A stretch of 64,000 nt of DNA from Candidatus Polarisedimenticolaceae bacterium (lineage in GTDB: Bacteria; Acidobacteriota; Polarisedimenticolia; Polarisedimenticolales; DASRJG01): the NCBI GenBank assembly GCA_036376135.1, contig DASVAW010000057.1, positions 1 to 64,000 of the forward strand, written 5' to 3'. Both the position numbers and the translations under genes were made by a program. Positions 1 through 64,000 of the stretch are shown in pieces. Position 1 is the first letter of the stretch; each line of letters begins with the position of its first letter. Under the pieces are notes generated by a model. It searched no databases, had not been told where the DNA came from, and was given only the letters and a program-made list of their open reading frames with translations.

Positions 1-10
1 AGGAGCCGCC

Positions 11-1087
11 ATGAACGTCTCGCGCAAGACCGGGTTCGTGTTGTTGCTGGTTCTCGCGCTCGTCTCGAGTGCTCCTTCGGCCGTGTCCGCGGAGAAGAAG
101 CTCCCGAACGTCGTCATCCTGGCCACGGGGGGCACGATCGCCGGCGCGGCCGCGTCCGGCACCCAGGCGGGGTATACCTCGGGCGCCGTGACGATCGACG
201 CGATGCTCGCCGCCGTCCCGGGAATCCGGGACCTGGCGAACGTCAAGGGCGAGCAGATCTCCAACGTCGGCTCGCAGGACATGTCCTTCGACATTCTTCT
301 GACCGTCGCCAAGCGGATCAACGCCCTGCTGGCGACGAAGGAGGTCGACGGCATCGTCGTCACGCACGGCACCGACACGATGGAAGAGTCGGCGTTCTTC
401 CTGAACCTCGTGGTGAAGAGCGACAAGCCCGTCGTGCTGGTGGGCTCCATGAGGCCGTCCACCGCGGTCAGCGCCGACGGTCCGCTCAACCTCTACAACG
501 CCGTCGGCGTCGCGGTGGACCCCGCGGCGAAGGGGCGGGGCGTGCTCGTGGTCATGAACGACTGGATCCACGGCGCCCACTCGCTCACGAAGACCAGCAC
601 GACCGCCGTCCAGACATTCCTCTCGCCCGTTCGCGGCCTCGTCGGGGTCGCCACCTACGGGAAAAACGACTTCTACAGCTCGCCCGGGTGGAAACACACG
701 ACCGGAAGCGAGTTCGACGTGACGAACGTGACGAAGCTTCCGCGCGTGGACGTGATCTTCGCGAGCGTGGACATGTCCCCGGACCTGATCGACGCTTCGG
801 TGGCGGGCGGCGCCAAGGGGATCGTGATCGCCGGGGTCGGCAACGGCAACATGAACAAGGCCTCCCTCGAGGCCGCGGCACGCGCCGCGAAGAAGGGGGT
901 CGTCGTCGTCCGCAGCAGCCGCGTGGCGACCGGATCGGTCGGGCGGAACGTGGAGGTCAACGACGACGAGCTCGGCCTTCTCGCCTCCGACGAGCTGAAT
1001 CCGCAGAAGGCGCGGATCCTCCTGACCCTCGCCCTGCTCAAGCCGCGCCCGCTTCCGGAGCTCCAGAACCTGTTCTACGCGTACTGA
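11..1087 (+). CDS. ansB: Type II L-asparaginase, secreted
   Basis: Hydrolyses L-asparagine to aspartate and ammonia, probably in the periplasm. Residues 1-27 form a signal peptide ending SAVSA. The first catalytic threonine lies in ATGGTIAG (T42), with the active-site tyrosine downstream in AGYTSGA. The second signature HGTDTMEE (H119, T121, D122) carries the other Thr-Asp pair, followed by KPVVLVGSMRPS. At 358 residues it has the usual length for secreted type II enzymes. AGGAG at 1-5 precedes the ATG. The stop is followed two bases later by a Dcu-type carrier gene, so the aspartate released outside the membrane can probably be taken up directly. Some family members also act on glutamine, which cannot be excluded. 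Confidence 0.95.
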   Translation: MNVSRKTGFVLLLVLALVSSAPSAVSAEKKLPNVVILATGGTIAGAAASGTQAGYTSGAVTIDAMLAAVPGIRDLANVKGEQISNVGSQDMSFDILLTVAKRINALLATKEVDGIVVTHGTDTMEESAFFLNLVVKSDKPVVLVGSMRPSTAVSADGPLNLYNAVGVAVDPAAKGRGVLVVMNDWIHGAHSLTKTSTTAVQTFLSPVRGLVGVATYGKNDFYSSPGWKHTTGSEFDVTNVTKLPRVDVIFASVDMSPDLIDASVAGGAKGIVIAGVGNGNMNKASLEAAARAAKKGVVVVRSSRVATGSVGRNVEVNDDELGLLASDELNPQKARILLTLALLKPRPLPELQNLFYAY

Positions 1088-1089
1088 CC

Positions 1090-2424
1090 ATGATCTGGAT
1101 CGAGCTCCTCATCTTCCTGGCGTGCATCCTCGTGGGTGCACGCCTGGGAGGGATCGCCCTCGGCACGATCGCGGGGATCGGGCTCGTCGTCTTCGTCTTC
1201 GGCTTCGCGCTTCCCCCGGGCGGTCCCCCGGGGGTCGTCATCGGGATGATCCTCGCGGTCATCACGGCCCTCGCCACGATGCAGGCGGCGGGAGGGCTCG
1301 ACTACCTCGTGGGGCTCGCCGAGCGGATCCTGCGCAAGAACCCGCAGTACATCACCTTCGTCGCGCCGATCGTCACCTACGTCCTCGTCCTGGCGTCCGG
1401 CACGGCGCACGTCATCTACGCGCTCCTCCCGGTCATCGCCGAGGTCTCCCGCAAGGCCGGAATCCGTCCCGAGCGTCCGCTGTCGATCAGCGTGATCGCG
1501 GGCTGCCAGGGGGTCGTCGCGTCCCCCATCTCGGCCGCGACGGTCGCGATGATGGGCCTCCTGGCCGCGCGGGACGTCTCCCTTCCCCGGATGCTGGCGA
1601 TCCTGATCCCCTCCACGTTCCTTGCGGTTGTGATCGGCGCGTTGTCCGTCGCGTGGCGGGGGAAGAAGCTCTCGGAGGACGCCGCGTACGGGAAGCTCCT
1701 CGCCGAGGGAAAGGTGAAGCCGCCGGAGGCGCTTCCGGAGCTGCGCGGGCGGATGCTCCTCAACGCCCGAGGCTCGACGATCCTCTTCCTCGCGGGGATC
1801 GTCGCCGTCGTGCTGATCGGGATGTTCCCCGACCTGAGGCCCGCCTACACCGTCGGCGGGAGCGAGGGGGCGACGACCGACCAGGTGGACATGGGGGCGG
1901 CGATCATGATCGTGATGATCGCGATCTCCGGGCTGACGATGGTCCTGTTCAAGGCCTCGCCGGAGACCGCGCTCAAGGGCACGATCATGAAGAGCGGCGT
2001 CACCGCGGTGATCTGCATCATCGGGGTGGCCTGGCTCGGGTCGTCGTTTTTCGAGGGGAACAGGCCGGCGATCGTCGGCGGGATCTCGGGGCTCATCGGG
2101 CAGTACCCCTGGACCTTCGCCGCCGGGCTGTTCTTCCTCTCGGCGATGCTCTTCAGCGCCGCCGCGACGGTCGCGATCCTCGTCCCCGTCGGGGTGGCGC
2201 TCGACCTGCCGACCGCGCTGCTCGTCGCCTTCTACCCGGCGGCGAACACCATGTTCCTGCTTCCGACCTACGGGACCCTGCTCGCCGCGGTGTCGTTCGA
2301 TCAGACGGGGACGACGCGTATCGGGAAGTACGTCCTCAACCACAGTTTCATGCTTCCGGGTCTCGTCACGACCGTCTCGGCGGTTATCCTTGCGATGGTT
2401 CTGAGCTCGCTGCTCCCGCTGTGA
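1090..2424 (+). CDS. Anaerobic C4-dicarboxylate transporter, DcuA/DcuB family
   Basis: Inner-membrane carrier of 444 residues, close to the usual length of DcuA and DcuB, which exchange aspartate, fumarate or malate for succinate. The protein is almost wholly hydrophobic helices, starting MIWIELLIFLACILVGARLGG, with family-like segments such as ASGTAHVIYALLPVI and the pattern GCQGVVASPISAATVAMMGL. The ATG at 1090 lies two bases after the asparaginase stop. An in-frame extension back to 688 lies inside the asparaginase gene and is an artefact. Pairing with asparaginase suggests asparagine use: deamidation outside, aspartate import in exchange for a dicarboxylate. DcuA versus DcuB cannot be decided here. 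Confidence 0.92.
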   Translation: MIWIELLIFLACILVGARLGGIALGTIAGIGLVVFVFGFALPPGGPPGVVIGMILAVITALATMQAAGGLDYLVGLAERILRKNPQYITFVAPIVTYVLVLASGTAHVIYALLPVIAEVSRKAGIRPERPLSISVIAGCQGVVASPISAATVAMMGLLAARDVSLPRMLAILIPSTFLAVVIGALSVAWRGKKLSEDAAYGKLLAEGKVKPPEALPELRGRMLLNARGSTILFLAGIVAVVLIGMFPDLRPAYTVGGSEGATTDQVDMGAAIMIVMIAISGLTMVLFKASPETALKGTIMKSGVTAVICIIGVAWLGSSFFEGNRPAIVGGISGLIGQYPWTFAAGLFFLSAMLFSAAATVAILVPVGVALDLPTALLVAFYPAANTMFLLPTYGTLLAAVSFDQTGTTRIGKYVLNHSFMLPGLVTTVSAVILAMVLSSLLPL

Positions 2425-2449
2425 GCTCTTCTTCTTCACGGAGGAGACG

Positions 2450-2827
2450 ATGAGACGGTTCCCGAGCTTCCCGGCGGTCGTCGCGCTGGCGGCGATCGCC
2501 ACCGCAGCCCCGTCCTCGTGGGCGGCGACCGAATGCAAGGCGGAGGTGCGCGCCACGGAGAAGACCGACCAGGTCACCGACGAGGCGATCACCAAGGTCT
2601 ACGCGGTCGAGGTCGATACCGACGTCGACTGCGCCAAGGTCTACGTGGACTTCACGGTGACCGAGCGGCTCTTCAACGGCGAGGAGATCACGTCGAAGCA
2701 CCGCGGATGGCGCAAGGTCTCGAGCGAAGGGACGCTGTACAGGGCGGATTACCGCATCGCCAAGGACAGCACGATCAAGGACTGGAAGTTCGAGGTCTTC
2801 CGTTGCGTCGTGTGCGGAACGGAGTAG
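2450..2827 (+). CDS. Small secreted protein of unknown function
   Basis: A 125-residue protein with a signal peptide (about residues 1-25, ending SSWA). The mature part has four cysteines, two of them in a C-terminal CVVC, and alternates acidic and basic beta-strand-like stretches such as KVYVDFTVTERLF. I do not recognise the family. A good ribosome site (GGAGGA at 2441-2446) precedes the ATG. It follows the Dcu gene by 25 bases and is followed after 11 bases by another secreted protein, so all may be co-transcribed. The CVVC could be a disulfide or metal site but there is no thioredoxin fold around it. Confidence 0.75.
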   Translation: MRRFPSFPAVVALAAIATAAPSSWAATECKAEVRATEKTDQVTDEAITKVYAVEVDTDVDCAKVYVDFTVTERLFNGEEITSKHRGWRKVSSEGTLYRADYRIAKDSTIKDWKFEVFRCVVCGTE

Positions 2828-2838
2828 GGGAGAACGCG

Positions 2839-3306
2839 ATGAAGACGATTACCGGAATCCTCCTCGGCGCGCTCGCGCTCGCCGGAACCTCCCTTCCCGC
2901 CGCCTCCCAGACCGCGTCGGACATCGCGCTGACGCGGGCGGAGATCCAGACGGCCCGGCAGGCGCTCGTCGCCGAGGGCCTGAATCTCACCGAGGAGGAG
3001 GCGCTGGCCTTCTGGCCGGTCTACCGGGACTACCGCGTGGAGATGGCCCGGCTCGGCGACCGCCTCGTCAAGGTCATCACCGAGTTCGTCCCGAACGCCG
3101 AGAAGCTGACCGACGAGCAGGCGACGCGCCTTCTCGACGAGTTCCTGGACCTCAAGGGCGACGAGGTCTCGCTCAAGAAGAAATACGTGGGCGTCTTCCG
3201 GAAGCTGCTGCCCGCTCCGAAGGTCACGCGCTTCTTCCAGCTCGAGAACAAGCTCGACGCGGTCATCCAGTACGAGCTGGCGGCGACGGTGCCCCTGGCG
3301 CGTTGA
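2839..3306 (+). CDS. Small periplasmic helical protein, Spy/CpxP-like in appearance
   Basis: 155 residues. A signal peptide of about 24 residues (ending PAASQ) is followed by an almost entirely helical, charged mature protein. Segments such as LTEEEALAFWPVYRDYRVEM and LPAPKVTRFFQLENKLD look like the long amphipathic helices of periplasmic Spy/CpxP-type chaperones or metal-stress sensors, although the LTxxQ signature itself is absent. The ATG at 2839 was chosen because it begins the signal peptide; the frame is open much further upstream only because it overlaps the previous gene. Function is a guess from shape only. Confidence 0.72.
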   Translation: MKTITGILLGALALAGTSLPAASQTASDIALTRAEIQTARQALVAEGLNLTEEEALAFWPVYRDYRVEMARLGDRLVKVITEFVPNAEKLTDEQATRLLDEFLDLKGDEVSLKKKYVGVFRKLLPAPKVTRFFQLENKLDAVIQYELAATVPLAR

Positions 3307-3322
3307 CGGGCGAGGAGTCCTC

Positions 3323-4678
3323 ATGGCGACGTTCAAGGAACGGTACGCGGCGGGGAAGGCGATGCGGGAGGCGTGCCCCCGCGAGAAACACGCGGCCTGG
3401 AAGCCTCCGAAGGGGCGGCCGAACCCGGTGGACACGGTGCTGAAGGCGGAGAGGGGACGCCTTCCCGACCTGCTCCCTCTCCGCCACGGACGGATGGTCC
3501 GCTCCCCGTTCACCTTCTATCGGGGCTCGGCGCTCGCCATGGCCGAGGACCTCGCGTCCACGCCGACCTCGGGGATCCGCGTCCAGTGCTGCGGGGACTC
3601 CCACCTGAGCAACTTCGGCGGGTTCGCGACCCCCGAGCGGAAGGTCATCTTCTCCATCAACGACCTGGACGAGACCCTGCAGGCTCCGTGGGAATGGGAC
3701 GTCAAGCGCCTCGCGGCGAGCTTCGTCGTCGCGAGCCGGGACAACGCGCTGCGGGACACCGTGGCCCGGGACGCGGCCGCAACCTGCGTCCGAACCTACC
3801 GCGAGTCGATGGCCGAGTTCAGCCGGATGAAGTCGCTCGAGCTCTGGTACGTCGCCATGGCGGCGGACGACCTGGTGGCGAACATCAAGGACCCCGCCCT
3901 CCGGCGCCGGGCGCTGAATCGGCTCCAGAAGGAACGGGCCCGAAGCGTCGCGGAGGACATCTTCCCGAAGCTCGTCGAGCGGAAGGGGCAGCAGGCCTTC
4001 ATCAAGGATCAACTCCCCACGATCTTCCACATGCCCGGCCATGCGCCGGGCGAGATCAAGCAGGCGCTCCGGGAGGCGTACGCCGCCTATCGCGAGACCC
4101 TCACCCACTCCGCCCGATCCCTGCTCGACCGGTTCGAGATCCGGGACGTCGCGATCAAGGTCGTGGGGATCGGCAGCGTCGGGACGGCGTGCTGGGTGTT
4201 CCTGCTCACCGCCGGCGAAGACGACCCGCTCTTCCTCCAGGTGAAGGAGGCGCGCCCGTCGGTCCTCGAGCGGTTCGCCGGGAAGAGCCCGTTCGCGAAC
4301 CACGGACAGCGGGTCGTGAACGGCTACCGGATCATGCAGCCGGCCAGCGACATCTTCCTGGGGTGGAGCCGGGGTCCGAAGCGCCACTACTTCGTCCGTC
4401 AGCTCCGGGACATCAAGATCAGCATCCGCGTGGAGACCTTCGGCCCTTCGGAGATGGGCCTCTACGCCTCCTGGTGCGGCCGGGCCCTGGCGCTCTCCCA
4501 CGCCCGCTCCGGCGGCGCGATCGAGCTCAGCGGGTACATGGGGAAGAGCGACACGTTCGACCGGGCGATCGCCGCCTTCGCCATGGCCTACGCCGACCAG
4601 AACGAGAAGGACCACGCGGCCCTCGCCCGCGCGGTCCGCAGCGGCAAGGTCCAGGCGGTCGTCGAGGAGGCGAAGTAA
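3323..4678 (+). CDS. DUF2252 family protein
   Basis: 451 residues, no signal peptide or membrane segment. It has the DUF2252 hallmarks: GDSHLSNFGGF near residue 92 and INDLDET near residue 113, followed by WEWDVKRLAAS. These resemble the phosphate-binding and metal-binding motifs of a protein-kinase-like or aminoglycoside-phosphotransferase-like fold, which is why the family is suspected to be a kinase; its substrate is unknown. Length is typical. GAGGAG precedes the ATG. It lies 16 bases after the previous secreted-protein gene and runs convergently into the RND operon with only four bases between the stops. Confidence 0.88.
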   Translation: MATFKERYAAGKAMREACPREKHAAWKPPKGRPNPVDTVLKAERGRLPDLLPLRHGRMVRSPFTFYRGSALAMAEDLASTPTSGIRVQCCGDSHLSNFGGFATPERKVIFSINDLDETLQAPWEWDVKRLAASFVVASRDNALRDTVARDAAATCVRTYRESMAEFSRMKSLELWYVAMAADDLVANIKDPALRRRALNRLQKERARSVAEDIFPKLVERKGQQAFIKDQLPTIFHMPGHAPGEIKQALREAYAAYRETLTHSARSLLDRFEIRDVAIKVVGIGSVGTACWVFLLTAGEDDPLFLQVKEARPSVLERFAGKSPFANHGQRVVNGYRIMQPASDIFLGWSRGPKRHYFVRQLRDIKISIRVETFGPSEMGLYASWCGRALALSHARSGGAIELSGYMGKSDTFDRAIAAFAMAYADQNEKDHAALARAVRSGKVQAVVEEAK

Positions 4679-4682
4679 CCGC

Positions 4683-6119
4683 TCAGGGAGCCGGAGCCCC
4701 CTCGGGGGACGCGGGCCAGCCTCCGCCCAGCGCCTTGTAGAGACCCACGAGCGACGTGAGGTTGGCGCCGATGCTCTGCGCCTCGTCGAGCTCCGCGTTG
4801 AAGAGGGAGCGCTGCGCGTCGAGGACCTCGAGGTAGTCGGCGACTCCGCCGCGGTACCGCAGCTCGGCGAGCTCGAGGACCTTGCGCTCGGCCTTGACGC
4901 GCTCGGTTTGCGCCGCGCGCCCCTCGCCGGTCTTCCGGTACGACACGAGGGCGTCCTCGGTCTCGCGGAAGGCCTTGAGGATCGTGCGTTCGTACGCGTA
5001 GAGGGTCTGACGCTGCTGTGATTCCGTCACCTCGACCCGGCGCCGGTTCTTGCCGGCGTAGAAGATCGGCTGCAGGAGATTGCCGAGGATGTTCCAGGAC
5101 TTGCTGGAACCGTCGAAGAGGTTGTCGAGCTCGGTGCTGGTGTAGCCGTAGGAGCCGGTGAGGGCGATGCGCGGGTAGAGAAGCGCCTTCGCCGCACCGA
5201 TGTTCGCGGTGGAGGCGGCCAGCGCCTGCTCGGCCTCGCGGACGTCGGGACGGCGGTCGAGCAGCTCCGAGGGAAGGCCGGCGGGTACGGCGGCGGGCAG
5301 TTTCTGGGCGTCGAGCGCGCGACCGCGAAGGACCTCGCCCGGGTTCCGCCCGAGGAGCACGGACAGCTCGTTCTCCTTGAGGGCGATCAGTCGCTCCAGG
5401 TCGGCGACCACCGTCTCGACCCGGCGGAGCTCCGCCTCGGCCTGGCGGAAGTCGATCTCGGGGGTGATCCCGCCCTCGAATCGGTCCTTCGCGAGCTGCA
5501 GGTACTCGCGCCGCGACTCGATCGTCCGGCGGGAGATCTCGAGCCGGCGGTCGTAGTCGCGCAACTCGAAGTAGGCCCGGGCCACGTCCGCGACGAGGGC
5601 GAGGACGGCGGCGCGCCGGGCCTCCTGCGTGCCGAGGAAGACCGCCTTCTGGGCCTCCGTGGTCCGTCGAACGCGCCCGAAGAAGTCGAGCTCCCAGGAG
5701 ATGTTCACCCCGACGGAATAGACCTCGGTGTCCGTGCCGTCGGCGGTGGCGTTCTGGTCTCCTTCCGGGGTGTGCAGGAGGCTGCCCGCGTTGAAGCGCA
5801 GCTTGCCGGCCGTCGCGGAAGCGTCGAGCATCGGCCAGTAGTCCGCCTTCGCGAAGCCGTAACGCGCCCGCGCCTCCTCGATCCGCTCGACGGCGATCTT
5901 GAGGTCCTTGTTCTCGACGAGCGCGATGCGGATGAGCTCCTGGAGCTGCGCGTCGTCGAAGACCTCCCACCAGGGCGTGTTGGCCAGGCTCTGGGCCTCG
6001 GCGGTCGGGATCTCGCGCCACGTCGGAGGGGTCGTGACGGGCGGGCGCTGGTAGTCCGGTCCGAGCCGGCATCCCGCGGCCAGGAGCAGCGAAGCGACGA
6101 CGAGAAGTCGGCGTTCCAT
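4683..6119 (-). CDS. RND efflux outer-membrane lipoprotein, NodT/OprM family
   Basis: Outer-membrane channel of a tripartite pump. 478 residues with a lipoprotein signal (lipobox LLAAGC, Cys17) followed by RLGPDYQRPPV, the typical start of mature NodT-family factors. Two outer membrane efflux protein repeats rich in coiled helices follow, with the usual LYPRIALTGSYGY and ELRYRGGVADYLEVLDAQRSL segments. It is the last gene of the operon: its ATG lies one base after the stop of the RND permease. No frameshift or truncation is visible. Confidence 0.95.
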   Translation of the reverse strand: MERRLLVVASLLLAAGCRLGPDYQRPPVTTPPTWREIPTAEAQSLANTPWWEVFDDAQLQELIRIALVENKDLKIAVERIEEARARYGFAKADYWPMLDASATAGKLRFNAGSLLHTPEGDQNATADGTDTEVYSVGVNISWELDFFGRVRRTTEAQKAVFLGTQEARRAAVLALVADVARAYFELRDYDRRLEISRRTIESRREYLQLAKDRFEGGITPEIDFRQAEAELRRVETVVADLERLIALKENELSVLLGRNPGEVLRGRALDAQKLPAAVPAGLPSELLDRRPDVREAEQALAASTANIGAAKALLYPRIALTGSYGYTSTELDNLFDGSSKSWNILGNLLQPIFYAGKNRRRVEVTESQQRQTLYAYERTILKAFRETEDALVSYRKTGEGRAAQTERVKAERKVLELAELRYRGGVADYLEVLDAQRSLFNAELDEAQSIGANLTSLVGLYKALGGGWPASPEGAPAP

Positions 6120-6120
6120 G

Positions 6121-9100
6121 TCAGTGCCCTCCCTCGTGGGACGGCGCGGGCGTGGGCGGCGGCGCCTCGGTCGCCGCGTGTTTCTTCCTGCGGCCCAGGG
6201 ACTCGACGAAGGTGTAGTTCCCCGGGATCAGGAACACCCCGAGGGCGGTGGCGACCAGCATGCCGAAGAAGACGGCGGTGCCCATCACGTTCTGGGCGCC
6301 GGCGCCGGCACCGCTCGCCTTCATCAGCGGCACGACGCCGAGGATGAACGCGAAGGCGGTCATGAGGATCGGGCGGAAGCGCAGGCGGGCCGACGTCAGC
6401 GCGGCCTCCTCGTAGCTCATCCCCTCGTCGTGTTTGGCCTTGGCGAACTCGACGATCAGGATCGCGTTCTTGGCGGCGAGGCCGATGAGCATGATGTTGC
6501 CGATCTGCACGTAGACGTTGTTGTCGTACCCGGTCAGCCACACGCCGAAGAACGCCCCGAGGACGACGAGGGGCGAGCCGAGCAGCACCGCCCACGGGAG
6601 ACGCCAGCTCTCGTAGAGGGCGGCGAGCAGCAGGAAGACGACCACGATCGCGGCCACGAGGGTCGGCGCCGCGGGCGGGGCGGTCTTCTCCTGGTAGGAC
6701 ATCTGGGAGTAGGCGAAGCCCATCTCCGGGGGCATCGTCTCCTTGAACACCTCCTCGAGGGCGGTGAGCGCCTGCCCTGAGGCGAACCCGCGCCCCGGCA
6801 CGCCGTTGAGCTCGACCGAGCGGAGCAGGTTGAAGCGGTTCGTGAGCTCCGTGCCTCCCTGGGCCGTGACGGTCACGAGCGTCCCGAGCGGGATCATGTC
6901 GCCGGTGGTCTTGCTCCGCACCCAGATGTCGTCGATGTCCTCCGGCTTACGCCGGTACTCGGCCTCGGCCTGGACGTAGACCCGGTAAAGGCGGCCGAAC
7001 CGGTTGAAGTCGTTCACATAGCTGCCCCCCAGGCTCGAGGCGAGGGCCTGGAAGGCCTCGTTCACGGGGACGCCGAGCTTGCGCGCCTTCTCCCGGTCGA
7101 GCTCGACTTTGACCTGCGGGTAGCGCGGGTCGAACGACGTGAAGATGTTCCCGATCTCCGGGCGCTTCCGCGCGGCGTCCATGAACTGCCGGCTCAGCTC
7201 GCCGAGCCGATCCACCGACAGGCCGCCGCTGCGGTCCTGAAGCAGGAAGTTGAAGCCCGCGGAGGCGCCGAACCCGGAGATCGTCGGGATGTTGAACGGG
7301 AAGACCACGGCGTCCGGGATGCGGGAGACCTGGGCGTGGATGCGGCGCATGAACGCGGTGACGTGCATCTCGTCGCCGTGCCGCTCCTCCCAGGGGACCA
7401 GGCGCACGAAGATCGTTCCGAAGTTGGGCTGGTAGGTGCTCGTGACCACGCCGTAACCGCCGATCGTCTGGAACGACTCGACTCCCTCCAGCTTCCCCAC
7501 GATGGCCTCGACCTGCGCGAGCACGGCGCTCGTGCGCTCGAGAGAGGCCGCGGGGGGCAGGGTCACGTTGATCCCGAAGATCCCCTGGTCCTCCTCGGGA
7601 ATGAACCCGGCGGGGAGCTTCCCGCCGAAGAAGCCCGCGCCGACGGCCACCAGGGCCACGAGGCCGATGGTGAGGACCGAGCGGCGCACGAGCATCTGGG
7701 CGCCCTTGACGTAGCCGCTCGTCGTCTTGTCGAAGACCTTGTTGAACCCGCGGAAGAACGCGCCGAGCGGCCCGCGCGCCGGCTTCGCGGGTTTCAGGAG
7801 CATCGCCGCCAGGGCGGGGGAGAGCGACAGCGCGCTGAAGGCCGAGAGCAGCACCGAGATCGCGATCGTGAGGGCGAACTGCTGGTACATGCGGCCGGTG
7901 AGGCCGGGAATGAAGGCGACCGGGATGAAGACCGCCGAGAGGATCAGGGCGATTCCGACGACCGGCGCCGACACCTCCTTCATCGCCTGGATCGTCGCAT
8001 CCCTCGGCGTCATCCCGTGCTCGATGTGGTGCATCACCGCCTCGACCACGACGATCGCATCGTCCACGACGATCCCGATGGCGAGGACGAGACCGAACAT
8101 GGAGAGCGTGTTGACCGAGAAGCCGAGGATCGGGAAGAAGATGAAGGTCCCGATGAGGGAGACCGGAACCGTGAGCAGCGGGATGATCGTGGCCCGCAGG
8201 TTCTGCAGGAAGATGAAGACCACGAGGGTGACGAGGACCACGGCCTCGATGAAGGTGTGGAAGATCGACTCGATCGAGGCCTCGACCGCGGGGGTCGTGT
8301 CGTAGACGATCCGGTAGTCCAAGTCGGCCGGGAAGAACTCCTTCGCCGTCCGCATCGCCTCGTAGATCCCCTCCGCGGCCTTGAGCTGGTCGGCCCCGGG
8401 GAGGAGATAGACCGCCATGGCGCCCGCGGCCTTCCCGTCGAGCCGGCCGAAGGAGTTGTAGTCCTGCGACCCGAGCTCCACCCGGCCGACGTCTTTGACC
8501 CGGATCGTTCCGCCCGTCTCCGACTCGCGGATGATGATCTCGGCGAACTCCTCCGCCGTGACGAGGCGTCCCGGAGCGCTGACCGTGTAGGTGAACTCCT
8601 GGTCCTTCGGGGACGGGCGCATCCCGATGCGGCCCGCCGGGGCCTGGAGGTTCTGCTCCTTGATCGCCGACATCACGTCGGAGGGGGTGAGGGCGAACTT
8701 GGCCAGCTTGTCGGGCCTGAGCCAGATCCGCATGCCGTAGTCGGTGCCGCCGAAGAGATCGACCTGCGCGATCCCGGGGATGCGCAGGAGCTGGTCGCGG
8801 ACGTTGATCCCGCAGTAGTTGATCAGGAAGTTCGCGTCGTACGTCCCGTCGGGGGAGTAGAGCGAGATCAGCATCAGGATGCTGGGGCTCTGCTTCTTGA
8901 CGGTGATCCCTTGCGTGATCACCTCCTGCGGGAGCCGCGCCTGGGCCGAGGACACGCGGTTCTGGGTGAGCACGTTGGCCATGTCCTGGTTCGTGCCCAC
9001 CTCGAAGTTGACGTCGAGCTGCATGCGGCCGTCGGAGGTGTTCGACGACTTCATGTAGACCATGCCCTCGACGCCGTTCACCTCCTGCTCGACCGGGGTG

Positions 9101-9285
9101 GCGACCGACTGCTCCACCGCCACGGCCGAGGCGCCGGGGTAGTTGGCGGTGACGCGGATGGTCGGAGGCGCCAGGAACGGGTACATCTCGAACGACAGGC
9201 CGCGAAGCGAGTTGAGGCCCAAGAGCACGATGAGGATCGAGATGACGATCGCGACGATCGGCCGGCGGATGAAGAAATTGGCCAT
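6121..9285 (-). CDS. RND multidrug efflux permease, HAE1 family (AcrB/MexB type)
   Basis: Proton-driven inner-membrane pump of 1054 residues, full length for the HAE1 family. It starts MANFFIRRPIVAIVISILIVLLG, the standard first helix. The proton-relay aspartates are present in GIVVDDAIVVVE and the partner lysine in GLAAKNAILIVEFAK. Two large periplasmic loops flank the helix blocks as expected. It sits between the adaptor gene (6 bases upstream) and the outer-membrane factor gene (1 base downstream). Drugs, bile-type compounds or solvents are the usual substrates; specificity cannot be read here. No regulator gene is adjacent. Confidence 0.97.
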   Translation of the reverse strand: MANFFIRRPIVAIVISILIVLLGLNSLRGLSFEMYPFLAPPTIRVTANYPGASAVAVEQSVATPVEQEVNGVEGMVYMKSSNTSDGRMQLDVNFEVGTNQDMANVLTQNRVSSAQARLPQEVITQGITVKKQSPSILMLISLYSPDGTYDANFLINYCGINVRDQLLRIPGIAQVDLFGGTDYGMRIWLRPDKLAKFALTPSDVMSAIKEQNLQAPAGRIGMRPSPKDQEFTYTVSAPGRLVTAEEFAEIIIRESETGGTIRVKDVGRVELGSQDYNSFGRLDGKAAGAMAVYLLPGADQLKAAEGIYEAMRTAKEFFPADLDYRIVYDTTPAVEASIESIFHTFIEAVVLVTLVVFIFLQNLRATIIPLLTVPVSLIGTFIFFPILGFSVNTLSMFGLVLAIGIVVDDAIVVVEAVMHHIEHGMTPRDATIQAMKEVSAPVVGIALILSAVFIPVAFIPGLTGRMYQQFALTIAISVLLSAFSALSLSPALAAMLLKPAKPARGPLGAFFRGFNKVFDKTTSGYVKGAQMLVRRSVLTIGLVALVAVGAGFFGGKLPAGFIPEEDQGIFGINVTLPPAASLERTSAVLAQVEAIVGKLEGVESFQTIGGYGVVTSTYQPNFGTIFVRLVPWEERHGDEMHVTAFMRRIHAQVSRIPDAVVFPFNIPTISGFGASAGFNFLLQDRSGGLSVDRLGELSRQFMDAARKRPEIGNIFTSFDPRYPQVKVELDREKARKLGVPVNEAFQALASSLGGSYVNDFNRFGRLYRVYVQAEAEYRRKPEDIDDIWVRSKTTGDMIPLGTLVTVTAQGGTELTNRFNLLRSVELNGVPGRGFASGQALTALEEVFKETMPPEMGFAYSQMSYQEKTAPPAAPTLVAAIVVVFLLLAALYESWRLPWAVLLGSPLVVLGAFFGVWLTGYDNNVYVQIGNIMLIGLAAKNAILIVEFAKAKHDEGMSYEEAALTSARLRFRPILMTAFAFILGVVPLMKASGAGAGAQNVMGTAVFFGMLVATALGVFLIPGNYTFVESLGRRKKHAATEAPPPTPAPSHEGGH

Positions 9286-9291
9286 GACCGG

Positions 9292-10449
9292 CTACCCTTC
9301 CACGATCGTCGTGACCTCGGGCTTGACCTTCATGCCCGGCCTCACCTTCTGCAGCCCCTCGACCACGACGCGATCGCCCGCCTTGAGGCCTTCGTCGATC
9401 AGCCAGAGATTCCCGATCCGCTGGCCGGGGGTCACCATGCGGATCTCGACGGTGTCGTCGGCGCCGACGACCGCGACGTTGTAGATCCCCTGCAGCTCCG
9501 AGACCGACCGCTGGGAGACCAGGATCGCCCCCTGCTTGACGTCCACCGCCACGCGAACGCGCGCGTATTGCCCGGGGCGCACGATCCCGCCGGGGTTGGG
9601 AAACGCCGCCTCCATCAGGATCGTGCCGGTCGCCGGATCCACGTTGCGGTCGACGAACACGAGATTGCCCTTCTCGGCGTGCACGGAGCCGTCGGCGAGG
9701 ATCAGCTCGAAGGGGTTCTGGACCGGGTCGGCGGAGACGCCGCGCTCCTCACGCCGCCGCGCGTAAAAGAGGTAGTCGCGCTCCGGGATCGTGAAGCGGA
9801 CGTGGATCGTCTCGACCTGGGAGATGTGCGTGAGCAGCTCGCTCTGACCGCGGCCCACGAGAGTCCCGGGGTATACCTCCGTCTTTCCCACGAGGCCGGT
9901 TTCGGGAGCGAGGACCCGCGTGTAGCCGAGGTCGATCTCGGCCTGCGTGACCTGGGCCTTCGCGGCGTCGACCGCGGCCTCGGCCGCGCGCTGTACGACG
10001 ACCGCCGTCTCGTAGTCCTGTCGCGAGATGGCGTTCTTGGCGACGAGGGGCTCGTAGCGGACCACGTCCTGCGTGGCGCGGGCGAGTTGAGCTTCGGCCT
10101 CCGCGAGCGAGCCCTTCGCCTGGGCGAGGGCGGCCCGGAACTGACTCGGGTCGATCGTGTAGAGGAGCTGTCCCTTGCGGACGAGCGTGCCCTCCTTGAA
10201 GTCCACGCTCTGGAGGAACCCCTCGACCCGGGCGCGAACCTCGATTTCCGTCGATCCCCGCGTCTGGCCGATCGCCTCGATGTAGATGGGCACGTCCTTC
10301 TGCAGGACGGCCGCCACCTTCACGTCGGGCGGCGGCGGAGGCGGAGCCTCCGTCTTGCCGGCGCAGCCGCAAAGGGCGAGGGCGGCGGCGAGCGTGGCGA
10401 CGGGCGCCGGGCGCGGCCGGAGTTGGCGAGCGTTTGAGGAGGATCGCAT
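9292..10449 (-). CDS. RND efflux periplasmic adaptor (membrane fusion protein)
   Basis: 385 residues. Lipoprotein signal with lipobox LCGC, a proline-rich linker, then the split biotinyl-lipoyl domain (RARVEGFLQSVDFKEG on one side, LGYTRVLAPETGLVG on the other) around a helical hairpin, and the beta-barrel and membrane-proximal domains. This is the AcrA/MexA layout. I chose the ATG at 10449 because AGGAG lies eight bases before it; an in-frame GTG at 10458 is too close to that ribosome site. First gene of the three-gene efflux operon; the promoter should lie in the 150 bases upstream. Confidence 0.95.
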   Translation of the reverse strand: MRSSSNARQLRPRPAPVATLAAALALCGCAGKTEAPPPPPPDVKVAAVLQKDVPIYIEAIGQTRGSTEIEVRARVEGFLQSVDFKEGTLVRKGQLLYTIDPSQFRAALAQAKGSLAEAEAQLARATQDVVRYEPLVAKNAISRQDYETAVVVQRAAEAAVDAAKAQVTQAEIDLGYTRVLAPETGLVGKTEVYPGTLVGRGQSELLTHISQVETIHVRFTIPERDYLFYARRREERGVSADPVQNPFELILADGSVHAEKGNLVFVDRNVDPATGTILMEAAFPNPGGIVRPGQYARVRVAVDVKQGAILVSQRSVSELQGIYNVAVVGADDTVEIRMVTPGQRIGNLWLIDEGLKAGDRVVVEGLQKVRPGMKVKPEVTTIVEG

Positions 10450-10608
10450 CGACTTCACTCCTGGAGGATCGGACCCCGTTCCACGAAAGAGTTCGGACAG
10501 CCGGATCGTAGCAAGGACGCGCGGGCAGACCGCTTAACACTCGCACACTGAGGCGACCCCACGGCCTAGGTAATTTTTCGGGGTGGCGCCCGGGAAAACC
10601 TCGGGTCG
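10450..10608. other. Intergenic region carrying the RND operon promoter
   Basis: About 160 bases between the adaptor gene and the end of the phytase-like gene, both on the minus strand. Reading the minus strand, TACGAT (about 10507-10512) is the best -10-like hexamer, but no good -35 lies 17 bases before it. An A-rich patch after CCCCG near 10570-10580 is the only AT-rich stretch. I see no clear palindromic operator and no terminator with a T-tract. Confidence 0.35.
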
Positions 10609-11922
10609 CTACGGCCGGCCCGGCGGCAGCATACGCCGATCGACGGCGAGCGGCGTCCCCAACCGGACGAGGATCATCTCGGTGCCGTCGGCGGCGAGGG
10701 GGCCCGTGCGGTCGGCGCTCCGGCTGCGCGAGCGCCCGTTGGAGAAGGGGAAGTTGTTGTCGGAGGCGATCAGCAGGGTGCGCGCGTCGACCACGTGAAC
10801 CGATTCGATCGTGTAGAAGGGGAGGCGGAAGAAGTCGCCGTCTCCGCCGACCCCCGAAGGATCGGGAATGGCGAGCAGATCGAGGAGCAGGGTCTTCCCG
10901 ACGCGGCCGTCCCGCGCCGCCATCGACGTGTCGAGCAGGAAGACCTTCTTGAATCGCGGCGCCGTCCGGTCGTCGCCGTGGTTGTCGCGCTCGATCATCA
11001 GGAACTGATGCTCGTTCACCGCCTTCAGCTCGCCGATCGAGACCGGGCCGGGTGCGTCGGGAGTCCGGCCCGGCATCTCGAGGCGGACCTTCAGGAACGC
11101 CGGGTCGAAGACGCGCCGATTCAGGTCGAAGACGTAGATCCGGAGGTCGCGGGGGTCGTCGCCGGCCACGGCGCCCTCGAGCAGGGCGTACAGCTTCGTC
11201 CCGCCCGGGTCGATCGCCAGTCCCTCCGGGCCGCGGCTTTCCGCGAGGTTGGGGCGCTCGCCGGCCTTCAGGAGCGGGTTCTGCGGCGATCGGACCCCCG
11301 GGAAGGGAACCGGCGGATCGAGCAGGCGCCCGTCGGCGGCGAGGTGGAGCAGGAACGGGCCGAACTCCTCGCTGACCCAGAACGTCCCGTCGGGGGCGCG
11401 CACGAAGGACTCCGGGTCGAAGTCGAAACCCGTGAGGATCCTCACCGCCGGATCCTCGCCGCAGGCGAGCGGCTTCTCCGGCAACGCGGCGGCGCCGTCC
11501 GGATCGCAGAGGATCGCCCACGGGACGCGACGGTCGGGATCGCGGAGCAGGACGCTCTCGAGCACCGAGGGGCCCGCGGGGTCGCCGAAACGCGGATCGA
11601 CCCGGAAGAAGACGAGCTGGAAGTCCGCCGAGTTGGCGCGCCACGCGAAGCCGTTGTCGGCGAGCGCCCACCACGTCGCGCCGCTCGCGGGGATCATGCT
11701 CGAGAATCCCTGCACCGGCTGCGCGTCGAGGACGCCGACGCCGTTGCCCTTCGCGGTCTCGCGATCGGCCTTGGAAAAGAACGCACCGCAGGGCGGGGAG
11801 CCGGCGCGGTACGTCGCCGCCGGGAGCGTGCTCCGCGCGACGAGCTCGGCCTGCTGCGCGTCGACCGAGGTTACGGCAGGAAGCGCCGCGAACAGGAGGA
11901 GCGCGCCGGTCCTCACGGTCAC
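10609..11922 (-). CDS. Secreted phytase-like (esterase-like) protein, PF13449 type
   Basis: 437 residues with a signal peptide ending SVDA. The body is a beta-propeller-like protein with features of the phytase-like family: ALADNGFAWRAN, SFVRAPDGTFWVSEEFGPFLL, RGPEGLAIDPGG, HQFLMIERDNHGDD and the C-terminal RTLLIASDNNFPFSNGRS. Members are annotated as having esterase-like activity and are often encoded beside glycerophosphodiesterases, as here. The GTG start overlaps the upstream stop as GTGA, indicating translational coupling. The activity is family knowledge, not proved; acidic loop residues such as SDNN are plausible calcium ligands. Confidence 0.85.
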   Translation of the reverse strand: MTVRTGALLLFAALPAVTSVDAQQAELVARSTLPAATYRAGSPPCGAFFSKADRETAKGNGVGVLDAQPVQGFSSMIPASGATWWALADNGFAWRANSADFQLVFFRVDPRFGDPAGPSVLESVLLRDPDRRVPWAILCDPDGAAALPEKPLACGEDPAVRILTGFDFDPESFVRAPDGTFWVSEEFGPFLLHLAADGRLLDPPVPFPGVRSPQNPLLKAGERPNLAESRGPEGLAIDPGGTKLYALLEGAVAGDDPRDLRIYVFDLNRRVFDPAFLKVRLEMPGRTPDAPGPVSIGELKAVNEHQFLMIERDNHGDDRTAPRFKKVFLLDTSMAARDGRVGKTLLLDLLAIPDPSGVGGDGDFFRLPFYTIESVHVVDARTLLIASDNNFPFSNGRSRSRSADRTGPLAADGTEMILVRLGTPLAVDRRMLPPGRP

Positions 11923-13784
11923 GGCCTCAACGCATCGACCGATTCGAGCGCTTCCGTGCGCGCGCCCAGGCGAACCAGCAGCGCCACCAGGAAACGCTGC
12001 CCGTCGCTCATCGCCTCCCGCCTGGCCACCACCTCCCGGGCGAGATCGGGCCTGTCGGTGATCAGCCCGTCCACGCCGCGGCTCATCGCCGTGAGCATCC
12101 ACGCCGGGTCGTTGACGGTCCATACGTAGACGTCCTGTCCGGCACGGTGGGCGCGGCGGACGAATCGCGGGGTCGCCATCCTCGCCTCGACCGCGAGGAA
12201 GTCGGCGCCGAGGGTCGTGAGGTCGCCCCGGGCCGTGGCCACGAGGATCCCGGATCGCCACGACGGGCGCAGGCGCTTCATGTTCCGGACCATCCCGTGG
12301 TCGAGCGACATGAACGCGCATGCGTCCTGCATCCCGGCCGCCTCGACGATCGCCGCCACGCGCTCCTCGAGCTTCTGGTCGTGCCCGTAGGACTTCAACT
12401 CGACGATCACGCGACTGCGGCCCTTGCACACCGCGAGCGCCTCGGCGAGGGTGGGGACGCGCTCGGCGGAGAACTTCGGGTCCTTGCCGCTGCCGATGTC
12501 GATCGAGCGGAGCGTCGCCGCATCGGTCTCCCAGATCTTCCCCGGGAAGCCGGCGAGCTTCATGAGATCGGTGTCGTGCGCGACGAGCACCTCGCCGTCG
12601 GACGACTCCTGCACGTCGAGCTCCACGTAGTCGGCGCCCTGCTCGACCGCCAGGCGGAACGCCGCGAGCGTGTTCTCGGGGGCGGCCGCCGAGGATCCGC
12701 GATGGGCGATCACGACCGTCGGGCGGTTGCTCCTCGTGACGACGAACACGAGGAGCGCGACGCCGAGCGCCGCGAGGACCGCGACGGCCGCGACGACGGC
12801 CCGCGACCTCGGGGAGAGGCTTCGGAACGACGACGCCTCGGAGGCGAGCGCGGACGGAGCCTCGGCCGAGCCTGCGAGGTGAAGGTGGAGACGGCCGCAC
12901 AGCAGGGAGAACAGGGAGACGTTGGCGATCCCCGCCGCGAGGACGAGGGCGCCCCAGAGGAGGGCCAGCACGGTGAGGAACGCCACCAACCCGGCCACCG
13001 AATCGCCCAGCCACGGCGCGGCGGCGCGACCGAGGAGCTCGGGGAGCGAGCCGGCCGCGCTCACCAGCGCGAGCCCCGCCGCCGCCCACGCGGCCAGGAT
13101 CGCGAGGACGAGGGAGCGCTTGCCGGCCGAGCGGCGGGCGCTCTCGCCGAGGGCGCGCCGCGGCTGCACCCGTTCGAAGAGGACCAGGGGAAGGGCCAGG
13201 GCCCACCGGGCGGCGGTGCGCGCGACGAGCGCGGCGAGTGCCGATCCGAGCAGCGCGACGACGGCGGCCGCGACCCAGAACGCGGGCGGGCGTCGCGCGA
13301 GGTAGAAGTTGATGTCGTGCTCGCGGAGCAGGAGGAGGTACGCGGCCCCCCCGGCGAGCAGGAACGGCACGAGGCCGACGAGCATGCGGACGACCATGTG
13401 CACGGCCAGGCGAAGGACGTTCCAGGCGTTGGCGGCCGCGAACCGCAGCGCGGCCCTCGGACGCAGGAGCCGGCCGTTCGAGGCGGCGAGGCCGATCGCC
13501 ATCAGGCAGGACACCTCGAGCGCGGTGATGGCGACGAGCAGCGACGAGCCCAGGAGCAGCGTGACGAGGCCGACCCGCGTCGTCACGAAGAACCGCGCGA
13601 TGTCGGCGTCGGCGAGCACGCGCCCGGAGGTGCCGGAGCGCATCCAGTAGAGGAGTCCCGTCACGGCCGGAGTGAGGATCGCGAAGGCGAGGGCCTTGTA
13701 GGCGAGGTCGGTGAGCGCCAGGCTCCTCCAGGAGAGTCGGAGGTCCCGGAGCGCCCCCGTCACGACTTCGTTGAAGGCGCTCAC
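11919..13784 (-). CDS. Membrane-anchored glycerophosphodiester phosphodiesterase
   Basis: 621 residues. About residues 1-330 are a multi-helix membrane domain like the GDPD membrane domain family (PF10110); after another helix near 345-362 comes the catalytic GDPD TIM barrel (about 365-600). Catalytic signatures are intact: IAHRGSSAAAPENT, VELDVQ, VAHDTDL, RVIVELKS and the late WTVND. It splits glycerophosphodiesters into glycerol 3-phosphate and an alcohol, with the active site probably facing outside. The GTG at 13784 overlaps the porin-like gene stop (GTGA) and follows a G-rich ribosome site (GGGGGGGAGG). The open frame continues upstream to 14726 only across the neighbouring gene. Confidence 0.9.
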   Translation of the reverse strand: MSAFNEVVTGALRDLRLSWRSLALTDLAYKALAFAILTPAVTGLLYWMRSGTSGRVLADADIARFFVTTRVGLVTLLLGSSLLVAITALEVSCLMAIGLAASNGRLLRPRAALRFAAANAWNVLRLAVHMVVRMLVGLVPFLLAGGAAYLLLLREHDINFYLARRPPAFWVAAAVVALLGSALAALVARTAARWALALPLVLFERVQPRRALGESARRSAGKRSLVLAILAAWAAAGLALVSAAGSLPELLGRAAAPWLGDSVAGLVAFLTVLALLWGALVLAAGIANVSLFSLLCGRLHLHLAGSAEAPSALASEASSFRSLSPRSRAVVAAVAVLAALGVALLVFVVTRSNRPTVVIAHRGSSAAAPENTLAAFRLAVEQGADYVELDVQESSDGEVLVAHDTDLMKLAGFPGKIWETDAATLRSIDIGSGKDPKFSAERVPTLAEALAVCKGRSRVIVELKSYGHDQKLEERVAAIVEAAGMQDACAFMSLDHGMVRNMKRLRPSWRSGILVATARGDLTTLGADFLAVEARMATPRFVRRAHRAGQDVYVWTVNDPAWMLTAMSRGVDGLITDRPDLAREVVARREAMSDGQRFLVALLVRLGARTEALESVDALRP

Positions 13785-14689
13785 AATCCTCCCCCCCAGC
13801 GGTGCTGCCAGCCGCAGCCGAAGAGGTCGTAGTCGTTCCCGGTGCGGGCCGACACGCCGCTGCTGGCGTAGAGCTTGATCGAGTTGCGGCGGTTGACCGG
13901 AAGGGCCAGCGTCGCGCCGCCGCGCCAGTTGCTCTGGAGATCGTTCCCCTTCACGCCGTCGAGGGTCGTGCGACCGCCCCGGTAGAACGTGGCGTCGAGC
14001 GCGAGCCACGACCCCGAGCGGAAGCCGTAGACCACGTGCGCCTGCCCCGCGTAGAGCGGGTCCTGCTCGCGGGCGATGCCGCCGTAGAAGTCGTCGTTGT
14101 CGTCGTAGAGGGTCGCGGCGACGGCGAGCTCGAACGTCCACGGGCCCTTCGCCTTCGAAGCACCCAGCTCCGCCTTCCACGACCAGCGGTTCGTCCCGAT
14201 GTTGACCAGCCGATCCGGATCGTATTGCCCCACGGGAACGGAGACCTGCAGGCTGGCTCCGACGATGACGTCCGGCGCGTAGGCCTTGAAGTCCTTCACC
14301 GGAAGCGCCGGAGCCCCGACGAAGTTGACGGAGAGCCGGACCCTGGGGTCGGCGAAGCCGTCGACCTCGCGCTCGACCAGCTCGCCCCGGTACTTCGCGT
14401 TCCCCGAGAGCCACGTATAGGGGACGATGACGTCCAGCTTGGCGTTTTTCCCCCCCATGCCGAACGAGTAGGCGTATGCGAAAAGGGCGGCGGGGGTCTT
14501 CAGGTTCGCGTCGGTGAGGGGGACCGCGGGGTCGAAAATGAGGGCGCCGTCGGACCAGGTCACCCCCAGGATCACGAAGTTCACGCCGATCGGCGTATTC
14601 GTGTACGCGCGGGGCTCGATCTCCTGAGCGCGGGCGGCGGGGGACCCTGCCGCGAGCGCGAGGGCCAACAGGAGGGGTTTCGCCCGCAT
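13781..14689 (-). CDS. Outer-membrane transporter-like protein (phenol-degradation MetA type)
   Basis: 302 residues with a signal peptide ending ARAQ. The mature part alternates amphipathic beta strands and ends in an aromatic-containing strand (CGWQHRWGGGL), as in outer-membrane barrels of the PF13557 type; YSFGMGGKNAKLDVIVPYT and GASLQVSVPVGQYDPDRLVN are typical family segments. The ATG at 14689 begins the signal peptide; a longer frame to 14806 would overlap the divergent gene. First gene of a three-gene overlapping operon with the glycerophosphodiesterase and phytase-like enzyme, so it may admit their products or substrates. Confidence 0.8.
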   Translation of the reverse strand: MRAKPLLLALALAAGSPAARAQEIEPRAYTNTPIGVNFVILGVTWSDGALIFDPAVPLTDANLKTPAALFAYAYSFGMGGKNAKLDVIVPYTWLSGNAKYRGELVEREVDGFADPRVRLSVNFVGAPALPVKDFKAYAPDVIVGASLQVSVPVGQYDPDRLVNIGTNRWSWKAELGASKAKGPWTFELAVAATLYDDNDDFYGGIAREQDPLYAGQAHVVYGFRSGSWLALDATFYRGGRTTLDGVKGNDLQSNWRGGATLALPVNRRNSIKLYASSGVSARTGNDYDLFGCGWQHRWGGGL

Positions 14690-14742
14690 GCGCGGACGAT
14701 ACTCCTCTTGCGGCGCTCGCGACCATGGGGATGCATCGGGGT

Positions 14743-14748
14743 TAGACT
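14743..14748 (+). promoter_or_regulatory. Candidate -10 element TAGACT
   Basis: TAGACT lies 36 bases before the DUF4382 ATG in a short divergent gap. The same hexamer sits close upstream of four other start codons in this window (50052, and minus strand 29440, 43860, 48044). No good -35 box is visible at the usual spacing, so this is a weak call based on recurrence. Confidence 0.3.
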
Positions 14749-14784
14749 GGGCGTACCTGAGGGCACGGAAGGGAGGCATCCTCG

Positions 14785-15387
14785 ATGAGCCAACGGAACC
14801 CGGCACTCCTCACGTTCGTGTCCGCCCTGGCGCTCCTCGGCTCCGCGTGCAGCGGGACCGACTCCGTCACCGGCGGCAGCAGCGGCAACGTCCGCATCAC
14901 CCTCGCGTCGGCCACCCAAGCGGCGACCCTGGCGAGCGGCACGTCCGGGGGCATGACGACCCTCGACGACGACCACGACGACGCGGGGCGGTCGATCACC
15001 GCAGCCGCGGTGACCTTCTCGAGCATCCTCGCGCGCAATCTCGCGGGCGAGCTCGTTCCGATCGCATCCGCCCTGCCGGTCACGATCGACCTGAAGTCCG
15101 TCCTCGAGGGACGCCAGGTCGATCTCCCCGCGGGCACGCTCCCGCCCGGCAGCTACGATCAGCTCGTCGTCGTGATGACCAGGGTCGAGTTGACGCTCAC
15201 GGACGGGACGCACATCGCGATCACCCCGCCCGGCGGCGGCTGGACCGCGATCGTGCCGACGGCGCCGTTTTCCGTCGTCGAGGGCGGGATCACGACGCTC
15301 GAGCTCCGGCTGCGCGGCGACGTGTTCGACGTGATCGACGGCGACTTCGAGTTCGACCCCGAGTTCGACTGCAGCCGTCGCGACTGA
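14785..15387 (+). CDS. DUF4382 domain lipoprotein (copy 1)
   Basis: 200 residues. Lipoprotein signal with lipobox LGSAC, then CSGTDSVTGGSSGNVRITL. A DUF4382 beta-sandwich follows, with ITAAAVTFSSILA, VTIDLKSVLEGRQVDLPAGT and LPPGSYDQLVVVMTRVEL. Function of the family is unknown; members are surface or periplasmic proteins, often with carboxypeptidase-regulatory-like folds. A second copy with almost the same post-lipobox linker is at 30114-30719 on the other strand. GGGAGG at 14771-14776 precedes the ATG. It is divergent from the porin-like gene across 95 bases. Confidence 0.85.
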   Translation: MSQRNPALLTFVSALALLGSACSGTDSVTGGSSGNVRITLASATQAATLASGTSGGMTTLDDDHDDAGRSITAAAVTFSSILARNLAGELVPIASALPVTIDLKSVLEGRQVDLPAGTLPPGSYDQLVVVMTRVELTLTDGTHIAITPPGGGWTAIVPTAPFSVVEGGITTLELRLRGDVFDVIDGDFEFDPEFDCSRRD

Positions 15388-15400
15388 GCGTCAGGGTCCG

Positions 15401-15439
15401 GCCGCTTCCCGCCGTGTGTTCCTCATGGCGGGAAGCGGC
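15401..15439 (+). terminator. Perfect 13-bp inverted repeat, terminator-like hairpin
   Basis: GCCGCTTCCCGCC at 15401-15413 is perfectly complementary to 15427-15439 across a 13-base loop. It starts 14 bases after the stop of the DUF4382 gene, the place for a transcription terminator. No T-tract follows, so it may act as a processing or stability hairpin, or as a GC-rich terminator of the kind seen in high-GC bacteria. Confidence 0.55.
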
Positions 15440-15522
15440 TCGCTTCACCGTAGGAGCGGGAGACGACCCCGGCCGCGGGGTCCGCCCAGGTGACCGCCTC
15501 CCTGTCGCAAAAGGAGCACCGT

Positions 15523-16140
15523 TTGAAGCACCAGGCCCACAGCCCGATCGTCGCCGCCGTCACGGCGGTCCTCATCCTCGCGTCGTCCGCCCCCGCCCGA
15601 GCCGACCGGGTCACGCCGCCGCCCGTGCCGGGCGCGATCCAGGTCCCCGAGGAGAACCGCGCGTTTCTCGCGGGACACGCCGTCGGCACCCAGAACTACA
15701 TCTGCCTTCCCTCGGGCGCCGCGTTCGCGTGGGTCCTCTTCACGCCGCAGGCCACGCTGTTCGCCGACGAGGACCGGCAGCTCACCACGCACTTCTTCAG
15801 CCCGAACCCGTTCGAGAACGATCTGGTGCGTCCGGCCTGGCAGCACTCGCGGGACACGAGCATCGTCTGGGGCCGGTTGTACGTCCCCGCCTCCTCGGAT
15901 CCCGACTTCGTCGCCCCGGGCGCGATTCCGTGGCTCCTGCTCAAGGCGGCCGGAGCAGGCGCCGGCCCCGGCGGCGGCGACGCGCTGACGCGGACGACGT
16001 TCATCCATCGCGTCCACACCTCAGGCGGCGTCGCGCCCGCGACCGGTTGCTCGTCCTCCACGGACGTCGGCGCGAAGGCTTCCGTGCCGTACGAGGCCGA
16101 TTACTACTTCTATTCGGCCGAGGACGAGGCAGGCGAGTAG
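15523..16140 (+). CDS. DUF3455 domain secreted protein
   Basis: 205 residues from the TTG at 15523, chosen because AAGGAG (15511-15516) lies six bases before it and a signal peptide (ending APARA) begins there; an in-frame GTG at 15490 lacks a ribosome site. The mature protein matches the DUF3455 pattern: an early GTQNYICLP, WVLFTPQATLFAD, IPWLLLKAAG, a late THFIHR-like segment (TTFIHRVHTSGGVAP) with Cys, and the closing VPYEADYYFYS. Function is unknown. It is flanked by a hairpin after the DUF4382 gene and by an AraC-type regulator 55 bases downstream. Confidence 0.85.
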   Translation: MKHQAHSPIVAAVTAVLILASSAPARADRVTPPPVPGAIQVPEENRAFLAGHAVGTQNYICLPSGAAFAWVLFTPQATLFADEDRQLTTHFFSPNPFENDLVRPAWQHSRDTSIVWGRLYVPASSDPDFVAPGAIPWLLLKAAGAGAGPGGGDALTRTTFIHRVHTSGGVAPATGCSSSTDVGAKASVPYEADYYFYSAEDEAGE

Positions 16141-16195
16141 CCCGCGTGAGAAGCTCCCCGGCGAGACCGCCCGATCGATTCGGCGGGAGGTGGGG

Positions 16196-17227
16196 ATGAG
16201 CCAGGACACGTTGTCCGACGTGTTGCGCGCGGTTCGCCTGAAGGGTGCCGTCTTCTTCTACATCGACGGGAGCTCCCCGTGGGCCGCGGAGGCTCCTCCC
16301 GCCCGGGAGCTGATCCCCGCGATCATGCCCGGTGCCGAGCACCTGATGGAGTTCCACGCCGTCGCGTCGGGGTCGTGCTGGGCCTCGGTCGTCGGCGAGA
16401 AGCCGATCCGCCTGGACGAGGGAGACGTCATCGTCTTCCCGCAGGGGGATCCACACGTCATGTCGAGCGAGCCGGGGCGCAAGCCGACGCGCCCCGGCAA
16501 GGAGGTCTTCTTCGCACCGCGCCCGCCCCAGCTCCCGTTCGCGCTCAGCCTGTGCGACGCCAAGGCGACGACGGCGCGGCTGGACGGCGGGGGCGAGGAC
16601 CGCGCGACCGTCGTGTGCGGCTTTCTCGGGCTCGATGCCCGCCCGTTCAACCCGATCCTCGCCTCGCTTCCGCGCGTGCTGCACCTGTCGCGCGCCGCGG
16701 CGGGGACCGACCCGTGGTTCGATTCCTTCCTCGAGACGGCGGTGCTCGAGTCGAATCGGCGTCGCCCCGGCGGCGAGGCGCTCCTCGAACGCATGAGCGA
16801 GATGCTCTTCGTCGACGTGCTGCGGCGCTACGTCGACGGCCTTCCCGCCGGCCAGACCGGCTGGCTCGCCGGGATGCGCGACCCGTCCGTCGGGCGCGTG
16901 CTGGCGCTGCTGCACGAGAAGCCGGACGCGCCGTGGACGCTCGAGCGCCTCGCGGACGACGCGGCGATGTCGCGCTCGACGCTGCACGAGCGGTTCGTCC
17001 ACTTCATCGGGCAACCGCCGATGCACTACCTCACGCAGTGGCGCATGCAGGTCGCCACGACTCTCCTTCGCGACACCCAGGCGAAGCTCATCGAGGTGGC
17101 GCTCCGCGTGGGGTACGAGAGCGAGGCGGCGTTCTCGCGGGCGTTCAAGCGATCGGTCGGCGTGGCCCCCGGCGCCTGGCGCGCGGGACGACGATCCGAC
17201 GGCGGCGGCGCGACCGCGTCACCGTGA
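16196..17227 (+). CDS. AraC-family transcriptional regulator with cupin sensor
   Basis: 343 residues. The N-terminal half is a cupin of the AraC-binding type (PF12852-like), with AEHLMEFHAVASGSCW and DEGDVIVFPQGDPHVM. The C-terminal 100 residues are an HTH_18 double helix-turn-helix: SRSTLHERFVHFIGQPPMHY, then IEVALRVGYESEAAFSRAFK followed by VGVAPGAWR. GGGAGG at 16184-16190 selects the ATG at 16196 rather than the GTG at 16190. It is convergent with, and overlaps by nine bases, the flavin oxidase gene. In this family the target is often an adjacent oxidoreductase, but no operator is obvious here. Confidence 0.93.
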   Translation: MSQDTLSDVLRAVRLKGAVFFYIDGSSPWAAEAPPARELIPAIMPGAEHLMEFHAVASGSCWASVVGEKPIRLDEGDVIVFPQGDPHVMSSEPGRKPTRPGKEVFFAPRPPQLPFALSLCDAKATTARLDGGGEDRATVVCGFLGLDARPFNPILASLPRVLHLSRAAAGTDPWFDSFLETAVLESNRRRPGGEALLERMSEMLFVDVLRRYVDGLPAGQTGWLAGMRDPSVGRVLALLHEKPDAPWTLERLADDAAMSRSTLHERFVHFIGQPPMHYLTQWRMQVATTLLRDTQAKLIEVALRVGYESEAAFSRAFKRSVGVAPGAWRAGRRSDGGGATASP

Positions 17228-18655
17228 CCCGGCCGCGGGAGCGACGTTCTGATTCGTGCGGAAGAGATTGTCCGGGTCGTACTTGGCCTTGATCCCGGCC
17301 AGTCGGTCGTAGTTCGGTCCGTAGGCGCCGACGCGAACCCGCTGCGCCTCGTCTTCCGGCATGAAGTTGACGTACACCCCCCCCGTCGCGAACGGGGCGG
17401 CGGCGGCGTAGAGCTGCCGGGCCCATCCGATGCACGCGACGTCCTCCGACGGGTCCGTCCAGCGGGTGTGCACGTTCATCACGAACTCGACGTCTCGATG
17501 GGGGTACGCCGTCGCGCCGACCGGAACGCGGTTGATGGCGCCGCCGAGCCCGGCGATGAAGATCTCGCACTGCGGGGAGGGGAGCGTCTTCACCGCGCCG
17601 AGCAGCAGGTCGATGAGGCCGTCGGAGATCTCGACGAAATCGTGCGACTTCCAGTAGTTCCGCTCGCCGGGGGTCAGCAGCGGATCGAACGCCTGCTGCC
17701 ACGCCGCGAACGGTGTCGGCCCGACCACGTCCGCGATCGGCGTCCCGATCGCGCGGATCGGCGCCGCGACCTCCTTTCCGGTCGCGGGGTCCCCGGCGTA
17801 ACACAGCGCGAGCACGAGGACCTCGGTGCCGTGCACCTCCGGCGGAAGGAACGGGAGCGGCGGCGCCTTCCGCATCACGACCCAGCAGGTCAGCGCGTCC
17901 GGCGCCTGCGCGATGAGGCGACGGTAGTTGCGAAGGACGTCCTTCGCGGCGGAGATCGGATGGACGATCAGGCCGGCGAGGACCTCGGGGCCCACCGGAT
18001 GGAGTCCGAACTCGAACGAGGTCACGACGCCGAAGTTCCCGCCTCCGCCTCGGATCGCCCAGAAGAGATCGGGGTGCTCCGTCGCGCTCGCGCGCACGGG
18101 TTCGCCCGCCGCGGTGACGACGTCGGCGGAGACGAGGTTGTCGACCGTGAGCCCGTGTTTCCGGCTGAGCCATCCGAATCCGCCGCCGAGCGTGAGCCCC
18201 GCGACGCCGGTCGTGGAGTTGATTCCGAGCGGTGTGGCGAGACCGAAGGCCTGGGCCTCCCGATCGAGATCGGAGAGCCTGGCGCCGGGCTGGACTCGGG
18301 CCGTGCGCGCCCTGGGATCGACCTGGACGGAGACCATCCGGGACAGGTCGAGCATCAACCCGCCGTCGCACACCGCGCTCCCCGCGATGTTGTGGCCCCC
18401 TCCCCGGACGGAGAGCAGGAGCCGGTGCTTCGCGGCCAGGCGAACGGTCCGGACGACGTCCTCCGCCGACGCGGCGCGGACGATCGCCGCGGGCCGCCGG
18501 TCGATCATCGCGTTCCAGATCGTCCGCGCCTCGTCGTAGCCCGCGTGGCCCGGGAGGCACCATTCGCCGCGGAGGCCCGCCCGGAGGTCGTCGACGGACG
18601 TTTTCGGCACTGAGACGCTGGTTCCATCGATCGTCCGGATCTCGATTCCCGCCAT
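17219..18655 (-). CDS. FAD-binding oxidoreductase, berberine-bridge-enzyme type
   Basis: 478 residues, no signal peptide. N-terminal FAD_binding_4 domain with the flavinylation histidine in VRGGGHNIAGSAVCDGG. In bicovalent relatives a cysteine precedes VGVGG; here the segment reads GINSTTGVAGLTLGGGFG, without Cys, so FAD is probably attached only through the histidine. The C-terminal BBE motif is intact (GPNYDRLAGIKAKYDPDNLF). Family members oxidise sugars, alkaloids or other alcohols with oxygen; the substrate is unknown. The ATG at 18655 starts the conserved domain; the frame is open further upstream but carries no domain. Confidence 0.92.
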   Translation of the reverse strand: MAGIEIRTIDGTSVSVPKTSVDDLRAGLRGEWCLPGHAGYDEARTIWNAMIDRRPAAIVRAASAEDVVRTVRLAAKHRLLLSVRGGGHNIAGSAVCDGGLMLDLSRMVSVQVDPRARTARVQPGARLSDLDREAQAFGLATPLGINSTTGVAGLTLGGGFGWLSRKHGLTVDNLVSADVVTAAGEPVRASATEHPDLFWAIRGGGGNFGVVTSFEFGLHPVGPEVLAGLIVHPISAAKDVLRNYRRLIAQAPDALTCWVVMRKAPPLPFLPPEVHGTEVLVLALCYAGDPATGKEVAAPIRAIGTPIADVVGPTPFAAWQQAFDPLLTPGERNYWKSHDFVEISDGLIDLLLGAVKTLPSPQCEIFIAGLGGAINRVPVGATAYPHRDVEFVMNVHTRWTDPSEDVACIGWARQLYAAAAPFATGGVYVNFMPEDEAQRVRVGAYGPNYDRLAGIKAKYDPDNLFRTNQNVAPAAGSR

Positions 18656-18867
18656 GGCGAACCTCCGTGGGGAACGTGCACGCGGCACCCGACGCCCGGC
18701 CAACATAACGGAACGGCGGACGCTGCGTATGGCCAACCGTCGGAGAATCCTGATCCGGAGTCCGGAGGCCCGACCGGACCGCTTCGAGGCGCCGAAAGTG
18801 GGCCGCGACCGAAGTTCGTCGCGCGCTTTCCCCCCGGCACGGGTACCTATACGGACAAGGGGGGCCA

Positions 18868-21800
18868 TTGATCTCCGGAAGAAACGTCCCGACAGGTCAG
18901 CTCGCGGGAACGTCGGTCGCCAACTACAAGGTTCTCGAGCCGGTCGGAAGCGGCGGAATGGGGGAGGTGTACCGCGGCTGGGACGACAAGCTCGGCCGCC
19001 CGGTCGCCATCAAGGTCCTCCACCCCGCGCTCGCGGCCGAGGAGCGCGCGCGGCAGAGGTTCCTCCGCGAGACCCGACTCGCGTGTCGCGTCGTCCACCC
19101 CTACGTCGCCACCGTCTTCGACGTCCTCGAGAAGGACGAGCGCCTGTTCCTGGTGATGGAGTACATCGAGGGACGCCGCCTCGACGACGTCGTCGACGAG
19201 GACGATCCGCCGGCCCGCGAGGTCGCCCGGCTCGGGCTCGAGATCGCCGAGGCGCTGGCGGCGATTCACGGCTCGGGGCTCGTGCACCGCGACCTGAAGC
19301 CCGGGAACGTGATGGTCACTCCGGCCGGGCACGTGAAGGTCATGGACTTCGGGGTCGCGTACCCGCTCCGGCCCGCCACGCACGTCCCGACGCCCGAGGG
19401 GGGAACCCCGATCGCCGAGCCGACGCTCACGCAGGAAGGGCACGGCGTCGGCACCGTGAGCTACATGTCCCCCGAGCAGATTCGCGGTGGGCCGCCGGAC
19501 GGGCGAAGCGATCTCTTCTCGCTGGGGATCGTGCTCTACGAAGCGCTCGCCCGGCAGCACCCGTTCATGCGCGGTTCTCCCCTCGCGACCGCGTCGGCCA
19601 TTCTCAACGAGGCGCCGGGGTCGGGGAGCGACGAGCCGCGCACGCTCACCGAGTCGGGAGCGCTCCGGAAGGTCGTCTTCCGGCTCCTCGAGAAGTCGCC
19701 GGCCCTGCGTTACCAGACCGCGGGCGAGGTGATGGCCGATCTGCGCGCCGCGATCGACGGACGGCCGCTGGTGACGCGCTCGCCCCGGGCCGTGCGCGCC
19801 GCGCGGATCGCGACGGTGCTTGTCGGCGTGGCGGCGGCGGCGGCGGGCGGGGCGTGGTGGTGGTCGCACCGACCGCCGTCGGAACCCGCGGCGCCGTCAC
19901 GCCCGGTCCTCGCGGTGCTCCCCTTCGAGGACCGGACGGGGGACGCGGACGCCTCGGAGCGAGGGGCCGTCCTCGCGAGTCTCGTCGGCGCATCTCTGGG
20001 CGAGCTGGAGTGGGCGCGGCCGTGCGACGAACAGCGGGCCCGGGAGATCCACGAGGCGGTCCGGCGGGCGAATCCCGCGGGCGCCGGAGGCGAGGCGATC
20101 GTGCGCCTGGCCGACGCGCGCTGGGTCGTCGACGGGGAGCTCTACCGCGAAGGCGGGAGTTACGAAGGGGTGCTGCGAATCCTGGACGTCGCCTCGAAGG
20201 GACCGGCGGTCTCGCACCGCATCTCGGCGGCCAGCCTGGCGGCGCTCGCCGACGTCGCGACGGCCCGCGTCCTCGCCAGCCTCGCGCCGAAGGACTCGGC
20301 CGACAACCCGGCCGGCGGCGAGACGGTGTATCGCGACGAAGCGATCCTGCTCGCGGCGAGGGCCCGACGGCTGTCGCGGGAAGGGCGTCTGGGGGAGGCG
20401 ATCGCCGCCGCCGAGCGGGCCGTCACCATCGACGCCCGCTACGCACAGGCGTGGATCGAGCTCGCCGAAGCCCGCCAGGACGCCGGGTACGGCACGCCTG
20501 CGCTCGAGGCGGCCGGGACCGCGGTCCGACTCGCGTCGTCGGCGGCTCCGCCGTTGCCGTCGCGCACGACGCTCGAGATCCGCGCGATCGCCCGACGCGT
20601 CGAGGGCGACGTCGCGAAGGAGATCGAGGCGCGGCGCGCGGTCGTCGACGAGGCTCCGGACGACCCCACGGCGCACCGCACCCTCGCGGACGCGCTCCGG
20701 GGCGCAGGTCGCCTGCAAGAGGCGCTTCCCGAGGCGGAGCGCTCGGTCGCGCTCGATCTCCTCGATCCCCGCGCGCATACCGCGCTCGGCGCGGTGTTGT
20801 CCGAGCTGGGGCGCCACGAGCGCGCGGCCGCAGCGATCGCGAGCGCCGATCGCCTCTTCGAGGAGCTGGGGAGCGTGCCGGGCCGGGCGGCCGTCGCGAC
20901 CCAGCGCGGCGTCGACGCGTTCGAGCGGGGGCAGCACGACGAAGCGATCGTCGCCTTCGAGGCCGCTCGCGAGGGGTACGAGCGGGCGGGCCTCCACGTG
21001 CTCGCGGCGATGGCCTCGAAGAAGTCGGGCGACGTGGAGCTGGCGCGATCCCACCTGAGGCAAGCCGAGGAGCGTTACGCGAAGGCGCTCCCCGTATTCC
21101 GCCAATCCGGAAACGTCCGCCGGGTCGTCGATACCCTCGACACGTGGGGGGGGAAGGTCTACCTGCAGGGAGACGTCGAGCGCGGCGAGCGGCTGCTCCG
21201 CGAGGCGCTCGCCGCCGGTGCGGAGCTGCAGAATCCGCGGGCGACGCTGTTCGTCAAGGCGAAGCTGGCGAGCGTCCTGATGTACACGCAGAGGATCGGC
21301 GAGGGCGCGGCGCTGGCCCGGGAGGTGCTCGACACCGCGCGGCGCCTGGGGCGCGCGGACGTCGAGCTCCGCGCGCTGAACATGCTCGCCGACGCGGCAC
21401 AGCAGCAGGGCCGCCTCACCGAAGCGCTCGAGCTCTACTCCGACGCGGCGGAGGCGGCGAAGTCGCGGGCGGGGCAGGAGGCGGGGCTCGCCGCCCTGAG
21501 AACCGACGTTGCGGCCATTCTCCTGGCCCACGGGCGCGTCGGCGAAGCGTTGACGTCCGTCGACGAGGCGCTGGCGATCGCCGACGCGAAGAACCTGAGG
21601 CTGCGTCGCGGGTACGCGTTGCGCCTGCGCGCGCTCATTCGAGCGCGGCTGGGGGCGTTCGACGACGCGGCGGGCGATCTCCGGGCGGCGACGACCCTCG
21701 CCTCCGATCCGCAGGGGCCGCTCGGGGATCTCCTTCCCAGGCTCGACCTCACCCGCGGAGTGGTCGCGGCGCTGGGAGGGGACTGGGACGAGGCCGAGCG

Positions 21801-22320
21801 GCGGGCTCGCACCGCCCGGTCCGCGGCGTCCGGTCGGGACGTCGTCGGCCTCGAGGTGCCCGCCACCACGTTGTTGTGCGAGACGCTCACGGCGAGAGGC
21901 AGGCTCGACGAGGCCGTCGCCCTCGGCAACGCCGCGGTCGCGCACGCCAAGGCGACGGCCGTGGAGCGGGTGGCGGCGCGGGTTGCGTATGCCAGAGCCC
22001 TGCTGGCCGCGGGACGCACGGCGGAGGCCGGGAACGAGGCCGCGCGGGCGTGGGACGAAGCGCGTCGCCAGCAGACCCCGCTCGCGGCGGCCGAGGCCGC
22101 GGCGGTTCTCTTGACGATTCCCGACCCTCCGTACGACCGCGCGCTGGTCCGCGAGGAGGCGCGGCGCCTGCTCGCCGCGTACCTGGAGAGCGCCCCCGAG
22201 AAGTTCCGGTCGAGCATGAACGGGCTCGAGTCGATACGTCGGCTCCGCGAGGCCCTGCGCGGCGGATCCCCCGTCGCGGCGATTCGCGGAGTCCCCAACC
22301 CTGCCAGGAGGACCTCATGA
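18868..22320 (+). CDS. Ser/Thr protein kinase with TolB-like region and TPR repeats
   Basis: 1150 residues from a TTG preceded by a G-rich ribosome site (AAGGGGGG). The N-terminal Hanks-type kinase is complete: GSGGMGEVY loop (28-36), VAIK lysine 49, HRDLKPGN (H140, D142), DFG (160-162) and SPEQ. A single membrane helix lies near 312-331. It is followed by a region resembling the AVLPFEDRTG domain of bacterial kinase and cyclase tails, then about 600 residues of TPR-like helical repeats, presumably periplasmic. It heads a tight unit: its stop overlaps the next ATG (ATGA). A role in sensing envelope state and controlling secretion is inference. Confidence 0.93.
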   Translation: MISGRNVPTGQLAGTSVANYKVLEPVGSGGMGEVYRGWDDKLGRPVAIKVLHPALAAEERARQRFLRETRLACRVVHPYVATVFDVLEKDERLFLVMEYIEGRRLDDVVDEDDPPAREVARLGLEIAEALAAIHGSGLVHRDLKPGNVMVTPAGHVKVMDFGVAYPLRPATHVPTPEGGTPIAEPTLTQEGHGVGTVSYMSPEQIRGGPPDGRSDLFSLGIVLYEALARQHPFMRGSPLATASAILNEAPGSGSDEPRTLTESGALRKVVFRLLEKSPALRYQTAGEVMADLRAAIDGRPLVTRSPRAVRAARIATVLVGVAAAAAGGAWWWSHRPPSEPAAPSRPVLAVLPFEDRTGDADASERGAVLASLVGASLGELEWARPCDEQRAREIHEAVRRANPAGAGGEAIVRLADARWVVDGELYREGGSYEGVLRILDVASKGPAVSHRISAASLAALADVATARVLASLAPKDSADNPAGGETVYRDEAILLAARARRLSREGRLGEAIAAAERAVTIDARYAQAWIELAEARQDAGYGTPALEAAGTAVRLASSAAPPLPSRTTLEIRAIARRVEGDVAKEIEARRAVVDEAPDDPTAHRTLADALRGAGRLQEALPEAERSVALDLLDPRAHTALGAVLSELGRHERAAAAIASADRLFEELGSVPGRAAVATQRGVDAFERGQHDEAIVAFEAAREGYERAGLHVLAAMASKKSGDVELARSHLRQAEERYAKALPVFRQSGNVRRVVDTLDTWGGKVYLQGDVERGERLLREALAAGAELQNPRATLFVKAKLASVLMYTQRIGEGAALAREVLDTARRLGRADVELRALNMLADAAQQQGRLTEALELYSDAAEAAKSRAGQEAGLAALRTDVAAILLAHGRVGEALTSVDEALAIADAKNLRLRRGYALRLRALIRARLGAFDDAAGDLRAATTLASDPQGPLGDLLPRLDLTRGVVAALGGDWDEAERRARTARSAASGRDVVGLEVPATTLLCETLTARGRLDEAVALGNAAVAHAKATAVERVAARVAYARALLAAGRTAEAGNEAARAWDEARRQQTPLAAAEAAAVLLTIPDPPYDRALVREEARRLLAAYLESAPEKFRSSMNGLESIRRLREALRGGSPVAAIRGVPNPARRTS

Positions 22321-22874
22321 AGGCGACGCGTACGAGAGCACTGGGATCCGTGACCTTCGCCGCCGCGGTGGTGGCCGTGGCGCTGGGGTCGTCCGACAAG
22401 TGCCCGCCGACCTCCTCCCCGCTTCCCCCCGAAGGGCCGGACATCGTCATCGACCCCACCTCGAGCGGGAACGCATGGAAGATCGACGGGAAAACCCCGA
22501 ACGCGGTCGCCCCGACGGGGAACGAGCTCAATGCGGTCGCGTTCGGGACGAAGGTGGCCTTCGAGGCCGAGGTCGAGATCACGACGTCCACCGGGACCAC
22601 GGTCGTCTCGACCACGAGGGTCAATCGGATCACCGCGAAGTTCGGCGGGAAGTCCCTGGAGATCAACGCGAGCAGCGGGAGCTTCGAATGGAAGCTCGAC
22701 GGCACCACGCTGACGTCGCACGACTTCGGCACCGAGACGACGCCGAGCTGGCGATCCGACCTGTGCGTCCCGCTCGACGAGCGGCCCACGGTCAACTTCA
22801 AGCTCCTTCAGGACGGGAGCTGGATCGACACGGACGGCGCCGCGAATCACATCAAGCTCAAGGCGAAGCCCTAG
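22317..22874 (+). CDS. Secreted beta-rich protein of unknown function
   Basis: 185 residues with a signal peptide (about 1-24) followed by a proline-rich linker (CPPTSSPLPPEGP). The mature part is rich in beta strands and Thr/Ser, for example VEITTSTGTTVVSTTRVNR. I recognise no family. CAGGAGG precedes the ATG, which overlaps the kinase stop as ATGA, so translation is coupled to the kinase. The two cysteines could form one disulfide. Likely a surface or periplasmic partner or substrate of the same pathway. Confidence 0.75.
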   Translation: MKATRTRALGSVTFAAAVVAVALGSSDKCPPTSSPLPPEGPDIVIDPTSSGNAWKIDGKTPNAVAPTGNELNAVAFGTKVAFEAEVEITTSTGTTVVSTTRVNRITAKFGGKSLEINASSGSFEWKLDGTTLTSHDFGTETTPSWRSDLCVPLDERPTVNFKLLQDGSWIDTDGAANHIKLKAKP

Positions 22875-22880
22875 GCCGTG

Positions 22881-23474
22881 ATGACCTGCCCGCGCCCCCG
22901 TAGGGTCGTCGCGCTCGCCCTGGTCGCCGCCTCCGGTTGGATCGGTGCGTTCGCGGAGGAGCCGCGATCCCCCGAGGCCCGCGCGCTCGCCCGGATCCTC
23001 GCCGAAAGCCCGTACTTCGCTCCGCCGCCGATCCCGCAAGCCGCCAAGAGGGCCGCCGACTGGCACGTCCTCGTTCACCTCGACGGGACCGGCAAGGTGC
23101 GGGGGAAACCCCTGCTGCGCGCGACGGCCCGTTCCTCCTCCGACTTCGAGCGGGCGGCCGTCCTCCGGCGCACCTCCCCGCCGTCGTGGTGGATCGTGCT
23201 CCTCGACACCCGCGGCGTGCCCGTCTTCTGGACGTCGGGAACCTCGACGGAGCGCATCCTCGCCGAGCGGTTCCATGACGACGCCGAAGGGACGATCCGA
23301 GGGAGAATGGTCGCGACGCGCGCGCCGGTCCTGCTCGCGCGACTTCCCGCCCTCCCGCGCCACCGGGTGGAGGTCTGGGAGGTGACGGCGGGCGGCGCGG
23401 TGGACGTGGTCGCGAGCGAGAAGGTCGGTCGGCGGGTGCCGACCCCGCCCGCCGCATCCGTGCGGAGGCCGTGA
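22881..23474 (+). CDS. Secreted protein of unknown function
   Basis: 197 residues. Signal peptide of about 24 residues (AASGWIGAFAEE), then a compact alpha/beta-looking domain with WHVLVHLDGTGKVRG and WWIVLLDTRGVPVFWTSG. No family recognised. ATG at 22881 used; an in-frame GTG at 22878 is immediately upstream and cannot be excluded. Six bases follow the previous stop, and the end overlaps the start of the M64-type peptidase gene (ATGA). Being encoded directly before a secreted peptidase suggests an inhibitor, chaperone or substrate, but this is only positional. Confidence 0.7.
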   Translation: MTCPRPRRVVALALVAASGWIGAFAEEPRSPEARALARILAESPYFAPPPIPQAAKRAADWHVLVHLDGTGKVRGKPLLRATARSSSDFERAAVLRRTSPPSWWIVLLDTRGVPVFWTSGTSTERILAERFHDDAEGTIRGRMVATRAPVLLARLPALPRHRVEVWEVTAGGAVDVVASEKVGRRVPTPPAASVRRP

Positions 23475-25075
23475 TGATCCTGCTTCCGGCGCTCGCGCTG
23501 CTCGCCGCGTGCGAGGCCGTCACCCTGGACCAGCTGAGGACCGCGCCGGCCTTGCGCTGCCCGCAGACCGAGATCGTTCACGAGGCGACCCTGCCCGTGT
23601 CGGCGTGGTCCGGGCACTTCAACATCGTCGTGCTCGCCGACGGCTTCAAGGAGGCGGATCTCGACGTGTTCCGCTGCGCCACCCGCCTGATGTTCGAGCG
23701 CGTCTTCGCCACGCCGCCGTTCGATCGGTTCGCGTGCCGGACGAACGTCTATCGTCTCGACGTCGCGAGCTCCTACAGCACCATCGGACTCTCCTCCGAC
23801 GGGTGCGCGGATGCGGCGTGTACCGCCAAGCGGGTGGACTGGGGGACGCGATCCGCCGACTGCGGCGACGGCTCCGTGCCGGCGGCGCCCGGCGGCGTGC
23901 GCCGGACCGACGTCGCGGGTCTTTCGGTCGGGCCGGCCGTCGCCCCCGCGTGCGTCCAGATCGACATCGGCTCGAGCCTGTGTGCCGGTCTCGGACGGGG
24001 CTGCTGGACCCTGTGGCCGGAAGGGGACGGCCCCGACGTCGCGGTCGCACTGGCCGATTGCGCGCCGGCGTGGGATGTCGTCGTCGTCCTCGCGAACTCC
24101 GGGGCGGGAGCGGCGTCCGCGAGCCTGCCGGACGGCTCCCCTCCCAGCGTGGTCGTCACGTCGCTCGACGCGATCGCCGACACGGACGATCGCGCCAACC
24201 GGCTCCTCCACGAGCTGGGTCACGCGCTCGGCCTGCTCGACGAATACGGTCCGGAAGAGGTCGAGCTCGACGATGTGCCGTTTCATCCCGGACGGAACGT
24301 GACGGAGGCGACGGAGGGTTTCGTTCCCGACCTCATCCCGTGGAGCCACCTGTGCGCAGACCCCTCGGGCGCCGTCACCAGCAGCTGCTCGCGCGCCTAT
24401 TGCGACGTCGACGGGTGCATCCACGAGGGCGAGTTTCCGGTCGTCGGGCTGTTCCACGGAGCCCACTACCACGACTGCGAGTACTACCGCGGAACGAACC
24501 TCTGCCGCATGAGGACACGCTCGCGCGGGTTCTGCCCGGTCTGCTCGTGGTGGATGGAGGACTACGCGACGCTCGCCGACGTCGTCCCGTGTGCCACAGC
24601 CTCCGACGTCGTCCTTTTCGAGATGGAGTTCGATTGGAGCGCCGGGTCGGCGGGCTCGATCCTGAACTATTCGGTTTCCTCGTCCTCCACGGATCCTCCG
24701 GCGGGGCCGCTGGACTTCGAGCGTTACGAGCTCGTGAAATTCGTCGCCGACGTGGTTCGCGACGGCGTCGCGGGGCAGGTGGAGGCCGACCGTATCGAGC
24801 TCCTCGTCGAGCAATCGCCTCTCGCGACTTCCCACACGCTCGCGTTTGGGCGCCTGCAGGCTCCCGGAGGGGTGTCCTTCAGCGCGACCGTGGACGGGCA
24901 ACGGCAGCCCCTGGGACGGGCGTTCGAGTTGGCGGTCCTCCATCCATCGGGATCGGCGTTCGAGAAGCCGGGTCCGGTCCGAGTCCGTAAGGCCCTGGCG
25001 TTCGATCGCGTCGAGGGGCGCTCCTGGAACGCGACGGGCGTGACGGTCGTGCTCCGGGTCCCCGCCCAGAAGTGA
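23471..25075 (+). CDS. M64-type (IgA peptidase) metallopeptidase lipoprotein
   Basis: 534 residues. A short lipoprotein signal (lipobox LLAAC, Cys14) anchors it outside. The early HFNIVVLADGFKEADLDVF and the zinc motif HELGHALGLLDEY (H247, E248, H251, with D257/E258) match peptidase family M64, in which the gene product of Clostridium cleaves IgA. Twelve or more cysteines between about 120 and 360 suggest a disulfide-rich catalytic domain. A C-terminal beta domain (about 400-534) follows. Last gene of the kinase-headed overlapping unit. Natural substrate unknown; in a free-living bacterium probably a matrix or envelope protein. Confidence 0.87.
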   Translation: MMILLPALALLAACEAVTLDQLRTAPALRCPQTEIVHEATLPVSAWSGHFNIVVLADGFKEADLDVFRCATRLMFERVFATPPFDRFACRTNVYRLDVASSYSTIGLSSDGCADAACTAKRVDWGTRSADCGDGSVPAAPGGVRRTDVAGLSVGPAVAPACVQIDIGSSLCAGLGRGCWTLWPEGDGPDVAVALADCAPAWDVVVVLANSGAGAASASLPDGSPPSVVVTSLDAIADTDDRANRLLHELGHALGLLDEYGPEEVELDDVPFHPGRNVTEATEGFVPDLIPWSHLCADPSGAVTSSCSRAYCDVDGCIHEGEFPVVGLFHGAHYHDCEYYRGTNLCRMRTRSRGFCPVCSWWMEDYATLADVVPCATASDVVLFEMEFDWSAGSAGSILNYSVSSSSTDPPAGPLDFERYELVKFVADVVRDGVAGQVEADRIELLVEQSPLATSHTLAFGRLQAPGGVSFSATVDGQRQPLGRAFELAVLHPSGSAFEKPGPVRVRKALAFDRVEGRSWNATGVTVVLRVPAQK

Positions 25076-25095
25076 GCGGATCGGGTGCGCGGCCC

Positions 25096-25143
25096 CCTCC
25101 TCGCGATATCCTGCGCGGCGTCGCGGGCCCCCCCGCGAGGAGG
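25096..25143 (+). promoter_or_regulatory. Inverted repeat that can mask the ribosome site of the next gene
   Basis: CCTCCTCGCG at 25096-25105 is a perfect 10-bp complement of CGCGAGGAGG at 25134-25143, and the right arm contains the Shine-Dalgarno sequence of the gene starting at 25150. In the mRNA the hairpin would close the ribosome site. The 28-base loop is GC-rich and could fold further. It may act as a translational switch (temperature, protein or small RNA) or as a terminator of the upstream unit. Confidence 0.5.
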
Positions 25144-25149
25144 ACGCCG

Positions 25150-25722
25150 ATGAGACGCTGGATCGTGGGGTTGTGGCTCGCCTTGGTTCCCGTTGCCGTC
25201 CCGGCCCAGACCGAGCCCGCGCCCCCGCCTCCCGCGCCGGTCACCGTGAAGCCGATCCCGCCGCGTCCTCCGATGCGCGAGCGCCTGTTCTGGGGCGGGG
25301 GCATCGGCCTCGGCACCGGCGACGTGGACTACGTCGAGCTCTCCCCGCTCCTCGGAGTGCGCGTGAGCCCGAAGGTGGATGTCGGCCTCGCGCTGACCTA
25401 CCGGTGGCGGAACGACGATCGGTACGACGTGAGCACGACCGACTACGGGTCGTCGCTGTTCGGCCGCTTCCGCGTATGGCAGAACCTCTTCCTCGAGGCC
25501 GACTGGGAATACCTGAACTGGGAGTACGTCCAGGCCGACTTCAGTGAGAACCGGGAGTCGACGTCGTCGTTCCTCGCAGGCGCCGGTTACTACGTTCCGC
25601 TCGGAGGGCGGGCGCAGATGGCGTTCAGCGCCCTCTACAACTTCTCCTACGACGACAACGACCCGCTGCAGCCCTACGGCGACCCGTGGGTGATCCGGGC
25701 CGGGTTCGCGGTGGGCTTCTAG
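25150..25722 (+). CDS. Outer-membrane beta-barrel protein of unknown function
   Basis: 190 residues with a signal peptide (ending AVPAQ) and a proline-rich linker, then about eight amphipathic beta strands: GGGIGLGTGDVDYVELSPLL, VDVGLALTYRWR, LFLEADWEYLNWEYV and a last strand VIRAGFAVGF ending in Phe, the signature recognised by the BAM machinery. GAGGAGG six bases upstream fixes the ATG at 25150; this ribosome site is inside an inverted repeat. Encoded just before another outer-membrane barrel protein. Confidence 0.82.
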   Translation: MRRWIVGLWLALVPVAVPAQTEPAPPPPAPVTVKPIPPRPPMRERLFWGGGIGLGTGDVDYVELSPLLGVRVSPKVDVGLALTYRWRNDDRYDVSTTDYGSSLFGRFRVWQNLFLEADWEYLNWEYVQADFSENRESTSSFLAGAGYYVPLGGRAQMAFSALYNFSYDDNDPLQPYGDPWVIRAGFAVGF

Positions 25723-25739
25723 CCCGCGATCCGCGCGTC

Positions 25740-26702
25740 ATGCGAGACGGGCGCGGGGTGATTCTCGCGGCGGTGCTGGCGGGCGCCGCCGCGGCGGCGG
25801 CGGAGCCCGAGGCGACCGCCCCGCAGAAGGCCTGGTCCAACGAGACCGAGCTCAACGTCGTGTTCACGGAGGGGAACTCGAACACCGAGAGCCTCGGCCT
25901 CAAGCACACGCTCGTGCGCCGGTTCAGCGGCGCCCGGTTCCAGGCCAAGTTCGAGGCGTTCCGGGCCACGACCTCCGACGACTGGTTCCTGAGGGTCGAC
26001 CCCGGGTACACGTGGGAGCCGGGGGAGGATCCCCCGGTGGACCCGACCAGCACGCTCGTGAAGCCGCCCGCCGAGCCCGACGCCGAGAACTACTTCGCGG
26101 AGGGCAGGTACGACCGCGACATCGCGAAGGCGTTCCAGTGGCATGCCGGCGCGTCGTGGGACAGCAACGAGGACGCGGGGATCGTCTCGCGCACCATCGC
26201 CTTCGGCGGCGTCGGCCACCTCTGGCGCGACCGTCCCGAACTGCGGCTGCAGACCTCCTACGGCCTCTCGTGGACCGACCGCGAGGAGGAGACCCCGGAT
26301 CCGGAGAAGGAACGGCGCTTCGTCGGCGCCCGCGTCACCCTGCAGTACCGCCAGAAATTCGGCCAGAACACGACCTTCGACAACGACACGACGGCGAACG
26401 TGAGCCTTGCCGACCGGAACGACTGGTCGTCCGAGATGACGAACTCCATTTCCGTGTCGATGACCCGGCGGATGTCCCTGCGGGTGAGCCTGCGCCTGCT
26501 CTACAACCACGAGCCGGCCCTCGAGGACGTGGACGTCAACGCGCGCGTGGTGATCCGCGACCCCGACGGCGTCCCCGGGAACGGGGACGAATACATCGAG
26601 ACCGTCGCGGACGGGGGGAGCGAGTTCGAGTTCGACGAATCCCGGGTCCGCAAGGAAACGCTCGACGAGATCTTCAAGACGACGCTGGTGTTGTCGTTCT
26701 GA
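25740..26702 (+). CDS. DUF481 family outer-membrane protein
   Basis: 320 residues. Signal peptide of about 20 residues, then KAWSNETELNVVFTEGNSNTES, the start typical of DUF481 barrels (salt-stress-induced YdiY-like proteins), with many alternating strands and a last strand LDEIFKTTLVLSF ending in Phe. The ATG at 25740 starts the signal peptide; no clear ribosome site precedes it, so coupling to the previous gene 17 bases upstream is likely. Function unknown beyond outer-membrane location. Confidence 0.85.
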   Translation: MRDGRGVILAAVLAGAAAAAAEPEATAPQKAWSNETELNVVFTEGNSNTESLGLKHTLVRRFSGARFQAKFEAFRATTSDDWFLRVDPGYTWEPGEDPPVDPTSTLVKPPAEPDAENYFAEGRYDRDIAKAFQWHAGASWDSNEDAGIVSRTIAFGGVGHLWRDRPELRLQTSYGLSWTDREEETPDPEKERRFVGARVTLQYRQKFGQNTTFDNDTTANVSLADRNDWSSEMTNSISVSMTRRMSLRVSLRLLYNHEPALEDVDVNARVVIRDPDGVPGNGDEYIETVADGGSEFEFDESRVRKETLDEIFKTTLVLSF

Positions 26703-26720
26703 GGCGGTCCGGGCCGGCGG

Positions 26721-29402
26721 CTACCGCCCCAGCCCCTCCGTCCAGTGCTGCACGAGGGTGACCGGCTCGACGTCCTGCTGCTCGACCGGTCGGTTCACGA
26801 GGATGCGCCGCCCGTCCGGGGCGAGGTCGTAGTGCATCCCGACCGCCTGGCGCAATCTCGGGTCGACCAGCCGGCGGGGCACGGAGGCCGAGAACTCGGG
26901 AGCGGTCCGCAGCGAGGCCACCATCAGCTTGTCGTCCGAGGACTGGTAGACGATCTCCGTTCCGTCGCGGGTGAAGCGCGGGCGCGTCCCGCCTTCCGTC
27001 GAGATCTGCCACTTCCCCCCTTCGGCGCCCAACGCCTGGACGTACACCTCGTTCTGCCCCGACTCGTTGGAGAAGTAGGCGAGCCAGCGCCCGTCGGGGG
27101 AGATCACCGGCACGAGCTCGTTGAACGGGGTCTCGAGGAACGGGCGCGCCTTCCCGCTCGCGACGTCGAGCAGCGAGATGTCCCACAACGTGCGCCTGCC
27201 CACGTTGTTGGTCATGAGCGTGGCGGTCTTCCCGTCGGCGGTGAAGGCGTGGAGGAGCGTCGTCTCCGGGTCGGCGTACACCAGCTCGTCGGCCCCCGTT
27301 CCGGAGCTCGATTTCCGGTAGACGTCCCCGCGTCCCTGCCGGTTCGAGGTGAAGTAGACCCAGCGGTCGTCCGGCGACCAGGTCGGCGTCGATTCGTCCC
27401 CCGCGTCGAACGTCAGGCGCGTCGAGGTGCCGCGCTCGAGGTCGAGCACCCAGATGTCCGACTTCTGCGACTTGGGGTCGAGCGCGGCCACGGCGACGCG
27501 CCGGCCGTCGTGCGAGAGGGCGATCCCCCGGTAATCGCCGGGTTTCCCGGCGTTCCCCAGCTCGCGGCCCTCCCGATCCACCCAGGCGAGCTGGGAGAGC
27601 GTCGAGGTCGCGCCGGCCTGGAAGGCGAGCAGGCCGTCGTCCGAGACGCTGCACGGCGTCTCCCAGCGCGACGTGCGCCCCATGTTCTCCGCGACCGGCA
27701 CCGCCTCGCCGACGAGCTCGAGTTTCGCCTCGTCCAGGCGCTGCGCGAGCAGCGTGCGATCGCGAAGGAACAACACGTGTCCCGACGGGGCGTAGCGCGC
27801 GGAGGCGTTCGTGCCGATCAGCCGCTTTCTCTCCTTCGACGCCGTCGAGCCCACGTAGAGGAGGAACCCGTCCTGGGAGCCTTCCCGCTCCTGGCGGCCC
27901 TCCGAAAGGAAAAGGAAGTGCACGCCGTCCCCCAGGAAGTCCGGATGGCGATGCGAGATCTCGCCGTCGGCCGCGTCGAGCGCGGTCACCGGGACGGGCG
28001 TCCCGCCGCCCGCGGGCACCTTGTAGATGGGGTCGGAGGTCGACGGCGTGAAGACGATCGTCCCGTCCGTGCTCCACGAACCGCCGCGGCCGGCGGCGGC
28101 GTCGGCCAGCGCCTGGGGAGGCCCGCCGTTCGAGTCGATCTTCTTGAGCTTTCCCCCCGCGAAGAACCCGAGGAACCGGCTGTCGGGCGACCAGAAGGGA
28201 TGGGTGGCCCCCTCGGTCCCGGCCAGCGGCTGCGCGGTGAGCGCGTCGAGGGCCCGGACCCACAACACGTCCTTCGCCTCCGCGTTGCGTGCGATGAAGG
28301 CGATGCGGCGCCCGTCCGGGGACAACGTCCCCACCCCCGAGGTCACCTCGAACCTCGTGCCGTCGGGCGGGAGCAGCGACGAGCGGACCACGCGCGGCGG
28401 AGCGACCCGCGATTGCATCACCGCGGCGGTGGCGAGGATCGCGACGGCGGCCGTGACGGCGTGGAACGTCCACGCCAGGCGCGTCCTCACCTTCCGCTTC
28501 GCGGCGATCGGGGCCGCTTCGCCCGCACGCGAGCCCGCGGCGACGAGGAAGCGCAACTGGTCGGCGAGATCGCGCGTGGTCTGCCAGCGGTCGTCGGGGT
28601 CCTTTTCGAGGCACTTCTTGATCAGGTGGTCGAGGGCCGGGGGGGTGAGCGGCGCGACCGCGCTGAGCGGCTGCGGCGATCCCGAGACGATCGCGGCGAT
28701 CAGCGAAGTGCGGGTCTTCCCTTCGAAGGCGGCACGCCCCGTCGCCATCTCGTACAGGAGCGCACCGAACGCGAAGATGTCGGTGCGGGCGTCGGCCTCG
28801 AGCCCCTCGAGCTGCTCGGGGGCCATGTACTGGAACGTTCCGAGAATCGTCCCCGCCTCCGTCAGCGGCTTGTGCATCGTCGGGCTGTCCGGGCTCGCGG
28901 GGGCCGTCGAGCCCCCCGTGACGAGCGGTCCGGACTTCGCGAGGCCGAAGTCGAGGAGCTTCGCCCCCGACTTCGTGAGCATCACGTTTCCCGGTTTCAG
29001 GTCCCGGTGGACGATCCCGCGACGGTGGGCGGCGTCGAGGGCGGAGGCGATCTCGATCCCGTGGCGCAACACCTGCTCGATCGCGAGCGGCCCGCGGCGC
29101 AGACGATCGCCGAGCGACTCGCCCTCGATCAGCTCCATCACGAGGAAGTCCAGTCCCCCCTCGTGTCCGACGTCGAAGAGGCTGCAGACGTGGGGGTGGC
29201 TCAGTTGCGAGATCGTCTGCGCCTCGCGCTCGAACCTCTCCTTGAGCTCCGGGTTCGCGGCGAAGTCCGCGGGAAGGACCTTCACGGCGACTTCGCGTCC
29301 GAGTCGCGTGTCCCGTGCGCGGTAGACCTCTCCCATCCCGCCGGCGCCGATCGGCGCGACGATCTCGTACGGACCCAGGCGGGTCCCGGCGGACAGGCTC
29401 AT
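26721..29402 (-). CDS. Ser/Thr protein kinase with C-terminal PD40 beta-propeller
   Basis: 893 residues. Complete kinase: GAGGMGEVY loop (19-27), AVK lysine 41, HRDLKPGN (H132, D134), DFG (151-153), APEQL. A membrane helix lies near 310-330 (HAVTAAVAILATAAVM). The external half is a series of PD40/WD40-like repeats, each with a motif such as LSPDGRRIAFIA, WSPDDRWVYFTS or ISPDGRWLAYFS. This architecture is common in Acidobacteriota. It is the third minus-strand gene after a DUF4382 lipoprotein and a TlpA-like protein. A palindromic TAGACT-containing site overlaps the upstream gene's stop 32 bases before the ATG. Confidence 0.95.
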   Translation of the reverse strand: MSLSAGTRLGPYEIVAPIGAGGMGEVYRARDTRLGREVAVKVLPADFAANPELKERFEREAQTISQLSHPHVCSLFDVGHEGGLDFLVMELIEGESLGDRLRRGPLAIEQVLRHGIEIASALDAAHRRGIVHRDLKPGNVMLTKSGAKLLDFGLAKSGPLVTGGSTAPASPDSPTMHKPLTEAGTILGTFQYMAPEQLEGLEADARTDIFAFGALLYEMATGRAAFEGKTRTSLIAAIVSGSPQPLSAVAPLTPPALDHLIKKCLEKDPDDRWQTTRDLADQLRFLVAAGSRAGEAAPIAAKRKVRTRLAWTFHAVTAAVAILATAAVMQSRVAPPRVVRSSLLPPDGTRFEVTSGVGTLSPDGRRIAFIARNAEAKDVLWVRALDALTAQPLAGTEGATHPFWSPDSRFLGFFAGGKLKKIDSNGGPPQALADAAAGRGGSWSTDGTIVFTPSTSDPIYKVPAGGGTPVPVTALDAADGEISHRHPDFLGDGVHFLFLSEGRQEREGSQDGFLLYVGSTASKERKRLIGTNASARYAPSGHVLFLRDRTLLAQRLDEAKLELVGEAVPVAENMGRTSRWETPCSVSDDGLLAFQAGATSTLSQLAWVDREGRELGNAGKPGDYRGIALSHDGRRVAVAALDPKSQKSDIWVLDLERGTSTRLTFDAGDESTPTWSPDDRWVYFTSNRQGRGDVYRKSSSGTGADELVYADPETTLLHAFTADGKTATLMTNNVGRRTLWDISLLDVASGKARPFLETPFNELVPVISPDGRWLAYFSNESGQNEVYVQALGAEGGKWQISTEGGTRPRFTRDGTEIVYQSSDDKLMVASLRTAPEFSASVPRRLVDPRLRQAVGMHYDLAPDGRRILVNRPVEQQDVEPVTLVQHWTEGLGR

Positions 29403-29434
29403 GGCGAGAATCCCCCCTCAGGAATGCGGGGGGT

Positions 29435-29440
29435 AGTCTA
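29435..29440 (-). promoter_or_regulatory. Candidate -10 element TAGACT within the palindrome GGTAGTCTACC
   Basis: Minus-strand TAGACT, 32 bases upstream of the PD40 kinase ATG, inside an 11-base palindrome (GGTAG-T-CTACC) that also contains the TAG stop of the TlpA-like gene. It may give the kinase its own promoter. No -35 box is evident. Confidence 0.25.
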
Positions 29441-30088
29441 CCGGGGAACGTCCGCGGCGGGAGCGATTCGATCGAGCATCTCGATCAGCGCACGGTAGTC
29501 GCTGCGGCATCCGTCATGCGCGGGCCCCCCTCCGTCCTCGTGGTACTCCCCGCCGGGGTGCACGAATCGAATCGCGCCTTCCCCGTCGAGCACCCACGTG
29601 ATGGAGGTCCACGGCGCGTCGTTCAGATCCTGCCACCAGGCGCGCACCAGGCTCCAGTCCTCGTCGACCGCGACCGGGAAGGTCACGCCGAGCGATCTCA
29701 CGAAGGCGGCGACGTCCGCCGAGGCCGTCGGAGCCGGCGGCTTCGGGTGATAGACGCCGAGGATCGTGACGCGGTCGCCGTAGCGCTCGTGCATTCGTTG
29801 CAGCGTCGGCATCGTGGACGCGCAGAAGGGGCACTCGTTCGTGAAGCTGCGGATCACGACGACCCGCCCCTCGAGCGACGCGAGGGTGCGCGGCTTCCCG
29901 TCCAGCCAGCGCAGCGCCGGGAGCGCCGGCGCCGCCATCCCCACGAGCTTCGCCGCGGCGGCCTGGTCCCCCCGGCCGATCGGCCCGGGGCGAGAGACCG
30001 CCTTCGCGGGATCGGTCGTCGGGAGCGCTCCGGCCGCGGCCGCGAGGGCGTAGAGAAGGGCGGCGAGGGACGGGGCGAGGGGCTGCAT
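29438..30088 (-). CDS. TlpA-like secreted thiol-disulfide oxidoreductase
   Basis: 216 residues. Hydrophobic signal region (about 1-22), then a redoxin/AhpC-TSA-type thioredoxin fold: GMAAPALPALRWLDGKPRTL, VVVIRSFTNECPFC with CPFC as the redox motif, and a cis-Pro-like SITWVLDGEGAIRFVHPGG. A late single cysteine is present in HDGCRSDY. It probably acts on disulfides in the periplasm, although peroxiredoxin-like activity is possible. It lies 25 bases after the DUF4382 gene and 35 bases before the PD40 kinase, so the three may be one transcript. Confidence 0.86.
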   Translation of the reverse strand: MQPLAPSLAALLYALAAAAGALPTTDPAKAVSRPGPIGRGDQAAAAKLVGMAAPALPALRWLDGKPRTLASLEGRVVVIRSFTNECPFCASTMPTLQRMHERYGDRVTILGVYHPKPPAPTASADVAAFVRSLGVTFPVAVDEDWSLVRAWWQDLNDAPWTSITWVLDGEGAIRFVHPGGEYHEDGGGPAHDGCRSDYRALIEMLDRIAPAADVPR

Positions 30089-30113
30089 TCGCCGAGGATA
30101 ACCCGATGCGTCG

Positions 30114-30719
30114 TCAGGGCATCGCCAATCCGTCGCGCCGCTTCTCCTGCAGCAACGGCGTGAACAGGACGTCGTTCACCGTCGTCCCCGTCGCCCCTTG
30201 CAGCACGAAGTTCTGATTCACGTCGAAGTCGACCACGACGATCGTGATCTCCCCCGGGTCGGCGTCGATCGGAGTCGCGAGCTGGACCTTGATCCCCGAT
30301 TGCATGCCGCTGGGCACCTTCAGGCTGCGGAAGTTGGTGCCGTCCTCGAAGGTCAGCCCCGGAACGAGGGTGACGTCGGCCGATTCGACCACCAGGCGCA
30401 GCTGGCCGTAGGTTCCGGCGGGGACCACACGGTCGGCGAGCAGGGCCTCGACGCCGTTCCGGAGGTCGAGGAGGTCGTAGGTCACCGACGGATCGCCCGC
30501 CGGCATGACGTCGACGTGCGGGCCGGCGTCCGAGGTGAGATAAACCCGCGAGATCGTCACGTTCGCGGATTCGATGGAGTCCGAAGGAGCGTCGGTGAGC
30601 AACACCCGCACCTGGGAGCTCCCCCCCGTGACCTCGTTCGTGCCGCTGCACCCCACGAGGCCTGTGGTAAGAACGACCGTCCCGAGCAAGAAGAACACGG
30701 CAAGACGCGGGACCGACAT
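30114..30719 (-). CDS. DUF4382 domain lipoprotein (copy 2)
   Basis: 201 residues. Lipoprotein signal with lipobox LVGC and then CSGTNEVTGGSSQVRVLLTD, closely matching the linker of the copy at 14785-15387. The DUF4382 body is textbook: APSDSIESANVTISRVYL, VTYDLLDLRNGVEALLADR, VPAGTYGQLRLVVESADV, GIKVQLATPIDADPGE and a closing NDVLFTPLLQEK. A strong ribosome site (GAGGAGGTGG) precedes the ATG. Probably surface-exposed or periplasmic; function unknown. It may be co-transcribed with the TlpA-like and kinase genes that follow. Confidence 0.9.
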   Translation of the reverse strand: MSVPRLAVFFLLGTVVLTTGLVGCSGTNEVTGGSSQVRVLLTDAPSDSIESANVTISRVYLTSDAGPHVDVMPAGDPSVTYDLLDLRNGVEALLADRVVPAGTYGQLRLVVESADVTLVPGLTFEDGTNFRSLKVPSGMQSGIKVQLATPIDADPGEITIVVVDFDVNQNFVLQGATGTTVNDVLFTPLLQEKRRDGLAMP

Positions 30720-30795
30720 GGGCCACCTCCTCGAGTTCGTGGTGAGGGGAATATCCTGCGATCCGCGTGCCAGCGGGGGATTTGCGTGCGCCGGC

Positions 30796-31953
30796 TCAGC
30801 GCTTCGTCGCGAGGCGCCAGAACTGCTTCTCGTTCAGTAAGACGATTTTCTGGCCTTTCTCGCGGAGGCGCTTGATCTCCATGAGCTTGAGGCCGGCCTC
30901 GCGCCCTGCGGCCTGCAGGGGGTTGGGGCGCCCGCGCACGACCACGCTCGTCTTCGCCGAGGGGCCGCCGTGCACGATCGCCCCCGCCCGCTTCGCGGCC
31001 TCGGCCGCGTCGCTTCGCGGCTTGCTGAGGATCCCGGTGAAGGCGAGGTGCACCCCCCGGAGCGACCGCAGCGCGCCCGAGCGCAGCGGGGCGGGGCTGC
31101 GCTGGAGCGCCTCGATGAGCTCGCCCGCGCTCTCGTAGCGCTTGCGCCGCTCGCCGATGCACCGGTGCACGATCTCCTTCAGCGGGTCGCTGCAGTCGAG
31201 GTGGCGGACCTCGCCGGTGCGGATGCGCTTGGAGGCGTCCCCCTTCACCAGCATCGCGAGGAGCTGGCCGACCTGGTAGACGTCGTCGCGCGCCTGCCAC
31301 TTGGGGACCGCCCCCGCCACGATCTCGCTCGGTGCCATCGCGGGGTTGAGCGTGCGCGCGGGAAGCCCGCGGCGGTCGCTCATCGAGCGCACGATCCCGA
31401 AGTCGCCGAGCTTGAGGCGCCGGTCGTCGCAGACGAAGACGTTCATCGGAGTGAGGTCGCGATGGAGGAGCTCGCCCCGGTGCAGCTTTCCGAGGACCTC
31501 GAGGATCCCGGCGATCTCGCGTCGGGCGGTGCGCTCGGGCCAGGGTTTCTGCGTCTTGCGCAGGTAGGCGCTCAGGTCGCCGTGGCGCGCGTATTCGAGG
31601 GCGAGCGCATACAGCGGACGTTCACGCGGCAACACGAGCGCGAAGCGGTCGTAGACCCGTATCGCGCGCGGGTGCCCCTCGAGCAGCTGGCCGAAATACG
31701 CCTCGCGCAGCCAGCCGTCGATGATCGAGCTGACCTTGATGCAGAGGTGCTCGGGGATCTCCTTCGAGCGACCCAGGCGCCTCGAGAGGTAGACCTGACC
31801 GAACCCGCCGGAGCCGAGCAGGCGCTCGACTTCGTAGAGCACTCCCGTTTCGGGGCTGTGCAGGACCTGCCCGGCTCTCACCAGCGGCTCCCCGGCTTCG
31901 GTCCGCGCCGATCGCCGGGTGCGCGTCGTCGCCTGCGTGGCCCGTCCGTTCAC
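30796..31953 (-). CDS. Ser/Thr protein kinase fused to a C-terminal BRCT domain
   Basis: 385 residues, no membrane helix. The kinase spans about 40-290: GSGGFGQVY loop (47-55), CIK lysine 73, HRDLTPMN (H164, D166), GDFG (184-186), and an APSE in place of the usual APE. The remaining 85 residues (about 298-385) read like a BRCT domain: LRGVHLAFTGILSKPR, then the AKRAGAIVHGG glycine pair, SAKTSVVVRGRPN and a final hydrophobic-Trp helix NEKQFWRLA. BRCT domains occur in bacterial DNA ligase and bind phosphopeptides or DNA ends; fusion to a soluble kinase is unusual. GTG start. It lies 18 bases after the Cys-rich secreted-protein gene. Confidence 0.85.
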   Translation of the reverse strand: MNGRATQATTRTRRSARTEAGEPLVRAGQVLHSPETGVLYEVERLLGSGGFGQVYLSRRLGRSKEIPEHLCIKVSSIIDGWLREAYFGQLLEGHPRAIRVYDRFALVLPRERPLYALALEYARHGDLSAYLRKTQKPWPERTARREIAGILEVLGKLHRGELLHRDLTPMNVFVCDDRRLKLGDFGIVRSMSDRRGLPARTLNPAMAPSEIVAGAVPKWQARDDVYQVGQLLAMLVKGDASKRIRTGEVRHLDCSDPLKEIVHRCIGERRKRYESAGELIEALQRSPAPLRSGALRSLRGVHLAFTGILSKPRSDAAEAAKRAGAIVHGGPSAKTSVVVRGRPNPLQAAGREAGLKLMEIKRLREKGQKIVLLNEKQFWRLATKR

Positions 31954-31971
31954 GGGCCCATCATGCCCCAG

Positions 31972-33195
31972 CTACTTCCTCGCCGGGGTCCTCGTCGCGG
32001 CCTTGCCGGGGGACACGCTCGATCCGGCCTCGGGTTTCCCCGGCTGCACCGGGAAGCACGCCCGTTGCCCCTGCGGGGTGCACAGCTGCGTGTCGATCGC
32101 GTCCAGTCGCGAGGTCAGGTACGTCGCGAGCAGGTCGATCTGCTGCGCCATCGCGGCGAGGCGGGCCTGGACGTCGTCGAGGGCGGCTTCGGTGTTCCCG
32201 GCGGAGATCGCGAGCGCATCGAGGTTCGACTTGAGCTCGGTCGTGCACCGGGTGAGCCGGTCCATCTGCGCGCCGTCGTTCGTGTCCGCGGCGACCTGGA
32301 AGCCGTCGTTCACCGCGTTCGCGATCCCGTCGAGGATCGCGAGGACGAGACACCCCGCCTCGCAGTTCCAGCCGAAGGCGTCCTGGTTGCAGACGACCGA
32401 GCAGCCGTTGAACGCCGCCCCCGTCACGTTCTTGGCGACCTGCGACGCCTGGAGCGCCACCGGGCCGGGGAAGAGATCGTAGGCGTACTGGTTGCAGTCG
32501 AGCGGGGCGCGCGTGGCGGGCATCGCGGCGTACGCCTGACGCATCCGCGCCGTCGTGCGGGTGATCTCGTCCGTCGCCTCGTCGAGGGCGACCGAAAGCT
32601 CGTCGATCTCCTGCTCGGCCTCCACCGCCGCCTCGGGGTCGTAGTTGTCCGCGTCGCTCGCCGGCGGCGCCTGGCAGATCTGGACGCACACCTCCTTGTT
32701 CCGGCCCTTCGTCTCGCACAGGCCGTCGTCGTCGCCGATCCCGTCGCCGGCGACCTCCTCGCAGACCTCGCCCGCCTCGCACGGCTGGGCGTCGTCTCCC
32801 TTCCCGTCGCCGAGCTTCTCCTTGATGTAGCAGTCCTCCTCCGCGGACTTCTGCTTCTTGACCTTCGCGCGGAACAACTGCGCCTGGTGGGCGCGGACCT
32901 TCGCGGTCTGCGCGCGCTCGCGGCTCGCGAGCAGCGAGGACACCTGCGCGTCGGAGAAGACCGGCGCGCGGTTCATCGCGCGGCTGGCTCGGTCGAACTC
33001 GATCGCCGCGTCGACGTACCGGAACATCGCCGCGTTGGCGTTCTCGGTCTTGCAGTCGATGCGGTCGTTGTACCGCTCCGCCGGGAACTCGGCGTCGCAG
33101 TCCCGCTCGACCGGCGGCGCCGCCCAGGCACCCGCCGCGAGCGTCGTGGCGAGGAGGAGGAGGATGAGGATGGGCAGGAATCGGCTGCGCTGCAT
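31972..33195 (-). CDS. Cys-rich secreted protein with Asp/Gly-rich repeats
   Basis: 407 residues. Signal peptide (LLLLATTLAAGAWA). A coiled region (about 60-110) leads to a Cys/Asp/Gly-rich stretch near 120-180, with GDGKGDDAQPCEAGEVC and GDGIGDDDGLCETKG, which resembles thrombospondin type-3 calcium-binding repeats. Helical regions with further Cys pairs (CSVVCNQ, CEAGC) and a C-terminal low-complexity tail (PGKAATRTPARK) follow. No family recognised. GGGAGG precedes the ATG at 33195; the longer frame to 33273 lacks a signal peptide. Adjacent to the kinase-BRCT gene on the same strand. Confidence 0.75.
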   Translation of the reverse strand: MQRSRFLPILILLLLATTLAAGAWAAPPVERDCDAEFPAERYNDRIDCKTENANAAMFRYVDAAIEFDRASRAMNRAPVFSDAQVSSLLASRERAQTAKVRAHQAQLFRAKVKKQKSAEEDCYIKEKLGDGKGDDAQPCEAGEVCEEVAGDGIGDDDGLCETKGRNKEVCVQICQAPPASDADNYDPEAAVEAEQEIDELSVALDEATDEITRTTARMRQAYAAMPATRAPLDCNQYAYDLFPGPVALQASQVAKNVTGAAFNGCSVVCNQDAFGWNCEAGCLVLAILDGIANAVNDGFQVAADTNDGAQMDRLTRCTTELKSNLDALAISAGNTEAALDDVQARLAAMAQQIDLLATYLTSRLDAIDTQLCTPQGQRACFPVQPGKPEAGSSVSPGKAATRTPARK

Positions 33196-33298
33196 GACGG
33201 CACCTCCCGGGCGCATCGCGCCATCGGACGGGGCCGTGCCACAGGAATACGACCGATCGTTCCCCGCTTCCATGGGGAGTTGTGGTTTTGCCGCAGAT

Positions 33299-33315
33299 CG
33301 TTGAATCGTTCAACG
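33299..33315. promoter_or_regulatory. Perfect palindrome CGTTGAA-N3-TTCAACG, candidate operator
   Basis: A 17-base site with two 7-bp arms in the divergent gap between the Cys-rich secreted protein (minus, starts 33195) and the DNRLRE protein (plus, starts 33372). The arms are the most AT-rich in the gap, as expected of a repressor or activator site. It could control either or both genes. Confidence 0.5.
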
Positions 33316-33344
33316 GTTGGGACGCTTTCGCCGTATGTGTATTC

Positions 33345-33358
33345 CGGCCTTCGGGCCG
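33345..33358 (+). other. UUCG tetraloop hairpin in the leader of the DNRLRE gene
   Basis: CGGCC-TTCG-GGCCG forms a 5-bp stem closed by a stable TTCG tetraloop, ending 13 bases before the ATG at 33372. It may set translation efficiency or end transcripts entering from upstream. No T-tract follows. Confidence 0.4.
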
Positions 33359-33371
33359 TGGAGAACCGGCG

Positions 33372-34070
33372 ATGCGACGTTTCGTGACCACCGCGTCGAT
33401 CCTGGCCGTCGTGTCGCTGGCGACGCCCTCGCGCGCGGAGACCGTCCTCGTTCCCGCGGACCGCGACGCCACGCTCATCGAGGATCCCGACGGCGCCCTG
33501 GCCAACGGCTCGGGGCCGGTGTTGTTCGCGGGGCGGACGAATCAGGGGGCGGGGAGCGTCCGGCGCGGACTCCTCCGCTTCGACGTCGCGGGATCGCTTC
33601 CGCCGAGGGCGATCGTGGAGTCGGTGACCCTCCACCTGACCGCGCTCCCGGGGAACCCCGACCCGTCCCGGTTCCGTCTCTACCGCGTCCTCGAGGATTG
33701 GGGGGAAGGCGCCTCGTTCACGACGGGCGGGCGTGGGGCCCCCTCCGAGCCCGGTGACGCGACCTGGCTCCACACCTTCCACGACGACCGGTTCTGGGAG
33801 TACGCCGGGGGGCGATTTGTCGGAACGGCAAGCGCCGCGTTCGAGACGGAAGGCCCGGGGGCGTACGCCGTCGCCGGCGATCGCAAGCTGCTCGCGGACA
33901 CCCGACTCTGGGCCGCGGCGCCGTCGCGGAACTTCGGCTGGATCCTGATCGGGGACGAGACGCGGCCGCAGAGCGTCCAGCCGTTCGCGACCCGCGAGGC
34001 CGACGATCCCGGGCAGCCCCCGGTTCTCGAGATCACCTTCCGCGTGGCGGGTGAGCCGCACCCCCGTTGA
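33372..34070 (+). CDS. Secreted DNRLRE-domain protein
   Basis: 232 residues with a signal peptide (ending PSRA). The mature protein is one DNRLRE-type beta-sandwich: AETVLVPADRDATLIED with a substrate-facing start, GPVLFAGRTNQGAGSVRRGLL, RFDVAGSLPPRAIVESVTL and a final strand LEITFRVAG. Similar domains bind or decorate surface polymers; this one has no other module. The next gene carries a related N-terminal domain, so the two are probably products of duplication and may share a location. ATG at 33372 starts the signal peptide. Confidence 0.85.
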   Translation: MRRFVTTASILAVVSLATPSRAETVLVPADRDATLIEDPDGALANGSGPVLFAGRTNQGAGSVRRGLLRFDVAGSLPPRAIVESVTLHLTALPGNPDPSRFRLYRVLEDWGEGASFTTGGRGAPSEPGDATWLHTFHDDRFWEYAGGRFVGTASAAFETEGPGAYAVAGDRKLLADTRLWAAAPSRNFGWILIGDETRPQSVQPFATREADDPGQPPVLEITFRVAGEPHPR

Positions 34071-34172
34071 TCGATGTCACGCGGGGGGCGGCGCGATCGA
34101 GGCTGCGCGCCGGTACCCTTTCTCCGTAAAGCGGTCGCCGCGTGGTCGGCGCCGTTCTCCGGGGGTCCCGTC

Positions 34173-37100
34173 ATGAGCCGCATCCTTCGCCTCGCCATGG
34201 TCGCGGCCTGCTCCGCGAGCGCCGCGTTCGCCGACACCGCGACCCTCTACCCGATCAAGGACAACACCCTCTACGAGCCGATCCAGCAGGACGCGTTCGC
34301 GGACAAGAGCGACGGCGCGGGCCCGACGATGTTCACCGGGCGGACCAAGGATGCGCTCAACCAGGCCGGCCAGGCCGCGGTCCGGCGCGCGGTGCTCGAG
34401 TTCGACGTGGCGGGGGCGATCCCGGCGGGGGCGACGATCCAGAGCGTCCAGCTCACCATGTACTGCGACAAGGTGAAGGCGAATACCGGCTTCAACGTCA
34501 CCCTGCACCGGCTGAGCGCCGAATGGGGGGAGGGGACGTCCAACACGGGGAACAGCCAGCAGGGGCGCGGCGAGCCCGCGACGACCAACGACGCGACGTG
34601 GCGGCACACCTTCTACCCGAACGCGTTCTGGACGACCCCCGGCGGCGACTACGCGGGGACCGCGAGCGCGACGCGGTCGGTGGGCGCGGTCGGGTCCTAC
34701 ACGTGGGGCTCGACGAGCGGCATGGTCGCCGACGTCCAACTGTGGCTGAACACGCCGTCGCAGAACCACGGCTGGCTGGTGAAGGGACTGGAGACGCAGA
34801 CGGAGACGGCCAAGCGATTCGGTACCCGCGAGAACGCGACGACGACGTCGCGGCCCAGGCTCGTGATCGACTACACGCCGGCGACGGTGAGCGGCGCCTG
34901 CTGCGAGGGGTCGACCTGCTCGATCCGCACCTCGGCGGGATGCGCCGCGGTCTCCGGGACCTACCAGGGGGACGGGACCTCGTGTTCCCCGAACCCGTGC
35001 GTGGTGGCCAGCGGGGCGTGCTGCGCGGCGAGCGGCCTGTGTTCGGTCGAGACCCAGGCGGCCTGCCAGGGAGCCGGGGGCACGTACCGGGGAGACGGCT
35101 CGACGTGCGGGGCCGTCGAGTGCTCGATCGTGCTCACGCCGTTTCTCGACCCGCTCCCCCGTCCCGCGGTCGCGACGCCGACCTCCGGCCAACCGGGGGG
35201 GGCGGCCGGCTACACGCTGACCATGAAGGAGGTGCAGCAGACCCTGCACAGCCAGCTTCCCGCGACGACGGTGTGGGGATTCGACGACGGCACGCACGGC
35301 CCCGGTTACCCCGGTCCGACGATCGAGGCGCGGCGGGACCAGCTCGTGACCGTGAACTGGGTGAACGACCTGCGCGTCGGCGGGACCGGCCCTCTGCGGA
35401 CGACCCACTACCTGGCGGTCGACCAGGACTGCATCATGGGGGCGGAGAACACCGCGAAGACGGTTTTCCACCTGCACGGCGCCCACGTCCGCGAGCAATA
35501 CGACGGCTACCCGGAGCTCACGTTCCTCCCCGGGTTCGACGCCACGTATGAATACGAGAACCACCAGCAGGCGGGGTACCTCTGGTATCACGACCACGCG
35601 CTCGGGATCACCCGACTCAACGTCTACATGGGGCTCGCCGGGCTGTACCTGCTGCGGGATTCGGTCGAAGACGCCGTGAACCTCCCGGTCGGCGAATACG
35701 AGGTCCCGCTCGTGATCCAGGACCGCAAGTTCAATCCCGACGGCACGCTGAGTTATCCGTCCGAGTGGATGGACCACTTCTTCGGGGACAAGGCGCTCGT
35801 CAACGGGAAGGTGTGGCCCTACCTCGATGTGAAGCGGGGCAAGTACCGGTTCCGCCTGCTCAACGGTTCCGGGTCGCGCGTCTACACGTTGTCGCTGGCG
35901 CCTCCGACCGGGACCCTCAACTTCACCGTCATCGGGACCGAAGGCGGGTTGCTGGAGGCGCCGGTCCACGGCGTCGGCCAGCTCACGATCGGCCCCGGGG
36001 AGCGCTACGACGTCGTGGTCGATTTCGCCGCCTACGCGAACGGCACCGAGATCCTCCTCACGAACAGCGCGGCGGCGCCTTTCCCCAACGGGACCCCGAG
36101 CCTCCCGCAGATCATGAAGTTCCGCGTCGGAAGCCTGGCGGGGGACACGGATCCGCTCCCGGCCACGCTCCGGCCGATCGCGCGGCTGCAGCCCGCGGAG
36201 GCGGTGCGCTCGCGGGACTTCCGGCTCAAGACGATGACGGACGGCTGCGGCAACTCGAAGTGGGCGATCAACGACCTCGGCTGGGAGGACATCACGGAGT
36301 ATCCCGAGCTCGGCACCGTCGAGATCTGGCGCTTCATCAACGACTCCGGCGTCTCGCACCCGATGCACATGCACCTCGTGAACTTCCAGGTCCTCGACCG
36401 GGACGGCTTCACGAAGGGGGCCGGGGGTGAGATCATCCCGAACGGGAACCCGCAGGCGCCGCCGGCGGAGGAGAACGGCTGGAAGGACACGGCGATGGTC
36501 GCACCGAACGAGATCCTGCGGGTCATCGCGAAGTTCGAGAGCTACAAGGGGCGCTACGCCTACCACTGCCACATCCTCGAGCACGAGGACCACGAGATGA
36601 TGCGGCAGTTCCAGACGATCCAGTGCGGCGACGCGGTCCTCGACCCGACCGAGGAGTGCGACGACGGCGAGAAGACCTCCCTGAACGGCTGCGACGCCTC
36701 CTGCGACGCGGAGGAGTTCGTGACGCTCAGCGGGACCGCCGCGGGGGGCTCCGTCTCCGTGACGGTCGGCGGCGAGGTCGTGACGGTCACGACGACGCCG
36801 GGGCAGACCGCCGAGCAGGTCGCCTCCGCCCTCGCCGCGGCGATCAACGCCGACCCGGAGCTCCAGGCGGCGGGGGTCGCCGCGACCGCGGTCGGTCGCC
36901 GCGTCGTCACGAACGGCGACGTCACGAACGTCACCCTCGCCGACGCGGGACTCGACGAGGTGCTCGACCTCCGCGTGGAGAAGACGCGCCTGTGGTGGGG
37001 GACGATCGGCGGTGCGACGTCCTACGACGTCGTCCGGGGGCGGCTCGATCTGCTCCGAGCCGGCGGCGGCAACTTCGCGGACCCGTTCGTGACCGAGGCG

Positions 37101-37277
37101 TGTCTCGCCAACGACCGGGCGTCGACGTTCTGGGAGCACACGGAGAATCCCGCGACGGGGCAGTCGATCTGGTACCTCGTCCGGTCCCAGCCGGGGGGAA
37201 CGTACGACAGCGGGGCGCCGACGCAGTCGGGATCGCGGGACGCGGAGATCGCGGCGTCCGGGCAGGGATGCCCCTGA
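34173..37277 (+). CDS. Multicopper oxidase fused to an N-terminal DNRLRE domain
   Basis: 1034 residues. Order: signal peptide (ending AAFA); DNRLRE beta-sandwich (about 20-240); two GACC-type Cys-rich repeats (about 245-325); a CotA/bilirubin-oxidase-like multicopper oxidase (about 345-815); a myxococcal-type Cys-rich repeat (EECDDG...NGCDASC, about 828-850); and a C-terminal beta-rich tail. All copper motifs are intact: HLHG (H433, H435), WYHDHALG (H473, H475), HPMHMH (H729, H732, H734) and HCHILEH (H798, C799, H800, H804) with axial M809. It probably oxidises phenols, metals or pigments at the cell surface. It follows the single-domain DNRLRE gene by about 100 bases. Confidence 0.9.
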   Translation: MSRILRLAMVAACSASAAFADTATLYPIKDNTLYEPIQQDAFADKSDGAGPTMFTGRTKDALNQAGQAAVRRAVLEFDVAGAIPAGATIQSVQLTMYCDKVKANTGFNVTLHRLSAEWGEGTSNTGNSQQGRGEPATTNDATWRHTFYPNAFWTTPGGDYAGTASATRSVGAVGSYTWGSTSGMVADVQLWLNTPSQNHGWLVKGLETQTETAKRFGTRENATTTSRPRLVIDYTPATVSGACCEGSTCSIRTSAGCAAVSGTYQGDGTSCSPNPCVVASGACCAASGLCSVETQAACQGAGGTYRGDGSTCGAVECSIVLTPFLDPLPRPAVATPTSGQPGGAAGYTLTMKEVQQTLHSQLPATTVWGFDDGTHGPGYPGPTIEARRDQLVTVNWVNDLRVGGTGPLRTTHYLAVDQDCIMGAENTAKTVFHLHGAHVREQYDGYPELTFLPGFDATYEYENHQQAGYLWYHDHALGITRLNVYMGLAGLYLLRDSVEDAVNLPVGEYEVPLVIQDRKFNPDGTLSYPSEWMDHFFGDKALVNGKVWPYLDVKRGKYRFRLLNGSGSRVYTLSLAPPTGTLNFTVIGTEGGLLEAPVHGVGQLTIGPGERYDVVVDFAAYANGTEILLTNSAAAPFPNGTPSLPQIMKFRVGSLAGDTDPLPATLRPIARLQPAEAVRSRDFRLKTMTDGCGNSKWAINDLGWEDITEYPELGTVEIWRFINDSGVSHPMHMHLVNFQVLDRDGFTKGAGGEIIPNGNPQAPPAEENGWKDTAMVAPNEILRVIAKFESYKGRYAYHCHILEHEDHEMMRQFQTIQCGDAVLDPTEECDDGEKTSLNGCDASCDAEEFVTLSGTAAGGSVSVTVGGEVVTVTTTPGQTAEQVASALAAAINADPELQAAGVAATAVGRRVVTNGDVTNVTLADAGLDEVLDLRVEKTRLWWGTIGGATSYDVVRGRLDLLRAGGGNFADPFVTEACLANDRASTFWEHTENPATGQSIWYLVRSQPGGTYDSGAPTQSGSRDAEIAASGQGCP

Positions 37278-37329
37278 GCGGGGATCGCGGTCGCGCCCGG
37301 ACGACGCGGAAGAAGGCGCTGCGGGAAAC

Positions 37330-37929
37330 CTACTTCTTGGTGTAGGTGATCTCCATCATCTTCATTTCTTTGCCGTCCTTGCCGGGGGCGAACATCTCGA
37401 AGATCTCCGTATTGGGGCCGGTGGGGCGGCTGACCATGCGCGCGGTGACCGGACCCTTCTTGATGGGGTCGTTCCAGCTCCCCGTGAACTCGCAGCGGTG
37501 CTTCGCATCGCACGTGCCGGTGCTGAGCATGATCCCGGTGGACATGCTGTCGGTCCACGTCGACCAGTATTTCCCGCTGACGTTGTCGAAGCCGGTCATC
37601 CCGGTGCCGGTGAACGGCATCCCCATCATCGTGCAGTTCATCCGCTCGACGACGACGCGGCCGTCGAGGTCCACGGTGCGGGTGGTCGTGCCCTTCTCCA
37701 CGTTGGGCGGCGCCTGCGGGTCGCTCCAGCTCTTGACGACGACGTCGTAGTTCCCGGCGCCGGCGGCCAGCAGCTTGTGCGGCTCGCCGGGGGTGCCGGC
37801 CTTCATGTAGGCCTCCATCTCCGCCTTCTGCTCGGGGGTCATCTCGGGCATGCCGCCTTCGGGTTGCGCGAGGGCGGCCATGGGGAGGAGCGCGACGATA
37901 AACAGGGCGAGGGCGATCTTCGACTTCAC
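37330..37929 (-). CDS. DUF1579 family secreted protein
   Basis: 199 residues from a GTG preceded by GGAGGT. Signal peptide (ending AALAQ), a Met-rich linker (EGGMPEMTPEQKAEM), then a DUF1579-like lipocalin-type barrel with GNYDVVVKSW, TTTRTVDLDGRVVVERMNCTM and FDNVSGKYWSTWTD. Function is unknown; DUF1579 proteins are small periplasmic barrels. The open frame continuing to 38904 is spurious and lies over the divergent sigma factor gene. Confidence 0.85.
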   Translation of the reverse strand: MKSKIALALFIVALLPMAALAQPEGGMPEMTPEQKAEMEAYMKAGTPGEPHKLLAAGAGNYDVVVKSWSDPQAPPNVEKGTTTRTVDLDGRVVVERMNCTMMGMPFTGTGMTGFDNVSGKYWSTWTDSMSTGIMLSTGTCDAKHRCEFTGSWNDPIKKGPVTARMVSRPTGPNTEIFEMFAPGKDGKEMKMMEITYTKK

Positions 37930-38055
37930 GGGGACCTCCTTCGTGGACGGAACGTGGATGCCGAAGATCCTACTCCCTCCGGTGACGGCGGAACCTCCTT
38001 CACCGTGCAATTCGTACCGGCTCCCCCGGGGTCGGGCGCGGAACGACGCGCGGCG

Positions 38056-38922
38056 ATGCGGCGGATCGCCGTGGTACGCGGGTTGCTGTGGCCCAGGCCG
38101 GGAGGCAGGGTGGGCATCCCGATCAGGGAACGCGAAGGCGGCGCCGAGGTGCTCGATCCGGCGACGGAGCGGGACCTCGCGCTTCGGGCGCGCTCGAGCC
38201 GCGAGGCGCGGGACAGGCTGATCCTCGCGAACCTCCACGTCGTCGCCCATGTGGCCCGGGAATACCGGGGGTGGAGCCTCGCCTTCGAGGACCTCTGCCA
38301 CGAAGGCGTGCTGGGCCTGCTGGAGGCGGTGCGGCGTTTCGAGCCGTCGCGCGGCACGCGGTTCTCGACGTACGCGACGTGGTGGGTCCGGAAACACGTG
38401 CTCGCCGCGCTGCACGACCACCCCGCGCCGCTCCGCGTGCCCGATTACCAGCGGCGGCAGGAGCGAAAGGTCGTGCGCGCCGAGCGCGACCTGCGCACCG
38501 TCCTCGGCCGCACGCCCCGCCGGGACGAGATCTCGGCGCACATGGCGATCCCGCTCGAGAGCATCGACAGGATGATGCGGGAACGCCCGACTCCGGTGAG
38601 CCTCGACGCGCCCCGATCCGACTCCGACGCGTCGACCCTCATCGACCGGCTGGTGGACGCGAGCTCGCCGCCGCCCGATACCGGCCTGATCGCCGAAGAG
38701 TCGCGCCGGGCGCTGCTCGACGCGTTCGCGCGCCTTCCGGCGAGGCACCGGTTCGTGATCGGCCGTCGACTGGGAATCGACGGCGCACCGACGCTCACGC
38801 TCCAGGAGATCGGCGTGCTGCTCGAGGTGAGCCGCGAGCGTGTCCGGCAGGTGGAGCGGGAAGCGCTGGCGCGCCTTCGCCGGCAGGTGACGCGCTCCCT
38901 GCATGCCGCGCGCGGGGCTTGA
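38056..38922 (+). CDS. RNA polymerase sigma-70 family factor (group 2/3)
   Basis: 288 residues. Region 2 is clear: LILANLHVVAHVAREYRGW, EDLCHEGVLGLLEAVRRFEP and GTRFSTYATWWVRKHV, the promoter-melting helix. Region 3 follows, and region 4 ends with LTLQEIGVLLEVSRERVRQVEREAL for -35 recognition. The long acidic region 1.1 of primary sigma factors is missing, so this is an alternative factor, perhaps RpoH- or SigB-like. The ATG at 38056 was chosen; a GTG at 38110 is also possible. The next three genes (methyltransferase, FAD reductase, DUF502) may be its targets or operon partners; no anti-sigma gene is adjacent. Confidence 0.9.
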   Translation: MRRIAVVRGLLWPRPGGRVGIPIREREGGAEVLDPATERDLALRARSSREARDRLILANLHVVAHVAREYRGWSLAFEDLCHEGVLGLLEAVRRFEPSRGTRFSTYATWWVRKHVLAALHDHPAPLRVPDYQRRQERKVVRAERDLRTVLGRTPRRDEISAHMAIPLESIDRMMRERPTPVSLDAPRSDSDASTLIDRLVDASSPPPDTGLIAEESRRALLDAFARLPARHRFVIGRRLGIDGAPTLTLQEIGVLLEVSRERVRQVEREALARLRRQVTRSLHAARGA

Positions 38923-38942
38923 ACCGGGCGCGAATCTCGGGG

Positions 38943-38979
38943 TTGGAGCGGGCGGGTGACGGCGCTACAGTGACGTCAC
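38943..38979 (+). promoter_or_regulatory. Candidate promoter with palindrome GTGACGTCAC over the start site
   Basis: TTGGAG (38943-38948), 17 bases, then TACAGT (38966-38971) makes a weak sigma-70-like promoter. A perfect 10-base palindrome GTGACGTCAC at 38970-38979 overlaps the -10 end and the expected transcription start, about 25 bases before the ATG at 39002. It may be a repressor site. Confidence 0.35.
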
Positions 38980-39001
38980 GGTTTCCCGGAAGGAGGGCGT
39001 C

Positions 39002-40267
39002 ATGGGTACGACGGCCCGGCCTTTTTCGCTGTCCCGCCGGATGCCGTTCCGCGTCGGTGCGGCGGTCGAAGGTCGGTTGCTCCGCGCCGTCGCCTCGCGA
39101 CTCGGGCCGGCCGACGTCCGATTCGCCGTGGGGGCGACGGCCGCATCGGCCTCGCGGAATCCGCCCGTGGCCACCGTGCGTTTCCGCGACCTGCGGACGC
39201 TCCTCGCGCTGGCTCTCGATCCCGCCGGCCGATTCGGCGACGCCTACGCCGAGGGTCGCGTCGAGGTCGAAGGCGACCTCGTCGCCGCGATCGAGTCGGT
39301 CTACCGCGCGATGGCGACGAAGGGGCGTCCCTCCCTGCTGCGCAGGCTCGGCACGTACGTGCCGCACACGCTGCCGCGCGACCGGCGCTGCGTGCATCAC
39401 CACTACGACCTCGGGAACGACTTCTACCGGCTCTGGCTCGACGCGCGACTGCTTTACACCTGCGCCTACTTCGAGTCCGAGGCGCAGTCCCTCGAGCAGG
39501 CCCAGGTCGCGAAGATGGAGCACGTGTGCCGAAAGCTGGGACTGCGCTCCGGGGAGACCGTGATCGAGGCGGGGTGCGGGTGGGGGGCGCTCGCGCTGCA
39601 CATGGCCCGGCACCACGGCGTGCGCGTGCGCGCCTACAACGTCTCCTCCGAACAGATCGCCTGGGCCCGGAGGCTCGCGGACGAGGAGGGGCTCTCGGGC
39701 CGCGTCGAGTTCCTGCACGAGGATTACCGGCGCATCGACGGGCGCTGCGACGTCTTCGTCTCGGTCGGGATGCTCGAGCACGTCGGACTCGCGAACTACC
39801 GCGAGCTGGCGCGGGTCCTCACGCGCACGCTCGACCGGGAGCGCGGTCGCGGCCTGCTCCACTTCATCGGGCGGGACTACCCGCAGCCGCTCGACCCCTG
39901 GATCCGTCGGCGCATCTTCCCGGGCGCGTACGCGCCGACCCTCGACGAGGCCTGCCGGGGCGCGCTCGTCCCCGCGGGGATGAGCGTCGTCGACGTCGAG
40001 AACCTCCGCCCCCACTACGCCCTCACCCTCCGGCACTGGAGGGAGCGGTACGAGCGCGCCTGTTCCGAGTCGCGCGTCGGATTCGACGAGCGGTTCCGCC
40101 GGACCTGGAGGCTCTACCTCGCCGGATCGGAAGCGGCGTTCCGCACCGGCTCGATGCAGCTCTTCCAGGTGGTCTTCGCGCCCTCCGGCGCGAACGGCGC
40201 CCCATGGACCCGGGACGCGCTCTACCGTTCCGCGGACGGACTCGTGTGGAACGCGCCGACGTCCTGA
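39002..40267 (+). CDS. SAM-dependent cyclopropane-fatty-acid synthase family methyltransferase
   Basis: 421 residues, cytoplasmic or membrane-associated. C-terminal CFA synthase domain with SAM motif EAGCGWGALA (189-198). All five bicarbonate-binding residues known from the E. coli enzyme have counterparts: C154 (YTCAY), E259 (MLEHVG), H287 and I289 (LLHFIG) and Y339 (PHYALTL). It should transfer a methylene or methyl group to an unsaturated phospholipid acyl chain. GGAGG precedes the ATG. The last 22 bases overlap the start of a flavin reductase gene, suggesting that the two act on one lipid; a cyclopropane, or a methyl branch made in two steps, are both possible. Confidence 0.93.
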   Translation: MGTTARPFSLSRRMPFRVGAAVEGRLLRAVASRLGPADVRFAVGATAASASRNPPVATVRFRDLRTLLALALDPAGRFGDAYAEGRVEVEGDLVAAIESVYRAMATKGRPSLLRRLGTYVPHTLPRDRRCVHHHYDLGNDFYRLWLDARLLYTCAYFESEAQSLEQAQVAKMEHVCRKLGLRSGETVIEAGCGWGALALHMARHHGVRVRAYNVSSEQIAWARRLADEEGLSGRVEFLHEDYRRIDGRCDVFVSVGMLEHVGLANYRELARVLTRTLDRERGRGLLHFIGRDYPQPLDPWIRRRIFPGAYAPTLDEACRGALVPAGMSVVDVENLRPHYALTLRHWRERYERACSESRVGFDERFRRTWRLYLAGSEAAFRTGSMQLFQVVFAPSGANGAPWTRDALYRSADGLVWNAPTS

Positions 40268-41328
40268 TCGTCGGAGGAGGGCCCGCCGGCTCCGCGTGCG
40301 CCGCCGCGCTGACGAAGGCGGGGCGGGACGTCCTCCTGATCGACGCCGCCGCCTTCCCGCGCGACAAGCCCTGCGCGGGGTGGATCACCCCCGAGGTCCT
40401 CGACGAGCTTCCGTTCCCCCTGGCGTCCTACGCCGAGCGCCACGTCGTGCAGCCGATCTCGCGTTTCCGGGTGGGAACGATCGGGGGGCGATGCGTCGAC
40501 GTGGGTTACGGCGCCCCGGTGAGCTTCGGCATCCGCCGCGTCGAGCTCGACGCCGAGCTGCTTCGGCGATCCGGGGCGAGAGTCGTGGAAGGGGAGCGCG
40601 TCCGGCGCGTCGAGCGCCGGGACGGGGCGTGGGTGCTCGACGGGAGATGGAGCGCGTCGACGCTGGTCGGAGCCGGCGGCCACTTCTGCCCGGTCGCCGG
40701 GCATCTCGGCGGGACCGCGGACGGGACCCCGGTCGTCGTCGCGCGGGAGGTCGAGTTTCCCCTCGGCCCGGGCGATCGCGAGGGGTGTCGGGTGGAGGAG
40801 GACCGGCCGGAGCTCTACTTCTGCCGGGACCTCCGGGGATACGGCTGGTGCTTCCGCAAGGAGGGCTGGCTCAACGTCGGGTTGGGCCGTCTCGATCCCC
40901 ACGGCCTGCCGGGTCATCTCGACGCCTTCCTCGCGTTCCTTCTCGCGACACGGCGCCTGCGCTCGATTCCGGAGGACGGTTGGCGGGGGCACGCCTACCG
41001 CGTCCGCGCGGGCGCGCCGCGACGCCTCTGCGGCGACGGGTTCGTCCTCGTCGGCGACGCCGCCGGACTCGCGTCCCCCGCGAGCGGCGAGGGGATCCTC
41101 CCCGCGCTCGTTTCCGGACGCCTGGCCGCGGAGGCGATCCTCGCATCGCGCCTTCGGGAGTACCCGGGCCGGCTCGACCGTGTGCTGGGAGCGCCGGGCT
41201 CGACGCGGGTCCTTCCCCGCCGCATCGCGCGGATCGTGGGCCCTCCGCTGTTCGCGATACCTTGGTTCGCGCGCCGCCGGGTTCTCGACCGCGCGTTCCT
41301 GCACCGGACCGCGGCGGCGCGAGCCTGA
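40246..41328 (+). CDS. FAD-dependent reductase, geranylgeranyl-reductase family
   Basis: 360 residues from the GTG at 40246, which overlaps the methyltransferase gene by 22 bases. N-terminal Rossmann VLIVGGGPAGSACAAAL, the family motif PRDKPCAGWITPEVLDEL, and the FAD-ribityl motif FVLVGDAAGLASPASGEGI. Family members reduce isoprenoid or other C=C bonds, or oxidise aromatics. With no isoprenoid genes nearby, the best context-based guess is reduction of a methylene or alkene made by the neighbouring methyltransferase. A longer frame from 39526 is an artefact of the overlap. Confidence 0.88.
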   Translation: MERADVLIVGGGPAGSACAAALTKAGRDVLLIDAAAFPRDKPCAGWITPEVLDELPFPLASYAERHVVQPISRFRVGTIGGRCVDVGYGAPVSFGIRRVELDAELLRRSGARVVEGERVRRVERRDGAWVLDGRWSASTLVGAGGHFCPVAGHLGGTADGTPVVVAREVEFPLGPGDREGCRVEEDRPELYFCRDLRGYGWCFRKEGWLNVGLGRLDPHGLPGHLDAFLAFLLATRRLRSIPEDGWRGHAYRVRAGAPRRLCGDGFVLVGDAAGLASPASGEGILPALVSGRLAAEAILASRLREYPGRLDRVLGAPGSTRVLPRRIARIVGPPLFAIPWFARRRVLDRAFLHRTAAARA

Positions 41329-41343
41329 CCGAGGAGGAGCCCC

Positions 41344-41940
41344 ATGCCCCGACCGTTCCGCCGTTCCGTCGTCGGTATTCTCGCCACGTGGTTCCTGCGC
41401 GGCCTGATCGTCACCGTTCCGATCACGGCGATCGTGGCGGCGGTGTACTGGGTGTTCGTCGAGCTCGACACCTGGATCAACCTCGAGCCGCTGCTCGATC
41501 GCCGGGTGCCCGGAGCGGGGATCGTGGCGACGATCGCCGTGATCACCGTGGTCGGCTTCCTCGCGTCGAACTTCGCGACGCGGTGGATCTTCGCCGGGAT
41601 CGAGGAGCTGCTCGAGCGGACGCCTCTCGTCAAGCTCGTCTACTCGTCGATCAAGGACCTCGTCGGCGCGTTCGTCGGCGAGAAGAAACGGTTCAACCGC
41701 CCCGTCCTCGTCGCGCTGACGGCGGGATCGGACGTCGGCACGGTCGGTTTCGTCACGCGCGCCGCGCTCGGGGAGATCGGGCTGCCCGGACACGTCGCGG
41801 TCTACGTCCCGCAGGCCTACAACATCGGCGGAAACGTCGTCGTCGTTCCCAAGGAGCGCATCACGCCGCTCGACGCCGATCCCGGCGCCGTCATGACCTT
41901 CGTCGTCTCCGGCGGGGTGGCGGGGGAGATCGCGCCCTAG
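41344..41940 (+). CDS. DUF502 family inner-membrane protein
   Basis: 198 residues with two N-terminal membrane helices (IVTVPITAIVAAVYWVF and IVATIAVITVVGFLA) and a soluble C-terminal part with VYSSIKDLVGAFVGEKKRF and VAVYVPQAYNIGGNVVVVP, the hallmark of DUF502. Function is not established. It follows the reductase gene by 15 bases and has a good GAGGAG ribosome site, so it belongs to the lipid-modifying unit. Its TAG stop shares the tetranucleotide CTAG with the stop of the convergent TPR gene. Confidence 0.9.
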   Translation: MPRPFRRSVVGILATWFLRGLIVTVPITAIVAAVYWVFVELDTWINLEPLLDRRVPGAGIVATIAVITVVGFLASNFATRWIFAGIEELLERTPLVKLVYSSIKDLVGAFVGEKKRFNRPVLVALTAGSDVGTVGFVTRAALGEIGLPGHVAVYVPQAYNIGGNVVVVPKERITPLDADPGAVMTFVVSGGVAGEIAP

Positions 41941-43844
41941 CGGCGAACCCGTGCGAGCGCCCGCCTCGCCGCCTCGTTCTCCGGCTCGAGCCGCAAGGCC
42001 TCCTCGAAGTGGCCGGCCGCTTCGCTTCCCCGTCCCTGTTTCGCGAGGAGGACGCCGAGGTTGAGGTGGGCCCCGGCGTCGCGGGGGTTCAGGCGCAACA
42101 CGGCGAGGAACTCCCCGGCGGCCTCTTCGGCCTTGCCGCCCATGGCCAGCAGGATCCCGAGATTGTTGTGCGCCGCGTCGAATCGCGGGTCGAGCCGGAT
42201 CGCCTCGCGGTACGCCGCCTCCGCCTGAGCGTACCGGCCCGCTCCGCGCAGCGCGTTGCCGCGGTCGAAGTGCGGGCGGGCCTCGGAGGCCTGCGCGGGG
42301 CTCGCGGTCGAGGGCAGGCGCTCGAGCGCCTGCACGATCGAGGCGATCGTCGCGTCGCCGGGTTTCAGCCGCTGCGCCTGGCGGAACGCCGCGATCGCGC
42401 CGGCCCGGTCGCCGTCCTTCTGCAGGGCGTCGCCGAGATTGAGCCACGCCTCGAGGTGGCCGGGCCGGTGCTTGAGCGCTTCGCGGAACAGCGCGATCGC
42501 CTCACCGAGCTTTCCCCGGGAGGCCGAGGCGACGCCGAGGTTCGAGAGCGCCGCGGCGTATTCGGGGTGGATGCGCCGCGCCGCCTCGAAGTGCGCGACC
42601 GCCGCCTCGACCCGTCCCTCGCGCATCCGCACGCCGCCGAGGTTGTTGTGCACGACCGCGTTGTCGGTCGTGACCGCGAGGGTCCGCTCGAACAGCGTCG
42701 TGCTGTCGCGCCAGAAACCGATCTGCCGGATCGTCAACGCGGTGCACGCGAGGAGGGCGGTCGCCGCGAGGGCGGCCTTGGGGAGGGGCCGCGCGCCGAG
42801 CAGGTCGTGCGCCCCCCAGGCGAGGATCGAGAAGATGCCGATCAGCGGAACGTAGGTATACCGGTCCGCGGAGGACTGCACGCCGACCTGGACGAGACCG
42901 ATCACCGGGACGAGGGTGCCGAGGTAGAACAACCAGCCGAGCAGGACGTAGGGGGCGCGGCGCCTCGCCCGCCAGGCCGCGATCGTCGCGGCGGCGAGCA
43001 CCGCCGGCGCCCCCACGATCTTCCATGCCGGGATCGACGCCGGAAGCGGGTAGAGCACGCCGAGATCGACCGGCCAGCACATCCGGAGCGGATAGGTGAC
43101 GTACGCGACGGCGGCGTTGGCCGCGCGTGCGGCGAAGGGCAGGGCGTCGAGGTCGGAGACGGCACCCCCCGCGCGCTGGACGAGCCAGGTCACGAGCGAC
43201 GAGGCGGCCGCCAGCGCGAACAGCGGCGCCTTCTCGGCAAGGTTCCATCGCTTCAGCGGTCCGGCGTCGAGCAGGAGCAGCACGAACGGGAGGGTGACGA
43301 GCATGGGCTTCGCCAGGAGGCTCAAGGCGAACAGGGACGCAACGAGGACGCGGCCTGCGGTCGTGGGGCTGGCGACCCTGCGCAGGTAGGCGAGCACGGT
43401 GAGCAGGCCGAACAGCGTGCTCAACACGTCCTTGCGCTCGGAGGCCCAGGCGACGGACTCGACGTGCAGCGGGTGCAGGGCGAACAGCGCCGCGACGAAC
43501 GCGCTCCGCCACACCGTTCCCGTCAGCGCGTGGAGCACGAGCAGGAGCAGGGCGGCGTTGAGGGCGTGGATCCCCGCCGACACGAGGTGGTGGCCCGAGG
43601 GGTCGACGCCGAAAAACGTGACGTCGAGCGCGTGGGAGAGCCAGGTGAGGGGATGCCAGTTGCTCTCCTCGCCGCTGGTGAACGCCCACGCGACGGTGTC
43701 GAGGGTCAACCCGCCGCGGACGTGCGCGTTCTGCGTGATGTACGCGGGATCGTCGTAGTCCACGAACCCGTTGCGGGCGACGCCGGCGTAGACGCCGAGG
43801 GTCAGGAGCGAGAGCAGGGCGGCGAGGATCGCGGGTCGGCTCAC
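41937..43844 (-). CDS. Multi-pass membrane protein with C-terminal TPR repeats (TMTC-like)
   Basis: 635 residues. About ten membrane helices in the first 390 residues, with ERKDVLSTLFGLL and WHPLTWLSHALDVTFFG, as in bacterial proteins resembling TMTC and O-mannosyltransferase-type GT-C enzymes. About 400-635 form several TPR units with the regular A-x-x-N-L-G and P-x-x-A pattern (LSNLGVASASRGKLGEAIAL, AHNNLGILLAMGGKAEEAA). A glycosyltransferase role is plausible but unproved. The GTG at 43844 starts the first helix; an ATG at 43886 would overlap the sensor kinase gene. Third gene of the CheB-CheR unit by orientation. Confidence 0.85.
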   Translation of the reverse strand: MSRPAILAALLSLLTLGVYAGVARNGFVDYDDPAYITQNAHVRGGLTLDTVAWAFTSGEESNWHPLTWLSHALDVTFFGVDPSGHHLVSAGIHALNAALLLLVLHALTGTVWRSAFVAALFALHPLHVESVAWASERKDVLSTLFGLLTVLAYLRRVASPTTAGRVLVASLFALSLLAKPMLVTLPFVLLLLDAGPLKRWNLAEKAPLFALAAASSLVTWLVQRAGGAVSDLDALPFAARAANAAVAYVTYPLRMCWPVDLGVLYPLPASIPAWKIVGAPAVLAAATIAAWRARRRAPYVLLGWLFYLGTLVPVIGLVQVGVQSSADRYTYVPLIGIFSILAWGAHDLLGARPLPKAALAATALLACTALTIRQIGFWRDSTTLFERTLAVTTDNAVVHNNLGGVRMREGRVEAAVAHFEAARRIHPEYAAALSNLGVASASRGKLGEAIALFREALKHRPGHLEAWLNLGDALQKDGDRAGAIAAFRQAQRLKPGDATIASIVQALERLPSTASPAQASEARPHFDRGNALRGAGRYAQAEAAYREAIRLDPRFDAAHNNLGILLAMGGKAEEAAGEFLAVLRLNPRDAGAHLNLGVLLAKQGRGSEAAGHFEEALRLEPENEAARRALARVRR

Positions 43845-43854
43845 GGGAGCGCCG

Positions 43855-43860
43855 AGTCTA
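43855..43860 (-). promoter_or_regulatory. Candidate -10 element TAGACT before the TPR gene
   Basis: Minus-strand TAGACT ends 10 bases before the GTG at 43844 and includes the TAG stop of the sensor kinase gene. If used, the transcript would start within a few bases of the start codon. The call rests on recurrence of the hexamer near other starts. Confidence 0.2.
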
Positions 43861-45306
43861 CCCGCGGTCGGCGTCCTTCGCCGCATCCGGCGTCGGTCCG
43901 GTCGGGACCTCGGCGTGGATGGTCGTCCCCTTGCCGCGCAGCGATTCGATCCGCAGGCTGCCGCCGACCATCTCCATGCGTTCCTTCATGCCGAGCAGGC
44001 CGAGGTGCGTGCCCTTCGGCGAGTGCGTCACGCGTTTCGCCGGGAACGACTTCCCGTCGTCGGCGATCGTCATCGAAACGAGCTTCGCCGTCTTCCGGAT
44101 CGTCACGTCCACGCGGCTCGCGTTCGCATGGCGGGTGACGTTGGTCAGCGCCTCGTGCGCGACGCGATAGAGGACCGTCCTCAGGGAGATGGCGAGCTGT
44201 TCGGTCGACGCGGGGGCCGTCAGGCGGGTGCGCAGCCCGTACTGCTTCGAGAGCTCCTTCATGAAGGCGTGAAGGGCGGGGATCAGCCCCAGGTCGTCCA
44301 GGAGGGTCGGTCGCAGCTCCCGGGCGAACCGACGGACGATCTCCACGGAAGCTTCGACCCGTCGCCGCGTCTCGGCGATCTTGCGGCGCAGGGTCCGAGG
44401 GTCGGCGGTCACGTGCCGGGCGAGGTTCGCGAGCTGGAGGTTGATCGTGACGAGGGTCTGGGCGATCTCGTCGTGAAGCTCGCGGCTGATGCGCTTGCGT
44501 TCCTCCTCCTGCGCGTGGAGGATCTGGTGGGACAGGTGTCGCAACTGCTGCTGCAGGTGTCGCGACTGTTCCAGCAGGCGGCCGAGCTGCCGCTCGCTGG
44601 CCTGCAGGGCCTTCTCGACCTTTCGCCGTCGCTCGATCTCCCGCTTCAGCCCGACGTTCGTTGCGGCCAGGGCGTCCAGGCGGCGCTGCGTATCCGCGGC
44701 CTCCCTGCGTGCGGTGATGTCGGCGAACACGAGCCGGCACGAGGTCCCCGTGCCGTCGGGGCCGGCCGCGGCCGTCGCGCGGAAGCTCGCCCAGAACCCC
44801 CCGCCCCCCTCCTTGCGCACCTGCGCCTCCCAGGTCGTCTCGTCGGACGCCTCGAGGGCGCGCTTCAGGAACGCGACGAAGTCGGAACGGTTCTCCGGAG
44901 CCACGAACGAGTCCAGGCGTCGCCGGATCAACCGGGATCGCACGACGCCGAGCAGGGCGGCGCCCGTGAGGTTGGCCTCCAGGATCGCGCCCGTGCCGGC
45001 GATCGTGAGGTATCCCACGGGGGCGAAGTCGTAGAGGTCGATGGAACGCGCCAGCGCATCCTCGAGCTGGTTCCGGACGCGGAACAGCTCGGCGTTCTGC
45101 ATCTCGAGCTCGATCTGGTGCACTTCGAGCTCGTGGAAGATCCGCTGCGCGTTCGGGTCGGGGTCGGAGGTCCGGTGGGCGTTTCGCTCCCGCAGGCGCG
45201 CTTCGGCGCGGCGGCGAAGCTCCGCCGGATCGTCGGCGAGGCTGCGTGCCGCCGGCTTGCCGCCGCCGCTACTTCTTGCGGGGCGTCGCGGGGTTCGTTT
45301 CGCCAT
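43858..45306 (-). CDS. PAS sensor histidine kinase, NarL-partner (HisKA_3) type
   Basis: 482 residues, no membrane helix. A PAS domain lies at about 90-210 (DFAPVGYLTIAGTGAILEAN, WEAQVRKEGGGGFW). A coiled linker leads to the HisKA_3 dimerisation box ISRELHDEIAQTLVTINLQL with the phospho-accepting His, and then to an HATPase with ALTNVTRHANASRV and IADDGKSF. A cognate NarL/FixJ response regulator is expected but is not adjacent. AGAGGA precedes the ATG at 45306. The start lies inside the end of the CheB-CheR gene (38-base overlap), implying translational coupling. Confidence 0.92.
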   Translation of the reverse strand: MAKRTPRRPARSSGGGKPAARSLADDPAELRRRAEARLRERNAHRTSDPDPNAQRIFHELEVHQIELEMQNAELFRVRNQLEDALARSIDLYDFAPVGYLTIAGTGAILEANLTGAALLGVVRSRLIRRRLDSFVAPENRSDFVAFLKRALEASDETTWEAQVRKEGGGGFWASFRATAAAGPDGTGTSCRLVFADITARREAADTQRRLDALAATNVGLKREIERRRKVEKALQASERQLGRLLEQSRHLQQQLRHLSHQILHAQEEERKRISRELHDEIAQTLVTINLQLANLARHVTADPRTLRRKIAETRRRVEASVEIVRRFARELRPTLLDDLGLIPALHAFMKELSKQYGLRTRLTAPASTEQLAISLRTVLYRVAHEALTNVTRHANASRVDVTIRKTAKLVSMTIADDGKSFPAKRVTHSPKGTHLGLLGMKERMEMVGGSLRIESLRGKGTTIHAEVPTGPTPDAAKDADRG

Positions 45307-47980
45307 TCCGGGTTCCTCTGCGTTCGATCTCCGCGGTCTGCCGGGCGACGTGTTCCTCCAGGCCGGCCTGCCTCGCCCGGAGTTGTGCCTCCAGGGTCTT
45401 GGCCACCGTGATGTCCGTGAAGGTGATCACCACGCCGTCGATGCGGTCGTCCAGAGTCCGGTACGGCATGATCCGCACGTTGAACCACCGCCCGTCTCGG
45501 GTCTCGACCGGTCGCTCCGCGAATCCCAGCTTGCGCAAGACCTCGCGCGCGTCCGAGGTCAACTCCGGGTAGAGGACGTCGGAGGCGAGGTCGGTGATGG
45601 GCCGTCCCACGTCTCCGGGAATGAGCTTGATCAGGGTCGTCGCCTGGAGGGTGAACCGGCGCACCTGGAGGTCGTTGTCCAGGAACAGCGTCGCGATGTC
45701 CGTGCTGTTGAGCAGGTTCTTCATGTCGTTGTTGGACCGGGACAACTCGTCGACCTTGGCCTGCAGCTCGACGTTGACCGTCTGGAGCTCCTCATTGAGC
45801 GACTGCATCTCCTCCTTGGAGGTCGTGAGCTCCTCGTTCGTGGACTGCATCTCCTCGTTGGCGGACTGCATCTCCTCGTTGGCGGACCGGAGCTCCTCCT
45901 GCGAGGTCTGCATCTCCTCCCGGGTGGTCTGCAGCTCCATGCAGACCTGCTGGTGCTTCCGTTCCAGGGCCGCCAGTCGGGCCACGTGGGTCGAGTGCGT
46001 CCCGCGTTTCCCGGCTCGCGGGGTCGCCGGGCTCTCCGGCTTCGCGGCGACGTCGGTGAACACGATCATCACGAGCCCCTTCAGCGGCTCCGGTTCCTCG
46101 AGGCGCCGGACCGTGAGGTCGACGAGGTGTTCCTCCGCCTGGATCGCGAACCGGAGGGCCTTGAGCGCCACGGTACCGTTCTGCCGGAGCACCCGGTAGA
46201 ACGCCTGGGTCAGCTCATGGCGCAGGCCCTCGCGGGCCATGACGAAGATGTTCCAGTTGGCCTTGCCGGCCGCCGGCTCGAGGTATTTCCCCGTCCGTCC
46301 GCTGATGTAGAGGATGTCGCCCTTGTCGTTGACGAGCACCGCGGGGGGGGCGTACTGATCCAGGATCACCTGATCGGCCAGACCCTGGAGAGTCGGCGGC
46401 GGCGTCCCTCCACGGCGCGCGGCGGTCCCGGCGGGCACCGGGGGGGCGAAGGTCAGGGGAAACTCCAGAGGCTCGGTCCGCGCGGTGGACTCGGCTCGCC
46501 GGTAGAGCCTCGACTTCCCGCCGAGGGAGGTGAACAGATCGGTGAATCCGCCGACCGTCTCGGCGCTGCCGAGGAACAGGATGCCGCCGGGGGTGAGGCT
46601 GTAGTGGAACAGCGGGATGAGCTTCTTCTGCAGTTCCGGGGCGAGGTAGATCAGCAGATTGCGGCAGCTCAGGAAGTCGAGCTTCGTGAACGGCGGATCC
46701 ATGACGACGCTCTGCGGGGCGAATACGACGAGCTCCCGGATCTCCGCGCCGACGCGATAGCCGCCCTCGACCTTGGTGAAGAACCGGTTCAGCCGAGTTT
46801 GCGAGACGTCGGCGGCGATGTTCTCCGGATAGGCTCCGTGGCGGGCCTTGTCGATCGCGTCCTTGTCCAGGTCGGTCGCGAAGACGCTCAGTGTGAACTT
46901 CCTCGGCGGCTTGACCTTGGCCATGGCTTCCTTGAACACCATGGCCAGGGAATAGGCCTCCTCCCCGGTGGAGCACCCGGGAACCCACGCCCGCAGCGCG
47001 TGACCGGACGGCCGCGAGGCGAGGAGCGTGGGGAGGACGCTCGTCCGCAGCTGCTCCCAGGCGGCGCCGTCACGGAAGAAACTCGTCACCCCGATCAGCA
47101 GCTCCTTGAACAGCAGGTCCAGCTCGCGCGGGTTCTCCTGGAGGTAGCGGACGTAGGCCGCGATCCTGTCGATCTGGTGGATACCCATCCGGCGCTCGAT
47201 CCGCCGGTGGAAGGTGTTCTTCTTGTAGAGCGAGAAGTCGTGGCCGGTGTGGGCGCGCAGCAGGATGATCGCCTTGTCGAGGGCGCTCTGTGCCTGGTCA
47301 CCGAGCCCCGCTTCGGCGGCGTGGACGAGGGGCGCACGCGTCAGGTAGGCGGCGATCCTCCCGGGCAGCTCGTCCACGGGGGCCACGATGTCCGCCACCC
47401 CCGCGTCGATCGCGCTGCGCGGCATGCCGTCGAACTTGGCGGTCGCCGGATCCTGGACCAGAGCCAGCCCCGCCTTCTCCTTGATGGCTCGCAGTCCCAG
47501 CGTGCCGTCGGAGCCCATCCCGGAGAGGATGACGGCGATGCTGTGCTCCTGGCGGTCCTGCGCGAGGGAGCGGAGGAAGAAGTCGATCGGAAGGCGCAGG
47601 CCGCGGGGAGTCGCCGGCTCGAGCAGGTGCAGGACACCGTGCAGGAGGGACATGTCCTTGTTCGGGGGGATGACGTAGACCCGGTTCGGCTGGACCAGGG
47701 TGCGATCTCGGACCTGGATCACTTTCATCCCGGTGGCCCGCTGCAGCAGCTCGGGCATGAGGCCCTTCCGCGTCGGGTCCAGGTGCTGGACGATCACGAA
47801 TGCCATGCCGCTTCCCGTCGGCACGTGCGAGAGGAAATGCTCCAGCGCTTCCAGCCCCCCGGCGGAGGCGCCGACGCCGACGATGGGGAACGGGCGGGCT
47901 GCGGCGGGGGGCGACGCCTTCGGGCGCGGGGGAGCGGCCGGCTTCTTCCGTCTGCGCGTCGCGGGAGGTTTCTTCTTCAT
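45269..47980 (-). CDS. CheB methylesterase-CheR methyltransferase-PAS fusion protein
   Basis: 903 residues from the ATG at 47980 (a frame to 48241 adds only low-complexity sequence). Order: Lys/Pro-rich start; CheB-type methylesterase (about 30-220) with GASAGGLEAL, FVIVQHLDP and LSGMGSDGTLG carrying the Ser-His-Asp triad; CheR-type methyltransferase (about 230-490) with TSFFRDGAAW, VPGCSTGEEAYSLAM and DFLSCRNLLIYL; a PAS-like domain; a long coiled coil of repeated EEMQS/NEEL units (about 690-760); and a final PAS domain. There is no kinase domain; the next overlapping gene supplies one. Such hybrids signal through PAS rather than by classical chemotaxis; no MCP or CheA gene is seen here. Confidence 0.95.
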   Translation of the reverse strand: MKKKPPATRRRKKPAAPPRPKASPPAAARPFPIVGVGASAGGLEALEHFLSHVPTGSGMAFVIVQHLDPTRKGLMPELLQRATGMKVIQVRDRTLVQPNRVYVIPPNKDMSLLHGVLHLLEPATPRGLRLPIDFFLRSLAQDRQEHSIAVILSGMGSDGTLGLRAIKEKAGLALVQDPATAKFDGMPRSAIDAGVADIVAPVDELPGRIAAYLTRAPLVHAAEAGLGDQAQSALDKAIILLRAHTGHDFSLYKKNTFHRRIERRMGIHQIDRIAAYVRYLQENPRELDLLFKELLIGVTSFFRDGAAWEQLRTSVLPTLLASRPSGHALRAWVPGCSTGEEAYSLAMVFKEAMAKVKPPRKFTLSVFATDLDKDAIDKARHGAYPENIAADVSQTRLNRFFTKVEGGYRVGAEIRELVVFAPQSVVMDPPFTKLDFLSCRNLLIYLAPELQKKLIPLFHYSLTPGGILFLGSAETVGGFTDLFTSLGGKSRLYRRAESTARTEPLEFPLTFAPPVPAGTAARRGGTPPPTLQGLADQVILDQYAPPAVLVNDKGDILYISGRTGKYLEPAAGKANWNIFVMAREGLRHELTQAFYRVLRQNGTVALKALRFAIQAEEHLVDLTVRRLEEPEPLKGLVMIVFTDVAAKPESPATPRAGKRGTHSTHVARLAALERKHQQVCMELQTTREEMQTSQEELRSANEEMQSANEEMQSTNEELTTSKEEMQSLNEELQTVNVELQAKVDELSRSNNDMKNLLNSTDIATLFLDNDLQVRRFTLQATTLIKLIPGDVGRPITDLASDVLYPELTSDAREVLRKLGFAERPVETRDGRWFNVRIMPYRTLDDRIDGVVITFTDITVAKTLEAQLRARQAGLEEHVARQTAEIERRGTRNGETNPATPRKK

Positions 47981-48168
47981 GCGGTCGTTGCCCCACGGTT
48001 CGTCGCGTGCCGTCCGCGATTCGGGACTTTCGCCGGGCAGTCTACTCCCGCTACGGGAGGGGGACTCGCTACGGCTTCCAGGAGGGGGTGTAGCCGTCGT
48101 AGTCGTGGTCGGCTGCGATCCCGGACGATGGGGTGAATCCCTCATCGCGGAGGGCGCTCCGCCCGCGC
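47981..48168. promoter_or_regulatory. Intergenic region with dyads and a 15-base repeat, upstream of the CheB-CheR gene
   Basis: This 188-base gap holds CTCCCG-CTA-CGGGAG (48045-48059), a second dyad ACGGCT/AGCCGT (48071-48076 with 48092-48097), a minus-strand TAGACT (48044-48039) 58 bases before the CheB-CheR ATG, and the repeat ATGGGGTGAATCCCT (48128-48142). The same 15 bases recur at 50020-50034. The gap probably carries the promoter and operator of the CheB-CheR gene. Confidence 0.45.
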
Positions 48169-48390
48169 TCACGTGGGGGATCGCATCCTCACGTCCGGCG
48201 GAGCGAGGTGCGTGGCGGTCTTGTGGTGAAGCGTCGGACATGGGGCGGGTCCCCGCCGCGGTGACCCGAGCGTCGACAGGAAGAGTCTCCGGCAGCGCTC
48301 GCCGCAGAAGCAGAAGGCCGCCTCCTCGCCCTCGGGCGGGACGGAAACCGACTCGTCCACCGTCCTGCCGCAGATCGGGTCGATCGGCAC
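48169..48390 (-). CDS. Small YHS-domain-like protein
   Basis: 73 residues from a GTG, with GAGGA upstream inside the end of the ligase gene. The N-terminal 45 residues match the YHS pattern: MPIDPICGRTVDES, then AAFCFCGERCRRLFLSTLG with paired cysteines, as in the metal-binding YHS motif of copper-handling proteins and monooxygenases. The rest is low-complexity with His residues. It begins one base after the ligase stop. Possibly a metal carrier or sensor; no copper gene is adjacent, so the role is open. Confidence 0.65.
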   Translation of the reverse strand: MPIDPICGRTVDESVSVPPEGEEAAFCFCGERCRRLFLSTLGSPRRGPAPCPTLHHKTATHLAPPDVRMRSPT

Positions 48391-48391
48391 G

Positions 48392-49984
48392 TCAGTCCTC
48401 GGATCCGCCGACTCTCGCCTGAGCGGCGTGGTCCCAGATGCGTTGTTTGGCGATCTTCCCCGACGCGGTCTTGGGGACCGACGACAGGAACGTCACCCAC
48501 TTCGGAACCATGAACGGTTCCAGCCGTTCGGCGCAGTGCCGGATCACGTCCGCGGAGGTGTAGGAGGTCCCCTCGGCGAGCACGACGAACGCGCGGATCG
48601 CGAGCCCGAGAAGGTCGTCCGGCTGGCCGACGACCGCGGCGTCCTGGACCCCGGGGAGGGCGTACAGCACGTTCTCGACTTCCTTCGGCGCGACCTTCTC
48701 TCCCCGCGTCTTGATGATGTCGTCCTTCCGGGCGATGAAGTACAGGAAACCCTCCTCGTCCGTCTTGAAGAGGTCGCCGGTCCAAAGCCACGTCTCATTG
48801 GGGATGTCCGGCGAGGGCTTGAGCCACTCCGCCGTGATCCCGGGCTTCTCCCAGTACCCGCGCATCACGTGCGGCCCGCGCACCACGAGCTCGCCGATCT
48901 CCCCGGGCGCGGCCTTCCTGCCGTCGGGCGCGACGACGAACGCCTCCGTGCCGGGAATCGCGATGCCCACGCTCGTGGGCTTGTCCGCGATGCGTTCCGG
49001 GGGCAGGTAGGACACGCGCTTGCACTCGGTGAGCCCGTACATGGAGTAGATGCGCGCCTCGGGGCACAGGCGTGCGAGCGTCTCGATGTGCGCGGGCGAG
49101 AGGGCCGCGGCCGAGCTCGTCACCCATCGAACTCCGGGAAGGCGCACGCCCCTGGCCTCGTACGCGCGCAGCGTGGACGCGATCGTGGGGACGAGCGGCA
49201 GTCCGGTCACCCTCTCGTCCGCGATCCGCTGGATCGTCGCGGCCGGGTAGTTGAACGAGGATTCCAGCACGAGCGTGCCGCCGAACTGGCAGACCGTGAG
49301 CCACTGGTACAGGCCGTAGTCGAAGGACAGCGGGAGCACGTTCAGGACGACGTCCTCGGGCACGTTGCGCAGGTAGGCGGTGATCGACTCGGAGGCGGAG
49401 ACCATGTTGTGGTGCGTGAGCATCACGCCCTTGGGGATCCCCGTGGAGCCCGACGTGTAGAGGACGGCGGCGAGATCGAGAGGGACGTTGCGGGCGGGCG
49501 GCCACGCGCAGGACGCCGACGCGAGCGCGGCGGCGAAGTCGTGAATCGAGGTCGAGCCGATCGCACGCTCGGCCTCCGGGTCCACCACGAGCGCGTGCTC
49601 GAGGTGACGGGCGGCCTCGAGGGCCGGAGCGTACCACCGCTCGAGCCGCGGCCCGGCGATCATCACGCGCGCGCGACAGTCGTCGAGGAGATAGGCCAGC
49701 CGGTCGGTCTTGGTCTGGGCGTTGACGATCACGACGATCGCATCCGCCGCGAGCACGCCGTAAACCGCCGTCGCCATCTCGACCGAATTGTCGAGGTAGA
49801 GCGCCACGCGATCGCCGCGCCGCACGCCCAGCGAGCGCAGCGCGTTGGCGGTGCGCCCGACGATCGCGTGGATCTCCCGCCAGGAGAGCCGCCGATCCCT
49901 GAACACGAGCGCCGTCTTGTCGGGGTGCCGCTCGGCGCTCCGCTCGAGGTACTCATGCAGCAACGTGACCTGGGAGACAACCAT
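48392..49984 (-). CDS. AMP-dependent acyl-CoA synthetase/ligase
   Basis: 530 residues. ANL superfamily enzyme with the P-loop-like YTSGSTGIPKGVMLTHHN, the A5 motif SMYGLTE, the A7 TGD segment (WTGDLFK) and the C-terminal hinge and catalytic lysine regions (RKDDIIKTRGEKVAPKEVE, PKTASGKIAKQ). It adenylates a carboxylic acid and normally forms the CoA thioester. Substrate is unknown: a medium- or long-chain or aromatic acid is plausible. The closest family look is the CoA ligases found with exosortase and polysaccharide loci. Divergent from the DUF2867 gene across 79 bases. Confidence 0.92.
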   Translation of the reverse strand: MVVSQVTLLHEYLERSAERHPDKTALVFRDRRLSWREIHAIVGRTANALRSLGVRRGDRVALYLDNSVEMATAVYGVLAADAIVVIVNAQTKTDRLAYLLDDCRARVMIAGPRLERWYAPALEAARHLEHALVVDPEAERAIGSTSIHDFAAALASASCAWPPARNVPLDLAAVLYTSGSTGIPKGVMLTHHNMVSASESITAYLRNVPEDVVLNVLPLSFDYGLYQWLTVCQFGGTLVLESSFNYPAATIQRIADERVTGLPLVPTIASTLRAYEARGVRLPGVRWVTSSAAALSPAHIETLARLCPEARIYSMYGLTECKRVSYLPPERIADKPTSVGIAIPGTEAFVVAPDGRKAAPGEIGELVVRGPHVMRGYWEKPGITAEWLKPSPDIPNETWLWTGDLFKTDEEGFLYFIARKDDIIKTRGEKVAPKEVENVLYALPGVQDAAVVGQPDDLLGLAIRAFVVLAEGTSYTSADVIRHCAERLEPFMVPKWVTFLSSVPKTASGKIAKQRIWDHAAQARVGGSED

Positions 49985-50019
49985 AGGCCACTAATGCCTG
50001 CCGGTACGGGGGAACCACC

Positions 50020-50034
50020 ATGGGGTGAATCCCT
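50020..50034. repeat. 15-base repeat ATGGGGTGAATCCCT (copy 2)
   Basis: Identical to 48128-48142, with CGCGG two or three bases later in both. It is 36 bases upstream of the ligase ATG (minus strand) and within the 79-base divergent gap before the DUF2867 gene. Both copies lie upstream of minus-strand genes, suggesting a shared regulator, but two copies are weak evidence. Confidence 0.4.
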
Positions 50035-50051
50035 ACCGCGGGGCGGTGCAC

Positions 50052-50057
50052 TAGACT
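50052..50057 (+). promoter_or_regulatory. Candidate -10 element TAGACT, possible leaderless start
   Basis: TAGACT ends 6 bases before the GTG at 50064. With a normal -10 to start spacing, transcription would begin at or next to the start codon, giving a leaderless message. No ribosome site is visible before the GTG, consistent with that. Confidence 0.3.
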
Positions 50058-50063
50058 GACGGC

Positions 50064-51530
50064 GTGCCCGACGACCGCGGACTCGTCCTCGTCACCGGCT
50101 CCACCGGCTACATCGGGGGACGACTCGTCGCGAGGCTGCTCGACGAGGGATGGCGGGTGCGATGCCTCGCGCGCGACCCCTCGCGACTCGGCGGCAGGCC
50201 CTGGACGCGCCGCGTCGAGATCGTCGAGGGCGACGTCCTTCGCCCCGGGACCCTCGTCGAGGCGCTGCGCGGGGTCCGCTTCGCCTACTACCTGATCCAC
50301 AGCATGGCCGCGGGGGAGGACTTCCACGAGCGGGACCTCGCCGCCGCGAGGAACTTCGGCGCCGCCGCGCGCTCCGCCGGCGTCGCGCTCGTCGTCTACC
50401 TCGGCGCGCTCGGCGATCCCGACGCGGACCTCTCGCGCCACCTGCGGTCGAGGCAGCAGACCGGAGAGGCGCTGCGCGAGGGGGGCGTGCCGGTGACCGA
50501 GTTCCGGGCCGGGGTGATCGTCGGCTCGGGGAGTCTCTCCTTCGAGATGGTCCGCTACCTGGTCGAGCGCGTTCCCGTGATGGTGTGCCCGAGGTGGGTC
50601 CACACCAGGATCCAGCCGATCGGCGTCCGCAACGTCGTCGATTACCTGACGGCCGTCCTCGGGCGGCGCGAGGCGTGGGGGCGCATCCTCGAGATCGGGG
50701 GGCGCGACGTCCGCACCTACGCCGAGATGCTCACCGACTACGCGCGCGTGCGCGGGTTGCGCCGCTGGCTGGTCCCGGTCCCCGTGCTCACCCCGCGCCT
50801 CTCCTCCGTCTGGGTGCACCTCGTCACGCCGGTTCCGGCGTCGATCGCGCGGCCGCTGGTCGAGGGGCTGCGCAACGACGTCCTCGTGCGGGACGACGCG
50901 GCGCGCCGGCTGTTCCCGGAGATCGAGCCGGTGGATTACGAGGAGGCGGTGCGCCGCGCGCTCGGGCGGCTCGAGGCGGGGGACGTCGAGACGCGCTGGG
51001 CCGACGCGCTCGCGACGAGCCAGGGGGACGTGACGCCCGTCGTGCTCGGGGACGTCGAGGGGATGCTCCTCGAGCGGCGGCAGATCGTCGTTCCGGCCCC
51101 GCCCGGTACGGTGTTCCGCGCGTTCTCGCGCCTCGGAGGAGAGGTCGGCTGGCTCTCGTGGGACTGGGCCTGGCGGCTGAGGGGCCTGGCCGACCGGCTC
51201 GTCGGCGGCGTGGGGCTTCGCCGCGGGCGACGCGATCCCGACGAGGTTCGCGTGGGCGACGCGGTGGACTTCTGGCGCGTCGAGGCCGTCGAGCCCGATC
51301 ACCTGGTGCGGCTGCGCGCGGAGATGAAGGTGCCCGGGCGCGCCTGGCTGCAGTTCAAGGTGTCGCCGCACGGGGCGGACGCGTCCGTCCTCACGCAGAC
51401 GGCCTTCTTCGCGCCGAAAGGGCTTGCGGGGCTCCTGTACTGGTATTCCCTCTACCCGATCCACGCCCCGATCTTCAGCGGGCTCGCCCGTCAGATCGGC
51501 CGTCGCGCCTCGGAGCCCGGCGACAGATAG
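50064..51530 (+). CDS. NAD(P)-binding SDR-type protein with DUF2867 domain
   Basis: 488 residues from a GTG. The N-terminal part (about 1-300) is an extended SDR/NmrA-like Rossmann fold with VLVTGSTGYIGGRLVARLLDEG. The C-terminal 150 residues are a DUF2867 domain (VVPAPPGTVFRAFSRLGGEVGW, AEMKVPGRAWLQFKV). This two-domain form is common in bacteria and annotated as an oxidoreductase or epimerase without a proved substrate. Its last 40 bases run antisense over the end of the iron-sulfur flavoprotein gene. Confidence 0.9.
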   Translation: MPDDRGLVLVTGSTGYIGGRLVARLLDEGWRVRCLARDPSRLGGRPWTRRVEIVEGDVLRPGTLVEALRGVRFAYYLIHSMAAGEDFHERDLAAARNFGAAARSAGVALVVYLGALGDPDADLSRHLRSRQQTGEALREGGVPVTEFRAGVIVGSGSLSFEMVRYLVERVPVMVCPRWVHTRIQPIGVRNVVDYLTAVLGRREAWGRILEIGGRDVRTYAEMLTDYARVRGLRRWLVPVPVLTPRLSSVWVHLVTPVPASIARPLVEGLRNDVLVRDDAARRLFPEIEPVDYEEAVRRALGRLEAGDVETRWADALATSQGDVTPVVLGDVEGMLLERRQIVVPAPPGTVFRAFSRLGGEVGWLSWDWAWRLRGLADRLVGGVGLRRGRRDPDEVRVGDAVDFWRVEAVEPDHLVRLRAEMKVPGRAWLQFKVSPHGADASVLTQTAFFAPKGLAGLLYWYSLYPIHAPIFSGLARQIGRRASEPGDR

Positions 51531-53119
51531 CCGCACGGGCAGAGGTCGACGCACTTGCCGCACGACTCGCAGCGCTCGAGGGCGATCGCGAAGTAGGTGC
51601 CCGGTGCGGGCTCCGCGACGCGCGTGAATCCGAAGCCGTTGCAGTAGGTCCAGCAGTGCTGGCATCCGAAGCACAGCCCGCAGGAGAAGCAGCGGGAGAC
51701 CTCCGACAGGAACTGCGCCTCGTGGATCGTCCCTACCGCCTCACGGTCCGGGTCGGCGAGCCGCGCCTGGACGTCCGTGACGGGGGGGCGCACCGGCCGC
51801 CGTTCGGGGTAGTACTCGGGCTTCACCGCGCCGGGGTCCAGACGGGGGCGGGACTCGGCGGCGGGCTCGCCTTCGATCCCGCGCAGCCGACGGTGGGCGG
51901 CCCGGGCGGCGGCGCGGCCCTGCGCGATCGCGGCACCCGCGATGCCGGGCCCCCGTGCGTCGCCCCCCGCCCACACGCCCGTCGCGATCTCGCGGTCCAC
52001 TTCGCCGGAGACGAAGACTCCGTCGGGGCGGAGGGCGTCGAGCCGGCTCCAGTCGGGCTCCTGCGAGACGGCGGCGAGGACGGTGTCGGCCGCCACGGCG
52101 AAGACCGCTTCGGGGATCGGGATCGGCCGGCGGCGGCCGGACTCGTCGGCGTCGCCGGGACGCATGCGCTGCGCCTCGACTCCGGTCACGACGCCCTCCT
52201 CGCGGACGACCCGGATCGGCACCGCGAGCTCGAGGATCTCGACCCCCTCGGCGGCGGCCTCGTCGACCTCCTCCCGGAGCGCCGGCATCTCCCGCCGGGA
52301 GCGCCGGTACATCACCGTGACCCGGGCCCCGAGCCGGCGCGCGGCACGTGCGGCGTCGATCGCGGTGTTGCCGCCGCCGACCACGACGACCCGCGCTCCC
52401 ACGTCCGGAGCGTCGCCCCGGTTCAGCGCCGCGAGGAAGTCGATCCCGCCGAAGACGCCGGGCCCTTCTTCGCCGGGGACGTCGAGCCGCCTCCCCGTCC
52501 GCGCGCCGATCGCGACGAACAGCGCCGCGTGCCGCGCGCGGAGCTCGCCCGGCGAGACGTCGGCGCCGACCACGGTCGACAGCCGCGCCTCGACGCCGAG
52601 GTCCAGGATGCGCGCGATCTCCGCTTCGAGGATCCGCTCCGGCAGGCGGTGCTCCGGGATGCCGTGGAACAACATGCCGCCGAGGCGCGGGGAGCCCTCG
52701 TAGATCGTCACCCGGTAGCCGCGGCGCGCCATCTGGTAGGCGAACGACAGGCCGGCGGGTCCTCCTCCGACGACGCCGACCGACTCGCGCTCGGGAGCGT
52801 CGCGCTCGCGGCGGAGGGCGAGGCCGGCGCGCATCCCCCAGTCGCCCAGGAACCGCTCGAGCGCGTGGATGGCCACCGGCCCGTCCTTGTCGCCGCGGCT
52901 GCACGACGCCTCGCAGGGGTGGGGGCAGATGCGCCCCATCGTCGCGGGGAACGGGTTCGCCTCGGTGAGCCGCTCCCACGCACGGCGGAAGGCGGTCTCC
53001 TTGTCGACGCCGGTCTTGTGCCGCTGGGCGATCTCGGCGATCCAGCCGCGCACGTCGTTGCCGTTCGGGCACCCGCACTGGCAGGGCGGGACCTTCTCGA
53101 ACGGCGACGGCGCGAACAT
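51491..53119 (-). CDS. GltD-like iron-sulfur flavoprotein (NAD(P)H:acceptor oxidoreductase)
   Basis: 542 residues. N-terminal GltD-type [4Fe-4S] region (CQCGCPNGND, GRICPHPCEASCSRG), FAD-binding VVGGGPAGLSFAYQMARRGY, and NAD(P)-binding VVVVGGGNTAIDAARAARRLG. It differs from plain GltD by about 100 extra C-terminal residues with CFSCGLCFGCQHCWTYC and CESCGKCVDLCPCGYL, a ferredoxin-like pair of clusters, as in DsrL- and SfrB-type electron-transfer proteins. No GltA subunit is nearby, so it is unlikely to be glutamate synthase. It lies two bases after the cyclic-nucleotide-binding gene in a three-gene unit. Electron donor NAD(P)H is expected; the acceptor is unknown. Confidence 0.85.
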   Translation of the reverse strand: MFAPSPFEKVPPCQCGCPNGNDVRGWIAEIAQRHKTGVDKETAFRRAWERLTEANPFPATMGRICPHPCEASCSRGDKDGPVAIHALERFLGDWGMRAGLALRRERDAPERESVGVVGGGPAGLSFAYQMARRGYRVTIYEGSPRLGGMLFHGIPEHRLPERILEAEIARILDLGVEARLSTVVGADVSPGELRARHAALFVAIGARTGRRLDVPGEEGPGVFGGIDFLAALNRGDAPDVGARVVVVGGGNTAIDAARAARRLGARVTVMYRRSRREMPALREEVDEAAAEGVEILELAVPIRVVREEGVVTGVEAQRMRPGDADESGRRRPIPIPEAVFAVAADTVLAAVSQEPDWSRLDALRPDGVFVSGEVDREIATGVWAGGDARGPGIAGAAIAQGRAAARAAHRRLRGIEGEPAAESRPRLDPGAVKPEYYPERRPVRPPVTDVQARLADPDREAVGTIHEAQFLSEVSRCFSCGLCFGCQHCWTYCNGFGFTRVAEPAPGTYFAIALERCESCGKCVDLCPCGYLSPGSEARRPI

Positions 53120-53121
53120 CG

Positions 53122-53514
53122 TCAGGACTCCGGGTCGGCGGCGCGAAGCCGCTCGCGAAGGCGAGCGACCTCGATGTCGAGCGTGCGGATCCGCGACGAC
53201 AACGCCTTGAGCACGTTGAAGGCGAGGGAGGGGTCCTCCTGGACGCGCCGCAGGAACGTCCGCTTGTCCACCGTCAACGCGCGCACCTCCCCGATCGCCC
53301 GGACGGTGGCCGATCGCGGCTGCTTCTCGCACAGCGCCATCTCCCCGAACATCTCGCCGGGGCCGAGTTCGGCGATGCGCACCGTCCGCGCGCCCTCCTC
53401 CCTCAGGACCTCGACCGTCCCCATCAGGACGACGTACATGCAATCGCCGACCTCGCCCTGCCGGACGATCGCCTCGCCGTCGCCGTAGAGCCGGCCGAGC
53501 GCGCCGCCCGTCAT
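53122..53514 (-). CDS. Single-domain cyclic-nucleotide-binding protein
   Basis: 130 residues comprising only a cNMP-binding (Crp-like) beta-roll: GDCMYVVLMGTVEVL, LGPGEMFGEMALCEKQPRSATVRA (the phosphate-binding cassette with GEMALxxxxPRSATV), and a C-terminal helix with VLKALSSRIRTLD ending in a short coiled tail. No helix-turn-helix follows, so it is not a Crp-type DNA binder. ATG at 53514 overlaps the stop of the upstream flavoprotein gene (ATGA). It may gate the two flavoproteins in response to cAMP or c-di-GMP, or act as a protein scaffold; this is inference from context. Confidence 0.85.
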   Translation of the reverse strand: MTGGALGRLYGDGEAIVRQGEVGDCMYVVLMGTVEVLREEGARTVRIAELGPGEMFGEMALCEKQPRSATVRAIGEVRALTVDKRTFLRRVQEDPSLAFNVLKALSSRIRTLDIEVARLRERLRAADPES

Positions 53515-54911
53515 GCCGTCGTCCCTGCGCCGCGCGGCGGCACGACGGAGGCGGCGAGGTGCCCGGCGAGCGGGGCGAGGAACCTCGGGTCGAGGCTGCG
53601 CACGAAGACGTCCCGGTACGGGGCGCTCCCCGTGAAGACGTCCCACAGGATGCCGCTCATGCGCCGGACCCCGGAGGGGTCGCGCTGCTCGCGCGCGGTC
53701 ATCCGCAGCATCGCGCGGCGGGCGAACCGGACGCGTCGGAACACCGTCGTGACGCCGAAGACGACGCGCCCGAGGGCGTTGTCCGCCGAGATGGCGCGAC
53801 AGGCCGGCAGGAAGTGGTCGCGGAAGTCGGCGGCCCCGACGCCGCGGAACACCGCCGTGCGCGCGGCGGCCTTCGCGGTGCGGTAGGCCGAGCCGATGCC
53901 GTCCTTGTAGAGACGGGCGACGCCGCTGTCCCCGACGAACACGATGCGGTCGGCGAAGGGCGGATCGGCGGGGCGGACGTTGATGTGCGGAAAGCAGTGG
54001 CAGACGGGGCCCGGCACCGCGCCGCCCGGAAAGCAGCTCCGGACCTCGTCGGTCGCGAGGAACGCCCGCACCAGCGACTCGTCCAGGTCGTCGCCGAGCA
54101 GGCACAACGTGACGAACTCCTCCTTCGGGATGATCGCCGCGAACTCGAGGCGGGGGAGGTCGAGGAGGAACACGTGCATCGACGTGCCGAGGGACGACTC
54201 GACGGCGTCGCGGCCGAGGCGGAACTCGCAGATGAAGGTCTTGGTCTTGCCGGGCAGGCGCAGCCCGGGGAGGTCGGAGGCGATCGATTCCGCCAGCCGG
54301 CTGTTGACCCCCGCCGCGAAGGCCACGAGGTCGTAGGTGTCGCGGGTGCCGTCGGGGCACACGACGGCGGGTCGCCCCCCCGTCCAGTCGATCCGCTCGA
54401 CCAGCTGCCGCCGGATCCTGGCGCCTCGCGCCGCCGCGAGCTCCTGGAGGTGGCGGTCGAGCCCGGCCACCGACGAAGGCTCCGAGGTCCGCGGGCCGTT
54501 TCCCCGGTACAACGCGGCGATTCGTTTCTCGTGGATCGGCGTGTCGATGCGCACGCTCCCCACGTCGGTGTGAACGACGTACGAATCGATGCCGCGGCGC
54601 ACCACCCCGGGGGGGAGGCGGATCCCCTCGGTGGCCAGGAGCTGAACGAGGGACTCGGAGACGATCCCTCCGCAGTGGTTGCACCCGGCGGGGCCGCTCT
54701 GGGAGAAGAACCGCGGTTCGTAGATCTCCACGTCGACGTCGAGGTCGATCGTGGCGGCCATCTGCTTCAGGAAGTAGGCGAAGAAGGACCCGGCGGGGCC
54801 GCCGCCGAGCACGGCGACCCTCGCGCCGTCCTCGAGAACCGGACCGTCGTGCCGATGCTCGAGGGCGGCCGTCCACTGGGCGACCAGCCTTCGCCGGGCG
54901 GAAGCTCGCAT
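53511..54911 (-). CDS. FAD-dependent oxidoreductase, geranylgeranyl-reductase-like
   Basis: 466 residues. Rossmann start ARVAVLGGGPAGSFFAYFL followed by an acidic strand; a CNHCGG motif near residue 76 (GPAGCNHCGGIVSESLVQ), a two-cysteine version of the CGG seen in GGR-type enzymes; and an FAD-ribityl segment RIVFVGDSGVARLYKDGIGSAY. A C-terminal helical domain of about 110 residues follows. Substrate unknown. First gene of a tight three-gene unit with a cNMP-binding protein (ATGA overlap) and a GltD-like iron-sulfur flavoprotein, so electrons may pass from NAD(P)H through the latter to this FAD enzyme. Confidence 0.85.
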   Translation of the reverse strand: MRASARRRLVAQWTAALEHRHDGPVLEDGARVAVLGGGPAGSFFAYFLKQMAATIDLDVDVEIYEPRFFSQSGPAGCNHCGGIVSESLVQLLATEGIRLPPGVVRRGIDSYVVHTDVGSVRIDTPIHEKRIAALYRGNGPRTSEPSSVAGLDRHLQELAAARGARIRRQLVERIDWTGGRPAVVCPDGTRDTYDLVAFAAGVNSRLAESIASDLPGLRLPGKTKTFICEFRLGRDAVESSLGTSMHVFLLDLPRLEFAAIIPKEEFVTLCLLGDDLDESLVRAFLATDEVRSCFPGGAVPGPVCHCFPHINVRPADPPFADRIVFVGDSGVARLYKDGIGSAYRTAKAAARTAVFRGVGAADFRDHFLPACRAISADNALGRVVFGVTTVFRRVRFARRAMLRMTAREQRDPSGVRRMSGILWDVFTGSAPYRDVFVRSLDPRFLAPLAGHLAASVVPPRGAGTTA

Positions 54912-54950
54912 GGCGAGTCCTCGCAGCCGGCCGGAATTGTGCGGCGAAAC

Positions 54951-54978
54951 GGGGGAGAGACCCCCAAAGAAATGTCAA
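54951..54978 (-). promoter_or_regulatory. TTGACA box and GGGGG-N5-CCCCC dyad upstream of the flavoprotein unit
   Basis: On the minus strand a perfect TTGACA (54978-54973) lies 62 bases before the ATG at 54911, and GGGGG-TCTCT-CCCCC (54965-54951) begins seven bases after it. The dyad occupies the spacer between -35 and -10, as a repressor site would, but no TATAAT-like -10 is seen at 16-18 bases. Alternatively it is the terminator of the PLP-enzyme gene, which ends 36 bases upstream on the same strand. Confidence 0.4.
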
Positions 54979-55000
54979 GCGGGGGTATGCCGCGGCGCCA

Positions 55001-56308
55001 TCAAGCCGACGCCGCACCGGTCCGAATCGCCGCCTCCACCGCGTCCCCGAAACGATCGAGCTCGTCGAGGGAGGTGTACAGGTTCGGGCTGATCCGCAGC
55101 CCTTCGAACGCGTCGTGCTTGATGGCGACGGTGAAGATCCGGTGCTTCGTCCAGAGATGCTCGCCCAGCGCCGCCGTCTCGATCCCCTCGACCTGCACGC
55201 AGCCCAGGCCGCTCGAGAACGCGGGGTTCAGGCTCGTGTGCAGGCGCACCCGGTCGCTCGCCGCGAGCAGGCGCTTCGCCCACGTGTCGCGCAGGTAGCG
55301 CAGGCGCGCCTGCTTGACCTTCGGCCCGATCCCGTCGTGGAAGGCGAGGGCGTCGGCGATCGCGAGCGCGGGCGCCGCCGGGTGCGTGCCGATCTCCTCG
55401 AACTTCCGGATGTTCGCGTCCATCTCCGCCGGAGCCGCCATCAGCGGCCACACGTCGCGGATCCGCTCCCGCTTCACGTAGAGAAGCCCGGTCCCGATCG
55501 GGGCGAGCAGCCACTTGTGCAGGCTCGCCGAGTAGTTGTCGCAGCCGAGCTCGTCGCGCGTGAACGCGAGGTGCGCGAACGCATGGGCGCCGTCGACGAT
55601 CGCCGCGATCCCGCGTCTCGCCGCGAGCGCGCACAACTCGCGGACGGGGAGGATCTGTCCCGTCAGGTTGATCACGTGGCTGACGAGGATCGCGCGGGTG
55701 TTCGGTCCGATCCGCTCCTCGTATCGCCGCACGATCTCGGCCGGATCCTCGCAGGGGACGGGGATCGGGAACGTCTCGAGGACGATCCCCTCGCGCCGCT
55801 CGCGCTGCCGGAAGGTCGTGAGCATGCGCGGGTAGTCCTGCGTCGTCGCGAGGACCTCGTCGCCGCGCTTCAGGTCGAGGCCGAGCTGCACGGTCTCGAG
55901 CGACTCCGACGCGTTGCGGGTGATCGCGACCTCCTCGGGGTCGCAGCCGAGAAGGCGCGCGAGCCCCTGGCGCGCGGTCTCGCGCCGGGGCTCCTGCAGC
56001 TGCCACATCACGTAGGCCGGCAGGGCGTTCGCGGCGTCGAGGTTCGCGTGGAGCGCGGTCATGACCGCTCGCGGGGACGGGCACACCCCGCCGTTGTTCA
56101 GATTGATCATCGAGCGGTCGACGTCGAACGCCTGGCGCACCTCGAACCAGAACGCCTCGTCGCGGGCGATCTCCTCCGGCGGGCGGGAGCCCGCGTCTCC
56201 CGCGATCGCGGCCAGGGCGCGCATCATCCCGTTCGGGTCGAAGGCGGGAAGCGCCAGGGAGACGGCGGGCCAGCTCAGGCTTCCGAGGAATGCGCGGCGG
56301 GTGGGCAT
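55001..56308 (-). CDS. PLP-dependent aminotransferase class V, TAT-exported
   Basis: 435 residues. Twin-arginine signal MPTRRAFLGSLSW leading to a hydrophobic segment, so the enzyme is probably exported folded with its cofactor. Class V fold with NNGGVCPSPRAV, the aspartate in AIVDGAHAFAH, and the PLP lysine in SASLHKWLLAPIGTGLLYV. It resembles isopenicillin N epimerase-like and cysteine desulfurase-like proteins; members of this exported group have no proved substrate. Divergent from the isochorismatase gene with 47 bases between starts. Confidence 0.9.
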   Translation of the reverse strand: MPTRRAFLGSLSWPAVSLALPAFDPNGMMRALAAIAGDAGSRPPEEIARDEAFWFEVRQAFDVDRSMINLNNGGVCPSPRAVMTALHANLDAANALPAYVMWQLQEPRRETARQGLARLLGCDPEEVAITRNASESLETVQLGLDLKRGDEVLATTQDYPRMLTTFRQRERREGIVLETFPIPVPCEDPAEIVRRYEERIGPNTRAILVSHVINLTGQILPVRELCALAARRGIAAIVDGAHAFAHLAFTRDELGCDNYSASLHKWLLAPIGTGLLYVKRERIRDVWPLMAAPAEMDANIRKFEEIGTHPAAPALAIADALAFHDGIGPKVKQARLRYLRDTWAKRLLAASDRVRLHTSLNPAFSSGLGCVQVEGIETAALGEHLWTKHRIFTVAIKHDAFEGLRISPNLYTSLDELDRFGDAVEAAIRTGAASA

Positions 56309-56355
56309 GGCCTGCGGATCATAGGCGATACCATGCGGACGACGCGGGAGGAAAC

Positions 56356-56949
56356 ATGGGCGAGCTGCTCGACCCGAACCGGAGCGCCGTGGTGGTGATC
56401 GACCTCCAGGGCAAGTTGATGGAGATGGTGGTCCGCCCCGACCGGGTGATCGCGGCGACGAACCGTCTCATGAAGCTCGCCGGGATCTTCGGGCGACCGG
56501 TCGTGCTGACCGAGCAGTATCCCGAGGGGCTCGGCCCGACCCACCCCGACGTGCGCGCCGCCTACGACGCCCTCGAGGTCGCCAAGCGCCACGTGACCAA
56601 GGTGGCCTTCGGCTGCTGCGGCGAGCCGGCGTTCGCGCGCGCGCTCGACGAGGTCCTTCCCGGAGTGCCCGCCGACCGGCGGCAGGTCGTCGTCGCGGGG
56701 ATCGAGGCGCACATCTGCGTGATGCAGACGGTCCTCGAGCTCCTGCGGGAGGGGAACGCGGTGCACGTCTGCTGGGAGTGCGTCAGCGGCCGCGGCGAGG
56801 AGTACGTGCGGCACGCCCTCGAGCGCATGCGCGGGGCCGGGGCCCGGATCACCAACCACGAGTCGGTCGGCTTCGAGTGGGCTCGCAGCAAGGACCACGA
56901 CGCGTTTCGCGCGATGAATCGCCTCTTCCGCGAGGGGCAGATCGTCTGA
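56356..56949 (+). CDS. Isochorismatase-family cysteine hydrolase
   Basis: 197 residues, cytoplasmic. Catalytic triad of the family is visible: Asp in AVVVIDLQGKL, Lys in KRHVTKVAF, and the nucleophile Cys in GIEAHICVMQTVLEL with the usual cis-peptide VAGIEAH. Probably acts on an amide or a vinyl-ether substrate; not necessarily isochorismate, since no siderophore genes are near. GGGAGG precedes the ATG. Its TGA overlaps the FluC ATG (TGATG), so the three genes to 57670 form one transcript. Confidence 0.9.
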   Translation: MGELLDPNRSAVVVIDLQGKLMEMVVRPDRVIAATNRLMKLAGIFGRPVVLTEQYPEGLGPTHPDVRAAYDALEVAKRHVTKVAFGCCGEPAFARALDEVLPGVPADRRQVVVAGIEAHICVMQTVLELLREGNAVHVCWECVSGRGEEYVRHALERMRGAGARITNHESVGFEWARSKDHDAFRAMNRLFREGQIV

Positions 56950-57332
56950 TGCGTTTCCTTTGGGTGTGCTTCGGCGGCTTCCTCGGGACCGGCGCGCGTT
57001 ACGCCCTGAACGGCTGGATCGCGCAACGGTACGGCGAGACGTTTCCGGTCGGCACCCTCGCCGTGAACGTCCTCGGCTCGTTCGCGATCGGGGTGATCTA
57101 CGCCGCGACCGGGCCCGACTCGAGATGGGTCGTCTCCCCCGACGTGCGGCAGTTCCTGATGATCGGGATCCTCGGCGGGTTCACGACCTTCTCGTCGTTC
57201 AGCCTCCAGACCCTCGCGCTGCTGCGGGAGGGGGAGGTCGGCGCCGCCGTCGCGAACGTGGTCCTTTCGGTGGTCCTGTGCCTTCTGGCCGCCTGGGCGG
57301 GCGAGGAGCTGGTCCGGGCCGTGAGGTGGTGA
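56949..57332 (+). CDS. crcB: Fluoride channel FluC/CrcB
   Basis: 127 residues, four membrane helices. Family motifs: GGFLGTGARYALNGW, FPVGTLAVNVLGSFAIG and GGFTTFSSFSLQTLAL, with the pore Phe and Asn residues present. It exports fluoride as a dual-topology dimer. ATG overlaps the isochorismatase stop by one base and its own stop overlaps the DUF190 ATG. No fluoride riboswitch can be found in the short upstream gap. Confidence 0.95.
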   Translation: MRFLWVCFGGFLGTGARYALNGWIAQRYGETFPVGTLAVNVLGSFAIGVIYAATGPDSRWVVSPDVRQFLMIGILGGFTTFSSFSLQTLALLREGEVGAAVANVVLSVVLCLLAAWAGEELVRAVRW

Positions 57333-57670
57333 TGAAGCTCGAAGGGGAAGGAACGCTCCTGCGGATCTTCGTCGGCGAGTCGGACCGCTTCGAACATCGA
57401 CCGCTGTACGAGGCGATCGTGCTCGCCGCCCGCGGGCGCGGCCTCGCCGGGGCGACGGTGCTCCGCGGCCCGATGGGGTTCGGGGCGAGCTCGAGGATCC
57501 ACACCGCCAAGATCCTGCGCCTGTCCGAGGACCTGCCGATCGTGATCGAGATCGTCGACCGGGAGGAGGCGATCCGTGCGTTCCTTCCGCTCCTCGACAC
57601 GATGGTGTCCGAGGGGATGATCACCCTCGAGGAGGTGCGGGTCGTGACGTATCGGCACCGGAGCGGCTAG
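57332..57670 (+). CDS. DUF190 family protein
   Basis: 112 residues, cytoplasmic. Matches DUF190, a PII-like ferredoxin fold: GTLLRIFVGESDRFEHRPLYEAIV, ARGRGLAGATVLRGPMGFGASS and SEDLPIVIEIVDREEAIRAFLP. Members often occur beside crcB and are thought to aid or control fluoride export; the ligand is unknown. ATG overlaps the crcB stop (TGATG). Its TAG stop shares CTAG with that of the convergent kinase gene. Confidence 0.93.
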   Translation: MKLEGEGTLLRIFVGESDRFEHRPLYEAIVLAARGRGLAGATVLRGPMGFGASSRIHTAKILRLSEDLPIVIEIVDREEAIRAFLPLLDTMVSEGMITLEEVRVVTYRHRSG

Positions 57671-60045
57671 GGGAATCGCATCCTTCGCAGCAGCGCCCGG
57701 AACCGCGGTTCGTCGCGAAGGCCGTCGTAGAGGGCGTCCACCCGGATCCCGGCGAGCTCGCCGTCGTGCGCTTCGTACGCCTTCTCCGCCCAGTCGAGCG
57801 CCAGGGACGTTTCGCCCGCAGCCGCGGCAAACCGGGCGGCCGTGGCGTAACCGACGAAACCCGGCCCGTCCGGGGCCCTCCGCCTCATGTGCCAACGCCA
57901 GTACCCGCGCGCCCCTCCCTCCTCGAACGCGCGGCGGAGGGACGGACGCTCGTGGGGGCCGATCGAGGAGAGGTGTTCGGTCTCGGCGACGGCGTCCTCG
58001 AACCGTCCCAGCCCTTCGTACGCGAATTTCAGCACGACGTGCGCGCGCTCGAAAGCGGGGTCCACCTCGAGGATCGCGCGGCACGCCGCGATCGCCTCGT
58101 CGTACCGGCGCGCGTCCACGAGGTTCTCGGCGCGATGGGCGCGGACGATCGACGACAGCGGGTCGAGCATCACGGCCCGGTCGGCGAGCGCGATCGCCTC
58201 GTCGTGGCGACCGAGCCAGGAGAGCAGGTAGGCGTAGGCGCTGTGGCCGTATGCGTAGCTCGGATTCAACGAAAGCGCGCGCCGGTGGGAGGCCTCGGCG
58301 GCCGCCCAATCGTAATCGTGGATCTGCTGGATGAAGCCCAACATCGTGTGGGCCTCCGCCAGGCGGTCGTCGAGCTCGACCGCGCGCGACGCGGCGGCTC
58401 GGCTCCGGCGCATCGCCTCTCCCGCGGGCATCAGCCCCATCGGCTGCCCGATCAGGAAGTAGGCGTACGAGAGGGCGGCGTGGGCCTCGGCGAACTCCGG
58501 GTCGAGCGCCAGCGCCGCCTCCAGGGCGTCCCGCGCCTCCAGGGTGTCCCGCTCGGTGAAGCGCGCGAGACGGAACCGCGCGCCGAGGTAACGTTCGTAG
58601 GCCGCCGGGTTCACCGTTCGCGACGTGAGGAAGAGCGCGGACTCACCCGAGGTCGCCGCCGCGCTCACCCTCTGGGCGATCGCGAACGCGATCTCCCCCT
58701 GGAGCCGCAACACGTCCCGCAGCTCCCGCTCGTAGCGCTCGGACCAGAGCTGCCGATCCGCCGCGGTGTCGATCAGCTGGGCCGTGACCGCGACCCGCCC
58801 CTCCCGGACCGTCACCGCACCCACCACGAGCGCGTCCACGTTCAGGCGCCCGGCGATCTCCGCGAGCGGAAGTTCCGAGCCCTTGAACCGCATCACCGAG
58901 GGGCGAGCCACGATGCGCAGCGCGCCGGCCTTGCCGAGGTCCGTGATCAGCGATTCCGTCATGCCGTCGGCGAAGTACTCCTGCCCGGGATCCCCGGACA
59001 GGTTCTCGAGCGGCAGCACCGCGATCGAGGTGATGCGCGGGGCTCCGGCGAGAAGGCGCTCCCGCAGGCCGCCGACGTCGAACGCCACGAGCGCGGCGGC
59101 GCCGGCGAGCACGACGCACGCGCCGCCGACGGCCCAGCGCACCCGAGTTCGGCGCGGTGGCGCGGCGACCGGCGAACGACCCTCCGCGACGCGCCGCAGG
59201 TCGGCGCCGAGCTCGGCGGCTCCGGGGTAACGTGCCGACGGCGCCCTCTGCACGGCCCGCCGGAGCACGCGCTCCAGTCCGGAGGAGATCGACGGACGAA
59301 GCGCGCGCGCGGGCGTCGGGTCCTCGTCGAGGATCGCGGCGATGAGCGGCGGACCTTCGAGGGTGCCGTGCAGTCGGCGGCCGGTCGCGAGCTCGTACAT
59401 CACCGCGCCCGCGGCGTAGACGTCCGTGCGTCCGTCGAGCGGGCCGTCTCGCAGCTGCTCGGGCGCCATGTAGGGAAGGGTGCCGGCGACGGCGGCCGTC
59501 CTCGTGGCCGTCTCCCCCGCGTCGGGCTCTTGTTCCTGGCGGCGGAGCCTCGCCAGGCCGAAATCCAGGATCTTCAGCCGTCCGTCGGGGGTCAGCTTGA
59601 GGTTCGCCGGCTTCAGGTCGCGGTGGATCACGCCGTGGGCGTGCGCGGCCGCGAGACCGTCGGCCAGCTGGATGCCCCACTCGAGGACGCGCTTTTCCGG
59701 TACGGGCGCGCCGCGTGCGATCTCGTCGAGGGCCGGGCCGGCCACGAACTCCATGACCAGGAAGTCCCTTCCGTCCACGGTGTCGAAGTCGTGCGCGGTG
59801 GCGATGTTCGGGTGGTCGAGGCGCGAGAGCGCCCGCGCCTCATCCCGAAAACGGGCCCGGGCGCGATCGTCGGCGAGGGTCCCGGGCGGGAGCACCTTGA
59901 CGGCCACCTGCCGCTCGAGGTGTTCGTCCCACGCGCGGAAGACGACCCCCATCCCCCCTGCGCCGACCGTCTCGAGGAGCCGGTAGTGGCCGAGTCGAGC
60001 CGGTCCGCGCTCGACCGAGGTCGTCCGTTCGGTCGTTCCAGGCAT
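57667..60045 (-). CDS. Ser/Thr protein kinase with TolB-like domain and TPR repeats
   Basis: 792 residues from the ATG at 60045. Kinase domain about 20-275: GAGGMGVVF loop (28-36), VAVK lysine 50, HRDLKPAN (H141, D143), DFG (161-163), APEQL. Membrane helix near 300-320. The outer half begins with SIAVLPLENLSGDPGQEYFADGM and a domain like that of bacterial adenylate-cyclase-type tails (VDALVVGAVTVREGRVAVTA), then TPR units (FAEAHAALSYAYFLIG, AYGHSAYAYLLSWLGRHDEA). It resembles the kinase at 18868 but has a shorter TPR tail. A 186-base gap separates its start from the divergent DoxX gene. Confidence 0.94.
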   Translation of the reverse strand: MPGTTERTTSVERGPARLGHYRLLETVGAGGMGVVFRAWDEHLERQVAVKVLPPGTLADDRARARFRDEARALSRLDHPNIATAHDFDTVDGRDFLVMEFVAGPALDEIARGAPVPEKRVLEWGIQLADGLAAAHAHGVIHRDLKPANLKLTPDGRLKILDFGLARLRRQEQEPDAGETATRTAAVAGTLPYMAPEQLRDGPLDGRTDVYAAGAVMYELATGRRLHGTLEGPPLIAAILDEDPTPARALRPSISSGLERVLRRAVQRAPSARYPGAAELGADLRRVAEGRSPVAAPPRRTRVRWAVGGACVVLAGAAALVAFDVGGLRERLLAGAPRITSIAVLPLENLSGDPGQEYFADGMTESLITDLGKAGALRIVARPSVMRFKGSELPLAEIAGRLNVDALVVGAVTVREGRVAVTAQLIDTAADRQLWSERYERELRDVLRLQGEIAFAIAQRVSAAATSGESALFLTSRTVNPAAYERYLGARFRLARFTERDTLEARDALEAALALDPEFAEAHAALSYAYFLIGQPMGLMPAGEAMRRSRAAASRAVELDDRLAEAHTMLGFIQQIHDYDWAAAEASHRRALSLNPSYAYGHSAYAYLLSWLGRHDEAIALADRAVMLDPLSSIVRAHRAENLVDARRYDEAIAACRAILEVDPAFERAHVVLKFAYEGLGRFEDAVAETEHLSSIGPHERPSLRRAFEEGGARGYWRWHMRRRAPDGPGFVGYATAARFAAAAGETSLALDWAEKAYEAHDGELAGIRVDALYDGLRDEPRFRALLRRMRFP

Positions 60046-60231
60046 GCCAACCCCCGTGTCGGGGACTGCCCGATGAAACGATACCGGCGCGCGAGCACGA
60101 CGGCCGCGCAGATCGCACGCCTCGATCACTCGCGCTCGCGACCCGGCCCGGTCGGATCCGGTGGAAATCCGGGCGCCGGCGTCGATTGGCCACCCGCCCG
60201 TTCGTCGACCTCACGAAAGGAGCACGACCGA
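60046..60231. other. Divergent intergenic region between the kinase and DoxX genes
   Basis: This gap of 186 bases should hold promoters for both directions. On the minus strand a GGTATCGTTTC segment near 60070-60080 gives the best -10-like hexamer (TATCGT). AAAGGAG near 60217-60223 is the ribosome site of the DoxX gene. I see no palindrome, repeat or small open frame of note. Confidence 0.35.
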
Positions 60232-60624
60232 ATGGCCCCACCGACCCCGAAACGTTCCGTTGCCGGAACGATCGTGACCGCGATTCCGGCTCTTTTCCTG
60301 GCGTTCGACGTCGGGATCAAGCTCGCGGACATCCCTCCCGTCCGGGAGTCGTTCGCGAGGCTCGGCTACCCCGAGGCGAGTGGGCCCGCGCTCGGCCTGC
60401 TCGAGGGGCTGTGCCTCGCGGCCTACCTCGCCCCGTGGACCTCGGTCCTGGGGGCGATCCTCCTGACCGGTTATCTCGGCGGGGCCGTCGCCACCCACCT
60501 GCGCGTCGGCGATCCGCTCTTGACCCACACCCTCTTCCCCGTGTACGTGGGCGCCTTGTTGTGGGGAGGGATCTTCCTGCGGGAGGAGCGCCTGCGGGCG
60601 CTCGTCCCGCTGCGCCGTTCCTGA
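60232..60624 (+). CDS. DoxX-like small membrane protein
   Basis: 130 residues with four hydrophobic segments: VTAIPALFLAFDVGIKL, ALGLLEGLCLAAYL, TSVLGAILLTGYLGGAVATHL and VYVGALLWGGIFLR. The GGAVATHLR near the third helix is typical of DoxX family proteins, whose role (quinone or thiol redox in some cases) is not settled. AAAGGAG precedes the ATG. It lies 15 bases before the DGPF/YCII gene and may be co-transcribed with it and the ECF factor. Confidence 0.88.
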   Translation: MAPPTPKRSVAGTIVTAIPALFLAFDVGIKLADIPPVRESFARLGYPEASGPALGLLEGLCLAAYLAPWTSVLGAILLTGYLGGAVATHLRVGDPLLTHTLFPVYVGALLWGGIFLREERLRALVPLRRS

Positions 60625-60639
60625 GAAGGAGACACGACG

Positions 60640-61056
60640 ATGCGATTCATGATGCTCATGATCCCGAAGGGGTACGAATCGGCGGAGCCGGGGACGATGC
60701 CCGACGCCGAGGGCGTCGCCGCGATGATGCGTTACAACGAGGAGCTCCAGAAGGCGGGGGTGCTGCTCGCCCTCGACGGCCTGCATCCTCCCTCGATGGG
60801 GGCGCGGGTGAGCTTCCCCGGCGGGAAACCCAAGGTCACCGACGGCCCCTTCGCCGAGGCGAAGGAGGTCCTCGGCGGGTACTGGATGATCCAGGTCTCC
60901 TCGCGCGAGGAGGCGATCGAGTGGGCCAAGCGTTGCCCCGCGTCGGAGAACGAGATCCTCGAGATCCGCCAGGTGCAGGAGATGTCCGATTTCCCCGAGG
61001 ACGTCCAGAAGGCCGCGGCGGGGTTCGAGGAGATGCAGCGGACGCGGCCGAAGTGA
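60640..61056 (+). CDS. YCII/DGPF-family protein, partner of an ECF42-type sigma factor
   Basis: 138 residues of YCII-related fold: MRFMMLMIPKGYESAEPG, PPSMGARVSFPGGKPKVTDG and the diagnostic DGPF (VTDGPFAEAKEVLGGYWMI). Genes for DGPF proteins are characteristically found beside ECF42 sigma factors, as here with the next gene. Whether the protein is an enzyme or a regulator is not established. GAAGGAG precedes the ATG. Confidence 0.92.
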   Translation: MRFMMLMIPKGYESAEPGTMPDAEGVAAMMRYNEELQKAGVLLALDGLHPPSMGARVSFPGGKPKVTDGPFAEAKEVLGGYWMIQVSSREEAIEWAKRCPASENEILEIRQVQEMSDFPEDVQKAAAGFEEMQRTRPK

Positions 61057-61081
61057 GCGGTTGATGGTCTAATCGGGGGTC

Positions 61082-62338
61082 GTGACGGCCCCCGAGATCC
61101 ATCGCGCGATCGACGCGGTCTGGAAGATCGAGTCGGCCCGGCTCATCGCCGGCCTCGCGCGGATCGTTCGCGACGTCGGTCGCGCCGAGGACCTCGCGCA
61201 GGACGCGCTCGTCGCCGCCCTCAAGGCCTGGCCGGAATCGGGGATCCCGGACAACCCCGGCGCGTGGCTGATGGCCACGGCCAAGCGTCGCGCGATCGAC
61301 GAGCTGCGACGGGACAAGCTCCTCGATCGCAAGCACCGGGAGCTCGGGCGCGAGGGCGAGTCCCGGGAGAGCGATCCGGTCGAGGCGATGGACGACGACA
61401 TCGGCGACGACCTGCTGCGGCTGATCTTCATCGCCTGCCACCCCGTGCTGTCGGCCGAGGCGCGGGTGGCGCTGACCCTTCGCCTGCTGTGCGGGCTCGC
61501 GACCGACGAGATCGCGCGCGCGTTCCTGGTCCCCGAGGCGACGGTGGCGCAGCGCATCGTCCGGGCGAAGCGGAGCCTCGCCGAGGCGAAGGTGCCGTTC
61601 GAGATCCCGCGGGGGGCCGAGCGCGAGGCGCGTCTCGCGTCGGTCCTCGAGGTCATCTACCTCGTGTTCAACGAGGGCTACGCGGCGACCGCGGGAGACG
61701 ATTGGATGCGCCCGGCGCTGTGCGACGAGGCGATGCGTCTCGGGCGCGTCCTGGCGGAGCTCGCTCCCGGCGAGCCCGAGGTCCACGGCCTCGTCGCGCT
61801 GATGGAGATCCAGGCCTCCCGGGCCGCCGCGCGGGTCGATGCCGACGGCGCGCCGATCCTCCTGCTCGACCAGAACCGGACGTTGTGGGATCCGCTGCTG
61901 ATCCGGCGCGGGCTCGAGGGACTCGAGCGCGCGCAGCGCCTGGGCGGGGGGCTCGGGCCGTACGCGCTGCAGGCGGCGATCGCCGCCTGCCACGCCCGGG
62001 CGCGCACCGCGGCCGAGACCGACTGGACGAGGATCGCGATCCTTTACGACGCGCTGTGCCGCGTGACGCCGTCGCCGGTCGTCGAGCTCAACCGCGCCGT
62101 CGCGGTGGCGATGGCATTCGGCCCCGCGGAAGGGCTGGCCCTCGTCGACGCCCTGCGCTCGGAGCCGGCGCTCGCGGGATACCACCTCCTCCCCAGCGTG
62201 CGCGGGGATCTCCTCGAGAAGCTCGGACGGCTCGAGGAAGCGCGCGCCGAGTTCCGGCGGGCCGCGGAGATGACACGCAACGCCCGCGAGAGGGAGCTGC
62301 TGTCGGCGCGCGCGGCGGCGTGCGGCGGAGTACCCTGA
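61082..62338 (+). CDS. ECF42-type RNA polymerase sigma factor with C-terminal extension
   Basis: 418 residues from a GTG. Sigma region 2 (DVGRAEDLAQDALVAALKAW, AWLMATAKRRAIDELRR) and region 4 (CGLATDEIARAFLVPEATVAQRIVRAK) occupy the first half. The second half is the DUF6596/TPR-like extension (EVIYLVFNEGYAATAGDDWM, LLDQNRTLWDPLLI) that marks the ECF42 group, which lacks a classical anti-sigma factor. It follows the DGPF gene by 25 bases. A TCTAAT eight bases before the GTG is a possible -10. Confidence 0.93.
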   Translation: MTAPEIHRAIDAVWKIESARLIAGLARIVRDVGRAEDLAQDALVAALKAWPESGIPDNPGAWLMATAKRRAIDELRRDKLLDRKHRELGREGESRESDPVEAMDDDIGDDLLRLIFIACHPVLSAEARVALTLRLLCGLATDEIARAFLVPEATVAQRIVRAKRSLAEAKVPFEIPRGAEREARLASVLEVIYLVFNEGYAATAGDDWMRPALCDEAMRLGRVLAELAPGEPEVHGLVALMEIQASRAAARVDADGAPILLLDQNRTLWDPLLIRRGLEGLERAQRLGGGLGPYALQAAIAACHARARTAAETDWTRIAILYDALCRVTPSPVVELNRAVAVAMAFGPAEGLALVDALRSEPALAGYHLLPSVRGDLLEKLGRLEEARAEFRRAAEMTRNARERELLSARAAACGGVP

Positions 62339-62369
62339 GCCTCGACCGGCCCCGGAAAGGCGCGCGGCG

Positions 62370-62948
62370 ATGCGATTCCCGATCGGGATCCTCCTGCTCG
62401 GCGCATTGCCTTCGTTCGCCCGGGCGCCGGCGGACACTCCCCGCTGGTTCCTCGGCATGGACGTGGGCTACGGATCGCTCGACCTTCGCTCCGACCAGAA
62501 CGACGCCGTCTCCAAGCACGCGCTCGCGATCACCTTCCGGGGGCAGGTCCGCGTTGCCGACTTGCTGCGCGTCGGGCTGGAGCTGGGCGGTTGGACGCTC
62601 GACGCCTACGACGCGAACGATCCCTCCAAGGGGGAGAGCGTCTCGAACGTGCTCGTGGTGGCGGACGTCGTCCCGACGGGTCGCTACCGGCCGCTGTTCC
62701 GGATCGGCTTCGGACGGGTCGAATACAACAACAACGCTCCGTCGGCGCTCGAGGGGAGCGGCTGGGGCTGGAAGGCGGCGGTCGGGTACGAGTTTCCGGT
62801 CTGGCGCAACGTGCGCGTCGTGCCGCGCCTGCAGTACGGCGCGAGCGAGCTCGACGACGCATACGGGGTGAACGACCGGCGCACGGGGCGACGGTACGAC
62901 GCATGGGACCTCGGCGTCGGGGTGACGTGGGTGTTTCGGGGCGGGTGA
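62370..62948 (+). CDS. Outer-membrane beta-barrel protein of unknown function
   Basis: 192 residues. Signal peptide (ending FARA), then alternating strands: FLGMDVGYGSLDLRSD, LRVGLELGGWTLDAYD, YRPLFRIGFGRVEYNNN and RVVPRLQYGASELDD, ending DLGVGVTWVFRGG with the aromatic close of a barrel. Possible ribosome site GGAAAGG before the ATG. It lies 31 bases after the ECF42-type gene, but its own promoter cannot be excluded. Confidence 0.8.
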   Translation: MRFPIGILLLGALPSFARAPADTPRWFLGMDVGYGSLDLRSDQNDAVSKHALAITFRGQVRVADLLRVGLELGGWTLDAYDANDPSKGESVSNVLVVADVVPTGRYRPLFRIGFGRVEYNNNAPSALEGSGWGWKAAVGYEFPVWRNVRVVPRLQYGASELDDAYGVNDRRTGRRYDAWDLGVGVTWVFRGG

Positions 62949-62997
62949 CGCGACATCGTGCTCTTCCCGCCGTAATACCGTCCGGAGACGACACCCC

Positions 62998-63792
62998 ATG
63001 AAGCTTCTCGCCCTCGCCCTGCTCCTCACCTCCGGCGCGGCCCTCGCCGCCCCCGGGGACCCCCCGAACCGCCACCAGGTCCGCCTCGAGCTCACGCACC
63101 TGCTGCTGCAGTACCCCCCGGAGCTCGGCCAGGTCCTCAAGCTCGATCCGGCGCTGATGCAGAACGCCGCGTATCTCGCGCCGTACCCGGAGCTCTCGAC
63201 GTACCTCCAGGCGCATCCCGAGGTGTTCCGGCAGCCGCAGTTCTACCTCGAGGACGTCTCGATGCCCTTCGAGGGGCACCGCGCGGGAGCGGGGGAGCGG
63301 ATGACGATGGACGTCCTCGGAGGCTTGTCGGCCCTGTTCGTCCTGATCGTGGTGGTGGGGGTCCTCGCCTGGCTGATCAAGACCCTGGTGGCGCAGCGTC
63401 GCTGGGCCCAGCTCGTGCGGGTGCAGACGGAGGCGCACAACAAGCTGCTCGACCGCTTCGCCGGGAGCGAGGAGCTGCTCGCCTACATCCAGTCCCCCGC
63501 GGGACGCCGCTTCCTCGAGGCGACGCCGATCCCCGTCGCCGACGGCCCCGCGCCCGCTGCGTCCCCGTTCGGGCGTATCCTCGGCGCCGTGCAGATCGGG
63601 ATCGTGCTGACCGCGGGGGGAGTGGGGCTTCGCCTCGTGGCGTCGAAGCTCGCCGGAAACGCCGCGATCCCGATCGCCGCCGTCGGGACCTTCGTGATCG
63701 CGATCGGCGTCGGCTTCGTGCTCTCCAGCGCGGTCTCCTGGTTCCTCTCGCGCCGGCTGGGGGTCGCCGGCGCCCCGGACGCCCGGGCGTGA
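62998..63792 (+). CDS. Membrane protein of unknown function, overlaps an ECF sigma gene
   Basis: 264 residues. Signal peptide (GAALAAP), an external segment with ELTHLLLQYPPELGQVLK, a membrane helix near 105-125 (LSALFVLIVVVGVLAWLI), a cytoplasmic loop with a coiled segment ending in AYIQSPAGRRFLEATP, and two more helices near 195-255. Its stop overlaps the start of an ECF sigma gene as GTGA. This arrangement fits a membrane sensor or anti-sigma factor, but no anti-sigma motif is visible. Confidence 0.75.
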   Translation: MKLLALALLLTSGAALAAPGDPPNRHQVRLELTHLLLQYPPELGQVLKLDPALMQNAAYLAPYPELSTYLQAHPEVFRQPQFYLEDVSMPFEGHRAGAGERMTMDVLGGLSALFVLIVVVGVLAWLIKTLVAQRRWAQLVRVQTEAHNKLLDRFAGSEELLAYIQSPAGRRFLEATPIPVADGPAPAASPFGRILGAVQIGIVLTAGGVGLRLVASKLAGNAAIPIAAVGTFVIAIGVGFVLSSAVSWFLSRRLGVAGAPDARA

Positions 63793-64000
63793 AGGCGAAG
63801 ATCCTCGTGCTCGACGCGCCGCTCGCGGCCGCGGGCGAGGCCGTCCCCGCCATGGACGAAACCACCTTCCGGGTCTTCTACGACCGCACCTCCCGCCCGG
63901 TGTGGGCTTACCTCGCGAAGGTGACCGGCGATCCACGCGCCGCCGACGACCTGTTGCAGGAGGCGTTCTACCGGTTCTACCGCGCGGGCGCGGCTCTCGA
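63789..64000 (+). CDS. ECF sigma factor, N-terminal part (cut by the window edge)
   Basis: Partial gene from a GTG overlapping the previous stop; about 70 residues visible. It shows region 2 of an ECF sigma factor: FRVFYDRTSRPVWAYLAKV, then GDPRAADDLLQEAFYRFYR, the helix that binds core polymerase and melts the promoter. Region 4 lies outside the window. Confidence 0.88.
   Translation, partial: MKAKILVLDAPLAAAGEAVPAMDETTFRVFYDRTSRPVWAYLAKVTGDPRAADDLLQEAFYRFYRAGAAL

Follow-up and report, generated by a model that had tools for sequence, protein, structure and literature searches.

A class-wide C-terminal domain of an acidobacterial lineage as a candidate sorting or anchoring domain of a secreted CotA-type multicopper oxidase

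The multicopper oxidase encoded at 34173 to 37277 on the forward strand of the window (the whole analyzed stretch, 64,000 nucleotides of an acidobacterial genome of 4.38 Mb in 179 contigs, 97.6% complete, with the gene on contig C57) ends in a domain that, judged from sequence, is a new part: it is found throughout the class, lies at the C terminus, and belongs to no curated family (hereafter, the tail). Because this domain is carried by dozens of exported proteins and lies at the place of known labels, it is probably an undescribed sorting label. On balance, we favor its being a general, lineage-specific C-terminal sorting or anchoring domain of the acidobacterial class of the source genome, borne by an oxidase that is Sec-exported. 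The oxidase would leave the cytoplasm by the Sec route, fold and load copper outside the inner membrane, and be placed by the tail at or beyond the outer membrane; its CotA-type site would oxidize the substrate, with the DNRLRE and GACC modules acting as binders or spacers. The anatomy of the protein and the distribution of the tail are what the sequences show; recognition of the tail by an export or anchoring machinery is what we infer.

The gene, delimited by its open reading frame and homologues, encodes a DNRLRE-GACC-multicopper oxidase-tail protein of 1,034 amino acids. The open frame begins at 34074, and translation from the ATG at 34173 yields a predicted Sec-type signal peptide (residues 1 to 20; 34173 to 34232), a stretch of low pLDDT. 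This is followed by a DNRLRE domain (residues 20 to 238; 34230 to 34886), which the NF033679 model matches over residues 64 to 232 with 60.7 bits (curated cut-off, 34), and by two GACC Cys repeats recognized by sequence and alignment, each with six Cys (residues 241 to 276 and 281 to 317; 34893 to 35000 and 35013 to 35123). The CotA-type multicopper oxidase occupies residues 321 to 816 (35133 to 36620), and a myxo-type disulfide repeat occupies residues 817 to 848 (36621 to 36716; TIGR02232, 27.5 bits; cut-off, 20.8). A separate, secreted DNRLRE protein of 232 amino acids that lacks the tail is encoded upstream on the same strand (33372 to 34070; NF033679, 38.8 bits). The earlier note had read these domains and the separate DNRLRE protein from the sequence alone, including an intact oxidase from H433 to M809, and each was recovered in its place. 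Its unassigned C-terminal tail does lack a Pfam or NCBIfam family, but it is not one unit: it splits into a small alpha/beta module (residues 849 to 928; 36717 to 36956), delimited by the structure model and by its recurrence in other class oxidases, and the repeated tail family proper (residues 933 to 1034; 36972 to 37274), a candidate sorting or anchoring domain with a probable Fn3-like fold and a Cys-Pro end, defined by profile, position, and fold. The former module recurs in the class oxidases of loci L059, L185, L186, L187, and L188 and in a 2,930-amino-acid frame of genome G007. The full-length AlphaFold2 model is good (mean pLDDT, 86.4), its confidence dropping over the signal peptide and the disulfide repeat and within portions of the tail; its Foldseek list is filled by oxidases, so that this fold comparison covers the oxidase domain.

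The enzyme itself appears, from its sequence, to be of a known kind, a CotA-type laccase-like oxidase. PF07732 (Cu-oxidase_3), PF00394 (Cu-oxidase), and PF07731 (Cu-oxidase_2) all match over the Pfam cut-off, and the 12 copper ligands (H433, H435, H473, H475, H729, H732, H734, H798, C799, H800, H804, and M809), i.e., ten His, one Cys, and one axial Met, are in place. The best solved relatives are the Bacillus CotA laccases and bilirubin oxidase (376.6 bits; 1gsk and 7z5p), and the structure search with the full-length model matched 1w6l (E, 1.3e-56). The enzyme may oxidize phenols or manganese outside the cell; CotA-type genes have been used to mark manganese oxidases in Planctomycetota MAGs (PMC10732223). 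A second CotA-like oxidase of the source genome, without DNRLRE or tail, is encoded on contig C2 (L193:3663-6734, forward strand), directly upstream of a tail-bearing kelch protein.

The same domain order, which the earlier note had proposed to seek in other genomes, proved to be a recurrent, widely spread architecture. Among the best 80 of 160 relatives of the window protein, homologues came from Acidobacteriota, Myxococcota, Planctomycetota, Gemmatimonadota, Eisenbacteria, Bacteroidota, and Verrucomicrobiota. The alignment comprised the window protein, 55 loci that covered 690 or more residues of the query, and the half protein of L059; the joint presence of DNRLRE and oxidase in these rows is a selection effect of the length choice, whereas the GACC repeats between them are not. 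From one to seven such repeats separate the two domains in 55 of the 56 complete rows from seven phyla (the exception being L052), and the ligand set is intact in 56 of the 57 rows, the 57th being the half protein. No description of this order was found among papers that mention DNRLRE, none of which, going by the titles, is on an oxidase. Four homologues from a single genome, Sedimentisphaerales PL25a_bin.123 (L055 to L058), lie inside open frames of more than 2,200 amino acids, and at L059:3845-7343 a frameshift, either genuine or an assembly error, divides the orthologue between two open frames that overlap.

When the C-terminal 107 residues of the window protein were used as the query, 25 matches were retrieved in its own genome, nearly all of them ended by the stop codon and most by Cys-Pro. 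In a 36-member profile of the tail, C101 is invariant and W10, D20, G24, C45, P61, and P102 are nearly so; the two conserved Cys (Cys977 and Cys1033 of the window protein) presumably pair as a disulfide. Pfam and NCBIfam gave no convincing family over the 36 members, and Pfam fn3 matched none of them. Likewise, the NCBIfam type IX secretion system (T9SS) sorting domain models matched neither the window protein (E, ≤1) nor any of the 36 members (E, ≤0.1), and TIGR02595 (PEP-CTERM) and TIGR03901 (MYXO-CTERM) gave no match in the window protein. The separate structure prediction of the tail reached a pLDDT of 73, with 3mpc as the best, weak Foldseek match (E, 0.045); the sequence profile also pointed to 3mpc among solved structures (E, 0.0064), so that an Fn3-like fold is probable, although the evidence for it is weak. 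T9SS domains in the Foldseek list of the tail (8gl8_D; E, 0.59) were set aside as nonsignificant. Going by the titles listed, the tail was not found in the literature on C-terminal sorting, type IX secretion, and PEP-CTERM/exosortase in Acidobacteria.

Scanned with this profile, all 41 genomes of the class carried the tail, in 3 to 110 copies each (median, 26) and at least 1,370 in total, the counts being lower bounds in genomes where 119 candidates were scored. Of 149 genomes sampled evenly across the phylum, 27 had the tail, i.e., 15/15 class members and 12/134 others, the latter belonging to few families and holding 1 to 19 copies. Of the 50 genomes behind the homologous oxidases, three had it: a class member, in 93 copies, and two planctomycetes, each by a single weak match. 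Its position is nearly strict. No more than 25 residues separate the last copy from the stop codon in 22/23 proteins of the source genome, 30/30 top-scoring class proteins, and 19/20 weaker matches that were not part of profile building; the exact Cys-Pro end was present in 19/23, 27/30, and 11/20 of these proteins, respectively (one row of the position survey, L213, is probably a different open reading frame from the intended one). Internal copies also exist. When 20 carriers of the source genome were followed in longer stretches, the tail ended within 3 residues of the stop in all of them, and a simple scan for hydrophobicity, in which the best-scoring start is chosen, found a candidate leader in 18/18, the other two carriers being truncated by a contig end. 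Pfam scans of 18 of these 20 carriers revealed unrelated cargo, including glucose/sorbosone dehydrogenase (GSDH) with PKD, kelch, FG-GAP propellers, penicillin amidase, M28 peptidase, GH43, thrombospondin-type repeats, and BNR and PD40 propellers. Two FG-GAP propeller proteins of the source genome (L169 and L172) combine a MopE-type copper-binding motif with the tail. Among class oxidases with an intact 3′ end, the tail was present in 10/10, although they are spread over three places of the DNRLRE tree.

The main argument for sorting comes from what stands in place of the tail in homologous oxidases, and its basis is five ends that reach or exceed their curated cut-offs. The oxidase is followed by PEP-CTERM in L004 and L005 (21.5 and 18.7 bits; cut-off, 16), MYXO-CTERM in L019 (21.6 bits; cut-off, 20), a T9SS type A domain in L033 (23.0 bits; cut-off, 23), and a dockerin in L060 (29.8 bits; cut-off, 22.9); IPTL-type and most dockerin-like ends are visible in homologues but remain below the curated cut-offs. 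Since L004 and L005 share 68 and 67% identity, respectively, with the window protein and fall with it in one group of the DNRLRE tree (100/100), the swap between PEP-CTERM and tail lies between close relatives. The machinery agrees with these ends: full-length exosortases (at least 175 bits) occurred in 9/9 genomes with PEP- or IPTL-type ends, as well as in five other genomes of that survey, and SprA was detected in the three tested genomes of Bacteroidota, Gemmatimonadota, and Eisenbacteria, which served as positive controls. Because homologues carry known sorting ends with matching machinery, the tail would do the same job by another route, which points, as far as sequence can tell, to the C terminus rather than DNRLRE as deciding the destination of the protein. 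The T9SS, exosortase, and MYXO-CTERM routes were each set aside for the tail itself. SprA was found in 0/41 class genomes against 3/3 controls, and no T9SS sorting domain matched; no full-length exosortase was detected in the class, where weak partial matches occurred in 9/41 genomes (best, 39.7 bits) and none in the source genome; and the lack of a TIGR03901 match speaks against MYXO-CTERM. GspD-like secretins of type II secretion matched in 41/41 class genomes, none over the cut-off, a result that speaks neither for nor against that route.

The most durable alternative, compatible with a sorting tail, is that DNRLRE anchors the oxidase on a polysaccharide and the tail is incidental. DNRLRE precedes the oxidase across phyla and is accompanied by the neighboring stand-alone protein, and PMC9971899 describes TM6-N4, a CBM96 module about 30% identical to DNRLRE domains, as binding alginate. 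However, the CBM96 model (PF24517) scored 20.1 bits on the window domain, under its cut-off of 26; the Lys/Arg/Tyr set of the TM6-N4 basic groove could not be placed, given that the window domain gave no alignment to a solved CBM96. In solved structures, the closest DNRLRE protein (8wab) was a weak profile match (E, 0.021), the profile otherwise gave one chance match, and phmmer gave none. An anchoring DNRLRE also leaves the C-terminal ends unexplained, and we regard this reading as somewhat doubtful. The stand-alone neighbor is a regular companion: it was present in 7/9 class loci with flanks (both exceptions coming from one genome) and also in other phyla, at nine loci, the gene order being variously upstream, divergent, or convergent. 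Eleven stand-alone domains cluster together in the DNRLRE tree (98/92), separately from the fused domains, and five others, from Myxococcota and Planctomycetota, are placed elsewhere; since they fall in separate places, the pairing with the oxidase probably arose more than once. None of the seven class partners carries the tail, and the stand-alone partner at L007 ends in PEP-CTERM (17.4 bits; cut-off, 16). This neighbor excepted, no other gene of the window is clearly conserved beside class oxidases. Divergent from it, a secreted-looking Cys-rich protein is encoded at 31972 to 33273 on the reverse strand, with no clear homologue near other class oxidases. The view in the earlier note of an extracellular oxidase within a multidomain surface-type protein is supported, the N-terminal domain being related to DNRLRE and kept in orthologues; together with the Cys-rich modules, it is a long-standing companion of the enzyme that probably binds or spaces the oxidase on the surface.

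The tail could instead be a small stabilizing or adhesive Fn3-like C-terminal cap devoid of sorting information. Fn3-like domains are commonly mere spacers, the fold matches of the tail are ordinary Fn3 domains (3mpc; VIA Z of at most 6.0 over about 75 residues), and some copies are internal. Yet the near-strict C-terminal position and the conserved Cys-Pro end exceed the needs of a cap, and known sorting signals replace the tail in homologues, all of which makes a cap unlikely.

The remaining alternative, a divergent T9SS with the tail as its C-terminal domain, brings in the C25 peptidases, found in 29/41 class genomes (20/24 of the good ones). One kind, of about 1,450 residues and without a tail in those read, matched PorU (124 to 209 bits; cut-off, 420) or its relative PorU2 best in 6/6 sampled proteins (e.g., L227: NF033707, 208.6 bits; 6za2, i.e., PorU, E of 2e-9). 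A second, gingipain-like kind ends in the tail itself (L222 to L226 and L233), parallel to gingipains with T9SS domains; two such proteins that were scanned consist of a propeptide and a catalytic domain. Both kinds are in keeping with a divergent T9SS, which we nevertheless judge very improbable: SprA is absent from all 41 genomes while the same model detects it in the three control phyla, the PorU-like matches lie below the cut-offs of 420 and 450, the source genome has no C25 match, and the scanned neighbors of the PorU-like gene are PqqD, radical-SAM, and sigma-factor genes, with no T9SS gene named among them. Across 20 loci chosen for this gene (L234 to L253), the radical-SAM, ECF sigma, and PqqD families occurred 16, 16, and 13 times, respectively; L239:870-7629, for example, encodes a PqqD-like protein, a radical SAM/SPASM enzyme, the PorU-like C25 peptidase, and an ECF sigma factor. 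This conserved locus has the look of a peptide-modification or sortase system that has not been described. As a lead only, the PorU-like peptidase may act as the sortase in some members of the class, or it may serve in peptide modification unrelated to the tail. C25 was discarded as an obligatory partner of the tail, which is present in genomes at least 90% complete that lack C25 (the source genome, G006, G012, and G022). Tail counts were higher in genomes with C25 (median, 36 versus 19.5; P = 0.024), but the difference is weaker per Mb (P = 0.065), and the counts track genome size (rho, 0.88).

Returning to the sorting or anchoring domain that we favor, its presence in every class genome examined would make it possible to predict a large part of the proteins on the surface of uncultured acidobacteria, and it would indicate an export or anchoring route missed by current annotation. 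We advance only tentatively the bolder idea that the tail marks cargo for a SprA-less system of outer-surface export or attachment, so far undescribed and parallel to T9SS, which would handle as many as about 100 proteins per cell, laccases, proteases, and glycosidases among them, with Cys-Pro as the mark and the PorU-like C25 peptidase (alongside PqqD, radical-SAM, and ECF sigma genes) as the sortase in part of the class.

Comparison with known systems sets the tail and the oxidase apart in different respects. If sorting holds, the tail is most like the T9SS type A domain (TIGR04183), i.e., a small terminal beta-sandwich on many unrelated secreted proteins, gingipain-like proteins included, from which it differs in having no sequence match, a class without SprA, and a conserved terminal Cys-Pro. 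PEP-CTERM (with exosortase) and MYXO-CTERM ends occupy the place of the tail in homologous oxidases; these are a short signal, a membrane helix, and a basic tail, whereas the domain described here has about 100 residues and, by its sequence, no membrane helix. With bacterial Fn3-like domains (3mpc and 5g56) it probably shares the fold, but it escapes Pfam fn3 and has an added C-terminal extension and a Cys pair. The N-terminal domain of the window protein is a DNRLRE member over the curated cut-off of NF033679, while the Pfam model of CBM96 (7VBO) scores it below cut-off. Finally, the oxidase domain is about 40% identical to the spore-coat laccase CotA/bilirubin oxidase of Bacillus and shares all 12 copper ligands with it; CotA is a single-domain spore protein, whereas the window enzyme is predicted to be secreted and carries additional DNRLRE, GACC, disulfide, and tail domains.
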